Positions 1 to 64,000 of a stretch of DNA of 64,000 nt are shown here, piece by piece. The translations under genes were made by a program, and so were the position numbers. How positions within the stretch are numbered: position 1 is the first letter of the stretch; every line of letters starts with the position of its first letter. Under the pieces are notes generated by a model. It saw only the letters and a program-made list of their open reading frames with translations, had not been told where the DNA came from and made no database searches. This DNA is from Nitrosomonas sp. (GTDB taxonomy: Bacteria > Pseudomonadota > Gammaproteobacteria > Burkholderiales > Nitrosomonadaceae): contig JAMWZR010000009.1 of assembly GCA_024282035.1 (NCBI GenBank), positions 1 to 64,000 on the forward strand. Reading direction: 5' to 3'.

Positions 1-1
1 C

Positions 2-223
2 TGTGCAGTTCTCTGGTTTTCTGCGGCCAATGGATTGTTTGGGGCATCAGTGGTCCTTTCGGTAAAAAGATGGTGGGCGATTTATTTACGTGAAAATCAT
101 CAACGAGATTATAAAAAAATCCAACGCATTGAGCAGGTGATTGTGCAGATCGTGGTGGCAGGACCGGGACAAATTTCTGGCATGATTGATGAAATATTTG
201 TTTCACATGTGTTATTTGAGTGA
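2..223 (+). CDS. 3' end of an unrecognised membrane protein (partial)
   Basis: The reading frame is open from the left edge to a TGA at 221-223, giving 73 residues of a protein whose start lies outside the window. The visible part begins with a hydrophobic stretch of about 20 residues (tryptophan, leucine, valine and glycine rich) that looks like a membrane helix. A basic segment (KRWWAIYLRENHQRDYKK) and a short hydrophobic tail follow, so it is probably the cytoplasmic end of an inner-membrane protein. A TTG at 35 could serve as a start, but the open frame upstream makes an incoming gene more likely. I do not recognise the family. Confidence 0.45.
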   Translation, partial: CAVLWFSAANGLFGASVVLSVKRWWAIYLRENHQRDYKKIQRIEQVIVQIVVAGPGQISGMIDEIFVSHVLFE

Positions 224-391
224 ATTATGTAATTTATTTCAATGTGTTGAAGTATTAAACAAGCTTTCGGGATATATACCCAGTAGACAAGTAGGGGTTT
301 GCAAACTTAGTATGTGATCTGGCACAAATGCGAATGAATTTGATCATGTTTCATGCAGGTCGTTGTTTTTTTATTTCATGGAGGTAATGCC

Positions 392-1494
392 ATAGCAACG
401 AATATTATCAATTTTTCGAGTTTCGACGGTAGTAATAGGTTCTTAGATGGGGGGCAGCGGAGGATTACTTAGGCAGACTGGTTAGTAACGCAGAGGACAT
501 CAACAGCGATGGCTTTTCTGATGTGATTATTGGCGCTTCAGCGGTTAATACCAATTATGTCGTGTTTGACAAGGCTGCTGGCTTCGATCCCACACTAGAC
601 TTATCCCATCTTGATGGCAGCAATGGATTCCGCCTGGATGGCCCGGTAGGTGATTTTTCCGGTCTTTCGGTCAGTACTGCCGGGGATGTCAATGGCGACA
701 ATTTTGATGACGTAATTATCGGTACTTATGGAGCTAATTCCAGTTACGTGGTGTTTGGCAAGGCTTCCGGTTTTGATGCTGAACTAGATTTGGCTAGCTT
801 GGACGATAGTAACGGTTTTCGTTTGGATGGGGCAACAAACGAAGCTGCGGGAGTATCAGTTAGCGGCGGTGGAGATATCAACGGTGATGGTTTCGATGAT
901 CTGATTATTGGCGCACCTGGGTCAGACGTTATTGGCGATGATATCGGGGCTACCTATGTAGTATTTGGTCGCAGTAGCTTCGGCGGTGGTGGATTACCTG
1001 AAATTGTGGGTACGTTCGATGATGATCTTCTCAAAGGGACTTCGGCCCCAGAGACTTTTAAAGCGGGCGGCGGAAATGATAGGTTGATTGGCCGTGGTGG
1101 AGCGGATGAGTTACATGGCGAGGACGGTAATGATTTTATTCTGGTACCGGACCTTGGTTTTGATCAGGTCGATGGTGGTGCTGGCAACGATGTTCTGCAA
1201 CTCGGTGGTAAAGACCTGACTCTAGACTTGACCGATTACCTCAACAAGATACAGAGCGTTGAAACCATTTGCCTGTATGGTCGGGGTGACAATACTGTGG
1301 TGGTGACGAGCGCAGAAGTAAAGGATTTATCTGATACGACAGATACGCTCAAGCTTCACGGCAATACAGGGGATCAGGTTATTTTGGAAGGTAATTGGAC
1401 AGATGAAGGTGGTCACGGCTTTTATCACACCTATAGTCAAGATGACACGGTAGTATTGGTTGGCATGAATATGACGGCGGTGATTGCTGTTTAG
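392..1494 (+). pseudogene. FG-GAP (integrin-alpha-like) and RTX calcium-repeat protein, decayed or frameshifted
   Basis: The longest intact piece (GTG at 523 to TAG at 1492-1494, 323 aa) has FG-GAP repeats of the type DVNGDNFDDVIIG and DINGDGFDDLIIG. Each is followed by a YVVFGK strand and LDGSNGFRLDG. After that come RTX-like nonapeptides (GGGNDRLIGRGGADELHGEDGND, GGAGNDVL), suggesting a calcium-binding protein secreted by a type I system. Homologous sequence continues upstream. From 392 the second frame reads IATNIINFSSFDGSNRFLDGG, preceded by GGAGG (380-384) at ideal spacing from an ATA codon where ATG is expected. That frame is lost at a six-G run (449-454), and the next repeat resumes one frame over (AAEDYLGRLVSNAEDINSDGFSD). 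So the gene lacks a proper start and carries a frameshift. The intact part might still be translated from GTG 523, but no good ribosome site is visible there. Confidence 0.65.
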
Positions 1495-1734
1495 TGGAAT
1501 GACGGACGATTCGCTCAATTAAGCTAGACTCTGAAAAATTGCCATGTCGGTATTTTGCAGTATTGGAGTTGGTTTGAAGTGCTTGAGCTCTGTGTAACGA
1601 TACTTTCTCACACGGTTTGGTATTGACCGATTCCTGCGCAATATCTTTTCGATTGCATGATCAGACGCAGAAGAATTTCAGAGTTTCCTCAAAAACATTG
1701 ATTTATTGAGTAACGTTTTAGAAAGGAAATATTT

Positions 1735-2043
1735 ATGACTGCCAACCTGAGGGACATGGACCGCTACCAATGCAAGCGGCTTGCGCCGTCATTATGCCGG
1801 CTTCTGGAAGCTTGCATCGAAATCAAAACTACCAATACCAAGACGCTGGCGGAACATTTATGCCGCTCTCCCGCAACCATACGCACGCAATTTCAGAGGA
1901 TACTTTTTTTGATGGAAGTGCACTGCCGTTACGAAGCATTGCTAAAAGCGGAAGAGAAAGGATTGATTCGAAGCAGAAGTTGGAGCAGACGATCCGCCTG
2001 GATTCACTCAAACCAAGTAGATCAGCGCAGCCAGACACGATAG
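1735..2043 (+). CDS. small helix-turn-helix protein
   Basis: 102 aa, starting at an ATG preceded by AAAGGA at good spacing. Residues about 33-60 (TKTLAEHLCRSPATIRTQFQRIL) look like a LuxR/GerE-like helix-turn-helix: a short helix, a turn with SPATIRT, and a recognition helix. There is no receiver or sensor domain, so this would be a stand-alone DNA-binding protein. The C-terminal 30 residues are Arg/Ser rich and low in complexity, so the end may be altered by a frameshift. A terminator hairpin follows at 2068. The target is unknown. Confidence 0.5.
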   Translation: MTANLRDMDRYQCKRLAPSLCRLLEACIEIKTTNTKTLAEHLCRSPATIRTQFQRILFLMEVHCRYEALLKAEEKGLIRSRSWSRRSAWIHSNQVDQRSQTR

Positions 2044-2067
2044 CAAGATGTAAGCGTAGGGTAGATA

Positions 2068-2110
2068 TACCAGCAGCGTTGGATGCGGCACCACGCTGCT
2101 GGTAATTTTT
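2068..2110 (+). terminator. rho-independent terminator after the HTH gene
   Basis: Perfect 11-bp arms TACCAGCAGCG (2068-2078) and CGCTGCTGGTA (2094-2104) enclose a 15-nt loop and are followed by ATTTTT. The hairpin lies 25 bp after the stop of the small HTH gene and just before the end of the convergent gene at 2125, so it could serve both strands. Confidence 0.7.
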
Positions 2111-2124
2111 GTTGGTATGACTTT

Positions 2125-3534
2125 TTATTTAGGTCCGAGACCTATGCGTTCGAGTAAAAAGAAGTCGAAGATATTAAAAAAATTAGGGCCAGCATTTCCA
2201 CCTATATTTCCCTGATTGTTTATACCAAATGGAAATAAGCCAAGGTCGGTTGGTGCGCCGGTTACTAAATCTGCAAGGTTCAGCCGGATGCCTGGCTTAG
2301 GGATCAAATAACTATTGTTTCTCTCGATTTCAGGTCGTGACACGAATGTGATCAGTATTTCATTGTTGTCATTGAATCCCAGAGCATTACTGACCGTAGG
2401 GAATTCAGGTGTACCTTCGACAAAATAAGTATGAAATTTTCCTTTTGCATCCCATACGCCGATGCGTTCCGTTGCGCCGCCAATGAACGAATAACCCAGT
2501 ACGTTATCGCGATTGTTGATGCCTACTCCCCAGGAGTCAGGTTCGGTGGGGAGTGGGTCGAGTAGCATGGCAATTTTTGTGTTGGGATCGAAGCGGAAGC
2601 CTCTAGCACCAAGTCCATCAATAAACGTGGTGCCGGAGATTCTGCCTTTGTTGTTCATGCCACTAACGGAGGCGAATGGAATATCCGGTCCAAAATCCAA
2701 CAGAGTGACCTGACCGTTTTTATAAAGAGCAGGTCTTTCATTGAAGTTTTCATCCAGTGAAGAAATGATCGCGACGCCGGTATCATTGAGGCGTATGACC
2801 TGGCTGGAAATTTCACCGGGTAACCGTGGAATTAAGCGAATTTCACCGCCCTGGAATAAGGCCGCTTGAGTAAAGAAATTCTCCAAATCGGTAAAAACAT
2901 AACCGCCAAATGTTCCACCCTCATTGGCTATATTGGTCGAGAATCCCTTGGATTCTTGGAGTATATTGATTTTTCCCTGTTCGAATATTGCGGCATAGGT
3001 ATTGAAAATGAACGAGGGCTCAAATTCTAAGAATTCAAAAAATGTACCGTAAATGCGGCTGTCGTTTGTAATGTTGCTAGCGAAAAAGAATGCGTCTAAT
3101 ACGCCAGGCGGAATGACAATAGCCTTAAAAATACCGGAATACTGATACTGCGGCGCGACGCCGCGGGCAACACCATTGGAACCTTGGGTCAAAGATGAAG
3201 AAGCGTTGGTTGGGTTTTCCAATGGCTGAAACTTATCAGGGTGCTTTTCAGCCAGTTTGGCATAGACCGACGCTGGCATATTCCTGATTTGTCCGGCCAG
3301 GCACGGATCAATCGTTTTAGCGCCTTGCAGTTGTTGGGCCTTTACCGTCTCCATGATGGTTTGCCGGTCGAGTTGATTGCTTCGGATAAACTTCATCGTC
3401 CCTTGCTGCCTCGCGATGCAGCCCATTTCATTATCTGGTGCGGCTAGTACGAGTTCGGACTGGAAAAGGCATAAAGCCAGTATTCCTGTCGTGGTGGCAG
3501 AAATGCGTTTTTTAACACTATTAACACTATTCAT
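2125..3534 (-). CDS. exported protein with HAF-like repeats
   Basis: 469 aa from the ATG at 3534, which has AAAGGAGGA six bases upstream; an ATG eight codons earlier lacks such a site. The N-terminus is a signal peptide (basic KKR, then a hydrophobic stretch ending LVLAAPDNE). The C-terminal half has repeated units of the kind GINNRDNVLGYSF, GMNNKGRISGTTF and GINNQGNIGG. These match HAF-type extracellular beta-propeller-like repeats, as also found in the PEP-CTERM protein at 10897. No PEP-CTERM or lipoprotein signal is seen. It is the second gene of a two-gene operon, 20 bp behind the beta-helix protein. It is probably secreted or periplasmic, with unknown function. Confidence 0.7.
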   Translation of the reverse strand: MNSVNSVKKRISATTTGILALCLFQSELVLAAPDNEMGCIARQQGTMKFIRSNQLDRQTIMETVKAQQLQGAKTIDPCLAGQIRNMPASVYAKLAEKHPDKFQPLENPTNASSSLTQGSNGVARGVAPQYQYSGIFKAIVIPPGVLDAFFFASNITNDSRIYGTFFEFLEFEPSFIFNTYAAIFEQGKINILQESKGFSTNIANEGGTFGGYVFTDLENFFTQAALFQGGEIRLIPRLPGEISSQVIRLNDTGVAIISSLDENFNERPALYKNGQVTLLDFGPDIPFASVSGMNNKGRISGTTFIDGLGARGFRFDPNTKIAMLLDPLPTEPDSWGVGINNRDNVLGYSFIGGATERIGVWDAKGKFHTYFVEGTPEFPTVSNALGFNDNNEILITFVSRPEIERNNSYLIPKPGIRLNLADLVTGAPTDLGLFPFGINNQGNIGGNAGPNFFNIFDFFLLERIGLGPK

Positions 3535-3554
3535 GATGAGTCCTCCTTTAAAGA

Positions 3555-4514
3555 TCAATCGAACGCAGCGGCTGTGCCCAGTCGTTGCACATTCAGTTGA
3601 TTGTTTGCAAAGATATTGGTCTGATGAACGTGGGGGTTGGAATTGGGGTTGGCAAAGAACAGAAAAATCCCGGCGGCGGATTCCTGTGCGCCGCGTGCAC
3701 CAATAAAGAAATGGTCAGTGACGATGTTGCCGCTGATGATGCTTTGGGATTCGGCGCGAACGATGATTCCGGCCTGGAGTAAGTCGTTAACGGGACCTTG
3801 TCCGCGCACGGTGTTTCCAGTCAGGGTGCAGGCGGTATTCTGACCGATGCAATTAACGCCGCCCAAGCCATATTCATCAATGAGGCTGTTCTTGATTGCG
3901 GCATTCGCAATGCCTTCGCTGCCGGTTTGATCGGTCTGAACCAGGACGGCAAAAGTGCATGCAGTCGCGCTTTTAATGTGGGTGACATGGGCGGCATCAA
4001 TGTTTCCGGAGCTGAGCCGGTAGTAAACGCCGGTGTAAAATGGAATTCCCAAGCAAGTTGGGAAGACGTTTGAACCCGAATCGGCCAGGCTGCCATCAAT
4101 AGTAATATTCTCAATAGTAACGCCGCTTGCTTCGTCAACCAATAGGATCGCACCGACGGGAAAAGACGTTCCAGGCCGCATTGCATTGTTAGCAATCTGG
4201 CTAGGCCGTATTACCGTCAAGCCTGCGCCTGCACCGCGTATTGTCAAGTCGTCGGTGGTCACGGTGATTTGCTCATCGTATGCGCCCGGGCAAACGAAAA
4301 TCGTATCTCCAACCGCGGCGGTATTCACGGCGGATTGGATATTGCCGAATGCGGGCGTGGCTATGTTGCAATCCGAGCTCGAGCCACTGCCGTCCTTGTC
4401 GACCACCAGCGTGGATTGGGCAGATACCGAGTCACTCGGCAGATTCAACGCAATAACTGTTACAACGAATGCTACGATATGGGCGAGATTTTCGAATCGG
4501 GGATTTCTAAACAT
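3555..4514 (-). CDS. exported right-handed beta-helix (pectin-lyase-fold) protein
   Basis: 319 aa from the ATG at 4514, chosen because AAGGAGAG lies just upstream and a signal peptide follows at once (hydrophobic AHIVAFVVTVIALNL, cleavage near SVSAQS). The mature protein starts with the typical beta-helix entry (LVVDKDGSG...DCNIATPAFGNIQSAVNTAAVGDTIFVCPGAYDE). It continues with stacked strands such as LTIRGAGAGLTVI, VTIENITIDGS and IISGNIVTD. This fold is common in surface polysaccharide lyases and in carbohydrate-binding or structural surface proteins; no catalytic motif could be assigned. First gene of an operon with the HAF-like protein at 2125-3534. Confidence 0.7.
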   Translation of the reverse strand: MFRNPRFENLAHIVAFVVTVIALNLPSDSVSAQSTLVVDKDGSGSSSDCNIATPAFGNIQSAVNTAAVGDTIFVCPGAYDEQITVTTDDLTIRGAGAGLTVIRPSQIANNAMRPGTSFPVGAILLVDEASGVTIENITIDGSLADSGSNVFPTCLGIPFYTGVYYRLSSGNIDAAHVTHIKSATACTFAVLVQTDQTGSEGIANAAIKNSLIDEYGLGGVNCIGQNTACTLTGNTVRGQGPVNDLLQAGIIVRAESQSIISGNIVTDHFFIGARGAQESAAGIFLFFANPNSNPHVHQTNIFANNQLNVQRLGTAAAFD

Positions 4515-5007
4515 GGCAGCTCTCCTTGTTGTGAAGGATGCGATCACCAGATGCTCATGTCTTTTTATATCTCTGGTGATGTGAGTCAAGTGTACGACTG
4601 ATCTGTCGCGGGTTTTTCTAAAATAATGGCACTCTTTGTTCCAATTATTCAATCAGAAGTGCCTTTATCCATAGAAGAAATTAGTAAAGTTGTCATTACA
4701 GTATTAAATCCAATTCTTCTATTTATTTCTCCATTTGATTACATTCTTAGCTAGAAAAAATGTTGGAACTAGTCGGCAAAAATTCTACCAAGTGCAGAGA
4801 TGGACAAAAATATGCTAAGTGATAGTCTGCGGGTGAGCAATACTGCAAATGCATACATTTTAGGTACTACCTGGCGGGAGAGTGACATCCGGCAGACAGG
4901 GTCGGAAGCAGTGATATATACTGCAGTCTGGTTGGCGGCTTGACGCTGAAATGACCGCTATGGCCAGTATTGGGGTTATTGATTGTTTTTCATGGATTCA
5001 CTTGTCA
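4515..5007. other. intergenic region between divergent exported-protein and cytochrome operons
   Basis: About 490 bp holding the promoters of the minus-strand beta-helix operon and the plus-strand cytochrome operon. I could not assign a confident -35/-10 pair. A 47-codon frame at 4800-4943 ends just before the cytochrome gene but has no convincing support. The cytochrome frame could also start at 4951. Confidence 0.5.
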
Positions 5008-5727
5008 ATGAAGTTTTCTGTTTTTATCTTGTTGTCGATGATTTACGGTCTGGCAGGCGCTGCCGAGCCAGCAGCATCTGGAATATCCGATACGCTGGAT
5101 GAGCGGGTGAAGCCATGCATCATCTGCCATAGAGATGCGGATCGAATCGATCGGGATGCCTATTTCCCAAGGATTGCAGGCAAACCGGCCGGTTATCTTT
5201 ACAACCAGTTGCGTAATTTCCGTGATGGTCGGCGCTATTATCAGCCTATGGCCATTCTGCTGGAAAACATGTCGGATGAATATATGCTGGAGATTGCACA
5301 CTATTTTGCTTCGATGCCTTACACCTATCCGGCGCCGGTAGCACACACGCTGTCATCGGATGAAGTCCGGTCTGTGGAGACGCTGATTTATTCTGGCGAT
5401 TCCAAGCGCGATCTTCCGGCATGCAGTGCTTGTCATGGAGAAGCGCTGATGGGTGTGCAACCCCATATTGCCGGTTTGTTGGGTTTGCCGCATGCCTACC
5501 TGGCTGCACAGTTCGGCGGCTGGCGCAATGGCGGGATCATGCGCGGCCAGACACCTGACTGCATGTCGGAAATCGCCAAGAAATTGACTCAGGAAGAAGT
5601 CAATGCACTGGTATTGTGGCTGCCGAGTCAACCGCTATCAGGACAAACGGCAGGAGAAGACGCACTTACCCCGGATCTGGTACAACGTTGCCGGACGATA
5701 TTGTCAGAGAAGGGGGGCGCACGATGA
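5008..5727 (+). CDS. di-heme cytochrome c (c4-like), periplasmic
   Basis: 239 aa from the ATG at 5008, chosen because it begins a clean signal peptide (MKFSVFILLSMIYGLAGAAE); the same frame could start at 4951. Two heme c attachment sites are visible, CIICH (residues 37-41) and CSACH (139-143), in two similar halves. Each half has the PRIAGKPAGYLYNQLRNFRDG or PHIAGLLGLPHAYLAAQFGGWRNG pattern typical of cytochrome c4. QPM after the first half offers an axial methionine. It should carry electrons in the periplasm. Its stop overlaps the next cytochrome's start (ATGA at 5724), so the two are translationally coupled. Confidence 0.85.
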   Translation: MKFSVFILLSMIYGLAGAAEPAASGISDTLDERVKPCIICHRDADRIDRDAYFPRIAGKPAGYLYNQLRNFRDGRRYYQPMAILLENMSDEYMLEIAHYFASMPYTYPAPVAHTLSSDEVRSVETLIYSGDSKRDLPACSACHGEALMGVQPHIAGLLGLPHAYLAAQFGGWRNGGIMRGQTPDCMSEIAKKLTQEEVNALVLWLPSQPLSGQTAGEDALTPDLVQRCRTILSEKGGAR

Positions 5728-6992
5728 AACATACAAGCAATGCAGGGTTTGCCAGCAAGTGGCAGGTCATATCGATTGCTGCAGGTGGTTTGTTGTCCCT
5801 GATGACATCGACCCAGGTATTGGCCGATTCAACTGGTGATCTGACTCGACGCGGAGAGTATCTCGCCCTGGCGGGTAACTGCATGGGATGTCATACCACG
5901 CGGGGAGGGCAGCCCTATGCGGGAGGACGCAAGCTGGATACGCCTTTCGGTCAGTTCGTCACACCAAACATCACACCGGATAACGAAACGGGAATCGGTC
6001 GCTGGAATGCGGAAGATTTCTGGCAGGCATTGCATCATGGGAAATCCAAGGATGGGCGCTATCTGTACCCTGCTTTTCCCTATACCGAATATACCAAGGT
6101 GACCCGGCAGGATGCCGATGCGATTTTTGCCTATCTGCGTTCGCTACCCGCTGTGGCACAGTCCAATCTGTCCCATACCATCCGATCACCTTATGATAAC
6201 CAGTCTCTCCTGTACTTGTGGCGGACATGGTATTTCAAGGAAGGAGTTTATCAGCCGGACAAATCCAAAAGTGACGAGTGGAATCGGGGTAATTATCTGG
6301 TTCAGGGACTCGGGCACTGTAATGCCTGCCACACTTCCCGCAATGTATGGGGCGCAAGTCAGGACGACAAACTCACCGGAGGCGAAATAATGGGTACCTA
6401 TTGGTATGCGCCCTCTCTGGTGTCGCCTGCGGAAGCCGGGGTGGGTGAATGGTCGATCGATGACATCGTCGAATTGCTGTCGACTGGTATCAACAGCCAT
6501 GCTGTGACTTCTGGTCCCATGGCAACGATCGTCAGACAGAGTTTGCAACATCTGTCTGAGCAGGATATTCGTTCGATAGCGGTTTACCTGCAATCACTGG
6601 GTGAGAAATCCAAAACTGACAAAGCACCCCGAAAGGTCAGGAAAATGCCGGAGCGTGTGCGCCAATATCTGGCTCTTGGAGAGGAGGTGTATGAAAAGCA
6701 TTGTCAGGATTGTCATGGCAAATCAGGTCAGGGTGTGCCCAAAGTGTATCCACCCCTGGCAGGAAATCGCAGTGTGACCATGAGCTCTCCGTTGAATGCC
6801 ATCCGTAGTGTGCTGTATGGCGGGTATCCTCCTGCTACCACCGGTAATCCGCGTCCTTACGGCATGCCGCCCTTCCAGCATCTCATCCAAGATAATGAGA
6901 TTGCTTCCGTGGTGTCTTACATCCGGAATGCATGGGGCAATCTTGGTAGTCTGGTGAGTTCGGAAGATGTCGATAAAAGCCGGGGATACTAG
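5724..6992 (+). CDS. tri-heme cytochrome c, alcohol/gluconate dehydrogenase cytochrome-subunit type
   Basis: 422 aa from the ATG at 5724, with a G-rich ribosome site (AAGGGGGG) and a signal peptide ending QVLADS. Three heme c motifs are present: CMGCH (53-57), CNACH (199-203) and CQDCH (327-331). The block after the first heme (FGQFVTPNITPDNETGIGRW...FWQALHHGKSKDGRYLYPAFPYTEY) is diagnostic of the three-heme cytochrome subunits of membrane flavoprotein or quinoprotein dehydrogenases. GMPPF near the C-terminus gives the last methionine ligand. No dehydrogenase gene is adjacent, so the partner is likely the di-heme cytochrome just upstream, and the electron donor is unknown. Confidence 0.85.
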   Translation: MKHTSNAGFASKWQVISIAAGGLLSLMTSTQVLADSTGDLTRRGEYLALAGNCMGCHTTRGGQPYAGGRKLDTPFGQFVTPNITPDNETGIGRWNAEDFWQALHHGKSKDGRYLYPAFPYTEYTKVTRQDADAIFAYLRSLPAVAQSNLSHTIRSPYDNQSLLYLWRTWYFKEGVYQPDKSKSDEWNRGNYLVQGLGHCNACHTSRNVWGASQDDKLTGGEIMGTYWYAPSLVSPAEAGVGEWSIDDIVELLSTGINSHAVTSGPMATIVRQSLQHLSEQDIRSIAVYLQSLGEKSKTDKAPRKVRKMPERVRQYLALGEEVYEKHCQDCHGKSGQGVPKVYPPLAGNRSVTMSSPLNAIRSVLYGGYPPATTGNPRPYGMPPFQHLIQDNEIASVVSYIRNAWGNLGSLVSSEDVDKSRGY

Positions 6993-7198
6993 AAAGCTCT
7001 GAGAAACTGAGAAAGTGTATCGGCGACGGTTGGATACGGTGAATACGGCTCGATAAACCTAATGGTGGCCTGAATGCGGATACCGAACCGGATTCCAGCA
7101 TCGCATGGTCGGATGGAATGCACTTGTTTCCACCTGTTTTCCTGTTTTTCAGGGTGATTCTATTGCGTTGCTGGTCAGGGAATCGTTACTGTACTTTT

Positions 7199-8374
7199 TT
7201 ACTGTAAGGAGCGAGTTCTGGCCACTTTGATCTGGTCCAGTATCTGCATGATCGTGTGCCGTGGTGCGGCAATATTCAGACGCATGAAGCCACTGCCTTC
7301 CTGACCGAATTGCGTGCCGGGATTGAGGCCGATACCGGCTTCATGAATGAAGAAATGCCGCAGTTGCACATCGTTCAGGCCCCAAGCGCGACAATCAAGC
7401 CAGAGCAGGTAGGTGCCTTGCGCTGGAACGACCCGGATTTCGGGTAAATGTTGTGTCAGATAGGCGCACACCGCATCGCGTGTATCTCGCAGATAGGAGA
7501 GTAACGCCTCAAGCCAGTTTTCTCCTTCACGGTATGCCGCTTCAAACGCAGCGACACTAAATGGATTGGAAGCACTGACATGGAGCGTGTTGAAGCACTG
7601 GTTGATGGCGTCCCGGGTCGATGGATCAGGAATGATCAGCGCTGATAGATTCAATCCGGGAATGTTGAAGGTTTTGCTGGGCGCCACGGCGGTGAGGATG
7701 TTGACACCAGAGTGGGGCAGTGCACCAAGTGCATGGTGGCGGTTGCCGGGATAAATCAGGTCGGCATGGATTTCGTCGGCAAAAACGATCAGATCATGCG
7801 TCCGGGCTATGGCCAGAAGGCGCTGCAGTTCTTCGGGTTGCCAGACACGTCCGACCGGGTTGTGTGGCGAACAGAACAACAGTAGTTTGGCATCTTTGGC
7901 ACAATGCTCAAGATGATCAAAATCCATCGAATAGCGATCTTCAACCAGGTGCAGCGGGTTTTGCAGCAATCTCCGACCTGTTTGCGCAGCCGCAGAGAAG
8001 AACGGGAAATATACCGGGGGTTGAACGACAACTGCATCGCCCGGCTGGGTTAATGCCAGCACTGCGGCATTCAGTGACGGCACCACACCGGGGCAGAATA
8101 CGATCCACTCGCGAGGGATAGTCCAATGATGCCGGCGTTGCATCCAGTCGATTAGTGCCGTGTACACACTGTCCGGGAACAGCGTATAACCATATATGGG
8201 ATGGGCGGCACGCCCGATCAGGGCCTGCGTAACTGCGGGCGGGGCGGCAAAGTCCATGTCGGCCACCCAGGCCGGGATAACATCGCTGTTGCCAAACATG
8301 GCTTGCCGCCCGTCATACTTGACGCTGTGGGTTTCTGCACGGTTGATTTCCTGATCGAAATCAAATTTGTGCAT
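7199..8374 (-). CDS. ovoB: PLP-dependent C-S lyase (MalY/PatB type), probable OvoB
   Basis: 391 aa, starting at the ATG at 8374 that shares its A with the TGA of ovoA (TGATG); GGGAG lies upstream inside ovoA. It is a fold-type I aminotransferase-like enzyme. The N-terminus (YDGRQAMFGNSDVIPAWVADMDF) is the MalY/PatB signature, SPHNPVGRVW and FADEIHADL are PLP-site motifs, and the Schiff-base lysine is in APSKTFNIPGLN. Family members cleave C-S bonds, for example in cystathionine. In the known ovothiol pathway a PLP lyase (OvoB) cleaves the sulfoxide made by OvoA to 5-thiohistidine. Tight coupling to ovoA makes that role the best inference. Sequence alone cannot exclude a general cystathionine beta-lyase. 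Confidence 0.85.
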   Translation of the reverse strand: MHKFDFDQEINRAETHSVKYDGRQAMFGNSDVIPAWVADMDFAAPPAVTQALIGRAAHPIYGYTLFPDSVYTALIDWMQRRHHWTIPREWIVFCPGVVPSLNAAVLALTQPGDAVVVQPPVYFPFFSAAAQTGRRLLQNPLHLVEDRYSMDFDHLEHCAKDAKLLLFCSPHNPVGRVWQPEELQRLLAIARTHDLIVFADEIHADLIYPGNRHHALGALPHSGVNILTAVAPSKTFNIPGLNLSALIIPDPSTRDAINQCFNTLHVSASNPFSVAAFEAAYREGENWLEALLSYLRDTRDAVCAYLTQHLPEIRVVPAQGTYLLWLDCRAWGLNDVQLRHFFIHEAGIGLNPGTQFGQEGSGFMRLNIAAPRHTIMQILDQIKVARTRSLQ

Positions 8375-10488
8375 CAAGAAATTTTCTCCCAGATCGTGAC
8401 TTCCGATAATGTGTGCTGGAATTTACGCTTGGTTTCCCGGATGACGAAGGGTACCGATATGGGTTCCTGAATCAGGCGGAAATGCTTGCCCAGGATTTCC
8501 TTGAGACCATCCAGTGTTGTGAAATTCTCACCATCCCGCTTAAATCCACCGACCCAGGATTCTTTTTTCGTGTGCTCGGTGAGCCAAGTGTAAGGTGAAG
8601 TGATCATCAGCAGCCCACCACTATTGACGCGAGTGTGGATGCTGGTCAGCAGTTTGGCCGGATCGTACAAACGGTCGATCAGGTTGGCAGCAAGAATGAG
8701 ATCGTAACCGGTGAAGAACGGCTTTAGATTGCACGCATCGCCCTGGTAAAACTCAACGTGATCCTTGACATGATCGAGTCCCAGACCGGTGAGGGTACGT
8801 TCCTTGTACGCGACCAGATCGCCTTCTTCCACTAATGTGTAGCGCAGAACGCCATGCTGTACGAGTTGCACACCCTGACCGATGAAGCGTGCGGAAAAGT
8901 CGATGCCAGTGACATGATCGAAATTGCGTGCGAGCTCGAAGGTCGAGCGACCCGATGCGCACCCCAGATCCAGTGCAGTACGTTTGGGCCGGTTACCCAT
9001 TGCCGAAATGGCGATTTCCGCCAAAGCTCGCGGAAAATTGGGCACGTCGAAGTAGCTGTCGCCATAATGAAATTCGGCGTATTCCGACAGCAGTTTGTCG
9101 GTTTCATAATTCGATGTCGGCTGCTTGGCCGGTGCATCGGATACCACATAACGGAAACCGGCATGCTGGAAGAAATGGCGACGAAACGCATAGCGTGAAC
9201 TGCGCAGCGTTTCGTTGCCACACGAAACCCAGGATCCGCCCTTGATCAGATTGTGCTGATTGTCGAATGTGGGGGTGGTGAAGTCATCGTACAATGGATG
9301 TACATCGAAACCTTCGAATGGGTGGGTCGGAGTTTCGGTCCACTGCCAGACATTGCCGGCGATATCGAAAAATTCGCCCTGTGCGAATTCGGAAACCGGG
9401 CAGCTCGAAGCGTAAAAATCCAGATGCAGGTTGCCCCGTGCCTTTTCGTGCAGTGGCACTTCGGATAGTTGTGCAACATCGTATAGTCGGTACCACTCGT
9501 CTTCTGTTGGCAACCTGACGGGCTGATCGGAGATGGAAGCTTTCCAGTTACAAAAAGCCTTGGCTTCATGGTAATTGACTTCGACAGGCCAGTCCCAAGG
9601 CATCGGTACCTCCTCGGTCATCAGGCGCAGGTGCCACGAATTTCCCTTCTTGACCCAGAATGTGGGATGTTCGGCTCGGGAGAATTCCTGCCAGGCACGA
9701 CCTTCTTCGAGCCAGTAACTTTCAGTACGGTATCCGTTGGCTTCGACAAAAGGAAGGAATTCCTCATTACTGACCAGATACTTGCTGGCTTTGAAGGCAG
9801 AAATGTCGGCGTTATGCGAGCCATATTCGTTGTCCCAGCCATAGTGCAGCTGATCGGTTTTGCTTTTGCTGATGGAGATACTGCCCGCTGCAACATCGAT
9901 CAGGGAATTGAGTGGAGCGGTACCCGATGTGCGGCAGGGTTGCCATTCCGGGTGCGGTTGTACGAATTCGAGCTGATGCTGGCGAATTAGAACGGAGGAC
10001 GTTTCCAGATGAATGCGTTCATGTTCGATACCCATCAGAATAGGCCACCAGGAACTTTCCCAGGTAATTGGCAGGACCATCGGCATATCGCTGATCAATC
10101 GATCAACCAGGTTGCGGATTGTTTTGCGGTAGGTAAAGACTTCCTCGACACTGGGCCAGTCATAATGCGTGCTGTCCAGATCATCCCAACTCATTTCATC
10201 CACACCCACGGCAAAGATCGATTCCAGTCTGGGATCGATGCGTTCGCCGATGAGTCCGGCCAGAATCAGTTTGTTGGTGAAAAAGGTTGCAGTGTGGCCG
10301 AGATAAAAAATGAGTGGATGGCGCAAAGAAATAGGTTTCTTGTAATACGCTTCCTTGGTGCGCAAGGTCTCGAACAATTGTTCATAGCGGTCCAGCGTGG
10401 TGTGAAAGTACTGGCGTATTTCTTCACGTTTTGCCGTGACATCGCTACCATCGAGTAAAGGTGTTCTTTGAAATAAGGATTGTGACAT
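8374..10488 (-). CDS. ovoA: OvoA, 5-histidylcysteine sulfoxide synthase with fused methyltransferase
   Basis: 704 aa, the full three-domain size. Residues about 1-170 are a DinB-like iron-binding domain with the ligand motif IEHERIHLE. About 200-440 is the FGE/sulfatase-modifying-factor domain (FDIAGNVWQWTETP, IKGGSWVSCGNETLRSSRYAFRR). About 450-704 is an SAM-dependent methyltransferase (ALDLGCASGRSTFELA, VTGIDFSARFI). EgtB-type ergothioneine enzymes lack this fused C-terminal methyltransferase, so OvoA is the better call. It joins cysteine to C5 of histidine as a sulfoxide using oxygen and non-heme iron; the last domain methylates the product to ovothiol A, a redox-active thiol. First gene of an ovoA-ovoB operon. 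No clear ribosome site precedes the ATG. Confidence 0.92.
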   Translation of the reverse strand: MSQSLFQRTPLLDGSDVTAKREEIRQYFHTTLDRYEQLFETLRTKEAYYKKPISLRHPLIFYLGHTATFFTNKLILAGLIGERIDPRLESIFAVGVDEMSWDDLDSTHYDWPSVEEVFTYRKTIRNLVDRLISDMPMVLPITWESSWWPILMGIEHERIHLETSSVLIRQHQLEFVQPHPEWQPCRTSGTAPLNSLIDVAAGSISISKSKTDQLHYGWDNEYGSHNADISAFKASKYLVSNEEFLPFVEANGYRTESYWLEEGRAWQEFSRAEHPTFWVKKGNSWHLRLMTEEVPMPWDWPVEVNYHEAKAFCNWKASISDQPVRLPTEDEWYRLYDVAQLSEVPLHEKARGNLHLDFYASSCPVSEFAQGEFFDIAGNVWQWTETPTHPFEGFDVHPLYDDFTTPTFDNQHNLIKGGSWVSCGNETLRSSRYAFRRHFFQHAGFRYVVSDAPAKQPTSNYETDKLLSEYAEFHYGDSYFDVPNFPRALAEIAISAMGNRPKRTALDLGCASGRSTFELARNFDHVTGIDFSARFIGQGVQLVQHGVLRYTLVEEGDLVAYKERTLTGLGLDHVKDHVEFYQGDACNLKPFFTGYDLILAANLIDRLYDPAKLLTSIHTRVNSGGLLMITSPYTWLTEHTKKESWVGGFKRDGENFTTLDGLKEILGKHFRLIQEPISVPFVIRETKRKFQHTLSEVTIWEKIS

Positions 10489-10896
10489 AAATTAATTTTT
10501 ATCCAATGATTCAATTTTTTGACGGGTATTATACCGCTTCAATTTTTTAAGATTCTACCCAACCAGGATAAAGGTCATTCATTTCATTAAATGCGTATTC
10601 AGCAAGGAATGGGCAAAAATTGACTGGAATCAAGCAGACTGTGGACAGGAAGGGTGACAAGGGGATTTGATTGTAACCGAATCCGGCTTTTATTGTAAAA
10701 ACTTGCAGCGGAATGCAGAACAGAATCAGCTTGCTGCATCTAGCAGTTATTGCGAATTTATCAGATGCAGGATAAATCTTATAGTAAAAGTGAGAAATGA
10801 TCGGCTGGTGGTATCATAAAATGGAGCGATTGTAATACATTCATTAATCTGTGTATTACAGCTTTTTCTTTTACCTTTGAACATTGCGGGATGGTT
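10489..10896. other. intergenic region upstream of the PEP-CTERM gene and ovoA
   Basis: About 400 bp between divergent ovoA and the PEP-CTERM gene. Apart from the inverted repeat at 10831-10860 I see no coding potential, no recognisable RNA and no confident promoter. Confidence 0.5.
10831..10860. repeat. inverted repeat upstream of PEP-CTERM gene
   Basis: TGTAATACA (10831-10839) and TGTATTACA (10852-10860) are perfect 9-bp arms 12 nt apart, ending about 36 bp before the likely start of the PEP-CTERM protein. It could be an operator, or a leader hairpin, as it is followed by a T-rich run (GCTTTTTCTTTT). Confidence 0.5.
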
Positions 10897-12123
10897 ATGA
10901 ATAGACATGATTCAAAGTTTCTCGGCTTCTCTATTTTTCTTGCAGCAATTGGGATGGTTGCTTTTTCAGCATCGGCACATGCCAATTGGTCGATCACTGG
11001 ACTGGGTTCCCTCGGAGGGGATATCAGTTTTGCCCGTGGCATCAACGATAACGGTCAAGTAGTTGGGTATGCCTATACGAATTCGGGGGACCGGCATGCA
11101 TTCATGACGGGTGCCAATGGTGTCGGCATGGTTGACCTGGGTACGTTGGGAGGGTCAGAAAGTCTGTCGACTTCGATCAATGATGCTGGCCAGGTGGTTG
11201 GGCAAGCTGCGCTGACGCTAGACAATCCAATGGGCTATCACGCCTTTCTGGCCGGACCGCAAGGAGCCAGTATCCATGATCTGGGCAGCCTGGGAAAGGA
11301 TTATAGTTCGGCCAGTGGCATCAACAATTCGGGGCAGGTCGTTGGGCATGTCGGTGTTTTTTCAGGCAGCCCTTTTGATTATCATGCCTTTGTAACCGGC
11401 TCGAATGGTGTGGGTATGAAGGATTTGGGCACGCTTGGGGGGACGGATAGTTTTGCAACGGCAATCAATGACAATGGAATGGTTATCGGAGCATCCTTTA
11501 CCGATACGGGGAGTACGCATGCTTTTCTGGCGCGTGCTGATGGTGTGGGCATGACGGATCTGGGTACTCTGGGAGACGATTATAGCTATGCCATCGGTAT
11601 CAATGGTTCCGGACAGATTGTCGGAGAGTCTCTGGCTAAAGGCAGCGTGTTGCCACATGCCTTCATTACTGGTCAGGATGGGGACAAGATGCTTGATCTG
11701 GGTACCTTGGGTGGACGGTACAGCAGTGCTACCGGAATCAACGATGCTGGTGAAGCGGTAGGGGTATCGACAGTCCTGAATGGCGGCGGAAACTTTGATG
11801 CTTTTATATACAGTCATGGCGGAATTACCGATTTGTCGCAGCTTGATGCGGTCATTGGGGGTGGCTGGACCAATCTGTTTGTATCCGATATCAACAATCA
11901 TGGACAAATTGTAGGCTATGGCCTCGATAGTCAGGGGCAAACCGAGGCTTTTCTACTGTCCTATACTTCGGATACGGTATTTCATCCACAACCCATTTTC
12001 ATACCCCTTCCCGTACCCGAACCCGAGACTTACCTGATGTGGCTGGTAGGGCTAGGGTTGCTGGGGTGGATGGCCGTGCGCAGAAAACGAAAGGTAGACA
12101 TGGTGCTCTGCTGGAGAGAGTAA
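10897..12123 (+). CDS. PEP-CTERM sorted protein with HAF repeats
   Basis: 408 aa from the ATG at 10897 (GGGA five bases upstream); an in-frame ATG at 10891 is equally open. It has a signal peptide (hydrophobic FSIFLAAIGMVAFSASAHA). About seven repeats of the form DLGTLGG...S.A..INDNGQVVG....G..HAF then follow, the classic HAF repeat that names the family. The C-terminus has the PEP-CTERM tripartite signal: PVPEPETY, a hydrophobic helix and RRKRK. Such proteins are processed by an exosortase/EpsH system and associated with exopolysaccharide and the cell surface. No exosortase is in the window. Nine residues beyond the basic cluster (VDMVLCWRE) make the tail slightly longer than usual. Confidence 0.88.
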   Translation: MNRHDSKFLGFSIFLAAIGMVAFSASAHANWSITGLGSLGGDISFARGINDNGQVVGYAYTNSGDRHAFMTGANGVGMVDLGTLGGSESLSTSINDAGQVVGQAALTLDNPMGYHAFLAGPQGASIHDLGSLGKDYSSASGINNSGQVVGHVGVFSGSPFDYHAFVTGSNGVGMKDLGTLGGTDSFATAINDNGMVIGASFTDTGSTHAFLARADGVGMTDLGTLGDDYSYAIGINGSGQIVGESLAKGSVLPHAFITGQDGDKMLDLGTLGGRYSSATGINDAGEAVGVSTVLNGGGNFDAFIYSHGGITDLSQLDAVIGGGWTNLFVSDINNHGQIVGYGLDSQGQTEAFLLSYTSDTVFHPQPIFIPLPVPEPETYLMWLVGLGLLGWMAVRRKRKVDMVLCWRE

Positions 12124-12457
12124 AGATGTCGATCCGGCTGGTTCATGTCGGGGCAACGTAACAAAGCAGCGCTAAGGACTGATGGTGAAATTACCAAACT
12201 TACCGATCCTAATTCCGGTGGTTTCTCCATGTTTCTTCATTGAAGAAACAGCTGATTACACTAGTTGATAGCTACAATCCGTCAATTGGAACTGCCGTGA
12301 ATAATCAGGTGATAAATGTGGCTTTGACTATACTGTAAAAATCGTTTTCACCGGATTCTCAATCTGTACCGGTTATAGCTGAATCGGACATAAATGCCAT
12401 GCATGTTGCTGGTCGGCCTTGGATTGATCATATTATCCCTGCGGAGCAGAACGCATA
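12124..12457. other. intergenic region between convergent PEP-CTERM gene and mnmA
   Basis: About 330 bp, not coding as far as can be seen. A perfect inverted repeat TGTTTCTTC (12230-12238) and GAAGAAACA (12242-12250) with a 3-nt loop lies here. It has no T-tract, but its place between convergent genes fits a weak terminator or a transcript-end hairpin. Confidence 0.4.
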
Positions 12458-13552
12458 TTAATCGCAGATGATGCCCCCACCCAGGCATACCTTGCTTTCG
12501 TAAACGACAACGGATTGTCCGGGGGTAACGGCCCATTGTTCCTGAGCAAACTCGACGTGGCAGATTCCGGATTCGATGCGAGAGATGGCGCATGGTGCAT
12601 CCACCTGACGGTAGCGGGTTTTGGCGGCATAGACCCAGTTGCAATGTGGTTGCTGGCCACTGATCCAGGTCAGGTCGGTTGCTTTCAAAGTGGGACGGAA
12701 CAGAGCGGGGTGATTATGGCCTTGTACGGCGATCAATACATTACGTTGCCTATCCTTGGCACAAACAAACCACGGTTCATCGTTGCCGTCACGTGTACCA
12801 CCAATGCCCAAGCCTTGCCGCTGTCCGAGGGTGTAGTACATCAAACCGATGTGTTCGCCAATGACTTTGCCCTCCGGTGTCTGGATTTCTCCGGGTTCGT
12901 GTGGCAGATAACGATTGAGAAATTCCCGGAATGGACGTTCGCCAATAAAACAAATTCCGGTGCTGTCCTTTTTGGCCTGATTGGGCAAATTCAGTGTTCT
13001 TGCGATTTCACGTACCTGGCGTTTGTACAGGTGACCAACTGGAAATAGGGTGCGCGCCAGTTGTTGCTGATTCAGCCGGTATAAAAAATAACTCTGGTCC
13101 TTGGTGCCGTCCTCGCCTTTGAGCAATTGAAAGGTGTTACCGAATCGCCTGACTTGTGCATAGTGCCCGGTGGCAATCTTGTCGGCTCCCATTTGGGTGG
13201 CATGATCGAGAAAGGCCTTGAACTTAATTTCGGCGTTACACAATACATCGGGATTGGGAGTGCGTCCGGCTTGGTATTCGGCAAGGAAATGCGAAAATAC
13301 GCGATCCTTGTATTCAGCCGAGAAATTTACCACTTCGATCGGAATATCGAGGACATCGGCGACGGACACGGCATCAAGGAAATCCTGACGCGATGAACAA
13401 TATTCATCGGTGTCGTCATCTTCCCAGTTTTTCATGAACAGGCCCAGTACATCGTAACCTTCCTGTTTCAGCAAATAAGCTGCCACCGATGAATCGACAC
13501 CGCCGGACAAACCCACGACGATGCGCTGTTTTTTGATCAGGTCATGCGTCAT
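12458..13552 (-). CDS. mnmA: MnmA, tRNA-specific 2-thiouridylase
   Basis: 364 aa, normal length. The PP-loop ATP pyrophosphatase motif [16 protein letters not shown] is at residues about 12-27. The catalytic cysteine pair is in [12 protein letters not shown] and [14 protein letters not shown]. The C-terminal beta-barrel ends [18 protein letters not shown]. It thiolates U34 of tRNA-Lys, -Glu and -Gln in the cytoplasm. It overlaps the upstream Nudix gene by 11 bp, so the pair is an operon. Confidence 0.97.
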
Positions 13553-14000
13553 AGTGAGTCAACACCTCGAGGGGATAGCGTTTTCCTGCCTGGTGATCCT
13601 GTATGCAGCGCATAACCAGGGGACTGCGATGGCGATCGATACGGCGCTCGATTTCCTGTAAATCGAACCAATCCGCACGTGCAATGCCGTGATCCAGTGT
13701 GCGCTGAGGATCATGTTCGGTCACTCGGCCGACAAAGGCGAAGCGCAGATAAGTCATATCTACGCGCTGCGAATGCCACTGATAAATTCCCAGCAGAAAT
13801 TCCGGTACGAATGTGTATGCCGTTTCTTCCAGTGTCTCTCGGATAGTGCCTTGCAGGATGGATTCGCCTGGATCGAGGTGACCGGCTGGCTGATTCAGAA
13901 ACAGGCCAGTACCGGGTTCCGGTTCTTCCTCGACCAGCAAGTATTTTCCATTTTGTTCGATAACGGCCGCGACTGTGACATTGGGTTTCCAGATCATCAT
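13542..14000 (-). CDS. nudJ: Nudix hydrolase, NudJ-like
   Basis: 152 aa. The Nudix box is intact: [23 protein letters not shown] (residues about 40-62, fitting GX5EX7REUXEEXGU). Length, the N-terminal [22 protein letters not shown], and the position directly before mnmA match NudJ (YmfB), a pyrophosphatase acting on nucleotides and thiamin pyrimidine pyrophosphate. Two adjacent ATG codons could start it. Confidence 0.88.
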
Positions 14001-14288
14001 GTTATGGTTCGGGGATTAAAGTGAAGAGTCGTATGCATAGTTTAAGGACAACCAGGTTGTGTCTCTTTAGAAGGCTTATTATATCGTACTGGTTTTGCAA
14101 CCCCGCTTGAAATTCACCGGGCTGGCTTGCGTTGCACAGGTTGCATGGCGGCTTCCTTACAGTGCTGATTTTTACGGTCGGTTGAATGGGGTATCACAAA
14201 GCGTCATCCTGAGTGGTTAAATAGCATAAAATGCGCGGGTGCTCATTTACTTCCACCATTTTGACTATACTCAAATCAGGCCCATCAC

Positions 14289-14921
14289 ATGTTTCTCGTT
14301 GACTTCATTCTCCACATAGACAAACACTTGCAACAATTGTCCTCGGAATATGGTTTGTGGATTTACGGTATTCTGTTCCTGATCGTATTCTGTGAGACCG
14401 GCCTGGTAGTCCTGCCATTACTACCCGGAGATTCGCTGTTGTTCGCGGCAGGTTCGCTGGCATCGATGGAGAATTCACAACTCAGCCCGCACGTCCTGTT
14501 TGTTGGATTGTGCATAGCGGGTATCGTGGGTGACAGTGTCAATTACTGGATCGGTAAGAAAGCTGGCCCCAAGGTTTTTGCTTCCAAGGACTCGCGCTAT
14601 TTCAAGCGTGAATATCTCGACAAGACGCATGCATTTTACGTCAAGTATGGCGCCAAGACGATCATCATCGCCCGCTTCATTCCGATCATCCGTACTTTTG
14701 CTCCTTTTGTCGCCGGTATCGGTACCATGCCTTACCGTACATTCATTACCTATAACATCGTAGGTGCCGTGCTCTGGGTTGGCACATTCGTCTATGCTGG
14801 GTTTTATTTCGGACAGCTGCCAGCAGTGCAGCAAAATTTCAAATTGATCATTCTGGCGATCATCATTCTGTCGATTACACCGCCCATCATCGAATATCTC
14901 AAGCATCGCTACAGAAAATAA
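14289..14921 (+). CDS. DedA-family membrane protein
   Basis: 210 aa with four to five membrane helices. Family motifs seen are FCETGLVVLPLLPGDSLLF near the start and the conserved F.ARFIP.IRTFAPFVAG.G.M segment in the middle. DedA/SNARE-associated proteins act in the inner membrane in lipid (undecaprenyl-phosphate or phospholipid) translocation and envelope homeostasis. It is transcribed towards hpnN with a 36-bp gap, so the two may form an operon of membrane-lipid functions. Confidence 0.88.
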   Translation: MFLVDFILHIDKHLQQLSSEYGLWIYGILFLIVFCETGLVVLPLLPGDSLLFAAGSLASMENSQLSPHVLFVGLCIAGIVGDSVNYWIGKKAGPKVFASKDSRYFKREYLDKTHAFYVKYGAKTIIIARFIPIIRTFAPFVAGIGTMPYRTFITYNIVGAVLWVGTFVYAGFYFGQLPAVQQNFKLIILAIIILSITPPIIEYLKHRYRK

Positions 14922-14957
14922 CGCATTCATCGATTGTTTCAATCGGAAGGAATAACT

Positions 14958-17603
14958 GTGGAAACTTCTCATAGCCGGGTACATGCCCTTTTTGCGCAAT
15001 GGACAACCTTCTCCTATCGCCATGCCTTATGGGTACTCATGGTGGCGTTAATGGTCGCAGTGGCCAGCGGATTTTATATCTCGCGCTATTTGGGCATGAA
15101 TACCGATACCACAGATATGTTGTCGGAGGAACTGCCGTTTCGTGTCAACCTGAAACACTACAACAAAACATTTCCGCAAGATATCGAGACATTGCTCATC
15201 GTGCTCAATGCGCCGACGCCCGAGCAGGTGCGCTTGGCTGCGGAGCAGTTGGCGGAGCAGTTGCAGCGCGATACTGATCATTTTTCCAATGTTTACGCAC
15301 CACGAGTCGATGACTTTACCGCACGTAACGGGTTAATGTACCAAAGTCTGCCCGAGCTGGAACGCATCACCGATAGTCTGGCTGCTGCACAACCGTTGAT
15401 CACGCGCATTACCCGTGACCCTTCACTGGCAGCATTTGCCGATGTGCTGATCGGAGCAGTAGACGAACTGAACAAGGGACGCAACATTGAATTGCGGCCC
15501 GTGCTCGAGGGTGTCAATGCAACATTGGAAGCGCGGCTGAACGATACCCCCAGAGCGCTGTCGTGGCAGACGATGTTCAGTGGCGAAGCGCAGAAAAGTA
15601 CCTACCAGGAACTGATCGTCGTCAAGCCCCATCTGGATTATTCGCAATTGTTTCCCGCGGAAGAGTCGATTGCAGCGTTGCACGCGGCAGCACGCAGCGT
15701 GGGCATTACCGAGACCGGCCCGGTGCGATTGCGCATCACCGGTGAAGTAGCATTGGCCGAGGAGGAACTCAACAGTTCGCTGCGCGGAATGGAATATGCC
15801 GGCATCATCACCTTTATCCTGGTTGGAGGGGTGCTGTATTTTGCCATGCGTACGGCGGGCTTGATTTTTAACGTGCTGATCTGCTTGCTGATGGGACTGA
15901 TTCTGACGGCTACGTTCGCAACAGCGGTTGTGGGGCACCTGAATCTGATCTCGATAGCTTTCGCCGTACTGTACATCGGTCTGGGTGCCGATTTTGCCAT
16001 TCATTTTCTGCTGCGCTACCGTGAAGTACTGGAAAATGGACAACCCGCCAGCACAGCGATTCATGTTTCCGGCGGTGATGCCGGCGCCGCCCTGACGGCT
16101 TGCACGATTACCAATGCGATCGGTTTTTATGCTTTCATGCCTACCGATTACAGTGGTGTGGCCGAACTGGGCATCATTTCCGGCACCGGTATGATCATCA
16201 GTCTGCTGGTGACACTCACCATCGGTCCGGCATTGCTGCGTTACTGGTCTAAACGCCCGCCCAAGCAAGTTGCGACCGGAAATTCTGTGGGCAAGGTGCT
16301 GGAATTTTCGCTGAAATGGCATAAGCTCACCTATGCAGTGACACTGATGGCAACGATTGCCGGCATCATGCTGCTACCGCAGGTGCGTTTTGATTACAAC
16401 CTGCTCAGCATGCAGGATCAGCAGGCGGAAACGGTAAAGACATTCCGCGAACTGATTGCTGAACCGGATCTGTCACCCTGGCATGTTGCCGTGCTGGCTG
16501 GTAACGCCGATGAAACCGGGCAGTTGGCGCAACGTTTGCAACGATTGCCCGAAGTGAGCAAAGTCGTCACCGTACTGGATTTCGTGCCCAATGAACAGGA
16601 AGAGAAATTTTCCCTGATCAGGGAACTGGCGCTTACCGTGGGACCGATAGCGGCGCCACCACAGACCAGACCGGAAAATGGCAATCAATTGGAGCAGCAA
16701 TATCAATCCCTGGTTAACCTGATTGCAGCACTAGACCGTTTCATGACAGCCCATCCTGAGCATCCTGCGTTGTCCGTGATGCACAGTTTTCACGCATCTT
16801 TGTCTCGTTTGCGTGACAAACTGGATGGCGCCGATACCGATGCCAGGAGCAAACTGTTGCAGGCGGTCGAGGAAGACTGGCTGGCGATGCTGCCGCTGGC
16901 CCTGCAAAGCTTGCGTAAGGCCACTCAAGCCGAACCATTTGATATGAAGGATTTGCCGCAACCATTACGCGAGCGCTGGTACAGTCAGGCCGGAGAATAC
17001 CGGCTGGCCGTTTATCCGGCGGAAGATCTGAATGATAACGATGCCTTGCGGCGCTTCGTGCGTTCCGTGCAGCAAGTGGCTCCGCAGGCGATCGGTGTGC
17101 CGGTCATCAGTCTGGAAGCAGGCGAAGCCGTCGTGCAGGCTTTCATCCACGCGTTTTCACTGGCGCTGATTGGTGTGGTGGTCATCCTGCTGGTGTTGCT
17201 ACGCAGCATTCGTTACACCCTGCTGGTGTTGTTGCCCTTACTACTCTCCAGTCTGTTTACGGCTGCTTTGACGGTCGTGCTCGATGTACCGTTCAACTTT
17301 GCCAATATCATTGCATTGCCGCTGCTCCTTGGGCTGGGTATCGATAGCAGTCTGCACATGGTGTATCGCAGCCTGAACAATGAAATGGTCAGCGAAGTCC
17401 TGATTCATACCAGTACGGCTCGTGCCATTTTCTATAGCGCATTGACTGCTCTGGTCGATTTTGCCAGCCTGATGCTGTCATCGCACCAGGGCACGGCCAG
17501 CATGGGAGTGTTGTTGACCGTGGGACTGGCATTAACACTGGTCTGTACCCTGGTCATCCTGCCCGTGCTGTTGCGCAGTCCCGTTACTCAAGCGGCCCGG
17601 TAA
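14958..17603 (+). CDS. hpnN: HpnN, hopanoid-associated RND transporter
   Basis: 881 aa from the GTG at 14958, which has a CGGAAGGAATA ribosome site; a TTG at 14934 is in frame but less likely. It is an MMPL/RND-fold transporter with two repeats: one N-terminal helix, a periplasmic domain, then five or six helices, twice. The first membrane block has LYIGLGADFAIHFLLRYRE; the second has LLLGLGIDSSLHMVYRS. Length and these motifs fit HpnN, which moves hopanoids to the outer membrane. No other hopanoid gene lies nearby, so it is separated from any shc/hpn cluster. Confidence 0.85.
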   Translation: METSHSRVHALFAQWTTFSYRHALWVLMVALMVAVASGFYISRYLGMNTDTTDMLSEELPFRVNLKHYNKTFPQDIETLLIVLNAPTPEQVRLAAEQLAEQLQRDTDHFSNVYAPRVDDFTARNGLMYQSLPELERITDSLAAAQPLITRITRDPSLAAFADVLIGAVDELNKGRNIELRPVLEGVNATLEARLNDTPRALSWQTMFSGEAQKSTYQELIVVKPHLDYSQLFPAEESIAALHAAARSVGITETGPVRLRITGEVALAEEELNSSLRGMEYAGIITFILVGGVLYFAMRTAGLIFNVLICLLMGLILTATFATAVVGHLNLISIAFAVLYIGLGADFAIHFLLRYREVLENGQPASTAIHVSGGDAGAALTACTITNAIGFYAFMPTDYSGVAELGIISGTGMIISLLVTLTIGPALLRYWSKRPPKQVATGNSVGKVLEFSLKWHKLTYAVTLMATIAGIMLLPQVRFDYNLLSMQDQQAETVKTFRELIAEPDLSPWHVAVLAGNADETGQLAQRLQRLPEVSKVVTVLDFVPNEQEEKFSLIRELALTVGPIAAPPQTRPENGNQLEQQYQSLVNLIAALDRFMTAHPEHPALSVMHSFHASLSRLRDKLDGADTDARSKLLQAVEEDWLAMLPLALQSLRKATQAEPFDMKDLPQPLRERWYSQAGEYRLAVYPAEDLNDNDALRRFVRSVQQVAPQAIGVPVISLEAGEAVVQAFIHAFSLALIGVVVILLVLLRSIRYTLLVLLPLLLSSLFTAALTVVLDVPFNFANIIALPLLLGLGIDSSLHMVYRSLNNEMVSEVLIHTSTARAIFYSALTALVDFASLMLSSHQGTASMGVLLTVGLALTLVCTLVILPVLLRSPVTQAAR

Positions 17604-17624
17604 GGGGATTTGCGTGGGGGTGCA

Positions 17625-17658
17625 GTATGCTGCTCCTCAGATTCGGGAAGCAGCATAC
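17625..17658. terminator. hairpin between convergent hpnN and permease genes
   Basis: GTATGCTGCT (17625-17634) and AGCAGCATAC (17649-17658) form a perfect 10-bp stem with a 14-nt loop. It lies 21 bp after the hpnN stop and 8 bp after the permease stop on the other strand. No T-run is present, so it may be a weak bidirectional terminator or an end-protecting hairpin. Confidence 0.5.
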
Positions 17659-17666
17659 CGGCATGA

Positions 17667-19142
17667 TCATAAGCCGCGTGCAACGTGACTTTTACGATAG
17701 CCGTAGAAAAAGTAGAAAACCAGCCCGATGGCCGACCAGATCGGAAAGACTAGTTTGGCATCGGCTGGCAGAAAAAGGAACAGGATGATACAACCTACGA
17801 CGGCAAGTGGTCCGACCAGCCAGATCGCCGGTGCCTTGAACGGCCGCTTGCGGGATTTTTCTCTGACACGCAGGATCATGACTGTCAGCGCTACCACCAT
17901 GAATGCAAATAATGTTCCGGAATTGGATATGTCGGCCAGTTTGCCCACCGGCAGGAATGCCGCCGCAAGCGTTACGCCAAAGCCGGTAACGTAGGTGACA
18001 ACGTGCGGTGTTTTGAAGCGTACATGAATGCGGCTCAGGATTTCCGGCAGCAGCCCATCGCGTGACATGACAAAAAAGATGCGGGTTTGTCCGAACAGCA
18101 TCATCAGGATTACCGATGGCAGAGCCAGAAACGCGGTCAGTCCCAACAGATTGCCGATTTTTTCCCAACCGATCTCGCGTAAAACCTGTGCCAGTGCTTC
18201 ACGCGAACAAACCAGCGGTTGCTGTCCCGCCGTCACCAGCGACTGACACTGCTCGGCCAACGCCAGCGAGCCCGGCGTCAGTCCTTTTCCCGATGCGTCC
18301 ATGAGTGGCTGTGCACCAATTGAACCGATTGTGCCAACCGAAATGAGCAGGTAGAAAATGGTGCAGATCGTTAGTGAACAGATGAGTCCGATCGGTACAT
18401 TGCGCTGTGGGTCTTTGGTCTCTTCAGCTGCGGTCGAGACGGCATCAAAACCAACATAGGCAAAGAAGATCGAGGATGCAGCGGCGACTACACCTGCTTC
18501 ACCCAGCGGCATGAAGGGGTGGAAATGCTCTAGATTGATGACCGGTAGCGTCAACGCGATGAACAATGTCAGGGCGGCAATCTTGACTGCCACCAGTGCG
18601 GCATTGAAAGCAGCGCTTTCGCGGGTGCCGATGACCAGCAGCGCGACGACCAGAATACAGATCACAACGGCAGGCAGGTTGATGATGCCCCCGGCAAAAG
18701 GTCCATTGGCCAATTCAAAGGGAATCGTGATGCCGAGTGAATGATCGAGCAGGCCGACAAAGTAGCCGGACCAGCCTACGGCAACGGCACTGGCTGCAAC
18801 CGAATATTCCAGCATCAATGCCCATCCCACCAGCCAGGCCACGAGTTCGCCCAGAACCGCATAGGAGTATGTATAAGCCGAACCGGATACTGGCACCATG
18901 GAAGACAATTCGGAATAGCATAAGGCTGCGACGATGCAGACAAAGCTGGCGATGACGAATGAAAGCATCATTCCCGGCCCGGCTTTTTGTGCTGCTTCCG
19001 CGGTCAGGACGAAGATACCGGTGCCGATGATTGCGCCCACGCCCAGCAAGGTCAGTTGCCATGCACCGAGAGTACGTTGCAGGCTTTTCTTCTCAGCTGT
19101 CGCCAGGATGGCGTCGAGTGATTTGATGCGCCAGAAAATCAT
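17667..19142 (-). CDS. APC-family amino-acid permease
   Basis: 491 aa, with AGAGGAAC just before the ATG. About 12-14 membrane helices are visible. The APC signature is at the first helices (LGVGAIIGTGIFVLTAEAAQKAGPGMMLSF). FFAYVGFDAVSTAAEETKDPQRNVPIGL and YPIW-type C-terminal segments fit the cationic amino-acid transporter (CAT/YhdG) branch. It imports amino acids with protons or by exchange; the substrate cannot be told from sequence. A palindrome ATTTGCAAAT at 19174-19183 lies upstream of the start. Confidence 0.85.
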   Translation of the reverse strand: MIFWRIKSLDAILATAEKKSLQRTLGAWQLTLLGVGAIIGTGIFVLTAEAAQKAGPGMMLSFVIASFVCIVAALCYSELSSMVPVSGSAYTYSYAVLGELVAWLVGWALMLEYSVAASAVAVGWSGYFVGLLDHSLGITIPFELANGPFAGGIINLPAVVICILVVALLVIGTRESAAFNAALVAVKIAALTLFIALTLPVINLEHFHPFMPLGEAGVVAAASSIFFAYVGFDAVSTAAEETKDPQRNVPIGLICSLTICTIFYLLISVGTIGSIGAQPLMDASGKGLTPGSLALAEQCQSLVTAGQQPLVCSREALAQVLREIGWEKIGNLLGLTAFLALPSVILMMLFGQTRIFFVMSRDGLLPEILSRIHVRFKTPHVVTYVTGFGVTLAAAFLPVGKLADISNSGTLFAFMVVALTVMILRVREKSRKRPFKAPAIWLVGPLAVVGCIILFLFLPADAKLVFPIWSAIGLVFYFFYGYRKSHVARGL

Positions 19143-19173
19143 GGAGTGTTCCTCTTAAATATATGCAATAGCA

Positions 19174-19183
19174 ATTTGCAAAT
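19174..19183. promoter_or_regulatory. palindrome upstream of the permease gene
   Basis: ATTTGCAAAT is a perfect 10-bp palindrome about 32 bp upstream of the permease ATG. It shares the TTTGCAA core with the HxlR-linked palindrome at 19793. It may be an operator; chance occurrence is not excluded. Confidence 0.25.
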
Positions 19184-19372
19184 GTCTTTGATAACCCTGA
19201 AATGATGGGGGCATAGTGTACAAGAATTGCCATTGCCGTGAAGATAAAATGTTTGCGCCCTGTTCGGGACATTTGGGGGGAGTGTGCAAGCGTTGGGTCC
19301 GATGGATATCGAAGCGATTCAATTGCGAACAGGGTGTGGTGTCAGTAGTAATTTGGTTTTTTATGTCGTATT

Positions 19373-19744
19373 TCAAGTCTTGGTGAATTGGTGTGGTCTG
19401 AAGACCTGAGCGCCAGGGAAATGTGTTTTTCCCCATCTTACCAGAGCCTCGATTACAGGGCGAAGATCTTCGCCTTTTTGTGTAAGGAGATATTCATGGC
19501 GTGCCGGTTTTAGCTGGTAAGTTTGCTGCACGATGATGCCAGCAGCCTCCAATTTTTTGAGTCTGTCGGCGAGTATGTTGGTGGCAATGTTCTCCGGAGA
19601 TTCGAGAAATTCCTGATAGCGTCGCTTGCCCAGTAGTAAATCGCGAATGACCAACAATGTCCATTTGTCGCCAAGTTGGTCTAGTGCACAGGCAATCGGG
19701 CAGCAGGATCGTTCAAATGGTTTGTCGTCGTTGTGATTGGTCAT
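19373..19744 (-). CDS. HxlR-family transcriptional regulator
   Basis: 123 aa from the ATG at 19744; the frame is open up to 19861, but the longer form would run through its own operator region. HxlR signatures are the N-terminal CPIACALDQLGDKWTLLVIRDLLLGKRRYQEF, the winged-helix ILADRLKKLEAAGII and YLLTQKGEDLRPVIEALVRWG. The family cysteine near the N-terminus (CCPIACAL) can sense electrophiles or thiol oxidation. It is divergent from a GST-fold gene, with two palindromes between them, so it probably controls that gene and itself. Confidence 0.9.
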   Translation of the reverse strand: MTNHNDDKPFERSCCPIACALDQLGDKWTLLVIRDLLLGKRRYQEFLESPENIATNILADRLKKLEAAGIIVQQTYQLKPARHEYLLTQKGEDLRPVIEALVRWGKTHFPGAQVFRPHQFTKT

Positions 19745-19792
19745 GGAAGGAAGGCAGAGGGAAGAAGCCTGAACAGCACTGTAATCAGAATG

Positions 19793-19842
19793 CTTGCATT
19801 TTGCAAGTTTAGGGGATATAAAGTGACTTGTTTTATGCAAGT
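19793..19842. promoter_or_regulatory. tandem palindromes, probable HxlR operators
   Basis: Box 1 is CTTGCA-TTT-TGCAAG (19793-19807), a perfect inverted repeat. Box 2 is ACTTG-N7-CAAGT (19826-19842). Their centres are 34 bp apart, near three helical turns. They lie between the divergent hxlR and GST-fold genes, which fits paired dimers of an autoregulating HxlR repressor. Confidence 0.6.
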
Positions 19843-19878
19843 TACTATTAATTGATTCCATTACGACAGGATGAATTC

Positions 19879-20595
19879 ATGATCACACTTTATCAATTCG
19901 ATCGCACCTGGGGGATTCCCAACTTAAGTCCATTTTGCTGCAAAGTGGAAACGTATTTACGCATTGCCGGCATCGATCATGTTGTTGAACCGGCTTTTCC
20001 CTTGCGAGCCCCGAAAGGAAAATTGCCTTATATCGAGGATCGTGGGCAATTGTTGGCAGATTCTCGTTTCATCATTGCGCATCTCAAGACGGTTTACAAG
20101 GACCTGGACGCAGATCTGAATCCACAGCAACTGGCTGTTTCGATGGCGATGCAGCGTCTGCTTGAAGAACATCTGTTCTGGATAGCGTTGTATTCGCGCT
20201 GGCAATATACCGATGCAAACTGGCAGGCCAATAAACAAGCCATCTTTGGTAAATTGCCCAGCGTGATCCGTGATCTCCTGGCGAATGGGTGGCGTATCAG
20301 AATCAGAAAACAAATACTCGGGCACGGTATCAGTCGGCACCGACCAGAAGAAATTTTTCAACTAGGTCGACAGGATGTCGATGCCTTGGCCACTTTTCTC
20401 AACGATAAAACCTACTTCATGGGGGACCATCCAACTACGCTGGATGCGTGTGCCTTTGGTTTGCTGGTCAATATTACCGACTGCCCGATCGAATCACCGC
20501 TGAAGGAGTATTGTTTGTCCCAGAACAATCTAACTGGCTATGTGCAACGAATGATGCGTGAATACTATTCACACATCTTTCCGGTTATCTCTTGA
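19879..20595 (+). CDS. glutathione S-transferase-fold (metaxin/FAX-like) protein
   Basis: 238 aa from the ATG at 19879, with AGGATG at good spacing. The N-terminal thioredoxin-like half reads TLYQF.RTWGIPNLSPFCCKVETYLRIAGI, then KGKLPYIEDRGQLLADSRFII, the metaxin/failed-axon-connections GST subgroup. The all-helical C-terminal half includes FMGDHPTTLDACAFGLLVNI. Such bacterial proteins are cytosolic and poorly characterised; a role in handling reactive small molecules fits the divergent HxlR regulator. Its stop is only 10 bp from the end of the convergent FG-GAP gene. Confidence 0.82.
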   Translation: MITLYQFDRTWGIPNLSPFCCKVETYLRIAGIDHVVEPAFPLRAPKGKLPYIEDRGQLLADSRFIIAHLKTVYKDLDADLNPQQLAVSMAMQRLLEEHLFWIALYSRWQYTDANWQANKQAIFGKLPSVIRDLLANGWRIRIRKQILGHGISRHRPEEIFQLGRQDVDALATFLNDKTYFMGDHPTTLDACAFGLLVNITDCPIESPLKEYCLSQNNLTGYVQRMMREYYSHIFPVIS

Positions 20596-20605
20596 AATCT
20601 TGTGT

Positions 20606-22558
20606 CTAAGGACGTAAACAGTTCGGGTTTTCGTGCAGCGTATGGATTTGCCCTGCAGCCAGATTTTCATGTTCTGTTTTTATTCCCGAAGGCCAGTTTA
20701 CCGTGACGGATTCGGCTGACTCGTTTTGCGCCAGACCAAAATGCAGCCTCCGGTCATCCTGAACGCCATCGTGAATGCCTCCATTTTGCAGTCTGACCTG
20801 CTTGCGTTCACCGGCTTCCAGAATGACGCGTGCACCGATACCATCACGATTGGATTGACAGCCGACCAGATTGATCTTAAGCCAGTGATTGCTGCCGCCA
20901 CGATTGTGCAATAGATAACGTCGTCCCAGATCGAAAGGATAGTCATGTCTTCCGCCATCTGTGACGAGCAGGTCGAGGTAGCCGTCATTGTCATAGTCCG
21001 CGACACTGACTCTGCCAGCAGTTCCCAGATTCTGGGTGGCAGCATTGCCAATATTGGAAACTCGGACAAACTTGCCGTCCTTGTTCTCCAACAGGATATT
21101 GGCAGTATTGCGAATACCGGCACCGCAAGCCAGATAGGCATCAATATCCATGTCGTTGTCAAAATCGCCAACCGCGATGGAGCCACAGGTCACAGCTTCG
21201 GTAAAACCCATGTTTTTCACCTCGAATGCGCCATTGCGTCTCGTCAGGATGACTGGAACATTACTGACATTCTGATTCCACAGCACCCCTCCATCTGAAG
21301 ACCAGGTTGTGAAAGGCGTGTCTGTGGCTACGAACTCAGCGTGAAATTCCTCTGAACCTTGGACTTCGATTCGCCATTGACCATTACTGAGTCTACCAAC
21401 GTAAATACCCGGTGATGTTCGCGAACCAATGGGGAGAAAACCATTGACCACAGGGTTCGTGGTATCCAGTACGAGATTGATATATTTCCATTGCCTTTCA
21501 TCATAAGGTTCAAAAGCGTAAGTTGCCAGAGTACTGCCTTTGGCACCGACATGCAGCATGTCAGGAGTCCAGCTGCTGCCAAAGACGAATAGCCTTATAT
21601 TGAGTTGTGAAGGTCCGTTGAGCCAGAAATTCAGTTTCTGGGTCGGTATGACCGTCATGTCGTGTACATCGACCTGGAACTTGCGGTGATCCGAGCTGGT
21701 CAACCATGCACTTTTGTTGGCTTGCAAGCGCAGAATGAACATGTCGTCGTTGAGATCGCCATCAAAGTCTGCAATGGCTACATCTGACAAGCCGAGGAAG
21801 TTCAATTCGGGTTTGATCGGTACGGGCAATGGCGTTGTGTTTCCCAGACGATAAAGCATTTTGGGATATTTTGCTGCGCCGGGGCTGGTGATGAGTAGGT
21901 ATAATGCAGAATCAAAATAGGCTAATTGTGCGAAGAAGTTACTGACTTCCTGAGATAATTCGGGTATTGGTAAAAAACTGCCATTGCTTTGTTGCAACAT
22001 GAGATTCGAGGGGGCTGCGACACCGTCGGTTCGTGGGTAATTGGCCATGTACAGGTCTAGCAGGCCATCATTGTTCCAATCCAGCCAAAGGGGGGTTCGT
22101 CCTCGGCCGGCGGTGTCGTTCATTCCGCGTAAATCTGCCTCATTATTCAGAAATCCTGATTGATTGACATAAAATGGCTTGTCACGTAATTGTGTGCCGC
22201 CAATGACGCCATACAATTCGACCAAGTCTTGGTCTCCATCATTATCGAAATCGGCCCATGCGCCGCCATGTTTGTCGAGAAGCGGGGCGCCGGACCAGTG
22301 TTCACTCAGACGGTCGGTAAATGTGCCATTGCCATTGTTGATGTAAAAGTTTTGCCGGTACATGTGATTGCTGATCCAGATGTCTGGCAGGCCATCCTGA
22401 TTGAAATCGACCCATGACGAACCATATCCACCGAAAAGATGTGTGGTCAGACCGGCTGCTACGGTACGATCCTGAAAGGATATTTCGGCCATTAATGGGG
22501 AAGTCTCGATCAAGAGCACAATGCCCAGACAGCCAGTTGATATTAATTTTGTAAGCAT
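20606..22558 (-). CDS. exported FG-GAP/VCBS repeat protein with ASPIC-UnbV domain
   Basis: 650 aa from the ATG at 22558 (MLTKLISTGCLGIVLL, cleavage near PLMAE); an upstream in-frame Met at 22621 would bury the signal peptide. FG-GAP/VCBS beta-propeller units appear throughout (GSSWVDFNQDGLPDIWISNH, GAWADFDNDGDQDLVELYG, SVADYDNDGYLDLLVTDGG). These are calcium-binding DxDxDG loops. The last 90 residues are an ASPIC/UnbV domain (NHWLKINLVG...GIGARVILEAGERKQVRLQNGG...HFGLAQNESAESVTVNWPSG). Such CRTAC1-like proteins are secreted or surface-bound; function unknown. Confidence 0.85.
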   Translation of the reverse strand: MLTKLISTGCLGIVLLIETSPLMAEISFQDRTVAAGLTTHLFGGYGSSWVDFNQDGLPDIWISNHMYRQNFYINNGNGTFTDRLSEHWSGAPLLDKHGGAWADFDNDGDQDLVELYGVIGGTQLRDKPFYVNQSGFLNNEADLRGMNDTAGRGRTPLWLDWNNDGLLDLYMANYPRTDGVAAPSNLMLQQSNGSFLPIPELSQEVSNFFAQLAYFDSALYLLITSPGAAKYPKMLYRLGNTTPLPVPIKPELNFLGLSDVAIADFDGDLNDDMFILRLQANKSAWLTSSDHRKFQVDVHDMTVIPTQKLNFWLNGPSQLNIRLFVFGSSWTPDMLHVGAKGSTLATYAFEPYDERQWKYINLVLDTTNPVVNGFLPIGSRTSPGIYVGRLSNGQWRIEVQGSEEFHAEFVATDTPFTTWSSDGGVLWNQNVSNVPVILTRRNGAFEVKNMGFTEAVTCGSIAVGDFDNDMDIDAYLACGAGIRNTANILLENKDGKFVRVSNIGNAATQNLGTAGRVSVADYDNDGYLDLLVTDGGRHDYPFDLGRRYLLHNRGGSNHWLKINLVGCQSNRDGIGARVILEAGERKQVRLQNGGIHDGVQDDRRLHFGLAQNESAESVTVNWPSGIKTEHENLAAGQIHTLHENPNCLRP

Positions 22559-23270
22559 TTTATTTTTCTCTGTTTTCAAATATAAAAATGTATTCGTGGA
22601 ATAGCGGGTATGACAGATCACCAGTCCTTCAGGTAAAGCTGGCTATTCCTGGTATTTGCGATGAGTGCATTACTGGTAATCGTATAAGTGTTCAATACCC
22701 ATATTCTCGTGCTGGTAGGTTAAGGTAAAAAATTCTGAGCGGCAGTGTAATTTTTTGTGGGAATTTGGCATTTTTTATCCTAGGAGTTTCTGATGCATTA
22801 AACATCAAGGAACAAATATTGATGTGATAAGTAATGTATGCAATCCTATGAATTAAAATCGTAAAACCTTGTTGTGATAAGGTAAGGCCGATCGGAATAA
22901 TCTGATGCGCATGGTTGTGGGCGGTTGTGTCGTGTTGCTTGTGTCAAGCTGTGGTGAAATGGAATGCCATGAGGTATTACTTCAATCCTCATGCATCGAT
23001 ATATACGGATTTGAACTGGCCATTACGGGATGGCTGTGTTTTCAGGAAAGTATCAGCCTATTCAGGCTGATGAGTGATGTTCTAAGAGATAACGACTGAA
23101 GCAAGTTGAACAGTGGGTTTGTGCATGATGTTGTGTACTTGATCGAGGCTGTAAATCGAAAAATATTTGAAGTTTTTTAGTTCATGTTGATTGGCCTAAG
23201 CCTAAGCAGTTAAATCGAGTAATTAATTTCTTATTTCATTTCTGGATTGAAATATTTTTATTTTACTGCT
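22559..23270. other. non-coding stretch upstream of groESL
   Basis: About 700 bp without a convincing gene. A 64-codon frame (22905-23099) exists but has no ribosome site or recognisable product. A perfect hairpin ATCAGCCT-ATTC-AGGCTGAT lies at 23052-23071 without a T-tract. The stretch must contain the promoter of the minus-strand FG-GAP gene, which I could not place. Confidence 0.5.
23052..23071. repeat. 8-bp stem hairpin with tetraloop
   Basis: ATCAGCCT (23052-23059), loop ATTC, AGGCTGAT (23064-23071). No T-run follows on the plus strand. It may be a REP-like or relic terminator element. Confidence 0.35.
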
Positions 23271-23300
23271 CTTGAAATTGTTAGGTTTTGACCCTATTAT
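23271..23300 (+). promoter_or_regulatory. sigma32-like heat-shock promoter of groESL
   Basis: CTTGAAA (23271-23277) and CCCTATTAT (23292-23300) are 14 bp apart, a close match to the sigma32 consensus CTTGAAA / CCCCATNT. The predicted start would fall in the CIRCE element just downstream. Confidence 0.75.
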
Positions 23301-23326
23301 TAGCACTCATAAACTGTGAGTGCTAA
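23300..23326. promoter_or_regulatory. CIRCE operator (HrcA site)
   Basis: TTAGCACTC (23300-23308), nine-base spacer, GAGTGCTAA (23318-23326): an exact match to the CIRCE consensus TTAGCACTC-N9-GAGTGCTAA. It lies about 100 bp upstream of groES and directly after the sigma32-like -10 box, so bound HrcA would block the start of transcription. hrcA itself is not in the window. Confidence 0.97.
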
Positions 23327-23429
23327 GTTATTTTTATAATCTGTTGTTTTATAGATATTGTGCGTTTGGTGTAAAGCGCAAACATATTATTAAGGTTTGT
23401 TTATTTGTTTTTTTGACAGGAGAAAAAAT

Positions 23430-23720
23430 ATGAAGATTCGCCCCTTGCATGACCGTGTCATTGTGAAACGATTGGAAGATGAACGTAAAACGGCCTCTGG
23501 AATCGTGATTCCTGATAGTGCAGCTGAAAAACCGGATCAAGGAGAAATTCTGGCGGTGGGTAAAGGCAAAGTTGGCGATGAGGGCAAGGTTCGTCCTCTG
23601 GAAGTCAAAGTGGGGGACAAGATATTGTTTGGCAAATACGCCGGTCAATCTGTAAAAGTTCAGGGTGAAGAACTTTTGGTAATGCGAGAAGAAGATATCA
23701 TGGGTGTGATTGAGGGTTAA
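23430..23720 (+). CDS. groES: GroES co-chaperonin
   Basis: 96 aa from the ATG at 23430, with ACAGGAG seven bases upstream; the frame is open further upstream without a ribosome site. [31 protein letters not shown] is the canonical N-terminus with the mobile loop, and [17 protein letters not shown] the canonical end. It forms the heptameric lid on GroEL. 55 bp upstream of groEL in one transcript, under a heat-shock promoter and CIRCE. Confidence 0.99.
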
Positions 23721-23757
23721 TTGCATCGTCGGCAATGTGCTAAAGAGATTGTTTTGA

Positions 23758-25425
<1,668 letters not shown>

Positions 25426-25474
25426 TCCGGATCATACTGCTGGACTGAATCACGATTTATCCGTGTGATGAAAA

Positions 25475-25508
25475 CAGATCCTGGCAACCACCAGGATCTG
25501 TTTTTTTT
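25475..25508 (+). terminator. rho-independent terminator of groESL
   Basis: CAGATCCTGG (25475-25484) and CCAGGATCTG (25491-25500) form a perfect 10-bp stem with loop CAACCA, followed by eight T. Four A upstream can extend the stem. It lies 50 bp after groEL. Confidence 0.95.
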
Positions 25509-25590
25509 AGAACAATGAAAAAAAGAAAAGAAGTGCTTATTGGGCTTTTTATTTGGCAACAAGAAATCGCGATCATGATAAATTCCAGTT

Positions 25591-26373
25591 ATGAATAAAA
25601 TTCAACATTACACGGCGCCCGAGAATCTTCTTGAAGGTCGTGTTGTTTTGGTAACAGGCGCCGGACAGGGACTGGGAAAGGCCGCTGCCCTCGCTTATGC
25701 GGATCATGGGGCTATAGTCATTCTGCATGGACGCAAGGTGGAAAAGCTTGAGCGCGTATACGATGAAATTGAGGCTTTAGGAAAGGCTGAAGCGGTGATC
25801 TATCCTCTTGATCTTGAAGAGGCTGAAGATAAAGATTTTGTTGCGCTCGCGGTCGCTATTGAACAGCAGTTGGGAAGGCTCGATGGAATTTTGCATAACG
25901 CTGCTTTTCTTTATGGTTTGACTCCTTTCGAAAATCAGTCATCCGAGCAGTGGAAAACATTACTGCAAGTCAATCTGATTGCGCCGTTTGCGCTCAATAA
26001 AGCCTGTTTGCCACTACTCAAGGCTGCGCCGGATGCCAGCATCATCATGACGTCGAGTACTTATGGTCATCATCCATCAGCCTATTGGGGAGGATTTTCT
26101 GTAGCGAAGGCGGGCATCGAAACCATGGTCAAAATTCAGGCCGACGAATGGGAAAATCAATCCAATCTGCGCATCAACACGATCATTCCGGGTATTGTAA
26201 ATTCTCCTCAGCGAGCCAAAACGCATCCGGGGGAGATGAAGAAAACATTGGTGCAACCAGAAGAATTGATGTCTGCTTATTTGTACCTGATGGGAGCAGA
26301 AAGTAGAGGTGTAAATGGTCAAACGGTATTTTGTCAGGATCAGAAATCATCCGGCTGTGATTCAAAGCATTAA
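25591..26373 (+). CDS. short-chain dehydrogenase/reductase, YciK-like
   Basis: 260 aa. The Rossmann glycine motif is VTGAGQGLGKAAALAYADHG, the HNAAF (NNAG-equivalent) block follows, and the catalytic Ser-Tyr-Lys are in MTSSTYGHHPSAYWGGFSVAKAG. Length and the start pattern (APENLLEGRVVLVTGAG) match the YciK group of uncharacterised SDR oxidoreductases. The substrate is unknown; the cofactor is an NAD(P) nucleotide. Its 3' end overlaps or lies very near the tRNA-Leu promoter. Confidence 0.85.
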   Translation: MNKIQHYTAPENLLEGRVVLVTGAGQGLGKAAALAYADHGAIVILHGRKVEKLERVYDEIEALGKAEAVIYPLDLEEAEDKDFVALAVAIEQQLGRLDGILHNAAFLYGLTPFENQSSEQWKTLLQVNLIAPFALNKACLPLLKAAPDASIIMTSSTYGHHPSAYWGGFSVAKAGIETMVKIQADEWENQSNLRINTIIPGIVNSPQRAKTHPGEMKKTLVQPEELMSAYLYLMGAESRGVNGQTVFCQDQKSSGCDSKH

Positions 26374-26377
26374 ACGG

Positions 26378-26383
26378 TATAAT
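26378..26383 (+). promoter_or_regulatory. -10 box of the tRNA-Leu promoter
   Basis: TATAAT at 26378-26383, about 27 bp upstream of the mature tRNA 5' end, fits a sigma70 -10 element. The -35 region (TGTGAT near 26356) is weak. Confidence 0.45.
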
Positions 26384-26409
26384 CACCGGGTTAATTGCTA
26401 ATGTTTAAT

Positions 26410-26494
<85 letters not shown>

Positions 26495-26597
26495 TTTTGG
26501 TGTGTGATCGTAGAACTATTCCATTTGTTAGGCATCATAATTTACCGAATGGATTCTACGAAATATTTTAGGAAAATTTTATTAGTCAGGAATATTA

Positions 26598-27920
26598 ATG
26601 GAATCAAACGTAGAAAACCTAGGTGCATTGGAACGGCGCTTCGATATCAAAGTATCTTTGGCGAAGCTGCAGAATGAGATTGACAGTCGGTTAAAGCGAT
26701 TGGTAAAAACAACCAAACTACATGGTTTTCGTCCTGGTAAGGTTCCATTTAAAATGGTTGCTCAATTGCATGGAGCACAGGTTCAGCAAGATGTATTAAA
26801 TGATGCCGTACACAAGGAATTTACCGATACAGTGAAAGAACTGGGATTGCACGTAGTTGGTTATCCACGTTTTGAAGCGAAATCAGCTGGAGACGAAGGT
26901 CAAAATTACGTTTTCAGTGCGACATTTGAGGTTTATCCGGAAATTAGTGTTGGCGATCTGAGCAAGCAGACCATTGAGCGGCCTAATGTACAGGTAGTTG
27001 ATGCCGATATTGATAAAACCCTTGAGATCATTCGAAAACAAAGAATAGTGTTTAATAAAGTCGACAGAGCGGCTAAAAGCGGTGACCGAATTAAAATTAA
27101 TTATCATGGCACAATTGATGGGATTGCTTTTCCCGGAGGAGAAGCAAGAGGCGTTCAATTAATACTGGGCGAAGGAAAATTTCTCAAGGACTTCGAGACT
27201 GCAGTTGTCGATATGGCAGTTGGAGCCACTAAATCATTTGATCTTGTTTTCCCAGAAGATTATCACGGTCAGGAAATGGCAGGAAAGAAGGCAACTTTTG
27301 AGGTGACACTGGAGAGCCTGGAAGAACCGGTTCTACCCGAAGTTGATAAAGAGTTTGTCAAGTCATTGGGTTTCCCAGACGGAGATATCAAAAAACTGCG
27401 TGAAGGTATACAGCAGGATTTGGAGCGTGAGGTTTCAAAAAGAACACGTTCCAAAATCAAAGAACAAGTAATGCAGTCATTATTGGATACGACTCCGCTT
27501 GAGGTTCCGAGTGTTTTGATCAATCAGGAAATTGAGCGATTGATGCAGAGTGCAAAAAATAATCTTGATGCGCGCGGAGTAAAAGCTGCCGAACTTTCTT
27601 TAAAACCTGAGTTCTTCAAAGATAAAGCCGAATATCGGGTCAAACTGGGCCTGATTCTTGCGGAATTGGTGAAATTACATTCGCTGAAGGCATCACCTGA
27701 ACAAGTTCGACATATCATCGAAGATGCAGCGCAAAGTTATGAAAATCCAGAGCAAGTAGTGAAGTGGCACTATGCTTCTTCCGAACGCCTCCAGGAAGCG
27801 GAATCCTTGGCACTGGAAGAGAATGTTGTGAGCTGGGCGCTTGGAAAAATAAAATTAGTGGATAAAGACGTAACATTTGATGATTTGATGGGGATATCTC
27901 GAAATGGCGCAATTAGTTAA
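26598..27920 (+). CDS. tig: Trigger factor (ribosome-bound chaperone, peptidyl-prolyl isomerase)
   Basis: 440 aa. The ribosome-binding signature is in [13 protein letters not shown] (residues about 43-55). The FKBP-type domain follows around 155-240 ([14 protein letters not shown]...[19 protein letters not shown]), then the helical C-terminal chaperone domain. It binds nascent chains at the ribosome exit. AGGAATATTA precedes the ATG. It overlaps clpP by 17 bp. Confidence 0.98.
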
Positions 27921-28542
27921 TATGGGACCGATTGAACCGATGAATCTGGGTTTGATTCCAATGGTAATTGAATCAAGTGGTCGAGGCGAACGTGCTTATG
28001 ATATTTATTCTCGACTATTAAAAGAGCGAGTGGTATTTCTGGTGGGGCCTGTTACAGAAGCAACTGCCAATCTCGTTGTGGCGCAATTTCTATTTTTAGA
28101 ATCTGAAAATTCCGAAAAAGATATTTATTTTTATATCAACTCACCCGGTGGAATGGTATCGGCGGGTTTGGCAATTTATGACACCATGCAGTATATTAAA
28201 CCGGATGTTAGTACATTATGCATTGGTCAAGCAGCCAGTATGGGAGCATTGCTGTTGACCGCGGGTGCCAAAGGCAAAAGGTACTGTTTACCGAATTCTC
28301 GTGTCATGATCCATCAGCCATTGGGTGGATTCCAAGGGCAGGCTTCAGATATTGAGATTCATGCACGCGAAATTCTGTATCTTAAATCAAGATTAAATGA
28401 AATTATGGCAAAGCATACCGGTAGACCGGTATCCGATGTGGAGAAAGATACTGATCGTGACAATTTTATGAGCGCCGCCGAATCAGTCAATTATGGCCTG
28501 GTTGATGCGGTGCTGGAAAAAAGAGAAGTCAATGCAAGTTAA
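27904..28542 (+). CDS. clpP: ClpP protease subunit
   Basis: 212 aa. The catalytic Ser is in [11 protein letters not shown], the His in [20 protein letters not shown], and the Asp in [39 protein letters not shown] is the canonical mature N-terminus, so the first residues are a short propeptide. It forms the 14-mer degradation chamber served by ClpX. The ATG at 27904 lies inside the end of tig (overlap 17 bp); internal ATGs at 27922 or 27940 are alternatives. Confidence 0.98.
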
Positions 28543-28602
28543 TTGATATGTTTCTGTAATGATTTATTAATTGCGGGTATATAAGCTCGATTATTGTGAG
28601 AT

Positions 28603-29886
28603 ATGGATATGCCAGATAAAGCTAGTGGTGAGAAACTTCTATACTGTTCATTCTGTGGTAAGAGCCAGCATGAGGTAAGAAAGCTTATTGCAGGACCGTC
28701 GGTCTTTATTTGCGATGAATGTATTGATTTATGCAATGACATCATTCGTGAAGAAATGCAGGGTGATGAAGCAACTAAACTTGCAAAATCGAGCCTGCCT
28801 GTACCGAGGGAAATCTGCCAGATACTTGACCAGTATGTAATTGGTCAGGAAGCAGCAAAGAAAATATTATCTGTCGCAGTCTATAATCATTACAAGCGCT
28901 TAAAGAATGTGACCAAGCCTGATGAGACGGATGATATCGAGCTTTCCAAAAGCAATATCCTGCTTGTGGGTCCTACCGGATCAGGCAAGACGCTGCTTGC
29001 TCAAACTCTCGCAAGGTTGCTGGATGTGCCATTTATCATGGCAGATGCGACAGCATTGACTGAAGCTGGCTACGTAGGTGAGGATGTAGAAAACATTATT
29101 CAGAAGTTATTGCAGAAGTGCAATTACGATGCTGAAAAGGCGCAAAGAGGGATCGTCTATATCGATGAAATCGATAAAATTTCTCGGAAATCGGATAATC
29201 CTTCCATTACTCGTGATGTGTCTGGAGAAGGAGTGCAGCAAGCGTTACTGAAATTGATTGAAGGTACCATTGCAATGGTTCCACCTCAAGGTGGGAGAAA
29301 GCATCCAAATCAAGAGTTTATACAGGTTGATACCACAAATATTTTGTTTATTTGTGGTGGTGCTTTTGATGGTCTAGATAAGGTGATTCGCGCGCGGACT
29401 GAGAAAGGTGGTATCGGCTTCGGTGTCGAAGTGAGAACACACGATCGGGAAGGTATTAACAAGGCTTTGCAACAAGTGGAACCTGAAGATCTAGTTAAGT
29501 TTGGGTTGATACCGGAATTCGTAGGGCGTTTGCCAGTAGTGGCAACCTTGGAAGAGCTAAACGAAGCGGCGCTGATACAAATTCTGACAGAGCCAAAAAA
29601 TGCGCTGGTTAAGCAGTATTGGAAGATGTTCAATATGGAAGGCGGGGTTGAACTTGAATTTAGGGAAGCTGCACTCAAGGCCATCGCCAAACGTGCTTTG
29701 ACGCGGAAAACCGGGGCTCGCGGTCTCAGATCAATATTGGAAGAGATTCTCCTCGACATTATGTATGACCTGCCATCACTAGAAAATGTTACCAAAGTAG
29801 TTATTGATTGCAACGCCGTTACAGAAGACATCAAACCGATTCTGATTTATTCGGACCAGCCTAAAATAGCAAAAAGATCGAAGTGA
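28603..29886 (+). CDS. clpX: ClpX, ATPase subunit of ClpXP
   Basis: 427 aa. The N-terminal zinc-binding domain has [30 protein letters not shown]. Walker A is [12 protein letters not shown], Walker B is VYIDEIDKI, the pore loop is AGYVGED, and the arginine/sensor region is [12 protein letters not shown]. It unfolds substrates and feeds them to ClpP. 60 bp after clpP, in the order tig-clpP-clpX-lon usual for proteobacteria. Confidence 0.99.
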
Positions 29887-29993
29887 TTGTGGGTGAATAT
29901 TCTGGAGATCAATTTATTGGTTCATTTGACTTGAATTACTGATCAATGAACATAATTATTGATTAATTTTTTAACCACACAAATGCGAAAAAT

Positions 29994-32414
29994 ATGACTA
30001 CTTATGATGAAAATTCCGAGCAATTGATATTGCCATTGCTTCCCCTGCGGGATGTAGTTGTTTTTCCGCATATGGTAATTCCCTTGTTTGTCGGAAGGCA
30101 AAAATCTATCAGAGCGCTTGAGCTCGCAATGGAATCCAATAAAAGCATCTTGCTTGTTGCCCAGAAAGTGGCCTCCAAAGATGATCCTGAGCCTGAAGAT
30201 CTTTATCAGGTATGTAGTATTGCCAGCTTATTGCAGATGCTGAAGCTTCCAGATGGAACAGTCAAAGTTCTTGTGGAAGGCAATCATCGTGCAAAAATTC
30301 AGGAACTGATAGATTCCGAGTCTCATTTTTCCGGTACAGCAATTCAAATCTCATCGGATGAAGAAAATGGGACTGAGGCAGAAGCATTGAGACGCGCGAT
30401 TCTGACTCAATTTGATCAATACGTAAAGCTGAATAAAAAAATCCCTCCAGAAATTATTACATCACTCGGAGGTATTGATGATGCCGGTCGACTTGCCGAT
30501 ACGATTGCAGCTTATTTACCCTTAAAATTGGAACAGAAGCAAGAAATTCTCGAGATTTTCGATGTTCCAAAACGTCTGGAGCATCTGCTTGGATTGCTGG
30601 AAACCGAACTGGATATTCTTCAGGTCGAGAAACGCATTCGCGGTAGAGTGAAACGGCAGATGGAAAAAAGTCAGCGTGATTATTATCTGAATGAACAAGT
30701 CAAAGCAATACAAAAGGAGCTAGGTGAGGGCGAGGAAGGTGCGGATCTGGAAGAGATCGAGAAGAAAATAAGATCTGCGCAGATGCCCAAGGAAGCACTG
30801 GTGAAAGCGGAGTCCGAATTGAAGAAGCTTCGTTTGATGTCACCGATGTCTGCAGAAGCGACGGTCGTTCGCAATTACATCGATGCATTGGTATGCTTGC
30901 CATGGAAGAAAAAAAGTAAAATCAACAATGATTTAGAGGCGGCAGAACTCGCCCTGGAGAAAGATCACTATGGTCTGGAAAAAGTAAAAGAGCGAATTGT
31001 TGAGTATCTTGCGGTGCAGCAGCGTGTTAGCAAAATGAAAGCTCCAATTCTGTGTCTGGTTGGGCCTCCTGGAGTTGGTAAGACTTCGTTGGGTCAATCG
31101 ATTGCGCACGCCACAAACAGAAAATTTGTGCGTATGTCATTAGGCGGAGTGCGTGATGAAGCAGAGATTCGTGGACATCGCCGTACCTATATTGGCTCAA
31201 TGCCAGGTAAGATTTTGCATAATATGAGTAAGGTTGGAGTTAAGAATCCTCTCTTTCTATTGGACGAAGTCGATAAAATGGGGATGGATTTTCGTGGTGA
31301 TCCGGCATCTGCATTGCTTGAGGTGCTTGATCCTGAACAAAATAATACATTCGTAGATCATTACATCGAAGTTGAATATGATTTGTCCGATGTAATGTTT
31401 GTGGCGACTGCTAATACCCTGAATATTCCGCCTGCTCTGCTTGATCGCATGGAAGTGATTCAGCTTTCTGGTTATACAGAAGATGAGAAATTAAATATTG
31501 CAACACGTTATCTTCTGACTAAGCAGATGCAAAACCACGGGCTGAAGGAGCATGAACTTACTGTTTCGAGTTCGGCGCTTCGAGATATTGCTCGTTATTA
31601 CACTAGAGAATCTGGTGTTCGGGCAATGGAGCGTGAAGTATCCAAGATATGTAGAAAAGCAGTCAAGCAAATGCTATTGAAAAAAAATACGCAGAAAGTA
31701 GCTGTAACTTCGAAGAATCTCGATAAGTTTCTTGGAGTGCATCGCTATGATTACGGCGTAGCTGAAGAAAAAAATCAAGTTGGACAAGTTACAGGTCTGG
31801 CGTGGACTGAAGTAGGCGGTGAATTGCTGACAATTGAAGCCGTTGTGTTGCCTGGAAAAGGAAAAACCATCACGACAGGTAAGCTTGGCGAAGTAATGCA
31901 GGAGTCGATACAGGCGGCGCTATCAGTCGTACGTGGCCGTTCACATTTGCTTGGTATTCCGGTTGATTTTTATCAGAAGAATGATATTCATATTCATCTT
32001 CCTGAAGGTGCTACACCGAAAGATGGGCCGAGTGCCGGTATTGGAATCTGTGTCGCAATGGTATCCGTGCTGACTGATATAGCCGTTCGGGCCGATGTTG
32101 CAATGACAGGAGAGATTACATTGAGAGGAGAAGTGCTTCCGATTGGTGGGTTAAAAGAGAAATTGCTAGCAGCTCATCGTGGAGGGATTAAAGTTGTCAT
32201 TATCCCTGAGAAAAATATAAAGGATTTGACAGATATTCCCCTTAATGTAAGAAACCAGTTAACCATTCACCCAGTTAAATGGATAGATCAAGTGCTGGAA
32301 CTGGCCTTAGAACATAAACCAGAAACTCTTCCAACATCACCACTTGCACAAACCGCGCTGCAGTCTGGTACTGATGACCAACTGGGTGAATCTGTGTCTG
32401 TGATCAAGCATTAA
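29994..32414 (+). CDS. lon: Lon protease
   Basis: 806 aa, normal for LonA. It has the N-terminal LAN domain (LPLLPLRDVVVFPHMVIPLFVGR), Walker A GPPGVGKTSLGQS and Walker B FLLDEVDKMG. The protease domain has catalytic Ser in PKDGPSAGIGI and Lys in GGLKEKLLAAHRGG. It degrades misfolded and regulatory proteins. 107 bp separates it from clpX, so it may have its own promoter. TTGACT/CATAAT at 29926/29951 is a poor candidate because of its 19-bp spacing. Confidence 0.99.
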   Translation: MTTYDENSEQLILPLLPLRDVVVFPHMVIPLFVGRQKSIRALELAMESNKSILLVAQKVASKDDPEPEDLYQVCSIASLLQMLKLPDGTVKVLVEGNHRAKIQELIDSESHFSGTAIQISSDEENGTEAEALRRAILTQFDQYVKLNKKIPPEIITSLGGIDDAGRLADTIAAYLPLKLEQKQEILEIFDVPKRLEHLLGLLETELDILQVEKRIRGRVKRQMEKSQRDYYLNEQVKAIQKELGEGEEGADLEEIEKKIRSAQMPKEALVKAESELKKLRLMSPMSAEATVVRNYIDALVCLPWKKKSKINNDLEAAELALEKDHYGLEKVKERIVEYLAVQQRVSKMKAPILCLVGPPGVGKTSLGQSIAHATNRKFVRMSLGGVRDEAEIRGHRRTYIGSMPGKILHNMSKVGVKNPLFLLDEVDKMGMDFRGDPASALLEVLDPEQNNTFVDHYIEVEYDLSDVMFVATANTLNIPPALLDRMEVIQLSGYTEDEKLNIATRYLLTKQMQNHGLKEHELTVSSSALRDIARYYTRESGVRAMEREVSKICRKAVKQMLLKKNTQKVAVTSKNLDKFLGVHRYDYGVAEEKNQVGQVTGLAWTEVGGELLTIEAVVLPGKGKTITTGKLGEVMQESIQAALSVVRGRSHLLGIPVDFYQKNDIHIHLPEGATPKDGPSAGIGICVAMVSVLTDIAVRADVAMTGEITLRGEVLPIGGLKEKLLAAHRGGIKVVIIPEKNIKDLTDIPLNVRNQLTIHPVKWIDQVLELALEHKPETLPTSPLAQTALQSGTDDQLGESVSVIKH

Positions 32415-32431
32415 GCTCAACTTTAGTCTAA

Positions 32432-32477
32432 AAATAAAAACGCGTAATCATCATTTTCTGATTACGCGTTTTTATTT
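32432..32477. terminator. 19-bp perfect-stem bidirectional terminator between lon and sbtB
   Basis: Arms at 32432-32450 and 32459-32477 are exact reverse complements over 19 bp. The core is ACGCGTAATCA, the ends are A/T rich, and the loop is TCATTTTC. The right arm ends TTTTTATTT, and read from the other strand the left arm gives the same T-rich end. It can terminate lon on the plus strand and sbtAB on the minus strand (sbtB ends at 32490). Confidence 0.93.
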
Positions 32478-32489
32478 CGATCTAAAATA

Positions 32490-32807
32490 CTAGTAGGATG
32501 CCGCTGGACCCTCTACCCATAAGCAGTCAGATATCAAGCACATACCGCCAAGGCTTTTCAGTGCTGGTCTTAGTTCACTGACAACGCGTTGTGCCTGATC
32601 ATCCTTGCATGCTAGAACAACCATGACATTTTCTTGCTCAAGCAGAACATCACCTGGATCACGCATACCACGCGATCCCAATCCTCCTGCATTTTTCAGT
32701 ACGGTATAACCACGGACCGCACATCTATCCAGTATATCTGTCAGGTGCTCGAGTTGCTCAATACCAATTACAATCTCGAATCGCTTCATTGTAATAGTGT
32801 TATCCAT
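32490..32807 (-). CDS. sbtB: PII-like protein, SbtB type
   Basis: 105 aa, with AGGGAAATAAA before the ATG. The PII ferredoxin-like fold is suggested by KRFEIVIGIEQLEHLTDILDRCAVRGYTVLKNAGG followed by a short T-loop region (RGMRDPGDVLLEQENVMVVLACKDDQAQRV). Adjacency to sbtA (50 bp) fits SbtB. In cyanobacteria SbtB binds adenine nucleotides (cAMP, AMP) and gates SbtA. The C-terminal CGPxGC redox loop of many SbtB proteins is not seen here. No tyrosine-uridylylation T-loop of GlnB is present. Confidence 0.88.
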   Translation of the reverse strand: MDNTITMKRFEIVIGIEQLEHLTDILDRCAVRGYTVLKNAGGLGSRGMRDPGDVLLEQENVMVVLACKDDQAQRVVSELRPALKSLGGMCLISDCLWVEGPAASY

Positions 32808-32857
32808 TTTATTTCCCTATTTTGATGATCGTAAGATTTGTTGATTTGTTTTGTTTT

Positions 32858-33814
32858 TTAAAGCGGGATGCTATGGAAGTAATGCGACATTTCCCAGTAA
32901 ATTGGTACACCAATAAAGATGTTGAATGGGAAAGTAACACCGAGAGAAGCTCCAATTGATAAAGCAGGATCCGCATCGGGTACAGCAATACGCATAGCAG
33001 CTGGTGCTGCAATGTATGAGCAACTAGCATACAGCACAGCCAACAACATTGTACCACCTTCGGACAAGCCAAAAATCCAGCCTAAATACGCACCGAAAAG
33101 ACCAGCGGTTAATGGGAAGAGAATGCCAAAAGCGACAATGAAAATCCCTTTATCCATCACAGACTTCAAGCGAGATGCTGCAAGTAACCCCATTTCAAGC
33201 AAGAAGAATGCTAATACGCCCATGAATAAATCCATGAACATTTTATCTAATGGAGAAACCAATTTAACGATACCTGCATAATACCCGATAAGTACACCAA
33301 CGATCAGCAAGTAAAGGCTGGTACCCGTCAAGATTTCGTGCATCAGTTTTCCCCATTGCGTTTTTTCACCACCAGCGCCTGCGCGAGCAAGAATGGTACC
33401 GGTAACTAATGCGGGAATTTCCATCAGTGCCATGATCAGAACCATGTATCCTTCAGAAGGCTGATCCTTGGCTGCTAGAAATGCTACACCCACCGCAAAG
33501 GTTACCGCACTAACTGAGCCATAGTGTGCTGATATGGCTCCTGCATCCGCTTGTGTAAATTTACCAAGGAAACGTAAGATTGGATAGGCAGTTAATGGAA
33601 CCAATGCAGACAATACAACCATAGAAAGTGCGATAGGCAAAACTTCCATGATTTCATATTTCGCCATTGATACTCCACCCTTGAAGCCAATCGCAATCAA
33701 GAGAAACAAGCTCAAGCTTTTATACAGCGCTTCAGGTATTTTCAGATCCGATTTGATAACACCGGCTAAAACCCCCGCAACAAAAAAGAAAACTACTGGT
33801 TGTATAGTAGTCAT
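32858..33814 (-). CDS. sbtA: SbtA, sodium-dependent bicarbonate transporter
   Basis: 318 aa with about ten membrane helices in two inverted halves. Family markers are LLIAIGFKGGVSMA near the start, ISAHYGSVSAVTFAVGVAFL in the middle and ASCSYIAAPAAMRIAVPDADPALSIGASLGVTFPFNI near the end. It imports bicarbonate with Na+, which suits an autotroph fixing CO2. TAGGGGAATTTAGA precedes the ATG. It forms an operon with sbtB. A long imperfect inverted repeat lies in the leader at 33881-33933. Confidence 0.93.
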   Translation of the reverse strand: MTTIQPVVFFFVAGVLAGVIKSDLKIPEALYKSLSLFLLIAIGFKGGVSMAKYEIMEVLPIALSMVVLSALVPLTAYPILRFLGKFTQADAGAISAHYGSVSAVTFAVGVAFLAAKDQPSEGYMVLIMALMEIPALVTGTILARAGAGGEKTQWGKLMHEILTGTSLYLLIVGVLIGYYAGIVKLVSPLDKMFMDLFMGVLAFFLLEMGLLAASRLKSVMDKGIFIVAFGILFPLTAGLFGAYLGWIFGLSEGGTMLLAVLYASCSYIAAPAAMRIAVPDADPALSIGASLGVTFPFNIFIGVPIYWEMSHYFHSIPL

Positions 33815-34127
33815 TCTAAATTCCCCTATTTTAGTTATAGTTAAAGTTCAAACAGCAAAAAATTTTAAAACAGCATTTTTTTGATGGTGATGCAAACTTA
33901 AAACTAAGAGCAAACTAAATTTGCACCCATCAATATTTTACTTATACAACATGTTCCAACACCTTGGTGCTGCAAATAAGAAATGTAACAATGTGTGATG
34001 TTTTCAGTTTCAGCAATACACTTTACAGACCTAAAAATCCGTGAATAGGTTACTTTTCACGAGGAAACGTTAACATAGAAAATGTGAAGAATTCGTGAAA
34101 TATGAAGGGGGATGATGACAAAAACTT
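33815..34127. other. leader/promoter region of sbtAB
   Basis: 313 bp between the end of the sensor kinase and sbtA, both on the minus strand. It contains the inverted repeat at 33881-33933 and otherwise A/T-rich sequence. No open frame of note, and no promoter could be assigned with confidence. Confidence 0.5.
33881..33933. repeat. imperfect inverted repeat upstream of sbtA
   Basis: TTGATGG-TGA-TGCAAA (33881-33896) faces TTTGCA-C-CCATCAA (33920-33933) across 23 nt. 13 paired positions are interrupted only by a small internal bulge. It lies 67-119 bp upstream of the sbtA ATG. On the sbtA strand no T-run follows, so an operator or leader RNA structure is more likely than a terminator. Confidence 0.5.
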
Positions 34128-35405
34128 TTAGGGAAAAATGATATGGAATGTTGTGCCCTTGCCCGGTGTACTATCAACTTCGATACGCCAACCGTAGTGG
34201 TCACAAATTCTTTTGACAATCGCAAGCCCGATTCCTAGTCCTTGTCCTTGATTCGAACCTCGAAAAAAACGCTCATAGAGCAATGGCAGGTAAGCTGGTT
34301 CGATTCCGATGCCTGAATCGGAAATTGATAGCCTTCGATCGAGATACTCGACGCGAATAAACCCTCGATCGGTATATTGCACGGCATTTCTAAGCAGATT
34401 CATTAGCGCGGTATGCAGTGCTTGACGATTCAGGTTGATGGTTATGGATGGTGCGATGCTCACCGCAAAATTGAGTTTTTTCCGGTAGATTTCCGAACAA
34501 ATTGGTTCAACTGCATCGAACACACATTCCGCAATGGCAACGGGTTCCATCACGCCAAGTGCTTGTTCTCTGGCTAGAAACAAAAGCGCCTGTAACTGCT
34601 CTCCCATGCGTGTTGCTGCACCTTCGATCATTTTGATCCGGTGCTGTACTTTAATCGGGACTTCAGGGGTTGCCGTGATCAGTTCGCAACTGGTAAGGAT
34701 GGTAGTAATGGGGGTTCTTAACTCATGACTGATATTGGCCGTGAATTCCTGCTCCCGCTGCAACATGCGCTTGATGCGGCTTTGGTAGTTATCAAGTGCG
34801 CGAGCCAGTTGGGCTACCTCCTCATCCATATCTGGCTGTGTCAACATTCCAATTTGAATATCGTTTGGCGCAGCCAGAAGATTGACTCTCTCTGCAAGGT
34901 CGGTGACCTGCTTGACTAGCATCTTCGCTAGCAGATAGCCAATCAGGAATGAAATGGCGATTACTGCAACCCAGGACATCAGGATGAGTATCCGGAGCTT
35001 GTGCAGACGTTGCTGGTGAAGTTCGATTCGATAAGCAACCAAGTATTTAACTTCATCGGTTTTGCGAACCAGTACGTGCAAATCGGCGCCATTGTAGTTA
35101 ATGCGATGATAACCGGCGTGCATTCCCCGCAAATAGGCAGGAATTTGTAATTCGTCATCTATTTGATGAATGACGTAGCTCTTGAGATGCGAACCGATTT
35201 TCGATATGAAATCGGAATGATCCTGATAACGACTGACCAGATGATTCATTTCCATCTGGATGACTTGCTCGATGTGAGCTTCCTCGATATCATCGGAAGC
35301 AAAGTAGAGAATGATGCAGAGCGTTCCAACAATGAAGATGCTAAATGTGGAAAGCGCTAACGCAATGCGGTAGCGTAAACTATGTTCGATCTTGGAGTTG
35401 GGCAC
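34128..35405 (-). CDS. two-component sensor histidine kinase
   Basis: 425 aa with two membrane helices (about 12-32 and 135-160) flanking a periplasmic loop of about 100 residues. A HAMP linker follows, then the H-box FTANISHELRTPITTILTSCE. The ATPase domain has N-box LLRNAVQYT, DSGIGIEP and GQGLGIGLAIVKRI. Its start lies inside the response regulator gene (26-bp overlap). The signal is unknown. Position upstream of sbtAB suggests, without proof, a link to that operon. Confidence 0.93.
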   Translation of the reverse strand: MPNSKIEHSLRYRIALALSTFSIFIVGTLCIILYFASDDIEEAHIEQVIQMEMNHLVSRYQDHSDFISKIGSHLKSYVIHQIDDELQIPAYLRGMHAGYHRINYNGADLHVLVRKTDEVKYLVAYRIELHQQRLHKLRILILMSWVAVIAISFLIGYLLAKMLVKQVTDLAERVNLLAAPNDIQIGMLTQPDMDEEVAQLARALDNYQSRIKRMLQREQEFTANISHELRTPITTILTSCELITATPEVPIKVQHRIKMIEGAATRMGEQLQALLFLAREQALGVMEPVAIAECVFDAVEPICSEIYRKKLNFAVSIAPSITINLNRQALHTALMNLLRNAVQYTDRGFIRVEYLDRRLSISDSGIGIEPAYLPLLYERFFRGSNQGQGLGIGLAIVKRICDHYGWRIEVDSTPGKGTTFHIIFP

Positions 35406-36075
35406 GGGGAGTAAGGCAGTAACCTAAGCCATGAACAGTTTCAATCGGATCGTACCCTCCGGCCTTTGTCAAAGCTCTTCTCAGAATATGCATGTGACTG
35501 CGCAAGGTGTCGCTGGTTTCCTGCACATCTTCCCAAGCTTCCAATTCCAGCTCTTCCCGACTGAACACCTTTCCTGGCTCGCTCATCATCAGGGCGAGCA
35601 GGCGAATACACTTGGGAGGCAATTTGACATTCTGATTCTCAAACCGGATGGATAAGGTTTTGGGATCAAAAGAGAGCTGATCCACCTCCAGTTTGCGATT
35701 GGCCACCTTGCCGATATGCCGCTTGTGCATGGCCAGCAGTCTGGCTTCCACTTCCTTCAGGGCAAATGGCTTGATGAGATAGTCGTCCGCACCATGTTCG
35801 AAGCCAGTCAGCTTGTCCTCAAGGGTGTCGCGCGCTGTCAGCATTAGAATGGGGGTGTCGATTTGTGATTCCTGGCGTAGTTTCCGGCATAAAGTAATTC
35901 CATTCATGCCCGGCAATCCCAAGTCCAGCAAAATGGCATCAAATCGTTGCGTTACGGCTAGGTGAAGGCCAGCTATGCCATTGGCGGCCGCGTCTGCGGT
36001 GTGACCTCGCGATTCTAAAAAATCATACAAGTTGGCTGCAATGGCCAGATCGTCTTCGATTATCAGGATATGCAT
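35380..36075 (-). CDS. OmpR/PhoB-family response regulator
   Basis: 231 aa. The receiver has the acidic pair in IIEDD, the phospho-acceptor in AILLDLGLPGMNG, T in MLTARD and K in LIKPF. The C-terminal winged helix contains PPKCIRLLALMMSEPGKVFSREELELEAW and SDTLRSHMHILRRAL. It partners the kinase that overlaps its 3' end. 33 bp downstream of hemE on the same strand. Confidence 0.94.
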   Translation of the reverse strand: MHILIIEDDLAIAANLYDFLESRGHTADAAANGIAGLHLAVTQRFDAILLDLGLPGMNGITLCRKLRQESQIDTPILMLTARDTLEDKLTGFEHGADDYLIKPFALKEVEARLLAMHKRHIGKVANRKLEVDQLSFDPKTLSIRFENQNVKLPPKCIRLLALMMSEPGKVFSREELELEAWEDVQETSDTLRSHMHILRRALTKAGGYDPIETVHGLGYCLTPRAQLQDRT

Positions 36076-36108
36076 GGGATCACCTGCTTGAATCGTTAAT
36101 CAAATGGG

Positions 36109-37173
36109 TTATTCATGATATTTGCGACTTAGTGTGTGTACGGCTTCGACTAGTGCTGCAGCATGTTCCGGAGGCGTAAATTGTGAGATGCCATGCCCCA
36201 GATTGAACACATGCCCGGTACCTTTGCCATAACTCTCCAGTATTTTGCCTACTTCCGCAGTAATGATTTCAGGGGATGCAAAGAGAACGGAAGGATCCAG
36301 ATTGCCCTGCAAGGCAACTTTGTTTCCAACGCGCTGGCGCGCGTTGCCGATGTCTATGGTCCAATCTAGACCGACCGCATCGCAGCCGATTTCCGCAATA
36401 GACTCTAGCCATAATCCTCCGCCCTTGGTGAAAACGATGCAAGGAATACGCACTCCATCATGCTCGCGCTTCAGTCCGGAAACAATTTGTTGCATGTAGG
36501 CCAGTGAAAACTCCAAGTAGGCTGCCTGTGATAGTGAGCCTCCCCATGTATCGAAAATCATCACGGCCTGAGCCCCAGATTCAATCTGTGCATTCAGATA
36601 AGCTGTAACGGCCTGTGCGTTGATTTTCAGAATATGATGCAACAGCTCAGGACGTTCATAAAGCATGGTTTTGATTTCGCGAAACTCCGTACCTCCACGG
36701 CCTTCCACCATATAGCACGCGAGCGTGAAAGGGCTGCCGGAGAAACCGATCAGTGGTACCCGGTTATCCAGAGCCTTGCGAATTTCGGATACCGCATCCA
36801 TGACATACCGCAGCTCCGCATTAGGATCGGGAACGGTCAGTGCGTGGATTTCCTTTTCATGACGCAAGGGACGCTCGAACATCGGTCCTTCACCTTGAGC
36901 AAAATATAAACCCAGGCCCATGGCATCAGGTATGGTCAGAATGTCTGAGAATAAAATGGCGGCATCCAGTGGAAAACGTGCCAGCGGCTGTAATGTTACT
37001 TCAGTGGCAAAACCGGGGTTCTTGCACAGTGACAGAAAATCGCCTGCCCGTGCTCGCGTTGCATTGTATTCTGAAAGATAGCGTCCCGCCTGGCGCATAA
37101 GCCAAACGGGTGTGTATTCAACTGGTTGTTTCAGTAGGGCGCGTAAAAAGGTATCGTTTTTAAGTGTTGTCAT
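36109..37173 (-). CDS. hemE: Uroporphyrinogen decarboxylase (HemE)
   Basis: 354 aa from the ATG at 37173 ([14 protein letters not shown]), the usual start; the frame is open 17 codons further. Motifs are [15 protein letters not shown] (substrate-binding Arg), [32 protein letters not shown] and [13 protein letters not shown]. It decarboxylates uroporphyrinogen III to coproporphyrinogen III in heme synthesis, relevant to a cytochrome-rich cell. Confidence 0.97.
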
Positions 37174-37296
37174 CCAAGTGCCTGTATCTTCTTGTTTTTG
37201 TTTGGGACATTCCCAAATCATCATGTTAAATGCGGTATTTCGATTATATCACCAGCACGGATCAAACAGGTTGTTTGTCTGGTAATGGAGACCCAG

Positions 37297-38418
37297 CTAG
37301 CTTTCTGCGATTGCAAACAGCCGCTGGTATTCTTTGATCGCATAGCGATCCGTCATGCCTGCAATGTAATCGGCTATGGCTTGATGTCCTTCCTGCACGA
37401 ATTTGTGTTGGTATTCGATGGGCAATAAACGGACTTCAGAAGTGAAGGCCTGAAATAAGTGTTCGATGGTATGGCGTGCTTTATTGCTCATGCGAACCAC
37501 GCGATAGTGGCGGTACAGATTGTCATACAGGAATTTTTTTAATTCCTGTTGTTCCGATTTGATCTCATGACTAAACCCGATCAGCGGTGGTGCTGCATGC
37601 ACTGCTGCCAGACTATCGAGCCCTGCACGCTGGATGTTGGCCGTACTATGCTGAATGAGATCGGTGACCAGGGTGTTGATCATGCTGCGCACGGTTTCAT
37701 ATACCATGCGTCGTTGCGTGAGTTTGGGGTACTTGTTTCCGACTTGAGCAAGATGCCGAGAAAAAATGGAGACGGATTCCATTTGTTCCAGTGTGATGAG
37801 ACCGGAGCGCAGACCATCATCGACGTCATGATTATTGTAGGCGATTTCATCCGAAAAGTTGGCCAGTTGCGCCTCCAGCGAGGGTCTGCGATGCTGAAGG
37901 AAGCGTTCGCCCAGATCACCGAGGCGGGCAATATTCTTTTTCGCTACATGTTTGAGTATGCCTTCCCGTGTTTCATGACAAAGATTCAAGCCGTCAAAGG
38001 CTGCATAACGTTCTTCCAGCACATCGACCACTCGCAGTGACTGCAGGTTGTGTTCAAAGCCACCATATTCCTTCATGCAATCATTCAAGGCATCCTGACC
38101 GGCATGCCCGAACGGAGTATGACCCAGATCGTGCGCCAGGGAAATGGCTTCGACCAGATCTTCATTGAGTCGCAGATTTCTTGCTATCGAACGTCCGATT
38201 TGCGCAACTTCCAGGCTGTGTGTTAGGCGTGTGCGGAACAGGTCACCTTCATGATTGACGAATACCTGGGTCTTATACTCCAGCCTCCGGAAAGCCGAGG
38301 AATGAATGATGCGATCGCGATCGCGCTGAAACTCGCTGCGACCGGCGGGTGCAGTCTCAGGGATGACACGGCCACGCGAATTGTTTGCTGATACCGCGTA
38401 GATAGCCAGTTCAGTCAT
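37297..38418 (-). CDS. dgt: dGTPase-like deoxynucleoside triphosphate triphosphohydrolase
   Basis: 373 aa. The HD-domain metal site is visible as [29 protein letters not shown] and the later [14 protein letters not shown]. The N-terminus ([38 protein letters not shown]) is typical of the type-2 dGTPase-like family. It hydrolyses dNTPs to nucleoside and triphosphate. It overlaps the end of the aroK-aroB fusion by 8 bp, the usual aroB-dgt order in betaproteobacteria. Confidence 0.93.
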
Positions 38419-40132
38419 TGGACATGCAAGCCTGTATCGTATCGGTCAGCATAGCGGGTAAGATGTCCGCCCGCATGACCGCATCGCCGATACGGTTCAA
38501 CAGGATGAAACGGGTTTTTCCGGCTTCCACCTTTTTATCCAATGCCATGAGTTGCAGATATTTTTCGGCAGGCATGTGAGGAGCGGTAACCGGAAGTCCC
38601 GCTTGGATAAAGATTTTACGGATACGGCTGACTTCGGCGTCACTGATCAGTTTCATGCGTCGGGATAACTCGGCTGCCAGAACGGTACCCGCCGCGACGG
38701 CCTCTCCGTGCAGCCAGACACCGTATCCCATGCCGTTTTCAATGGCATGACCAAAGGTGTGGCCCAAGTTCAGCAGGGCGCGCACTCCCTTTTCCTTTTC
38801 ATCTGCAGCGACAATTTCTGCCTTGTTTTCGCAGCTGCGCTGGATGGCTTCGTTGAGGGTGACGGCATCCCTTGCCAGCAGGCGGTGCATGTTCTGTTCC
38901 AGCCATTCGAAGAAAGCTGGATCACGAATCAAGCCGTATTTGATGATTTCGGCGAGGCCGGCGCGCAGCTCGCGGTCAGGCAAAGTATTCAGTGTGGCGC
39001 TATCGGTCAGTACCATACGCGGTTGATAGAAAGCACCGATCATGTTTTTGCCCAGTTCATGATTGATACCCGTTTTGCCTCCAACTGAGGAATCAACCTG
39101 TGCCAGCAAGGTGGTCGGAATCTGTATGAAAGGTACGCCGCGCAGGTAAGTCGCAGCAGCAAAACCGGTTAGGTCGCCAACCACACCCCCACCCAGAGCG
39201 ATTATCGTGGTGTTGCGTTCACAGTGATTTTTCAGCAGGGCATCGTAAATATGATTCAGGGTTTCCCAGTTCTTGTGGGCTTCACTATCCGGAATAACGA
39301 TGGGTACACAATTCACGCCAAATTTTTCCAGCGCAGATTGCAGTTTTTCGAGATAAAGCGGTGCTACTGTCGTGTTGCTGACGATGGCGGCACGTTTTTG
39401 CGGCATGCACGACAGAATCAGATCAGTTCGTGCCAGAATGCCGTGACCGATATGGATGGGGTAATTGCGTTTTTCTGATGATGGGGTGAAATCGACTGTA
39501 ATGGTTTGCATGGTATTGTACCTGCCATCGTATTCCAGGGTATCCGGGTTGATGGTGGACAGTTTGTTAATCAATTTTTGAATGAGGTAACGTACGCCCT
39601 GTTTTCCGCTATCGATGATGATATGAGCGGTTGAGCGATAATGAGTATCACGTTGTATGTAAAGTTCATTCAGTCTTTCAAATACATTGTGGGTTTGCAG
39701 CAGTGGTCTGTTTTTATCGTGTTTGGTTCGCCGATACAAATCGTTTACCGACGCCCGGAGATAAATGACAATACCATGCTTTCTGAGTAATTCGCGATTT
39801 TCCTCGCTCAGAACGGCGCCTCCGCCCGTTGCAAGGATGATATTTTTTTTTTGTACCAGATCGGTCAGGGCTTCGGTTTCACGCTTGCGAAATCCGCTCT
39901 CTCCCTCAATTTCGAAAATGACTGGAATCTTAACACCGGTTCGTTCCTGGATTTCGTGATCAGAATCAACAAACTCCCGATTGAGCGCATGTGCCAGGGC
40001 TTTGCCAATGGTGGTTTTGCCTGCCCCCATCATGCCGACCAAGATAATATTGGTATGACCGAGTTTGCTTTGAATGGGCTGGAATGTTTTAGATTTGCTT
40101 GCAGTCATAATAGTGATTGTAGCTGAATTCAC
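38411..40132 (-). CDS. aroKB: fused shikimate kinase / 3-dehydroquinate synthase (AroK-AroB)
   Basis: 573 aa in one frame. Residues about 25-190 are shikimate kinase (Walker [33 protein letters not shown], and the lid region ending NRPLL). Residues 208-573 are a complete 3-dehydroquinate synthase ([53 protein letters not shown]). The linker SPAN is short ([14 protein letters not shown]). Met208 at 39511 begins a sequence typical of free AroB (MQTITVDF), with AGGT about ten bases upstream, so a separate AroB might also be made. The start is a GTG at 40132 or an ATG at 40108. Both steps belong to the shikimate pathway (steps 5 and 2). Two genes normally adjacent appear to have fused by loss of the aroK stop. 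Confidence 0.9.
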
Positions 40133-40162
40133 GCTACATCTGAGCAGTGTGAGACCGAACGA

Positions 40163-43100
40163 TCAGTCAGGATGTTTTTTCTCGTGTTCCTCAACGTGTG
40201 GTAGCGGCGAAATAGCGGGTGAAGGATCTGTTTTGGATTCACGGCGCAGGGATACGAACCAGGAAAAGAACAAAGGCACAAAAATGGTGGCAACGGTCGT
40301 CGCCATGATCATGCCGCCAAAAACACCGGTTCCCATCGATTGCCGTGCAGCCGATCCGGCTCCGGTCGCAATGACCAGGGGCACGACCCCGAGAATGAAA
40401 GCCATCGAAGTCATGACGATCGGACGGAAACGTAATTGTGCCGACTGTAGGGCAGCCTGTGTCATGCTGGCCCCCTGTTTCATCTGCTGACTGGCGAATT
40501 CAACTAGCAGGATCGCATTCTTGGCCGTCAATCCGATCAGTGTCACCATGCCGATCTGGAAATAAATGTCGTTGGGCATGTCACGCAGCAGGATGGCGAC
40601 CAGTGCACCGACCATGGCAAAGGGAATGGCCATGATGACAGCCAGCGGCAATGCCCAAGTTTCGAACTGCGCTGCCAGAATCAGAAACACCATCACAACT
40701 GCCAGACTGAAAGCAAAGATGGCCGCATATCCCATTTTTTTTTCCTGAAATGCCGTACCCGTCCACGCGATCTGATACCCTTCCGGCAAGACCCGGGCGG
40801 CCACTTCCTCAACCAGTGCGATGGCATCTCCGGAACTCACGCCTGGTGCACCGCTGCCTACCATTTTGGCTGCCAGCAGTCCATTGAAGCGCTCGAGTTG
40901 TTCTGCTCCGACGATGTCCCTGATCCGGCTCAAGGCCGACAGCGGAACCATTGCACCGGAAGCGGAGCGGACATAGACCTTGCCCAGATCCTCAGCCCGC
41001 ATGCGGAATGGCGCTTCGGCCTGTAGCTGTACGCGATAGGTTCTACCGGAACGGTTGAAATCATTGACATAGAACGACCCCATGGTGCTTTGCAGCGTGG
41101 CGTAAATGTCGGCAATGGAGACACCTTGTGAAATGGCCTTGGCCTCATCCACCTCGATGAAATATTGCGGGACAGTGGTACGCAAGAAGGTATTGACGGT
41201 TGCCAGTCTGGAGTCTTGTTTCAATGCCTGGGTCAATTCGGTGACGACGCGACTCAGTTGTGTGGGGTCGGCGTTATTACGGCTTTGTACGTAAAGCTCG
41301 AATCCACCCGTACTTCCCAATCCTCGAATGGCTGGCGGATTAAATGCGATGGCCATGCCGTCGGGCTGCTGACTGCCGACCATGAACAGCTTCTTGACGA
41401 TATCGCTGGCACTGGTAGCGCGTTCCGACCAGTCTTTCAAACGGATGAACATCGTGGAAACATTGGTTTTATTGCCGCCACCGATGAAATCCAGGCCGTT
41501 GACGGCAAACTGATAGGTTATGGCAGGATCTTTGGCTATTTCGCTATTGATGGCGCGTGCAGTTTGCGTGGTCCTAGCCAGGGTGGCGCTATCCGGCAAA
41601 ATGACGGCTGCGATGACATAGCCCTGATCTTCGGGGGGCACGAAGCTGTCGGGGATGTTCTTGAGCAGAAAGCCCAGGCCGACGATGAGTAGTAGAAAGA
41701 TCACTGCACTACGCGCAGCGTGACGCAAACTCAGATCCACCATACCGACATACCGGGAGCGCAAGTGGTCGAAATACCTGTTAAATCTGTCGAAAAAGAC
41801 CGACTGTTGGTGGGTTGGGCGCAATAGAACTGCGCAAAGTGTCGGAGTCAGCGTCAGGGCAACGATGCCGGATATCACGGCGGCCACGGCCACCGTCACT
41901 GCAAATTGCTGATACAGTTCTCCGGTGATGCCACCCAAAAAAGCAACGGGTATGAAGACGGCTGCCAGTACCATGGTCATGGCCACCACTGCGCTGGATA
42001 CCTGTTGCATGGCCTTGATGGCTGCGGCAAATGGCGACAGATTTTCCTGCGACATCAGACGTTCGATATTCTCCAGTACCACAATGGCATCATCGACTAC
42101 GATACCGATGGATAGCACCATGGCAAACAGCGTCAGCGTATTGATCGAGTAACCCAGTAACCATAAGCCGGCAAAGGTGCCGATCAGCGAAATCGGAATG
42201 GCAATGACGGGGATCAGGGTGGCGCGCCAGCTTTGCAGGAACAAATAAACCACCAGCACAACCAGCAGCATGGCTTCTCCCAGGGTTTTGACGACTTCCC
42301 AGATCGATGCCTTGACAAAGGTGCTGGTGTCGTAGGAAATGAAATACTGCATGCCTTCCGGAAAGTAGTGCTGGAGTTCGTTCATCTTGGTTTTCACGGC
42401 TGCTGCGGTTTCCAGGGCATTGGCACCGGAGCGCAGAAAAATACCGATACCGAGGCCGGGTTCGCCATTCAACAGAGTACTGGTGGCGTAATCCTGCGCA
42501 CCCAGTTCGATGCGTGCTACATCTTTCAAATACAAAGCGCCGCGAGGACCATCGGCGCGCAGCAGGATATGTTCGAACTGCTCCGGCTCCAGCAAGCGGC
42601 CTTTGGCTGTCACGGTGTAAACCAATTGCTGGTCGGTGACAGCGGGCTCCTGACCAATTTTGCCGACTGCCTGCTGTGCATTTTGCGCCCGAATGGCATT
42701 GGCAATGTCGCTGGTCGTAATACCCAGTTGTGCCATGCGGTCGGGGCGCAACCAGATGCGCATCGAATAATCCTGGGCACCGAAAATCCGGGCCTCTCCC
42801 ACACCGCTCGAGCGCCGCAAATCGTCCAGGATATTACTGGTAATGAAGTTACTCAGATACAAAGCGCTGTGCTGCGGATTCTTTGACGTGATTGCAAACA
42901 CCACCAACAGATCGTTTGAACGCTTCTGAACGGTGAGACCGGAGCGGCGAACCTCATCCGGCAGACGCGCCAGCGCGGTATTGATTTCGTTGCTGACGTT
43001 GAAGGTGGCGCGATCGATATCCGTACCGATCTCGAATGTGATGGTGATGGTCAGCCTTCCGCTCGAATCTGCGCTGGAATTGAAATACAGCAACCCCTCG

Positions 43101-43315
43101 ATGGCGCTCAGTTTTTCCTCGATTGGAGCCGCCACGGTCTTGATCATGGTTTCGGCATTCGCTCCAGGGAAGGTTGCGGTCACAATCACGGTCGGTGGAG
43201 TGATTCGGGGATATTGCTCGATCGGCAACTGGATCGCTGCTGCGAGACCCGCAAGGACGATGATGATCGATAGTACCGAGGCGAAAATAGGGCGGGTTAT
43301 GAAAAATCTGGCCAT
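40163..43315 (-). CDS. RND multidrug efflux pump, AcrB/MexB type
   Basis: 1050 aa, the full HAE1 size. It starts MARFFITRPIFASVLSIIIVLAG; RND motifs include GIVVDDAIVVLENIERLM (Asp pair of the proton relay), FVPPEDQGYVIAAV, and a C-terminal half with VTLIGLTAKNAILLVEF. It is a trimeric inner-membrane proton antiporter exporting drugs or other amphiphiles. It follows its membrane fusion protein by 8 bp. No outer-membrane channel gene is next to it, so it must use a TolC-like protein encoded elsewhere. aroK-aroB follows 30 bp downstream on the same strand. Confidence 0.95.
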   Translation of the reverse strand: MARFFITRPIFASVLSIIIVLAGLAAAIQLPIEQYPRITPPTVIVTATFPGANAETMIKTVAAPIEEKLSAIEGLLYFNSSADSSGRLTITITFEIGTDIDRATFNVSNEINTALARLPDEVRRSGLTVQKRSNDLLVVFAITSKNPQHSALYLSNFITSNILDDLRRSSGVGEARIFGAQDYSMRIWLRPDRMAQLGITTSDIANAIRAQNAQQAVGKIGQEPAVTDQQLVYTVTAKGRLLEPEQFEHILLRADGPRGALYLKDVARIELGAQDYATSTLLNGEPGLGIGIFLRSGANALETAAAVKTKMNELQHYFPEGMQYFISYDTSTFVKASIWEVVKTLGEAMLLVVLVVYLFLQSWRATLIPVIAIPISLIGTFAGLWLLGYSINTLTLFAMVLSIGIVVDDAIVVLENIERLMSQENLSPFAAAIKAMQQVSSAVVAMTMVLAAVFIPVAFLGGITGELYQQFAVTVAVAAVISGIVALTLTPTLCAVLLRPTHQQSVFFDRFNRYFDHLRSRYVGMVDLSLRHAARSAVIFLLLIVGLGFLLKNIPDSFVPPEDQGYVIAAVILPDSATLARTTQTARAINSEIAKDPAITYQFAVNGLDFIGGGNKTNVSTMFIRLKDWSERATSASDIVKKLFMVGSQQPDGMAIAFNPPAIRGLGSTGGFELYVQSRNNADPTQLSRVVTELTQALKQDSRLATVNTFLRTTVPQYFIEVDEAKAISQGVSIADIYATLQSTMGSFYVNDFNRSGRTYRVQLQAEAPFRMRAEDLGKVYVRSASGAMVPLSALSRIRDIVGAEQLERFNGLLAAKMVGSGAPGVSSGDAIALVEEVAARVLPEGYQIAWTGTAFQEKKMGYAAIFAFSLAVVMVFLILAAQFETWALPLAVIMAIPFAMVGALVAILLRDMPNDIYFQIGMVTLIGLTAKNAILLVEFASQQMKQGASMTQAALQSAQLRFRPIVMTSMAFILGVVPLVIATGAGSAARQSMGTGVFGGMIMATTVATIFVPLFFSWFVSLRRESKTDPSPAISPLPHVEEHEKKHPD

Positions 43316-43323
43316 GGGCGTGC

Positions 43324-44538
43324 TTAGGGATGTTGGGTGGAAGCAGTCGGAGTAATCGATGATACGGTCGTGCCGCGTGGCTTGGGATCAACGGTCTTGC
43401 CAGGCATGAGTTTGATCAGATTGTCCACGACCACCTTGTCGCCGGATTGCAAGCCATCAAGGATGATCCAGTCTTTACCTATCCAGTCACCGGCTACTAC
43501 TTGGCGCTGAGCAACGGTATTGTTGTCGTCGATGACATAGACAAACCGGCCCGTATCTGCGGTCATCACGGCGATTTGGGGAACGATGAAAATGCTGCGG
43601 GGTTTGCCGGCAGACACTCGGATGCGCACAAACTGGCCGGGCAGGATGCGTTGATCAGCATTGTCAAATGTGGCCCGCAGCTGTTGTGTACCCAGTGCGG
43701 CATCAATGGTGCTGGCCGCAAAATTGATCCGGCCTTGCTGTGGGTATTCCGAACCATCGGTCAGCATGATTCTGACACTATGTACATTGTTTTCACTGAG
43801 TCTTTCACCCAGTCGCGCAGTTTCATTATCGGAAAAACTGAAGCGTACCCATATCGGTGACAGTTGACTCAAGGTTGTCAGCAAACTGGTGTTGGCTGAT
43901 AGCAGGGCACCTTCTGAGACCTGGGAACGACCTGTGACGCCGTTAATCGGAGCCTTGACTGTGGTGTAACTCAAGTTGAGCTCGGCCTGCTTGACACGGG
44001 CCTTGGCCGCCTGCAAGGTGGCTTCGGCCGCTGCGAGATCCGCCACGGCGCTATCGAGGGCACGTTGACTGACGAAGTTTTCTGCCGCCAGTCGTCGCTG
44101 CCGTTGTTCTTCGGTTTTGGCACGCGCAACCTTAACCTGTTGTTCGGTATGAGCAGCTCTCGCTTCTGCAAGCGCATTCCGGAAAGGTTCCGGATCGATC
44201 TGGAACAATGTTTGCCCGGCTTCAACGGTGTTTCCTTCCGCGTAGAAACGTTTCAGCAAAATACCACCCACTCGGGGGCGTATTTCTACTTCTCTGGCGC
44301 CTTCGGTCTGGGCGATGGTCTCAAGGGTAACGGGCATATTGACCGGCGTGACCTGAAGATAACTAACTGGAATCGCCTGATCAGCTCGAGGTGTGGATTG
44401 TCCTTGTTGCTTGCCACAACCGACCAGCAATAAACCGAGCACACCGCAGCCAAATGCGATTCTGGATGCAACTAAGGCGAACTTAAGAGTTTGATACGAT
44501 TTCAATGAATGAGTGAGAGTGACAAAATGGCTCGGCAT
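43324..44538 (-). CDS. RND periplasmic adaptor (membrane fusion) lipoprotein, AcrA/MexA type
   Basis: 404 aa from the ATG at 44538; the frame is open to 44670, but the segment from 44538 leads directly into a lipoprotein signal (GVLGLLLVGCGKQ). Typical adaptor blocks are VEIRPRVGGILLKRFYAEGNTVEAGQTLFQIDPEPF, a coiled-coil hairpin (about 110-190, with repeated AEARAAHTEQQ and ADLAAAEATLQAAKARVKQAELNL), then YTTVKAPINGVTGRSQVSEGALL. It bridges the pump and an outer-membrane channel. First gene of the efflux operon, divergent from the multicopper oxidase. Confidence 0.93.
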   Translation of the reverse strand: MPSHFVTLTHSLKSYQTLKFALVASRIAFGCGVLGLLLVGCGKQQGQSTPRADQAIPVSYLQVTPVNMPVTLETIAQTEGAREVEIRPRVGGILLKRFYAEGNTVEAGQTLFQIDPEPFRNALAEARAAHTEQQVKVARAKTEEQRQRRLAAENFVSQRALDSAVADLAAAEATLQAAKARVKQAELNLSYTTVKAPINGVTGRSQVSEGALLSANTSLLTTLSQLSPIWVRFSFSDNETARLGERLSENNVHSVRIMLTDGSEYPQQGRINFAASTIDAALGTQQLRATFDNADQRILPGQFVRIRVSAGKPRSIFIVPQIAVMTADTGRFVYVIDDNNTVAQRQVVAGDWIGKDWIILDGLQSGDKVVVDNLIKLMPGKTVDPKPRGTTVSSITPTASTQHP

Positions 44539-44853
44539 GGCGTGAATCATCGCGTGTTTGGACAAAATTAAGGTGCAGCGGGATCGATTGTGCAAAAACC
44601 ACAAAAGCTTAGTACGCTTATGTATAATGGCCTCGATAAAAGTTTGACGGATAGTGTAGAAGTATTGCATAGATGAAGTTAAGATTTCTCCGTAATTTTA
44701 CCTGCCTGCAGATACATGCTCGAATGTATTTCGTACCTCTAAATCTGTCTTACCCGATGGATACTGTTTTTTAAACCGGTAGCGGATAGAAATTCCATGC
44801 TCCGCGGGGTTTTGTACATTTTTTTCATTGAAAATTTTTTAAGGTGCGTTGAT
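44539..44853. other. divergent intergenic region between efflux and copper-oxidase operons
   Basis: About 315 bp with promoters for both operons. It contains the inverted repeat at 44712-44729. Otherwise only A/T-rich sequence is seen. In-frame extensions of both flanking genes reach into it but lack ribosome sites. Confidence 0.5.
44712..44729. promoter_or_regulatory. inverted repeat, candidate operator
   Basis: ATACAT-GCTCGA-ATGTAT: perfect 6-bp arms with a 6-nt spacer, about 125 bp upstream of the multicopper oxidase and 175 bp upstream of the adaptor gene. Size and place suit a dimeric repressor. It does not match a known CueR or CusR box, and no regulator gene is adjacent. Confidence 0.35.
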
Positions 44854-46569
44854 ATGCCTAGACATTTTTTTATTGCCATATTGACTTTCTACTTGATGTC
44901 AACCGCAGCGGTTGTACAGGCATCACTGAAGTTGCCCGCAACTGTAAAAGTAGAATCAGCGGCGCTGACAGCCGAACCCATGTGTGATCCGAAGATTTCA
45001 CTGGCATGGCGTGAGGCCCAGGAGATCGATGGGGTCAAGATTGATGCTTCTCCGGGATGCAGTCCGGACAATCCGGTCTGGATTGCCGCAGCGGTAAAGG
45101 GAACCAACAATATCTCGATGGATACCCTGATGAAAACCGGTTTGTCGCCGGATGCCATCATCAAAACCGATGATATCGATGGCGATGGCGATCCGGATCG
45201 CATCATCATCAAACTGGAAATCATGGAACTGAACGGACGTTCACCGGACTTCCCTGGTATCGTGCCGACCTTCGACATTGCTCCAGGGGTTCAACCGGGT
45301 GCTTGGGTATTTGCGCCCAAAACCAGCGGTATGTCTACCGAGAACTTTGAGAGTGTCAGAGCCAATCCTCTGCTGCGCCTGCCTTCACCCGTAATCCGGG
45401 TCGAACAGGGCGATATCGTGCAGATCGTGCTCGAAAATACGCATTATTTTCCACACAGTATCCATCTGCATGGCGTGGATCATCCATTTTCACATGGTGA
45501 GCATGGCGGACAGGACGGCGTGCCACAGACCAGTGAGGTCGAGTTGATGCCCGGTGGTCGCAGGGTTTATCAATTCCAGGCGCGTCAACCCGGTACCATG
45601 TTCTATCACTGCCACGTGCAGACGCATACCCATCTGGCGATGGGTCTGGCCGGGATGATCGTGATCGAAGAAAACAAACCGAATAACTGGGTGCAGACGT
45701 TGAATATTGGCGGTGGGCATGTACGCCACCGGTCCGTTGCTGTTCGCGAGCAATTCGATCAGGAATACGATTTACATTATCACGCGATGGACAAGGAATT
45801 GAGCGAGATCATCCAGAAATACAATGATCCGCGCCTGATTGCACGCGATATGAATCAGCGCTACGACATCACCGATGCGACCGAGGATTACTACACACTG
45901 AACGGTCTGTCATTTCCCTACACGTTGCGAGAATCGCTGATCGTGGTTGATCCGGATCAGAAAATCAAACTACGCATGCTGAATAGCGGTGGGGAACTGA
46001 TTGCAGTACACACACACGGCCATCATGCCACGATCACTCATTACGATGGCGTGGAACACAATCCTGCTGCCCAGATCATGCGCGATGTGTTTGACATGGC
46101 ACCGGCACAGCGTCTGGATCTTAAACTGGAAACCATCGATGACGGCAAACATAGTTATGGTCCGGGGGACTGGCTGATTCATGATCACCGGGAAAAAGGC
46201 ATCACGACCAATGGTATGGCTGAAGGCGGCAGCATGAGTTCAATCGTCTACAAGTCCTATCTGGGTGAATCCGGAATGCCCAAAGTCAGCCATTTCGGCA
46301 TCGATCTGAGTCAATACTTTACCAAGGAATATTTCGAGAGACGGGTACCCATTTGGCAAAACCTGGATGATTTTGCGAGCCTGGGATCGCCGGGAGGCGA
46401 TGACGGGCTGAGTGCTGCCAATCAGGCCACTTTGCTGAACGCTTTGATTGGCTTGTTAATCGGACTTCTGGTTTATGGCGTTTTTGCCAAACGTGAATAT
46501 ATCAAGCAAACCTTTATGGCGATGGTTTCGCGCAGCAAGGACGCAAAAGGGGGTACGAATAATGGTTAA
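44854..46569 (+). CDS. membrane-anchored multicopper oxidase, two cupredoxin domains
   Basis: 571 aa from the ATG at 44854 (AAGGTG eight bases upstream; signal peptide MPRHFFIAILTFYLMSTAAVVQA). Copper ligands: H201, H204, H206 in PHSIHLHG and HCHVQTHTHLAMGLAGM (252-268) in the first domain, giving both trinuclear and type-1 ligands; HTHGHH (386-391) and IHDH (443-445) in the second. The type-1 Cys appears only in domain one, as in type-C two-domain oxidases, which are known from Nitrosomonas. A calcium-loop-like DIDGDGDPD (108-115) sits before domain one. A C-terminal helix (about 527-545) with basic tail anchors it, facing the periplasm. The substrate is unknown. The cupredoxin gene overlaps its 3' end by 8 bp. 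Confidence 0.88.
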   Translation: MPRHFFIAILTFYLMSTAAVVQASLKLPATVKVESAALTAEPMCDPKISLAWREAQEIDGVKIDASPGCSPDNPVWIAAAVKGTNNISMDTLMKTGLSPDAIIKTDDIDGDGDPDRIIIKLEIMELNGRSPDFPGIVPTFDIAPGVQPGAWVFAPKTSGMSTENFESVRANPLLRLPSPVIRVEQGDIVQIVLENTHYFPHSIHLHGVDHPFSHGEHGGQDGVPQTSEVELMPGGRRVYQFQARQPGTMFYHCHVQTHTHLAMGLAGMIVIEENKPNNWVQTLNIGGGHVRHRSVAVREQFDQEYDLHYHAMDKELSEIIQKYNDPRLIARDMNQRYDITDATEDYYTLNGLSFPYTLRESLIVVDPDQKIKLRMLNSGGELIAVHTHGHHATITHYDGVEHNPAAQIMRDVFDMAPAQRLDLKLETIDDGKHSYGPGDWLIHDHREKGITTNGMAEGGSMSSIVYKSYLGESGMPKVSHFGIDLSQYFTKEYFERRVPIWQNLDDFASLGSPGGDDGLSAANQATLLNALIGLLIGLLVYGVFAKREYIKQTFMAMVSRSKDAKGGTNNG

Positions 46570-47569
46570 GCAAACGACAGCACTCATGGTGGCCAGTATT
46601 TTCGCAATGAGCGTTCCCGCACTTGCCCAACAACCTGCCAAGCCCAATGAGCATGTGCATGATCATGGTGCTGACACCGCACCATCCAAATCCGCTAACG
46701 GTCAACCCAAGTCAGATGAGCACGATCATCATGATCACAGTGGCCATACGATGAGTCAGGATAAAGGGACTGCAGTTGACCACGAAGGCATGCACGCAGA
46801 TGATCATAGCCAGCATGACATGGATCACGATCATGCGACCGATCATAGCGCGCACTCTGCCCAATCGACCGAACATGGCGATGGCCATCACCATCACCAT
46901 ATGGATAATGATCACATCATGGATCACGAAGGCACCATGATCATGGGACAGAATCTGGACAAGCTACCAAGCAGCTGCAAGAGTATTTCGGAATCGGTCG
47001 AAATTACCGTCAAGGCTGGTAGAAAATATGCCAGAAATTTCCCTGGTACAGCATTTGCCTTTGATCAGCAGCAATGGAATGTCAAGCCTTGTTCGAAAGT
47101 GACCTTTCATTTTGTCAATGAAGATAACATTCGCCATCAGTTCATGATGCATGGCCTGCCTAAGTATCTGTACAAATATGGCATGTTCCATTTGGAAGTT
47201 ACCGGTCCCAAAACGGTATCGGGTACCATCATTGTTCCCGGTTCCGACGATACGTTCCTCGTTCACTGCGATATCTCACATCACATGGAGAAGGGCATGA
47301 AAGCGCAGCTGGTGGTGGGCAAGGGCGCCGAGAGTATTCCCAGTATCCCGGGATTGACGCCGTACAATCGTAATGACACCTATGAAGCCGAGAATCTACC
47401 CAAGGCTTCGGACAAGGCGGCACAAAGTGCCATGGTTCGGCAGATCACGGCATTCACCAACAACAGTAATATGCAGAATTACGCCATGATTGGTTTGGGC
47501 GCGTTGCTGGGATTGTTTGTGATTCCTTTATTTAGAAAAATTCTGCTACGCAAAAAATCAACAGAGTAA
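46562..47569 (+). CDS. His-rich, membrane-anchored cupredoxin
   Basis: 335 aa from the ATG at 46562, with AGGGGG upstream inside the oxidase gene. After a signal peptide (cleavage near ALAQQ), residues about 30-125 are extremely rich in His, Asp and Met (EHDHHDHSGH, DGHHHHHHMDNDH), likely a copper-collecting region. A cupredoxin domain follows: IRHQFMMHGL (His192) and FLVHCDISHHMEKGM (Cys236, His240/241, Met246) give a type-1 copper set. A C-terminal helix (about 307-324) with tail FRKILLRKK anchors it in the inner membrane. It probably supplies copper to, or exchanges electrons with, the coupled multicopper oxidase; this role is inferred from the operon. Confidence 0.85.
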   Translation: MVKQTTALMVASIFAMSVPALAQQPAKPNEHVHDHGADTAPSKSANGQPKSDEHDHHDHSGHTMSQDKGTAVDHEGMHADDHSQHDMDHDHATDHSAHSAQSTEHGDGHHHHHMDNDHIMDHEGTMIMGQNLDKLPSSCKSISESVEITVKAGRKYARNFPGTAFAFDQQQWNVKPCSKVTFHFVNEDNIRHQFMMHGLPKYLYKYGMFHLEVTGPKTVSGTIIVPGSDDTFLVHCDISHHMEKGMKAQLVVGKGAESIPSIPGLTPYNRNDTYEAENLPKASDKAAQSAMVRQITAFTNNSNMQNYAMIGLGALLGLFVIPLFRKILLRKKSTE

Positions 47570-47596
47570 TACCCGAATCAAACTCATCACCTGATT

Positions 47597-47635
47597 GATC
47601 CAGCCAAACCTGTAGTGAACAGGGGAAGCTGGATC
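47597..47635 (+). terminator. hairpin after the copper operon
   Basis: GATCCAGC (47597-47604) pairs with GCTGGATC (47628-47635), with an inner CCTG/CAGG pairing. No T-run follows, so termination would be weak. It lies 27 bp after the cupredoxin stop. Confidence 0.4.
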
Positions 47636-47755
47636 GATGCAACTTGGTTTATCCTTGTTTAAGTCGAATGAAACAGGATGCGCCTTCTTTGAAGCAATGG
47701 TGGCTGACTCAGCCTTGATGAATTCAAGAGCTTTTCACAGGGTGTATCACCGTAT

Positions 47756-48211
47756 TCAAGATGACCACGGAAATTTAAAGCCACGCTGATCTTCTTTGGA
47801 AGTTATTTTCTCTTCGATTGTAGTCGTGCTTGCAGATACATTTGTTGCCGGAGTTTCACTTTGCTGTTCCGGGGGCGCCTTGGATTCTGACTTGTTTGGA
47901 TTCGGAAATAATTGACCCAATTGCACAAAGAGTTGATGGGCGGTTTCGAGGTTTAATGCCATGCGACAGGACATCGTTGCCTCGATGGTATCCGGCGTTT
48001 TTTCCCCCGTCTTTGCCATGCGATTTAACGTGGCAATCAATTGTGGATCCACGAAACCAAAGTCGACGATGATAATTTTTTGTGCATTTTGTACCGTAGT
48101 GAAATTGGCGTAAATCGGTTGGCTGGTATGAGCGTTTTGCTGCATCCTGACATTGATTTGCATGGGTTGTTGACGCGAGTTCTGGGGTTTATTTTGGATT
48201 TGATTATCCAT
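47756..48211 (-). CDS. DUF3467-like protein of unknown function
   Basis: 151 aa. The core (QPIYANFTTVQNAQKIIIVDFGFVDP ... ATMSCRMALNLETAHQLFVQLGQLF) has the pattern of DUF3467: YANF, a hydrophobic FDF-like strand, then a strand-helix unit resembling RVVMSPEHAKRLLxxL. The C-terminal 45 residues are Ser/Thr/Glu rich and probably disordered. No membrane segment. Function unknown; there is no close operon partner. A ribosome site (AGGATAGAAAAG) precedes the ATG. Confidence 0.7.
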   Translation of the reverse strand: MDNQIQNKPQNSRQQPMQINVRMQQNAHTSQPIYANFTTVQNAQKIIIVDFGFVDPQLIATLNRMAKTGEKTPDTIEATMSCRMALNLETAHQLFVQLGQLFPNPNKSESKAPPEQQSETPATNVSASTTTIEEKITSKEDQRGFKFPWSS

Positions 48212-48464
48212 CTTTTCTATCCTTTATATCCTGTTCAGTTTGATTTCATCCAAGTAGTCAACTAGAAGTTGCTGATTCTAAATAATCATTGGTCTGCTGC
48301 AAATAGGAAATAAAAAAACTTTCTAGTGGAAAATCAGTGAAGGATGATCACTGCATCATAGCATGGAAAAGTTGGAATGGAGTCTATGCGCAAATCCTGA
48401 CGGAGGTGCGTTAGGGTGTGTTACTGGAATTGGTGTGGGCGAATTGTCTGATAGCGGAATGAGA

Positions 48465-49142
48465 CTACTGTTTCAGTTTGTGCTTGTGGACATAAGTCCA
48501 TAATTCGAGCTTATTGTTGACGTTCAACTTTTCGTAGATCGAAGTCAGGTGGTTGCGCAAGGTACTCTCACTGATACTGAGTTTGTTGGCGATGACTTTT
48601 GCGGGTGTTCCGGCATGATCGATCATGGTGAAGAAGATTTTCTTTTCTTTGGGTGTCAGCTTCTCGATTCTGTTTTCACCTTGCACGCTGCTTTTTTCTG
48701 AGTCGTATTGTGACAACTTGCCGATCAGTTTTTTGATGTAGTCCTGATTCAACCATAATTGACCTTCATGCACTTTTTTGATGGCCTTGAGTATGGTGTC
48801 CAGATTGGCCTCGCGCTCGAGTATGCCTTTTGCTCCAGCAAGGATTGCCGTGTCGTACAATTCCGAATCCTGCCATTTCATGATCAGAACCTTGGCAGGA
48901 GTGAGCACAATCAGTTGCAGGATGGTTTGCACATCTTTTTCGATTTCCGGGTTCATGTCGAGAAGAATGACATCCGGAGCCAGATTATCAAGATGAGGGA
49001 TGACACTGGAGCAATCTGTATGACTGCCGACAAATTGCATTGCAGGGCTTTGGCTACTGATCAGCATTTCCAGGCCATAATGCACGATGCTGGGATGCCC
49101 GATAAGCAATACGCGTATTGGATTTTTGGCAGTGTCACTCAT
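48465..49142 (-). CDS. LuxR/NarL-type regulator with degenerate receiver
   Basis: 225 aa from the ATG at 49142 (MSDTAKNPIRVLLIG); the frame is open 20 codons further. The receiver-like domain (10-130) keeps the phospho-acceptor Asp in VILLDMNPE, but the conserved acidic pair (normally DDH) is GHPS, and the Thr/Ser position reads VLIMKW. So phosphorylation by the usual metal-dependent route is doubtful. The LuxR-type HTH is intact: LTPKEKKIFFTMIDHAGTPAKVIANKLSISESTLRNHLTSIYEKLNVNNKLEL. No kinase gene is adjacent. Confidence 0.85.
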   Translation of the reverse strand: MSDTAKNPIRVLLIGHPSIVHYGLEMLISSQSPAMQFVGSHTDCSSVIPHLDNLAPDVILLDMNPEIEKDVQTILQLIVLTPAKVLIMKWQDSELYDTAILAGAKGILEREANLDTILKAIKKVHEGQLWLNQDYIKKLIGKLSQYDSEKSSVQGENRIEKLTPKEKKIFFTMIDHAGTPAKVIANKLSISESTLRNHLTSIYEKLNVNNKLELWTYVHKHKLKQ

Positions 49143-49371
49143 AATCAGTTTAAGAGTATTTCGTAAACAGAATGTTACGATACTTCTGGCAGCAGAAAAC
49201 AAGTAAACAAGGCAGCTTTTCGTATCTTATTTACTTCCTGTGATTCAATCTGACCAAGCGTCGATTCGGATACGACAGGAATTGCCATGGCGATTCTGGG
49301 TATTTTGATCAAAACGCGAATCTGGAATTCGTTAACGCTACCGATTTTGGAAAGACATTGGGAAACCCGCA

Positions 49372-49674
49372 TCAAAGATGGGATTGCCGTGTTCTTGCAC
49401 GTAGTCTTCTGGCATCTTTGGGATCAATGATGAGTGGTCGGTATATTTCGACCCGGTCATGCGACTGCACTAAGGTGGTGGGGGCAGCCGGTTTGCCAAA
49501 GATGCCAAATTTGCCTTGTTTAGGATCGATTTGGGAGAACTGTTCGATGATTCCGGATAACTCAATGGCTTGCATCAGATTGCTGCCCTGAGGGACATCC
49601 AGCTTTTTCAGAACCTGCAAGTCCGGCAGTGCATACACGACTTCAATGGGTATGCACTTAGTCGTGTTTGCCAT
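49372..49674 (-). CDS. rnfH: RnfH-family protein (RatB)
   Basis: 100 aa from the ATG at 49674; 12 more codons are open upstream. IPIEVVYALPDLQVLKKLDVPQGSNLMQAIELSGI and GIFGKPAAPTTLVQSHDRVEIYRPLIIDPKDARRLRA are the ubiquitin-like RnfH family pattern. Function is uncertain. It overlaps ratA by about 17 bp, the usual ratA-ratB arrangement. Confidence 0.9.
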   Translation of the reverse strand: MANTTKCIPIEVVYALPDLQVLKKLDVPQGSNLMQAIELSGIIEQFSQIDPKQGKFGIFGKPAAPTTLVQSHDRVEIYRPLIIDPKDARRLRARTRQSHL

Positions 49675-50098
49675 ATATTTTCTCGGCCCGCTCAATGAAG
49701 GATTCGACAAAGCTGTTAGCGATCATGTGAAACACCGGTCCAACGAGTTTCTCGAGAATTTTGTGTGAAAAGGTATAGTGCAAGCGGAATTTTATCTTGC
49801 AGGCACTTTCGGATAAAGGTGTGAATTGCCAGTATCCGTCCAGATGCTCGAATGGCCCATCCAGTAGACTCATCTCGATCAATTCCGGAGGAAATCGCTT
49901 ATTTTTGGTGGTGAAACTATGCTTGATATGGTGATAGTCGATTTTGACGGTCGCATGCGTGGTGATTTCATCTTGCGGAGCGACTGCAGTGCCGCCACAC
50001 CACGGAAGGAAATCGGGATATTCCGCAACGTTATCAACCAAAGCAAACATTTGGTCTGCCGAGTATTCAACTAAAACTGATTTTTCGATTTCTGCCAT
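49658..50098 (-). CDS. ratA: RatA, START/Coq10-domain protein
   Basis: 146 aa. The polyketide cyclase/START signature is seen in EKSVLVEYSADQMFALVDNVAEYPDFLPWCGG, and the C-terminal helix has GPVFHMIANSFVESFIERAEKIYG. The family is linked to ubiquinone binding (Coq10) and, in E. coli, to inhibition of ribosome subunit association (RatA). Divergent from smpB, a conserved neighbourhood. Confidence 0.92.
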   Translation of the reverse strand: MAEIEKSVLVEYSADQMFALVDNVAEYPDFLPWCGGTAVAPQDEITTHATVKIDYHHIKHSFTTKNKRFPPELIEMSLLDGPFEHLDGYWQFTPLSESACKIKFRLHYTFSHKILEKLVGPVFHMIANSFVESFIERAEKIYGKHD

Positions 50099-50190
50099 AA
50101 AATTAATTCACGTCACATCCGCGAGGTCGCTTTGAAAAAACTGATAAAATACACCCAATTTTGAGCGCCTTTTACCTAATCCATGCCGCT

Positions 50191-50634
50191 ATGAGTATAG
50201 TACAAAATAAAAAAGCCTTTCACGATTATTTTATCGAGGAAAAGTACGAAGCGGGTATGGTTCTGGAAGGCTGGGAAGTCAAGGCCATCCGGGAAGGAAA
50301 GGTTCAGTTGAAAGAGGCCTATGTTATCATCCGCAACGGAGAATTGTATCTGATCGGCAGTCATATCAGTCCACTCAAAACGGCTTCGACGCATATCCTT
50401 CCTGATCCCACCAGAACACGCAAGCTGTTGCTGCACAGCGAAGAAATTCGCCGCCTCATAGGTAAGGTGGAACGTGCTGGTTATACACTAGTGCCTTTGG
50501 ATATGCATTACAAAAGTGGCCGAGTCAAACTCGAAGTTGGGCTGGCTAAGGGGAAGAAACAGCATGACAAGCGTGAATCGGAGAAACAAAAGGAATGGGA
50601 GCGGACCAAGCAACGCTTGATGCGCTCGCGATAA
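50191..50634 (+). CDS. smpB: SmpB, tmRNA-binding protein
   Basis: 147 aa from the ATG at 50191 ([45 protein letters not shown]). The frame is open ten codons further to a TTG. The C-terminal tail [26 protein letters not shown] is typical. It works with tmRNA to rescue stalled ribosomes. No ssrA gene is visible in the window. Confidence 0.97.
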
Positions 50635-50689
50635 GTGCTAGTCAAGGAAACAGGATTTTTTCTAAAATTTATCTATAGTGTCGAGGATT

Positions 50690-51700
50690 ATGCAGAAACC
50701 CATAGCGATTTGGTTGTTGATCTGTTGTGCCCTGGTGTTTGCCATGGTGGTGGTTGGTGGTGTGACAAGACTGACGGATTCCGGATTATCCATTGTTGAA
50801 TGGCAGCCGATAGTTGGCACCATGCCGCCGATTACCCAGGCTGACTGGGATGTGTTGTTGGAGAAATACCGCGCCACACCGCAATACCAGCAAGTGAACA
50901 AGGGTATGAGTGTCGATGAGTTCAAAAGTATCTTCTGGTGGGAATATTTTCACCGTGTGTTGGGGCGACTCATTGGGTTGGTGTTTTTTGTGCCATTCGT
51001 GTATTTCCTCATCAAGAAACAGATTAACCGCTCTTTGGGGATCAAGCTAACCGGCATTTTCATTCTGGGTGGGTTGCAGGGGTTCATGGGGTGGTACATG
51101 GTGATGAGTGGTCTGGTCAATGATCCACATGTCAGCCAGTATCGTTTGACAGCCCACTTGGGACTGGCCTTTGTCATTTTTGCAACCATGCTGTGGGTGG
51201 CATTGGGTGTCTTGTTTCCGGTCAGTGCCGAAGCAGGGAATGACAAGTTGGTGCGACTGCGCCGGTTTGCTTATGGTTTGTCGAGCCTCATTTTTATTAT
51301 GGTATTGTCGGGGGGATTTGTCGCTGGTATTCGCGCAGGCCTGACCTATAACACTTTTCCGTTGATGAATGGATATTTGATTCCACCCGATCTTTTCGTG
51401 TTGGAGCCCTGGTATCGCAATTTTTTCGACAACATGACAACGGTGCAATTCGATCATCGTCTGATCGCTTGGACATTGGCATTCCTGGTGCCACTGTTCT
51501 GGTATCAGTCTCGTCAGGTGAATTTGTCGGCGACTACACGTCTGGCATGTAATCTATTTTTGTTGATGCTGGCTATTCAGATCAGTCTTGGAATTGCAAC
51601 CCTGCTGCATGTGGTGCCCATTCCATTGGCTGCCTCGCATCAGGGTGGTGCGGTATTACTGTTTGCTGCGTCGCTGTGGGTAAGTCACCGGTTGCGTTAA
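50690..51700 (+). CDS. ctaA: Heme A synthase (CtaA/COX15)
   Basis: 336 aa from the ATG at 50690; a GTG at 50678 is an alternative. Eight membrane helices with the four heme-binding histidines: [35 protein letters not shown] and [38 protein letters not shown] is the diagnostic first loop. It converts heme O to heme A for aa3-type terminal oxidase, implying such an oxidase in this cell. Confidence 0.96.
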
Positions 51701-51738
51701 AGTGCAGCCGGTCGTAAGGCATGCAGCAGAGGCCAGTA

Positions 51739-53139
51739 TCAAGAGCTGACTGGCTGATTGAGTTTAAGCCGCTCCATGCGGTAGCGAAGGGATCGAACCG
51801 TAATACCGAGTGATTTGGCCGCTATGGTACGGTTATAGTGACTCTGATCTAAAGCCTTGACGATCGAATCTTTTTCGAGCTTGTCGAGAAAATCCTGCAA
51901 GGGCAGCGTGTCGTCCAGTTCCGGAGAAATGGTGACGTGAAAAGCGGGGGACAGGTCAGGGAGCTGTATTTCATTGCGACCAATTTGTGGCTCAGTCGAT
52001 AGCGCCAGTGTTCTCTCCAGAATGTTTTCCAGTTCCCGAACATTGCCGGGGTAGTCATAGTCCATCAATCGGTCCATCGCTTCTTTTTTGAGACTGCATG
52101 GAGACCTGTTGGCTTCCTGGCACAATTTAGTCATGATTTTTTCTGCCAGAAGTGGAATGTCCGTACGCATGTCACGCAATGGTGGCATATTCAATTCGAT
52201 TACGTTGAGGCGGTAATACAAATCCTGGCGAAATTGCCCGCTTTCAATGCAATGCAGCAGTTTCTTGTGTGTGGCACTGATAATGCGAACATCCACGGGA
52301 ATTTCTTGGGTATCACCAATTCTTCGAACCTGCTTTTCCTGTATGGCCCTGAGTAGCTTGACCTGCATCGACAGCGGCAAATCGGCTACTTCGTCCAGAA
52401 ACAGTGTGCCGCCATTGGCCGCCAGGAAGAATCCGTTATGATCCTTGTCGGCGCCGGTAAAGGCTCCTTTTTTATATCCAAAGAATTCGCTCTCCATCAG
52501 ATTTTCCGGAATTGCGCCACAGTTAACGGCAATGAAGACCTGTTGATGGCGTGCGCTTCTCTCATGAATCATTCTGGCAGCCAATTCCTTGCCGGTACCC
52601 GATTCACCATGAATATGCACTGCTGCCTGACTGCGCGACAGTTTGTCGATAGTGGTGCGCAACTGGCGCATGGGCTGGGATTCTCCCAACAGCAATCGTT
52701 GCTGGCCACTGGCTTGACTACTGGCCTCGGGTTGCAAAGGCGGAAGATTTAACGCGGATTTCACCAGATCGCGTAGTTGCTTGAGTGAGACGGGCTTGGA
52801 CAGATAGTCAAAAGCACCCGCTTTCAGAGCGGCAACGGCATTATCAGTGGTTCCGTAGGCAGTAATGACAGCGACCGGCATGTCACCGCAATGCTGGGCA
52901 ATATACTTGACCAGATCGAGCCCTTTACCGTCCGGTAAACGCATGTCGGTCAGGCAGAGCTGAAATTTTTGAGATTTCAACAGCATTTGCGCGCCGGATA
53001 CGGATTGTGCACTCGCTACATTCATTCCCATGCGTGCCAGAGTGATTTCCAGTAATTCAATGATATCCGGCTCGTCGTCGACGATCAGAATATTGGGGAT
53101 CGAAGCTGGGCTCGATGCCCGTGATTTGCTCAATGGCAT
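51739..53139 (-). CDS. pilR: NtrC-family response regulator, PilR
   Basis: 466 aa. Receiver ([36 protein letters not shown]); AAA+ domain with Walker [16 protein letters not shown], the sigma54-contacting GAFTGAD loop and [24 protein letters not shown]; Fis-type HTH at the end ([30 protein letters not shown]). With the overlapping pilS it should activate sigma54 promoters such as pilA. The pilA target is inferred from the pairing. Confidence 0.92.
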
Positions 53140-54773
53140 ACGTTACCACCACGCGCTGTGATTCTGAAATACCCGCCGCTCGGGCTTTCGATGCATTCAA
53201 GGGAAGCGAGATTGGTTTCGCACATTTCACGGGCGATATATAACCCCAGGCCGGTGCCATTTGTGGCAGTGGTATAAAAGGGTTCAAAAATCTGCTTCAG
53301 ATGTTGGGGATCGACACCCGAACCATCGTCGATGAGATTCAGCTGGATTGTGCTGCCGGAGACTGAAGCTAGTTCGATGCGAATGCTGCCGGGTTGCTTG
53401 CAGCAGTGCCGCCATGCATTGCGGCAAAGGTTCCACAGTACTTGATTCAGATGATCGCGGTTGAAATGGATGAATGCTTGTGTGCTCACAGTAATGTTGA
53501 ACCTGTTTGAATCGATACTTTCGATCAGACAGAAATCTTCCAAAAAGGTTTGAATGAAATCGTGCAGGTTGATTTCGCTTTGTTTTGTGACGTGATGCCG
53601 GTTCAATTGCAGGATGTCCTGTACGATCCGGCTCAGACGTTGTGTGTTGTCTTGAATGATGTTTACTAGGCGATTTGTGGTCGGATCTTGCACCATTTCT
53701 TCTTCAAGTAACTCGGCAGCATGATGAATGGCTGACAACGGATTGCGTATCTCATGTGCAATGTTGGCTGTCAGTCTGCCCAGTGCCATTAATTTAATTT
53801 GCTGGAACTGCTCCTGCAAGCGCTCCATATCTTCCAGAAAGATGACTACACCGCTGCGCAAATCAGACTGGATCGGTAAAAAACGGGTACGGACCAAGGT
53901 ATTGCTGTGTTCGAGGCGAAGCAGATCGGAATTGCTGGAATTGCCTTCTTGCCAGTGGTTGATGCGGTGGGCTATTTCAGGTGCACATTCTGAAAGTTTG
54001 AGAGAATCGCCGGAAACTGACGTCGAATTCAGCTTCAATAATTTATCGGCATAACTGTTACGCTGCCGGATGATGCCCTGTGCATCGACCACAAGAACAC
54101 CTTCTTGCAGGTCCTGAATGACCAGTTGATTGATCTGCGCCATTTGAGCCAGGTTGGTGTCACGCTCTTTAATGAGTTGCTCATTGGTTCGAGTGCATTT
54201 GGCCAGGTAATGAGCAAGCCAGGATACGGCGAAATAGGCAATACACAACAACCCCACTTGGGAGTATTGAGGAATGTGGGGTGTAAGGGTTGCGGCGGTG
54301 TACATTTCCTGCAGAAACAATCCCAGAGTGGCCAGGCAGGCAAACAGGAGCGACATTCTGCCTCTGCCGATCATTCCTGCGCCGGCCAGAGTGATCAGCA
54401 ATAAGGCGCCAAGACCGCTCTGCAAGCCACTGCTGGCAAATATCATGATCGAGAAAAAAACGATGTCGCTGAGAACCTGGATGAATAATTGCCAATTGAA
54501 TCCCGGGAAACGCAGGTTGATCAGTAACATGGAAGCACTACCCAAAATCAGGTAACCCAGCGTCGCATGAATGAACAGAGATGCTTCGATTGAACCGAGT
54601 TGAGTCACTTCCAACTTCCATGCCACGGTCAATAAAAAGAAGCCTGTGCAGACTCGGTACAAATTAAAGTAGAACAGTGCCCGCCAGGACGACTGCATAT
54701 CGGATTCCCGGCTGATTTTGGGGGCGATTGGCCAAGATAAGGCTTGCAAGCTTTGCGTGCTGTGGATGGTCAC
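53130..54773 (-). CDS. pilS: Sensor histidine kinase, PilS
   Basis: 547 aa with about six N-terminal membrane helices (residues about 30-190), a PAS-like region, then the H-box LMALGRLTANIAHEIRNPLSAIHHAAELL. The ATPase domain has LWNLCRNAWRHC, LIDDGSGVDPQHL and GTGLGLYIAREM. The six-helix input domain, a PP0621-like gene upstream and pilR overlapping downstream identify PilS, the pilin-sensing kinase. Confidence 0.92.
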   Translation of the reverse strand: MTIHSTQSLQALSWPIAPKISRESDMQSSWRALFYFNLYRVCTGFFLLTVAWKLEVTQLGSIEASLFIHATLGYLILGSASMLLINLRFPGFNWQLFIQVLSDIVFFSIMIFASSGLQSGLGALLLITLAGAGMIGRGRMSLLFACLATLGLFLQEMYTAATLTPHIPQYSQVGLLCIAYFAVSWLAHYLAKCTRTNEQLIKERDTNLAQMAQINQLVIQDLQEGVLVVDAQGIIRQRNSYADKLLKLNSTSVSGDSLKLSECAPEIAHRINHWQEGNSSNSDLLRLEHSNTLVRTRFLPIQSDLRSGVVIFLEDMERLQEQFQQIKLMALGRLTANIAHEIRNPLSAIHHAAELLEEEMVQDPTTNRLVNIIQDNTQRLSRIVQDILQLNRHHVTKQSEINLHDFIQTFLEDFCLIESIDSNRFNITVSTQAFIHFNRDHLNQVLWNLCRNAWRHCCKQPGSIRIELASVSGSTIQLNLIDDGSGVDPQHLKQIFEPFYTTATNGTGLGLYIAREMCETNLASLECIESPSGGYFRITARGGNVCH

Positions 54774-54787
54774 GATGTATGACTCTG

Positions 54788-55009
54788 CTAGTATTTCGAG
54801 TTGATGTAGCGATTGCGGTGTTCGTTGCAGCAGAAATATTTGCTATCCGGACTGCAGATGGCCTCGCTTCTTGGTAAATGGATGCTGCAATGGATGCAGC
54901 TCACCATGTCTTCCACGGGTTTGACAGGTATGCTTTTCTTGGGTTGACTTTTCTTGATTAACCAGTAAATGAGTGCCGCGATGGTAATAAAAAAAATGAA
55001 CTTTCCCAT
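54788..55009 (-). CDS. PP0621-like small membrane protein with a cysteine cluster
   Basis: 73 aa from the ATG at 55009. One N-terminal membrane helix (FIFFITIAALIYWLI), a basic stretch (KKSQPKKS), then a likely zinc-binding cluster CIHCSIHLPRSEAICSPDSKYFCCNEH. This pattern and the position 14 bp before pilS match the PP0621 family. Function unknown; the conserved link to pilSR hints at a role there. Confidence 0.8.
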   Translation of the reverse strand: MGKFIFFITIAALIYWLIKKSQPKKSIPVKPVEDMVSCIHCSIHLPRSEAICSPDSKYFCCNEHRNRYINSKY

Positions 55010-55257
55010 ATCGTTATTTGATCCCACTTTAAAGATGGCCGTTTAAGTGACTACCGGATTGGGAATTAGCATAGCAACTTTTTATGGGGGCAAAAGTTGG
55101 ATTAACCCTGCTTTAAGTGCCTAAAAGCCGAAGATGAGAAAAATGATGGAATGATCCTTTTCCAAGATACTGATTGGATAAGAAAAAAAGAAATGAGGTC
55201 TTGTAGAGGGGTATTTCTGAGTTTTAGGGTGCGAGTTAAAAGAAGGAGAAAGACCTG

Positions 55258-56220
55258 TTAATGGTTGCGGGTGATGGAAAACTCCGCCAATTGCATCAGA
55301 CAGGTTTTGTTTTCTGATTCGGGCAGATTGGAAATGGCCGACGTGGCTGTGGCGATTTCGGCTTCAGCGCACTGTTTGGCATAATCCAGTGCTTTGGTTT
55401 GCTGAATGATATTGAGTACGGGCTGGAACCCATCCTCGCCTCCATCCTCTATGGCCTTGCGAATGATCTCGCTTTGTTCCTGGGTACCCACGCGCATGGC
55501 ATAAATCAGGGGAAGCGTTGGTTTACCTTCAGCCAGGTCATCACCGAGGTTTTTACCAATATCCTGTCCTGAATAATCCAGCGTATCGTCGATGAGTTGA
55601 AAAGCTGTTCCCAGATGCATGCCATAAACTGCCATGGCCTCTTCCTGCTCCGGTGTGGCTTGGCTCAGAATGGCGCCTAGTCGACTGGCTGCTTCAAACA
55701 ATTTGGCAGTCTTGTAACGAATGACCTGCAGATAATTTTCTTCTGTGACATAAGGGTCGCGACAATTGAGTAGCTGCAACACTTCACCTTCGGCGATCGT
55801 GTTGGTGGCATCTGCCAGTACTTGCATGATACGCATGTCGTTGACTTCGACCATCATCTGAAAAGCGCGGGAATAGAGAAAGTCGCCGACCAGTACACTT
55901 GCTGCATTGCCAAATAGTGCGTTGGCGGTTTCTCTGTTCCGTCTTAACTCGGATTCGTCAACGACATCGTCGTGTAATAGTGTTGCTGTGTGTATGAATT
56001 CAATTACCGCAGCCAGGTCATAATGATGCTTTCCCGAGTAACCAAAGGCACCTGCTGACAAGACGACCAATGCCGGGCGTAAACGTTTTCCACCACTGTT
56101 GATGATATATTCGCTGATCTGGCGAATGAGTAAAACATGAGAGTGTAATTTTTCTCGAATGACATCATCCACTACGCTCATGTCCTGAGCGATAAAACTT
56201 CTAATATGTTCGATCGACAC
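55258..56220 (-). CDS. ispB: Octaprenyl diphosphate synthase (IspB)
   Basis: 320 aa. The two aspartate-rich motifs are LLHDDVVDES and LIDDTLDYSGQDIGKNLGDDLAEGKPTLPLIYAM, with GGKRLRPALVVLSA near the start. It makes the long isoprenoid tail of ubiquinone. Divergent from rplU, the usual neighbour order in proteobacteria. Confidence 0.96.
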   Translation of the reverse strand: MSIEHIRSFIAQDMSVVDDVIREKLHSHVLLIRQISEYIINSGGKRLRPALVVLSAGAFGYSGKHHYDLAAVIEFIHTATLLHDDVVDESELRRNRETANALFGNAASVLVGDFLYSRAFQMMVEVNDMRIMQVLADATNTIAEGEVLQLLNCRDPYVTEENYLQVIRYKTAKLFEAASRLGAILSQATPEQEEAMAVYGMHLGTAFQLIDDTLDYSGQDIGKNLGDDLAEGKPTLPLIYAMRVGTQEQSEIIRKAIEDGGEDGFQPVLNIIQQTKALDYAKQCAEAEIATATSAISNLPESENKTCLMQLAEFSITRNH

Positions 56221-56333
56221 AATACAACCTTAAAGAAAACGCTATGTTAGAAATGACAATGCCCCAGTGTCAAGAACAAAAGCATACAAGTTAAATTTTT
56301 ACCACAAATAATAATGATCTATGTATAATCCAC

Positions 56334-56339
56334 GGTTCT
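56334..56339 (+). promoter_or_regulatory. -10 box of the rplU-rpmA promoter
   Basis: TATAAT 27 bp upstream of the rplU ATG. No good -35 hexamer is found at 16-18 bp, so this is a partial assignment. Confidence 0.4.
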
Positions 56340-56365
56340 GTAAAAGGGAAGCATGGAGTTTAAAA

Positions 56366-56677
56366 ATGTATGCGGTCATAAAAACCGGTGGTAAGCAATA
56401 TCGTATCCAGGTTGGTGAAAAACTTAAAATAGAACAGATTGAAGCCGAGAGTGGTGCGGAGCTCATTCTGGACCAAGTTTTGATGGTGGCTGATGGCGAC
56501 AAGGTTTCAATGGGCAAACCGCTTGTCAATGGCGCAAAAGTAAGTGCAACGGTACTTGCACATGGTCGGCATGACAAGATTCGCATCTTCAAGATGCGTC
56601 GTCGCAAGCATTATCAGAAACATCAAGGGCACCGGCAGAATTATACTGAAATACAGATTACGGGAATTTCAGCTTAA
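56366..56677 (+). CDS. rplU: 50S ribosomal protein L21
   Basis: 103 aa from the ATG at 56366 ([20 protein letters not shown]), with a GGAG ribosome site upstream. [26 protein letters not shown] is the canonical RNA-binding C-terminus. Ten bp before rpmA. Confidence 0.98.
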
Positions 56678-56687
56678 GGAGTAACGA

Positions 56688-56945
56688 ATGGCACATAAAA
56701 AAGCGGGCGGTAGCTCGAGAAATGGTCGCGATTCACATTCAAAACGCTTGGGTGTGAAGCGCTATGGCGGAGAATTGATTTCTGCAGGTTCGATCATTGT
56801 CAGACAGCGAGGTACACAGGTTCATCCTGGTGACAATGTCGGTATTGGAAAAGATCATACGTTGTTTGCGAAGATTGCTGGTAAGGTTAATTTTGCCATT
56901 AAAGGCGCATTGAAGCGTAAAGTGGTTAGTATCATACCCGTGTAG
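56688..56945 (+). CDS. rpmA: 50S ribosomal protein L27
   Basis: 85 aa. [28 protein letters not shown] is the canonical N-terminus reaching the peptidyl-transferase centre, with no cleavable extension. AAGGAGTAACG precedes the ATG. Followed by a terminator-like hairpin before obgE. Confidence 0.98.
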
Positions 56946-56973
56946 TTTTTTCCTGCGGACAAGCTTCATTTCA

Positions 56974-57010
56974 AAAGCCCTATCCCGACAGATGGGGCTT
57001 TTTGTTTTGC
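56974..57010 (+). terminator. terminator or attenuator between rpmA and obgE
   Basis: AAAGCCCTATC (56974-56984) and GATGGGGCTTT (56991-57001) form an 11-bp stem with one G-U pair and a 6-nt loop. TTGTTTT follows. It lies 28 bp after rpmA and would let high ribosomal-protein expression drop before obgE. Confidence 0.85.
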
Positions 57011-57028
57011 AAGAATGAAATTGGTTAG

Positions 57029-59217
<2,189 letters not shown>

Positions 59218-59274
59218 GCCAAGAGTCCATCACGATAACTGACCGGGTTCTATCCGTCAGTGGATACAATATCT

Positions 59275-60366
59275 ATGCAATTTGTCAAAAGCGAACAACG
59301 TATTGTGGCCATAGACTGGCTGCGCGGCATTGTCATGATCCTGATGGCATTGGATCATGCTTCCTGGTTTTTTAACGAAGAGCGCATTTTTGCCGATTCG
59401 GTATTGCTTTACGAACCCGGCACCCGCTTTGCGGCCGACCAATTTCTTACCCGCTGGATAACACACATTTGTGCACCGACCTTTCTTTTTCTATCCGGTG
59501 TTTCAATTGCCATCAGTCATGCGCAGCGGCAGCAACAAGGTATGAGTCACCAAATCATAGACCGCGAACTGCTATGGCGCGGTGCTTTTATTGCTTTGCT
59601 GGATATCGTGCTATTTTCATGGGTGGGTGGTAAGCCGGTACTACAGGTGCTATATGCGATCGGTATCAGCATGATGCTGATGGTGTATCTGCAACGACTG
59701 AGTTCTGCCATGGTTGTGGGGCTAGCAATCGCAATCATAGTGGGTGGAGAAGGGTTGCTGATGATGTGGTGGCAACCGGGTGGACATGTTCCGTTCTGGC
59801 TAGCCTTAACCTTTGCTCCTGACTTTGGTGAGGCCTATACCATACTTTATCCGGCCTTGCCGTGGCTTGGCATGATGATGCTGGGTTGGGTACTGGGTTC
59901 ATATTGGAAGAGTGTATCGTCCGCCTTGATCATGCGATGCGGATGGTTTGCGCTGACGCTGTTCGTTATTCTTCGTGGTTTAGATGGATATGGCAATATG
60001 TTCATGCACCTGGAAGGCAATACACTGATCGATTGGTTGCATGTCAGCAAATATCCACCAAGTCTGGCATATACGCTGCTGGAGTTGGGGTTGATGGCAA
60101 TACTGCTGTCATTGTTGATGCGACTTGAGTCATTCCTGTCATACATCAACCCTAACGGTCCGGTGCTGATATTCGGACAAACCGCATTGTTTTTCTATCT
60201 TGCTCATTTTGGTGTGCTGGTGTTACTGAAACTCTTTTTTGAGCGTGGCAGCTTGGAACAGACTTATCTCATATCATTGCTTGTACTGATCATTTTGTAT
60301 CCGGTCTGCCGAATCTATCGTAGTTTGAAGTGGCGTTATCCGCAGACTCTGCTGCGGTTTCTGTGA
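59275..60366 (+). CDS. DUF1624/HGSNAT-type membrane acyltransferase
   Basis: 363 aa from the ATG at 59275; a GTG at 59260 is in frame. The start RIVAIDWLRGIVMILMALDHASWF and the following RWITHICAPTFLFLSGVSIAIS are the DUF1624 / heparan-alpha-glucosaminide N-acetyltransferase-like signature, with a probable acetyl-relay His in DHA. About ten membrane helices follow. The family moves acyl groups across the membrane onto an acceptor, often a sugar. The acceptor here is unknown. Confidence 0.82.
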   Translation: MQFVKSEQRIVAIDWLRGIVMILMALDHASWFFNEERIFADSVLLYEPGTRFAADQFLTRWITHICAPTFLFLSGVSIAISHAQRQQQGMSHQIIDRELLWRGAFIALLDIVLFSWVGGKPVLQVLYAIGISMMLMVYLQRLSSAMVVGLAIAIIVGGEGLLMMWWQPGGHVPFWLALTFAPDFGEAYTILYPALPWLGMMMLGWVLGSYWKSVSSALIMRCGWFALTLFVILRGLDGYGNMFMHLEGNTLIDWLHVSKYPPSLAYTLLELGLMAILLSLLMRLESFLSYINPNGPVLIFGQTALFFYLAHFGVLVLLKLFFERGSLEQTYLISLLVLIILYPVCRIYRSLKWRYPQTLLRFL

Positions 60367-60385
60367 CGAATTGATTCAGTCTTCA

Positions 60386-60440
60386 TTCATGTTGATGGCT
60401 GTAAATTGACAGCATCCTGTCTGGATTTAGTCAACATGAA
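60386..60440 (+). promoter_or_regulatory. nested inverted repeats in the leader of the His-rich gene
   Basis: Outer arms TTCATGTTGA (60386-60395) and TCAACATGAA (60431-60440) are perfect 10-bp complements. Inside them is GACAG-CATC-CTGTC (60408-60421). The right outer arm abuts the AAAGGAG ribosome site at 60440-60446. The RNA could fold so as to limit ribosome access. Confidence 0.5.
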
Positions 60441-60453
60441 AAAGGAGACTGTA

Positions 60454-60765
60454 ATGAAAACGAGAAATTCGACCCGTACCTATGTTTTACTATCCCTGAT
60501 GGCTTTTACGCTGATGTCACCCGTTCTCGCAGAGGCCGGTAGAGGACATCATCATGGTCATCACCACCATGGACACCATCATGGGCATCATCACCATCAA
60601 CATGCGGGGGGATATGGTTATGTCTACAGCCAGCCACCACAGGTGTATATCAACCAACCCTATTATGCTCAGCCGCGCTACTATCCTGCACCGGTTTATA
60701 GTTATCCGCCCAGCATGTTTCTGGGGATCGATACCGGAAATGCAAGCTTTATGTTACGCTACTGA
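60454..60765 (+). CDS. small exported His-rich protein
   Basis: 103 aa from the ATG at 60454, with AAAAGGAGACTGTA upstream. It has a signal peptide (TYVLLSLMAFTLMSPVLAEA). A block of about 20 histidines in HH/GHHH clusters (residues about 32-50) follows, then a Tyr/Pro-rich segment (PPQVYINQPYYAQPRYYPAPVYSYPP). Likely periplasmic or surface-bound and able to bind Ni, Cu or Zn. It lies 76 bp before the PepSY gene and the two-component pair, so it may be a target of that system. Confidence 0.75.
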   Translation: MKTRNSTRTYVLLSLMAFTLMSPVLAEAGRGHHHGHHHHGHHHGHHHHQHAGGYGYVYSQPPQVYINQPYYAQPRYYPAPVYSYPPSMFLGIDTGNASFMLRY

Positions 60766-60841
60766 CCGGTCAAACGGGTAACCATGCTCGTTGGACTAAT
60801 TGAATACCAGCCTTGGGGAAAAGGAATACCTGGGATAGTGT

Positions 60842-61138
60842 ATGAAAAATGGGTGGCAATGTATTTTGATCGGTATGCTGATATTGACAGGTATTTCATC
60901 CCTGGCATGGTCGGATGTGCGACGCCAAGCCGTCAGTAGTCAGTCTGATAATACGCGGGGAGCCACAGATATATCGGAACATAAAGCCATCTCGATCGCA
61001 AAACAACACATCATCGGTCGTGTACTCGCTATCCAGCTTTCGGACCACATCTATCGCATCAAGATTCTCAGTTCACAAGGCACATTGCATACGGTATTGA
61101 TCGATGCGGCAAATGGCAGACTTGTATCGAACCATTAA
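60842..61138 (+). CDS. exported PepSY-domain protein
   Basis: 98 aa with a signal peptide (LIGMLILTGISSLAWS). The remainder fits one PepSY unit: ISEHKAISIAKQHIIGRVLAIQLSDHIYRIKILSSQGTLHTVLIDAANGRLVS. Such small PepSY proteins often sit beside PhoP/PhoQ-like pairs and may modulate the sensor in the periplasm. 36 bp upstream of the response regulator, same strand. Confidence 0.82.
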   Translation: MKNGWQCILIGMLILTGISSLAWSDVRRQAVSSQSDNTRGATDISEHKAISIAKQHIIGRVLAIQLSDHIYRIKILSSQGTLHTVLIDAANGRLVSNH

Positions 61139-61174
61139 TCCATCTGTACTGTACAGCCATCCCGGAAAATTAAT

Positions 61175-61861
61175 ATGCGCATACTCGTGATTGAAGACGA
61201 AGTCAAACTCCAGCAACAAATTCGGCAACAATTGGAGGCTGCGGGTTACATGGTCGATACCTGCGGCGATGGAAATGAAGGCCTGTTTCTGGCCAGTGAG
61301 TATCCACTTGATGCGGCCATTATCGATATCGGATTGCCGGGCAAGTCGGGCCTGGAGGTAATCAAGGCATTGCGCGATCAGGGCAGTTTATTGCCGATTC
61401 TGATTCTGACAGCCCGGAGTAGCTGGCAGGACAAGGTTCAGGGGCTTGAAATGGGTGCGGACGATTATCTGACCAAACCCTTTCAGATGGAAGAATTACA
61501 GGCACGAATCAAAGCACTGTTGCGGCGCGCAACCGGCATTGCGCAAACGCTGTTGGAGTGCGGTCCCATTGCGCTTGATGTGGCTGCGCAGTCGGTAACC
61601 GTTCACGGTCAGGCCATCGAACTGACCTCGTTTGAATATCGTTTGCTGGAGGAATTGGTGCGTCACCACGGCGAAGTGCTGTCCAAACATACCTTGAGCG
61701 ATTATTTATATCCGCATGATGAGGATCGCGACAGTAATGTGCTGGAAGTCATGGTTGGGCGTCTGCGCCGTAAACTTGACCCCGATGGAACGCTGAATCC
61801 AATTGAAACCATGCGGGGCAGGGGGTACCGGTTCACTCTGGCTTGCAATAAATCGGCATGA
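61175..61861 (+). CDS. OmpR-family response regulator, PhoP-like
   Basis: 228 aa. Receiver with VIEDE, AAIIDIGLPGKSG (phospho-acceptor), ILTARSSWQDKVQGLEMGADDYLTKPF. The winged helix has LTSFEYRLLEELVRHHGEVLSKHTLSDYLYPHDEDRDSNVLEVMVGRLRRKL, close to PhoP. It overlaps the kinase gene by 4 bp (ATGA). Confidence 0.93.
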   Translation: MRILVIEDEVKLQQQIRQQLEAAGYMVDTCGDGNEGLFLASEYPLDAAIIDIGLPGKSGLEVIKALRDQGSLLPILILTARSSWQDKVQGLEMGADDYLTKPFQMEELQARIKALLRRATGIAQTLLECGPIALDVAAQSVTVHGQAIELTSFEYRLLEELVRHHGEVLSKHTLSDYLYPHDEDRDSNVLEVMVGRLRRKLDPDGTLNPIETMRGRGYRFTLACNKSA

Positions 61862-63198
61862 TGTCGTTAAATCAGCGCATTTTATTCAGCGCAACGCTGG
61901 TTCTGCTCGCCTCGATCATTGCAATTGCATTGACTCTGGATCGTGCATTTTACGATAGCGCACGTATCGGTGTGCAGGATCGTCTGTTAGCCAAATTATT
62001 GATGTTGATGGGGGATACCGAAATCGATGAATCTGGTGCGCTGGATGTCTCCACCAATCTGCTCGACCCGGAATTCGGGCACTTGCATTCGGCTGCCTAC
62101 GCTTTTATCTTTGACCAGAATCATCAGATCGTCTGGCGATCGACCTCTTCGCTGAACGAACCGATTCCAGAAGTGGTATTTCTGGAAAAGGGCAGGCAAC
62201 AATTCACCCAGATCATGAACGATGGTCATCTGCACTTCATGTACAGTTATGGTGTGGCATGGGACACACCGACAGGCGATTATCCTCTGACGTATTCCGT
62301 TGTCGTCAATACCGATCTATTCGATGCGCAGATTGAACGCTATCGCGAAGATCTGTGGGGTGGGCTTGCGGCCATGGCAATTTTGCTACTGGTTGCGCAA
62401 ATGCTGGCTTTGCGCTGGGGATTGCAACCCCTGCGTAAGGTGTCGTCGGATTTGACCGCCATCGAATCGGGATTGCAGGAAAAACTCAAGGGTGACTATC
62501 CCAGTGAGTTGAAGCTACTTACCGATAGCATTAATTCCCTGATCAATCATGAGCATAAGCAGCAAAAGCGTTATCGCAATGGTCTGGCCGATCTGGCACA
62601 TAGCCTGAAAACGCCACTGGCGATCCTTCAGGGCGCGGTGAACAGTGAGGATGAAGAATCGGTACGGCGCAAGATCATCCAGGAGCAGATCGACCGTATC
62701 GATAACATCATTCAGTACCAGTTGCGTCGTGCGGCCACAGCGGGCAGCTCGCCAGGCATGGGGTTGATCAGCCTGCGCCCGATCGTGGACAAGATTGTTA
62801 CTGCAGTCAGCAAGGCATATCGCAGCAAGCAGCCAGTTATCACCATTACGGGTGACGACAGTATCAATTTGCGCATAGACGAGGGCGATCTGATGGAACT
62901 GTTGGGCAATCTGGTCGACAATGCTTTCAAATGGTGTCGGAATAGCATTCACATCCATGCGTTTTATCAGGATCAATGGACCGTGATTCAGGTCAGGGAT
63001 GATGGTCCGGGTATCCCACCGCACGAAATTGCGCGCATCCTGGAGCGTGGCGTCCGTGCAGATCAATCAACACCAGGGCATGGCATAGGCATGGCCATCG
63101 TGCGCGACATCATGCAAGTTTACGGTGGCGAACTGTCGATCGAAAATCATTCCGAAGGCGGCGCCTGCATGACCATTCGGATCAAACGCAGCAAATGA
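61858..63198 (+). CDS. sensor histidine kinase, PhoQ-like
   Basis: 446 aa with two membrane helices (about 10-28 and 165-185) around a periplasmic domain of about 135 residues. H-box GLADLAHSLKTPLAILQGAV is the PhoQ-type form (HSLKTPL). N-box LLGNLVDNAFKWCR, then DDGPGIPPHEIARILERG and PGHGIGMAIVRDIM. Together with the PepSY and His-rich genes upstream it suggests a metal- or envelope-sensing system. Confidence 0.93.
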   Translation: MMSLNQRILFSATLVLLASIIAIALTLDRAFYDSARIGVQDRLLAKLLMLMGDTEIDESGALDVSTNLLDPEFGHLHSAAYAFIFDQNHQIVWRSTSSLNEPIPEVVFLEKGRQQFTQIMNDGHLHFMYSYGVAWDTPTGDYPLTYSVVVNTDLFDAQIERYREDLWGGLAAMAILLLVAQMLALRWGLQPLRKVSSDLTAIESGLQEKLKGDYPSELKLLTDSINSLINHEHKQQKRYRNGLADLAHSLKTPLAILQGAVNSEDEESVRRKIIQEQIDRIDNIIQYQLRRAATAGSSPGMGLISLRPIVDKIVTAVSKAYRSKQPVITITGDDSINLRIDEGDLMELLGNLVDNAFKWCRNSIHIHAFYQDQWTVIQVRDDGPGIPPHEIARILERGVRADQSTPGHGIGMAIVRDIMQVYGGELSIENHSEGGACMTIRIKRSK

Positions 63199-63248
63199 CC
63201 TGGCTGTAGCCGGAAAGTACCTTGGAAGTAGGATTGGCTGTATACGTT

Positions 63249-63521
63249 TCAGGCCTTGAGCAGTGTCCAGATACCGATCAGAATGAATCCCGTGCCGGCG
63301 GTGTATTGCAGATGTCTGGCGCTGATGTGATCGGAAATGAAACTACCTGCCAGTACACCCAGTGCTGAAGTGGCGATGAGCGCCAACGAAGCGCCCACGA
63401 AAACAGTCAGTTTGCTAACTTCCTTGTCGGCAGCAAACAGCATGGTCGCCAATTGTGTTTTGTCTCCTAATTCCGCGATGAACACCGTTGCAAAAACAGA
63501 CAGTAAAATTTTGTAATCCAC
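63249..63521 (-). CDS. half-size GDT1/TMEM165 family transporter (UPF0016)
   Basis: 90 aa with three membrane helices. One copy of the family signature is present, VFIAELGDKTQLATMLFA. Many GDT1 proteins carry two such halves; this one has a single unit and would need to dimerise. The family exports Mn2+ or Ca2+ at the expense of protons. Convergent with the kinase gene. No second half is next to it. Confidence 0.88.
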   Translation of the reverse strand: MDYKILLSVFATVFIAELGDKTQLATMLFAADKEVSKLTVFVGASLALIATSALGVLAGSFISDHISARHLQYTAGTGFILIGIWTLLKA

Positions 63522-63724
63522 GATGCACTCCCAAACGAGAAAAGTAGCCTATTATGCCTGACATTCTGCAGTGTCCCGTAGGGTGTAATCTGCTGGCCAG
63601 TATTGGCATGGCTGCGACTTTCGATAAAATAGGGATGATGCCATGTTACCGTCAGATCGGTTGCCTAGATCCTGGGCATGCATCTGGACGGTCAAGATGA
63701 ACCAATGAAGTAAAAGGAGACAAA

Positions 63725-64000
63725 ATGATCAGAGCTTATGCAGCGCAGGAGCCCGGTGGCAAGCTTCAACCCTTTGAATACGACCCTGGCGCACTGGGAG
63801 CGCATGATGTCGATATTGCAGTGGAGTTTTGCGGTATTTGCCACAGTGATTTAAGCATGTTGCACAACGACTGGGGCATCACGCAGTATCCCTTTGTACC
63901 CGGGCACGAGATCATCGGTACGATCGCCGCCAAGGGCGTGCATGTGAAGCATCTGGCAGTGGGACAGCGTGTTGGTCTGGGCTGGCATTCCCGCTATTGC
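63725..64000 (+). CDS. zinc-dependent alcohol dehydrogenase, 5' part
   Basis: 92 codons visible, running off the right edge; AAAGGAGAC precedes the [36 protein letters not shown] holds the catalytic zinc ligands (Cys, His-Glu pair) of the medium-chain dehydrogenase family. GWHSRYC at the edge begins the segment before the structural zinc loop. The spacing fits the YahK/cinnamyl-alcohol (aldehyde reductase) subgroup, NADP dependent. Confidence 0.9.

Follow-up and report, generated by a model that had tools for sequence, protein, structure and literature searches.

A membrane-anchored multicopper oxidase and cupredoxin pair from Nitrosomonas, probably concerned with the copper of copper membrane monooxygenases

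A multicopper oxidase (MCO) and a cupredoxin are encoded side by side in a 64,000-nucleotide stretch of Nitrosomonas sp. DNA (contig JAMWZR010000009.1; hereafter the window). The tie of this pair to copper membrane monooxygenases (CuMMO), the enzymes that begin methane or ammonia oxidation, is well supported, and the pair probably helps CuMMO get or keep copper, its chemistry probably being Cu+ oxidation or copper loading. On balance, we lean towards the reading that the two proteins make up an O2-using, periplasmic, membrane-anchored copper-loading or quality module serving CuMMO (AMO/pMMO and relatives). Copper and electron supply to CuMMO is a long-standing question, and among its accessories PmoD is already known. 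Being near-universal in one methanotroph order and standing in some CuMMO operons, the pair offers a concrete genetic handle on it.

The coordinates, strand, lengths and overlap given for the two genes by the first-pass annotation of the window were recovered unchanged (Table 1), and the same 8-bp overlap recurs in 13 of the 20 further Nitrosomonas loci compared. The MCO start at 44854 is supported by a leader, aaaGGTgCgTTgATATG, that is conserved across an alignment of 34 upstream regions (those of 33 Nitrosomonas loci and of the window). When a regulatory motif was sought in these 34 regions, the start-codon region alone was conspicuous.

Table 1. Features of the MCO and cupredoxin genes, in window positions
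Feature	Position	Strand	Basis
MCO, two-domain, membrane-anchored, 571 aa	44854..46569	+	Pfam, 3g5w/2zwn matches, conserved upstream leader
MCO signal-peptide-like N-terminus, residues 1-23, VQA|S	44854..44922	+	by eye and hydropathy
MCO orphan N-terminal domain, residues 26-174, DxDxDGDxD loop, two conserved Cys	44929..45375	+	conservation
MCO domain 1: type-1 H201, C253, H260; trinuclear H204, H206, H252, H254	45376..45681	+	3g5w alignment, conservation
MCO domain 2: trinuclear H386, H388, H443, H445; no type-1 Cys	45883..46257	+	3g5w alignment, conservation
MCO C-terminal transmembrane-like segment, residues 527-545, basic tail	46432..46488	+	hydropathy 2.34
Overlap of MCO and cupredoxin reading frames, 8 bp	46562..46569	+	ORF coordinates
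Cupredoxin, membrane-anchored, His-rich arm, 335 aa	46562..47569	+	sequence, structure model, fold match
Cupredoxin signal-peptide-like N-terminus, residues 1-22, ALA|Q	46562..46627	+	by eye and hydropathy
Cupredoxin His/Asp-rich arm, residues 23-124	46628..46933	+	composition; low model confidence
Cupredoxin domain, residues 139-255, type-1 H192, C236, H241, M246	46976..47326	+	conservation, fold comparison
Cupredoxin C-terminal transmembrane-like segment, residues 310-328, basic tail	47489..47545	+	hydropathy 1.93

Ligands and anchors were compared in alignments of 117 loci and the window, from which matches below 250 bits (MCO) or 100 bits (cupredoxin) were dropped; the 109 aligned MCOs include the distant protein of locus L218. 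As the first-pass annotation had described, both proteins have an N-terminal signal and a C-terminal anchor: judged by eye and by hydropathy, the starts are signal-peptide-like, and near each C-terminus a hydrophobic stretch of 19 residues precedes a tail rich in K and R. The transmembrane-like C-terminus is present in all 56 Nitrosomonas members of each family, and overall in 100/109 MCOs and 101/108 cupredoxins.

Pfam recognised Cu-oxidase_3 and Cu-oxidase_2 in the MCO, two stretches of which align with the two-domain MCO 3g5w; 2zwn was also matched. All eleven copper ligands listed for its two copper domains, the eight trinuclear-site His among them, are unchanged in 109/109 aligned sequences, so that the type-1 Cys-His-His set and the complete trinuclear site that mark an MCO are both found at sequence level. 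The protein has two cupredoxin domains with the type-1 Cys in the first only, as had been noted from the window alone: domain 2 carries HTH (386/388) and HDH (443/445) and has no Cys. One type-1 His had been assigned to H258, which is kept in 88/109 sequences; the assignment moves to H260, which is kept in 109/109 and aligns with a His of 3g5w that we take to be its type-1 ligand. The axial Met is M263 or M268. Upstream of the copper domains lies an extra domain of about 145 residues, absent from the first-pass annotation, with D107, D109, D111, D113 and D115 in 109/109 sequences and C44 and C69 in 108/109. The Pfam search gave no match in this domain, and its matches in the PDB (PPR designs, a glycosyl hydrolase and protocadherins, E 0.0009-0.39, the PPR designs being best at 0.0009) were judged to be due to chance. 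A single-chain structure model of the whole MCO was too poor (mean pLDDT 54) and was discarded.

The cupredoxin has the His, Cys, His and Met ligands of a type-1 site in a cupredoxin fold. All four are kept in 108/108 sequences, as are C139 and C177 (108/108 each). Fold comparison of its structure model ranked nitrosocyanin and auracyanin at the top, with NirK domains next, while the cupredoxin profile gave nothing at E 0.01 against PDB sequences. The arm ahead of the domain had been called rich in His, Asp and Met; this stands for His and Asp (24 H and 17 D among the 102 residues 23-124) and not for Met (5). Model confidence is low over residues 21-120, with blocks of 38-59. Counts of His over the 100 residues that precede M128 reached 10 or more in 56/56 Nitrosomonas cupredoxins, 0/37 from the methanotroph order, 0/9 from fetched CuMMO-operon regions and 2/6 class-level members (L211 and L215). 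The His-rich arm is thus outside the shared core and short or absent in most relatives; it cannot be taken for an addition confined to Nitrosomonas, since L211 and L215 carry arms of their own.

Within Nitrosomonas, the cupredoxin was found in 65 of 80 sampled genomes, with the MCO alongside in 64. The remaining genome, G116, has a cupredoxin gene interrupted close to the end of its contig; an MCO of this type was sought there and not found, and fragments of the nirK-linked two-domain MCO (presumably ncgA) are present. The cupredoxin was not found in the other 15 Nitrosomonas genomes, nor in any of 40 sampled genomes of the family's other three genera, some of these genomes being incomplete. 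By contrast, in the methanotroph order to which Methylococcus belongs, the 161 genomes divide into 152 with both genes, 7 with neither, 1 with the cupredoxin only and 1 with the MCO only (Fisher test of co-occurrence, 1.3e-10). In wider samples, the pair was found in 11/369 class genomes and 3/398 phylum genomes, one of the three being weak. Conservation of MCO and cupredoxin across genomes indicates that their features are more than chance. The idea of a conserved pair therefore holds in Nitrosomonas, where the genes are adjacent in 64 of 65 genomes, but not as strict adjacency in the methanotroph order, where, among the 132 genomes with listed places (out of the 152 with both genes), 70 have their best-scoring MCO and cupredoxin at separate sites. 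The expectation that they would co-occur as a unit of ammonia oxidisers fails on this distribution and on the CuMMO operons found elsewhere.

Distances among MCOs and among cupredoxins are correlated (r 0.908, n 57, 0/2000 label permutations), a value from which shared species history was not removed. Moreover, in trees that took 14 of the 56 Nitrosomonas sequences, the sequences of the Nitrosomonas pair fall within those of methanotrophs, and the pair has apparently been transferred between methanotrophs and Nitrosomonas.

Eleven genomes (L211, L215, L236-L242, L244 and L245) carry the pair inside a CuMMO operon, in the order (C-)A-B-PmoD-like-MCO-cupredoxin. Pfam confirmed CuMMO genes in three of these (PF02461 in L211, L215 and L244; PF04744 in L211 and L244; PF04896 in L244), and BLAST identified them in the remaining operons. 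On a Methylococcaceae contig (L153), MCO and cupredoxin precede pmoC and pmoA (both by Pfam) and pmoB (by BLAST) at a distance of about 2.8 kb. It should be noted that, of 20 fetched CuMMO regions, 11 do not show the pair, some being cut off where the contig ends.

Of 30 distinct pair holders, 25 gave a CuMMO-A match, as against 0 of 33 non-holders (Fisher test, 5.8e-13), in a table that is not a random draw, with hand-picked holders and with 26 class non-holders taken from first-listed genomes. G871, identical to G383 by coordinates, was counted once, and the table omits G1238 (weak match, E 3e-20) and G455 (MCO only), both without a CuMMO-A match. The five holders without a match are G573, G386, G437, G371 and G381. 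G573 is a single contig of 99% completeness, whereas an assembly gap is likely for G371, because it is a Methylococcus capsulatus strain. One further locus, L212, comes from a genome in which CuMMO-A was not matched; there the PmoD-MCO-cupredoxin triad follows cox1, two COX3-like genes and cox4, hence lies beside a copper membrane enzyme, as a role in copper supply would predict.

The gene next to the MCO in these cassettes belongs to the PmoD family, its profile matching PmoD 6cpd at E 1.3e-13. A PmoD-like gene stands upstream in 23/23 methanotroph loci with room for one, upstream of the MCO in 19 and of the cupredoxin in 4, where the MCO is missing. Outside Nitrosomonas, the cassette holds this gene and often a VTT-domain gene, which makes it doubtful that the two proteins are the self-contained unit of the first-pass annotation. 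In Nitrosomonas the PmoD-family profile matches the two genes behind amoB in 3/3 such loci viewed (L187-L189; amoB in L187 identified by Pfam). Searched against the genome of the window, the profile matched nothing.

The same gene order would also suit an electron-transfer role, in which the anchored cupredoxin would be the redox partner of the monooxygenase or would draw electrons from the quinone/cytochrome pool, with the MCO as an O2-reducing overflow or oxygen-trimming partner. Its place behind CuMMO A, B and PmoD, the complete type-1 site of every cupredoxin, the anchors on both proteins and the cytochrome oxidase operon adjoining the L212 triad all speak for such a role. Against this, reductant would be lost if the cupredoxin fed an O2-reducing MCO, and the pair was not found in the three sister genera, where CuMMO is expected, or in 15 Nitrosomonas genomes. 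Because it was not found in so many genomes of the family with an expected CuMMO, the cupredoxin is not a general electron donor to the enzyme, and we consider the electron-transfer role possible but doubtful. The same genomes also count against a CuMMO-serving module, as they indicate that the pair is not a general requirement for CuMMO use. Further points against it are the separated genes in the methanotroph order, the CuMMO regions that do not show the pair, the five holders lacking a CuMMO-A match, and the window itself, which has neither amo neighbours nor a PmoD match in its genome.

Around the pair in the window lie RND-efflux-like genes, not amo genes. The efflux adaptor upstream matches the Pfam models 'CusB or HlyD' and HlyD and has a homologue in 48/55 Nitrosomonas loci; it may have a role in copper handling. 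This adaptor, together with the full copper complement of the MCO and its His-rich partner, could fit a general periplasmic copper detoxification of the CueO or PcoA kind, kept by copper-rich bacteria. The best NCBIfam match of the MCO is indeed copper_res_A (CopA/PcoA, TIGR01480), though at 56.4 bits it is far below the cut-off of 478.95, and CueO (NF008205) scored 39.3 bits, also below its cut-off of 525. Rarity in the class and phylum, the placing of the pair in CuMMO operons and the presence of CuMMO-A in 6 of 7 tested class-level holders outside the genus make general detoxification rather improbable.

Conversion of NO, hydroxylamine or nitrite would find some encouragement in the fold ranking of the cupredoxin, with nitrosocyanin nearest and NirK domains next, and in a distant match of the MCO to the NirK model (TIGR02376, 46.1 bits against a cut-off of 296.3). 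Methanotrophs, too, meet hydroxylamine. The MCO ligands, however, are those of an O2-reducing enzyme with a trinuclear site, and a separate NirK exists in the window's genome (469.9 bits) and above cut-off in 58 of 65 Nitrosomonas holders. The first-pass annotation raised NO and hydroxylamine among the candidate substrates; a dedicated use of either is disfavoured by near-universality of the pair in the methanotroph order, its absence from the 40 sampled genomes of the three sister genera, presumably ammonia oxidisers like the rest of their family, and its position in CuMMO operons. Nitrogen-oxide chemistry is very unlikely. No clear rule linking the pair to nirK was found within Nitrosomonas. 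The MCO is not the nirK-linked two-domain MCO, as these are separate genes, both carried by G007, G011, G067 and G091. Nor does it appear to be the highly expressed N. ureae 'NirK' (PMC5960693), since the window's genome and the 58 holders carry a NirK of their own.

If the pair is a copper module serving CuMMO, the type-1 site of the cupredoxin and its His/Met leader, in Nitrosomonas the His-rich arm, would pass Cu+ and/or electrons to the MCO. Electrons would then move from the type-1 copper to the trinuclear site, where O2 would be reduced to water. Cu2+ in a safe form might be handed to a PmoD-family protein and on to CuMMO, or excess Cu+ might be cleared around the enzyme. Such a module would work like CueO or PcoA, but would be dedicated to a copper membrane enzyme.

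A bolder reading, which we think unlikely, is that, in most Nitrosomonas and in the methanotrophs of the Gammaproteobacteria, PmoD/AmoD, MCO and cupredoxin form the missing copper/redox complex of CuMMO. Next to CuMMO, a Cu+/Cu2+ cycle driven by O2 would then load or re-activate its copper sites or gate electrons to it, and loss of this complex would help to account for the lower activity of pMMO once isolated, compared with pMMO in whole cells.

A literature search that covered few subscription papers returned no report that describes the MCO-cupredoxin pair or places it in CuMMO operons. Homologues of PmoD close to MCO genes have been reported (PMC6189053), and the sections of that article consulted describe neither this MCO and the cupredoxin that accompanies it nor the fixed gene order of the two. 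PmoD, AmoD and AmoE (PDB 6cpd) are, in our comparison, operon partners in the wider family and copper proteins of CuMMO genomes. The Nitrosopumilus maritimus MCO with a C-terminal cupredoxin domain (PDB 9cck) is, by its title, one fused archaeal protein. The cupredoxin resembles nitrosocyanin (14% identity) and auracyanin (22%) in fold, and no nitrosocyanin model was among its NCBIfam matches. Neither of these two proteins is known to have a comparable His-rich arm or anchor.

CueO and CopA (PcoA) share with the MCO the multicopper oxidase superfamily and, likely, the use of Cu+. The MCO differs from them in its two copper domains, its membrane anchor, its low NCBIfam scores and the CuMMO operons of its relatives. 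With the nirK-linked two-domain MCOs of Nitrosomonas it shares 37-42% identity, over the copper domains only. Both copper domains align with 3g5w, presumably the N. europaea blue copper oxidase, and with 2zwn, with the type-1 Cys in domain 1 and the trinuclear His spread over both domains; unlike these, the MCO has a further N-terminal domain, a C-terminal membrane anchor and a cupredoxin partner.

Across the surveyed genomes, which differ in completeness, the cupredoxin was found in 65 of 120 members of the window's family, all within Nitrosomonas (65/80), and was not found in the 40 genomes of the family's other three genera. When gene places were compared one by one, a high-scoring multicopper oxidase (MCO) gene adjoined the cupredoxin gene in 64 of these 65 holders. 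In G116, whose cupredoxin is broken close to the end of a contig, no high-scoring MCO was found in the genome; in G118 an MCO truncated at a contig edge occurs without the cupredoxin. Among the best 80 of 117 confirmed loci, kept for viewing, 55 belong to Nitrosomonas (including N. oligotropha, ureae, eutropha, supralitoralis, marina and aestuarii) or close MAGs and 25 to Methylococcales or close MAGs. The adaptor beside the pair has a homologue in 48 of the 55 Nitrosomonas loci.

Coordinates of the pair and of related features
Feature	Location	Coordinates	Strand
Two-domain MCO	window	44854-46569	
Cupredoxin	window	46562-47569	
Divergent RND pump (by eye) and HlyD/CusB-like adaptor, beside the pair	window	40163-44670	-
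PmoD-like gene, MCO and cupredoxin	L212 (G573)	6045-11987	
Cupredoxin with own arm	L211	5346-6155	
Cupredoxin with own arm	L215	5566-6468	
Small VTT-domain membrane protein after cupredoxin	L244	9447-9887	
Lone PmoD-like gene	L186 (G087, Nitrosomonas)	1435-2043	

The pair is associated with copper membrane monooxygenase (CuMMO). Using its A subunit (CuMMO-A) as the single family tested, we found a match in 25 of 30 distinct cupredoxin holders versus 0 of 33 non-holders (Fisher 5.8e-13), the holders being a non-random set: seven of the nine class-level holders outside Nitrosomonas (the remaining pair corresponds, by coordinates, to G380 and G385) plus genomes picked by hand from the methanotroph order. 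No CuMMO-A match was found in five of the 30 (G573, G386, G437, G371 and G381). One of these exceptions, G573, is a single-contig genome where the PmoD-like gene, MCO and cupredoxin come immediately after cox1, two COX3-like genes and cox4, possibly supplying copper to cytochrome oxidase.

The gene upstream of the methanotroph pair matches PmoD, a copper protein of CuMMO genomes, by profile (6cpd, E 1.3e-13), and the order (C-)A-B-PmoD-like-MCO-cupredoxin occurs in 11 genomes, with CuMMO genes assigned by Pfam in L211, L215 and L244 and by BLAST in the rest. Nine come from a fetched set of 20 CuMMO regions, the order not being seen in the other 11, some cut by contig ends; two come from eight class- and phylum-level loci with matches. 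A VTT-domain protein (by Pfam in L244) follows the cupredoxin in 9 of the 11, and equivalents occur at many methanotroph loci. The methanotroph PmoD-like profile also matches two genes behind amoB in Nitrosomonas (three such loci viewed); the PmoD profile had no match in the window's own genome. A lone Nitrosomonas gene at L186 scores above amoD/amoE genes with this cassette profile (E 6e-45), no MCO or cupredoxin being seen in the 3.5 kb viewed there.

In methanotrophs, the MCO adjoins the cupredoxin in 21 of 25 loci and lies elsewhere in the genome for the other four. The order of M. capsulatus (G371; 161 genomes) has both genes in 152 genomes, neither in seven, only the cupredoxin in one and only the MCO in one; among 132 genomes with both places listed, the pair is adjacent in 62 and non-adjacent in 70. 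At L154, L163, L166, L170, L220, L221 and L224, the PmoD-like gene and the cupredoxin have no MCO between them; in these genomes it is found at another place. A second, paralogous pair of Methylococcales (L194-L199, L201 and L219) is adjacent in seven of eight loci examined; the position of H258 in the window's MCO holds a different residue in seven of nine paralogous MCOs (L200 counted), and at L219 a further cupredoxin, its sequence masked, lies close by with no MCO seen beside it. Wider draws gave 11 holders in 369 genomes of the class (two Nitrosomonas, three of the Methylococcus order by coordinates) and three in 398 of the phylum (two Nitrosomonas, one weak).

Nitrosomonas sequences form one clade (support 1.0) in both the MCO and cupredoxin trees, with methanotroph sisters: L153, a locus near which Pfam identifies pmoC and pmoA and BLAST identifies pmoB, in the former (0.95) and L153 with L154 in the latter (0.965). 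The next MCO nodes (0.922, 1.0) hold methanotroph and Nitrosomonas sequences only; for the cupredoxin, the node that follows lacks support (0.086), and the one uniting these sequences with those of type-1 methanotrophs has 0.796. The same nodes were recovered with other outgroups. This branching suggests that the pair was transferred from a methanotroph lineage into Nitrosomonas, a direction we infer. MCO and cupredoxin distances agree (r 0.908, n 57, uncorrected for shared species history).

The His-rich arm, scored as 10 or more His within the 100 residues that precede M128 of the window's cupredoxin, is present in 56/56 Nitrosomonas cupredoxins, in 0/28 type-1 and 0/9 type-2 methanotroph ones, in 0/9 of the fetched CuMMO-operon set and in 2/6 class-level ones (L211 and L215, both inside CuMMO operons). 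These two have their own His-rich or DHSQM-repeat arms, unlike other operon cupredoxins; type-1 methanotrophs have a short leader (H..MDHGDGHLMDMDGGMVMGQN). The arm was therefore gained, or lost, on more than one occasion.

The two proteins are paired, CuMMO-associated, and carry copper ligands and anchor-like segments. In MCOs, a one-electron donor is oxidised at the type-1 copper site and O2 is reduced at the trinuclear site. The pair would handle copper for CuMMO through O2-coupled Cu+ oxidation and loading; the main rival is a role in electron transfer. For the cytochrome-oxidase neighbourhood of L212, one case, copper supply fits better than substrate-specific catalysis.

In the parts of the literature available to us, PmoD genes are reported near MCO genes (PMC6189053), blue copper proteins of one domain in the neighbourhood of archaeal CuMMO genes (PMC9038741), and Noc0889 of Nitrosococcus oceani as an ammonium-responsive multi-copper oxidase beside cytL and the hao genes (haoAB) (PMC3772326). 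The corresponding parts of the ammonia-oxidiser papers (PMC5960693, PMC4940428, PMC3764937, PMC3772326, PMC13374858) and of the paper on the M. capsulatus genome (PMC517821) do not describe the MCO-cupredoxin pair. Measured against these parts, PmoD near MCO was already known, and a CuMMO accessory cassette that includes a two-domain MCO together with a cupredoxin would be new.
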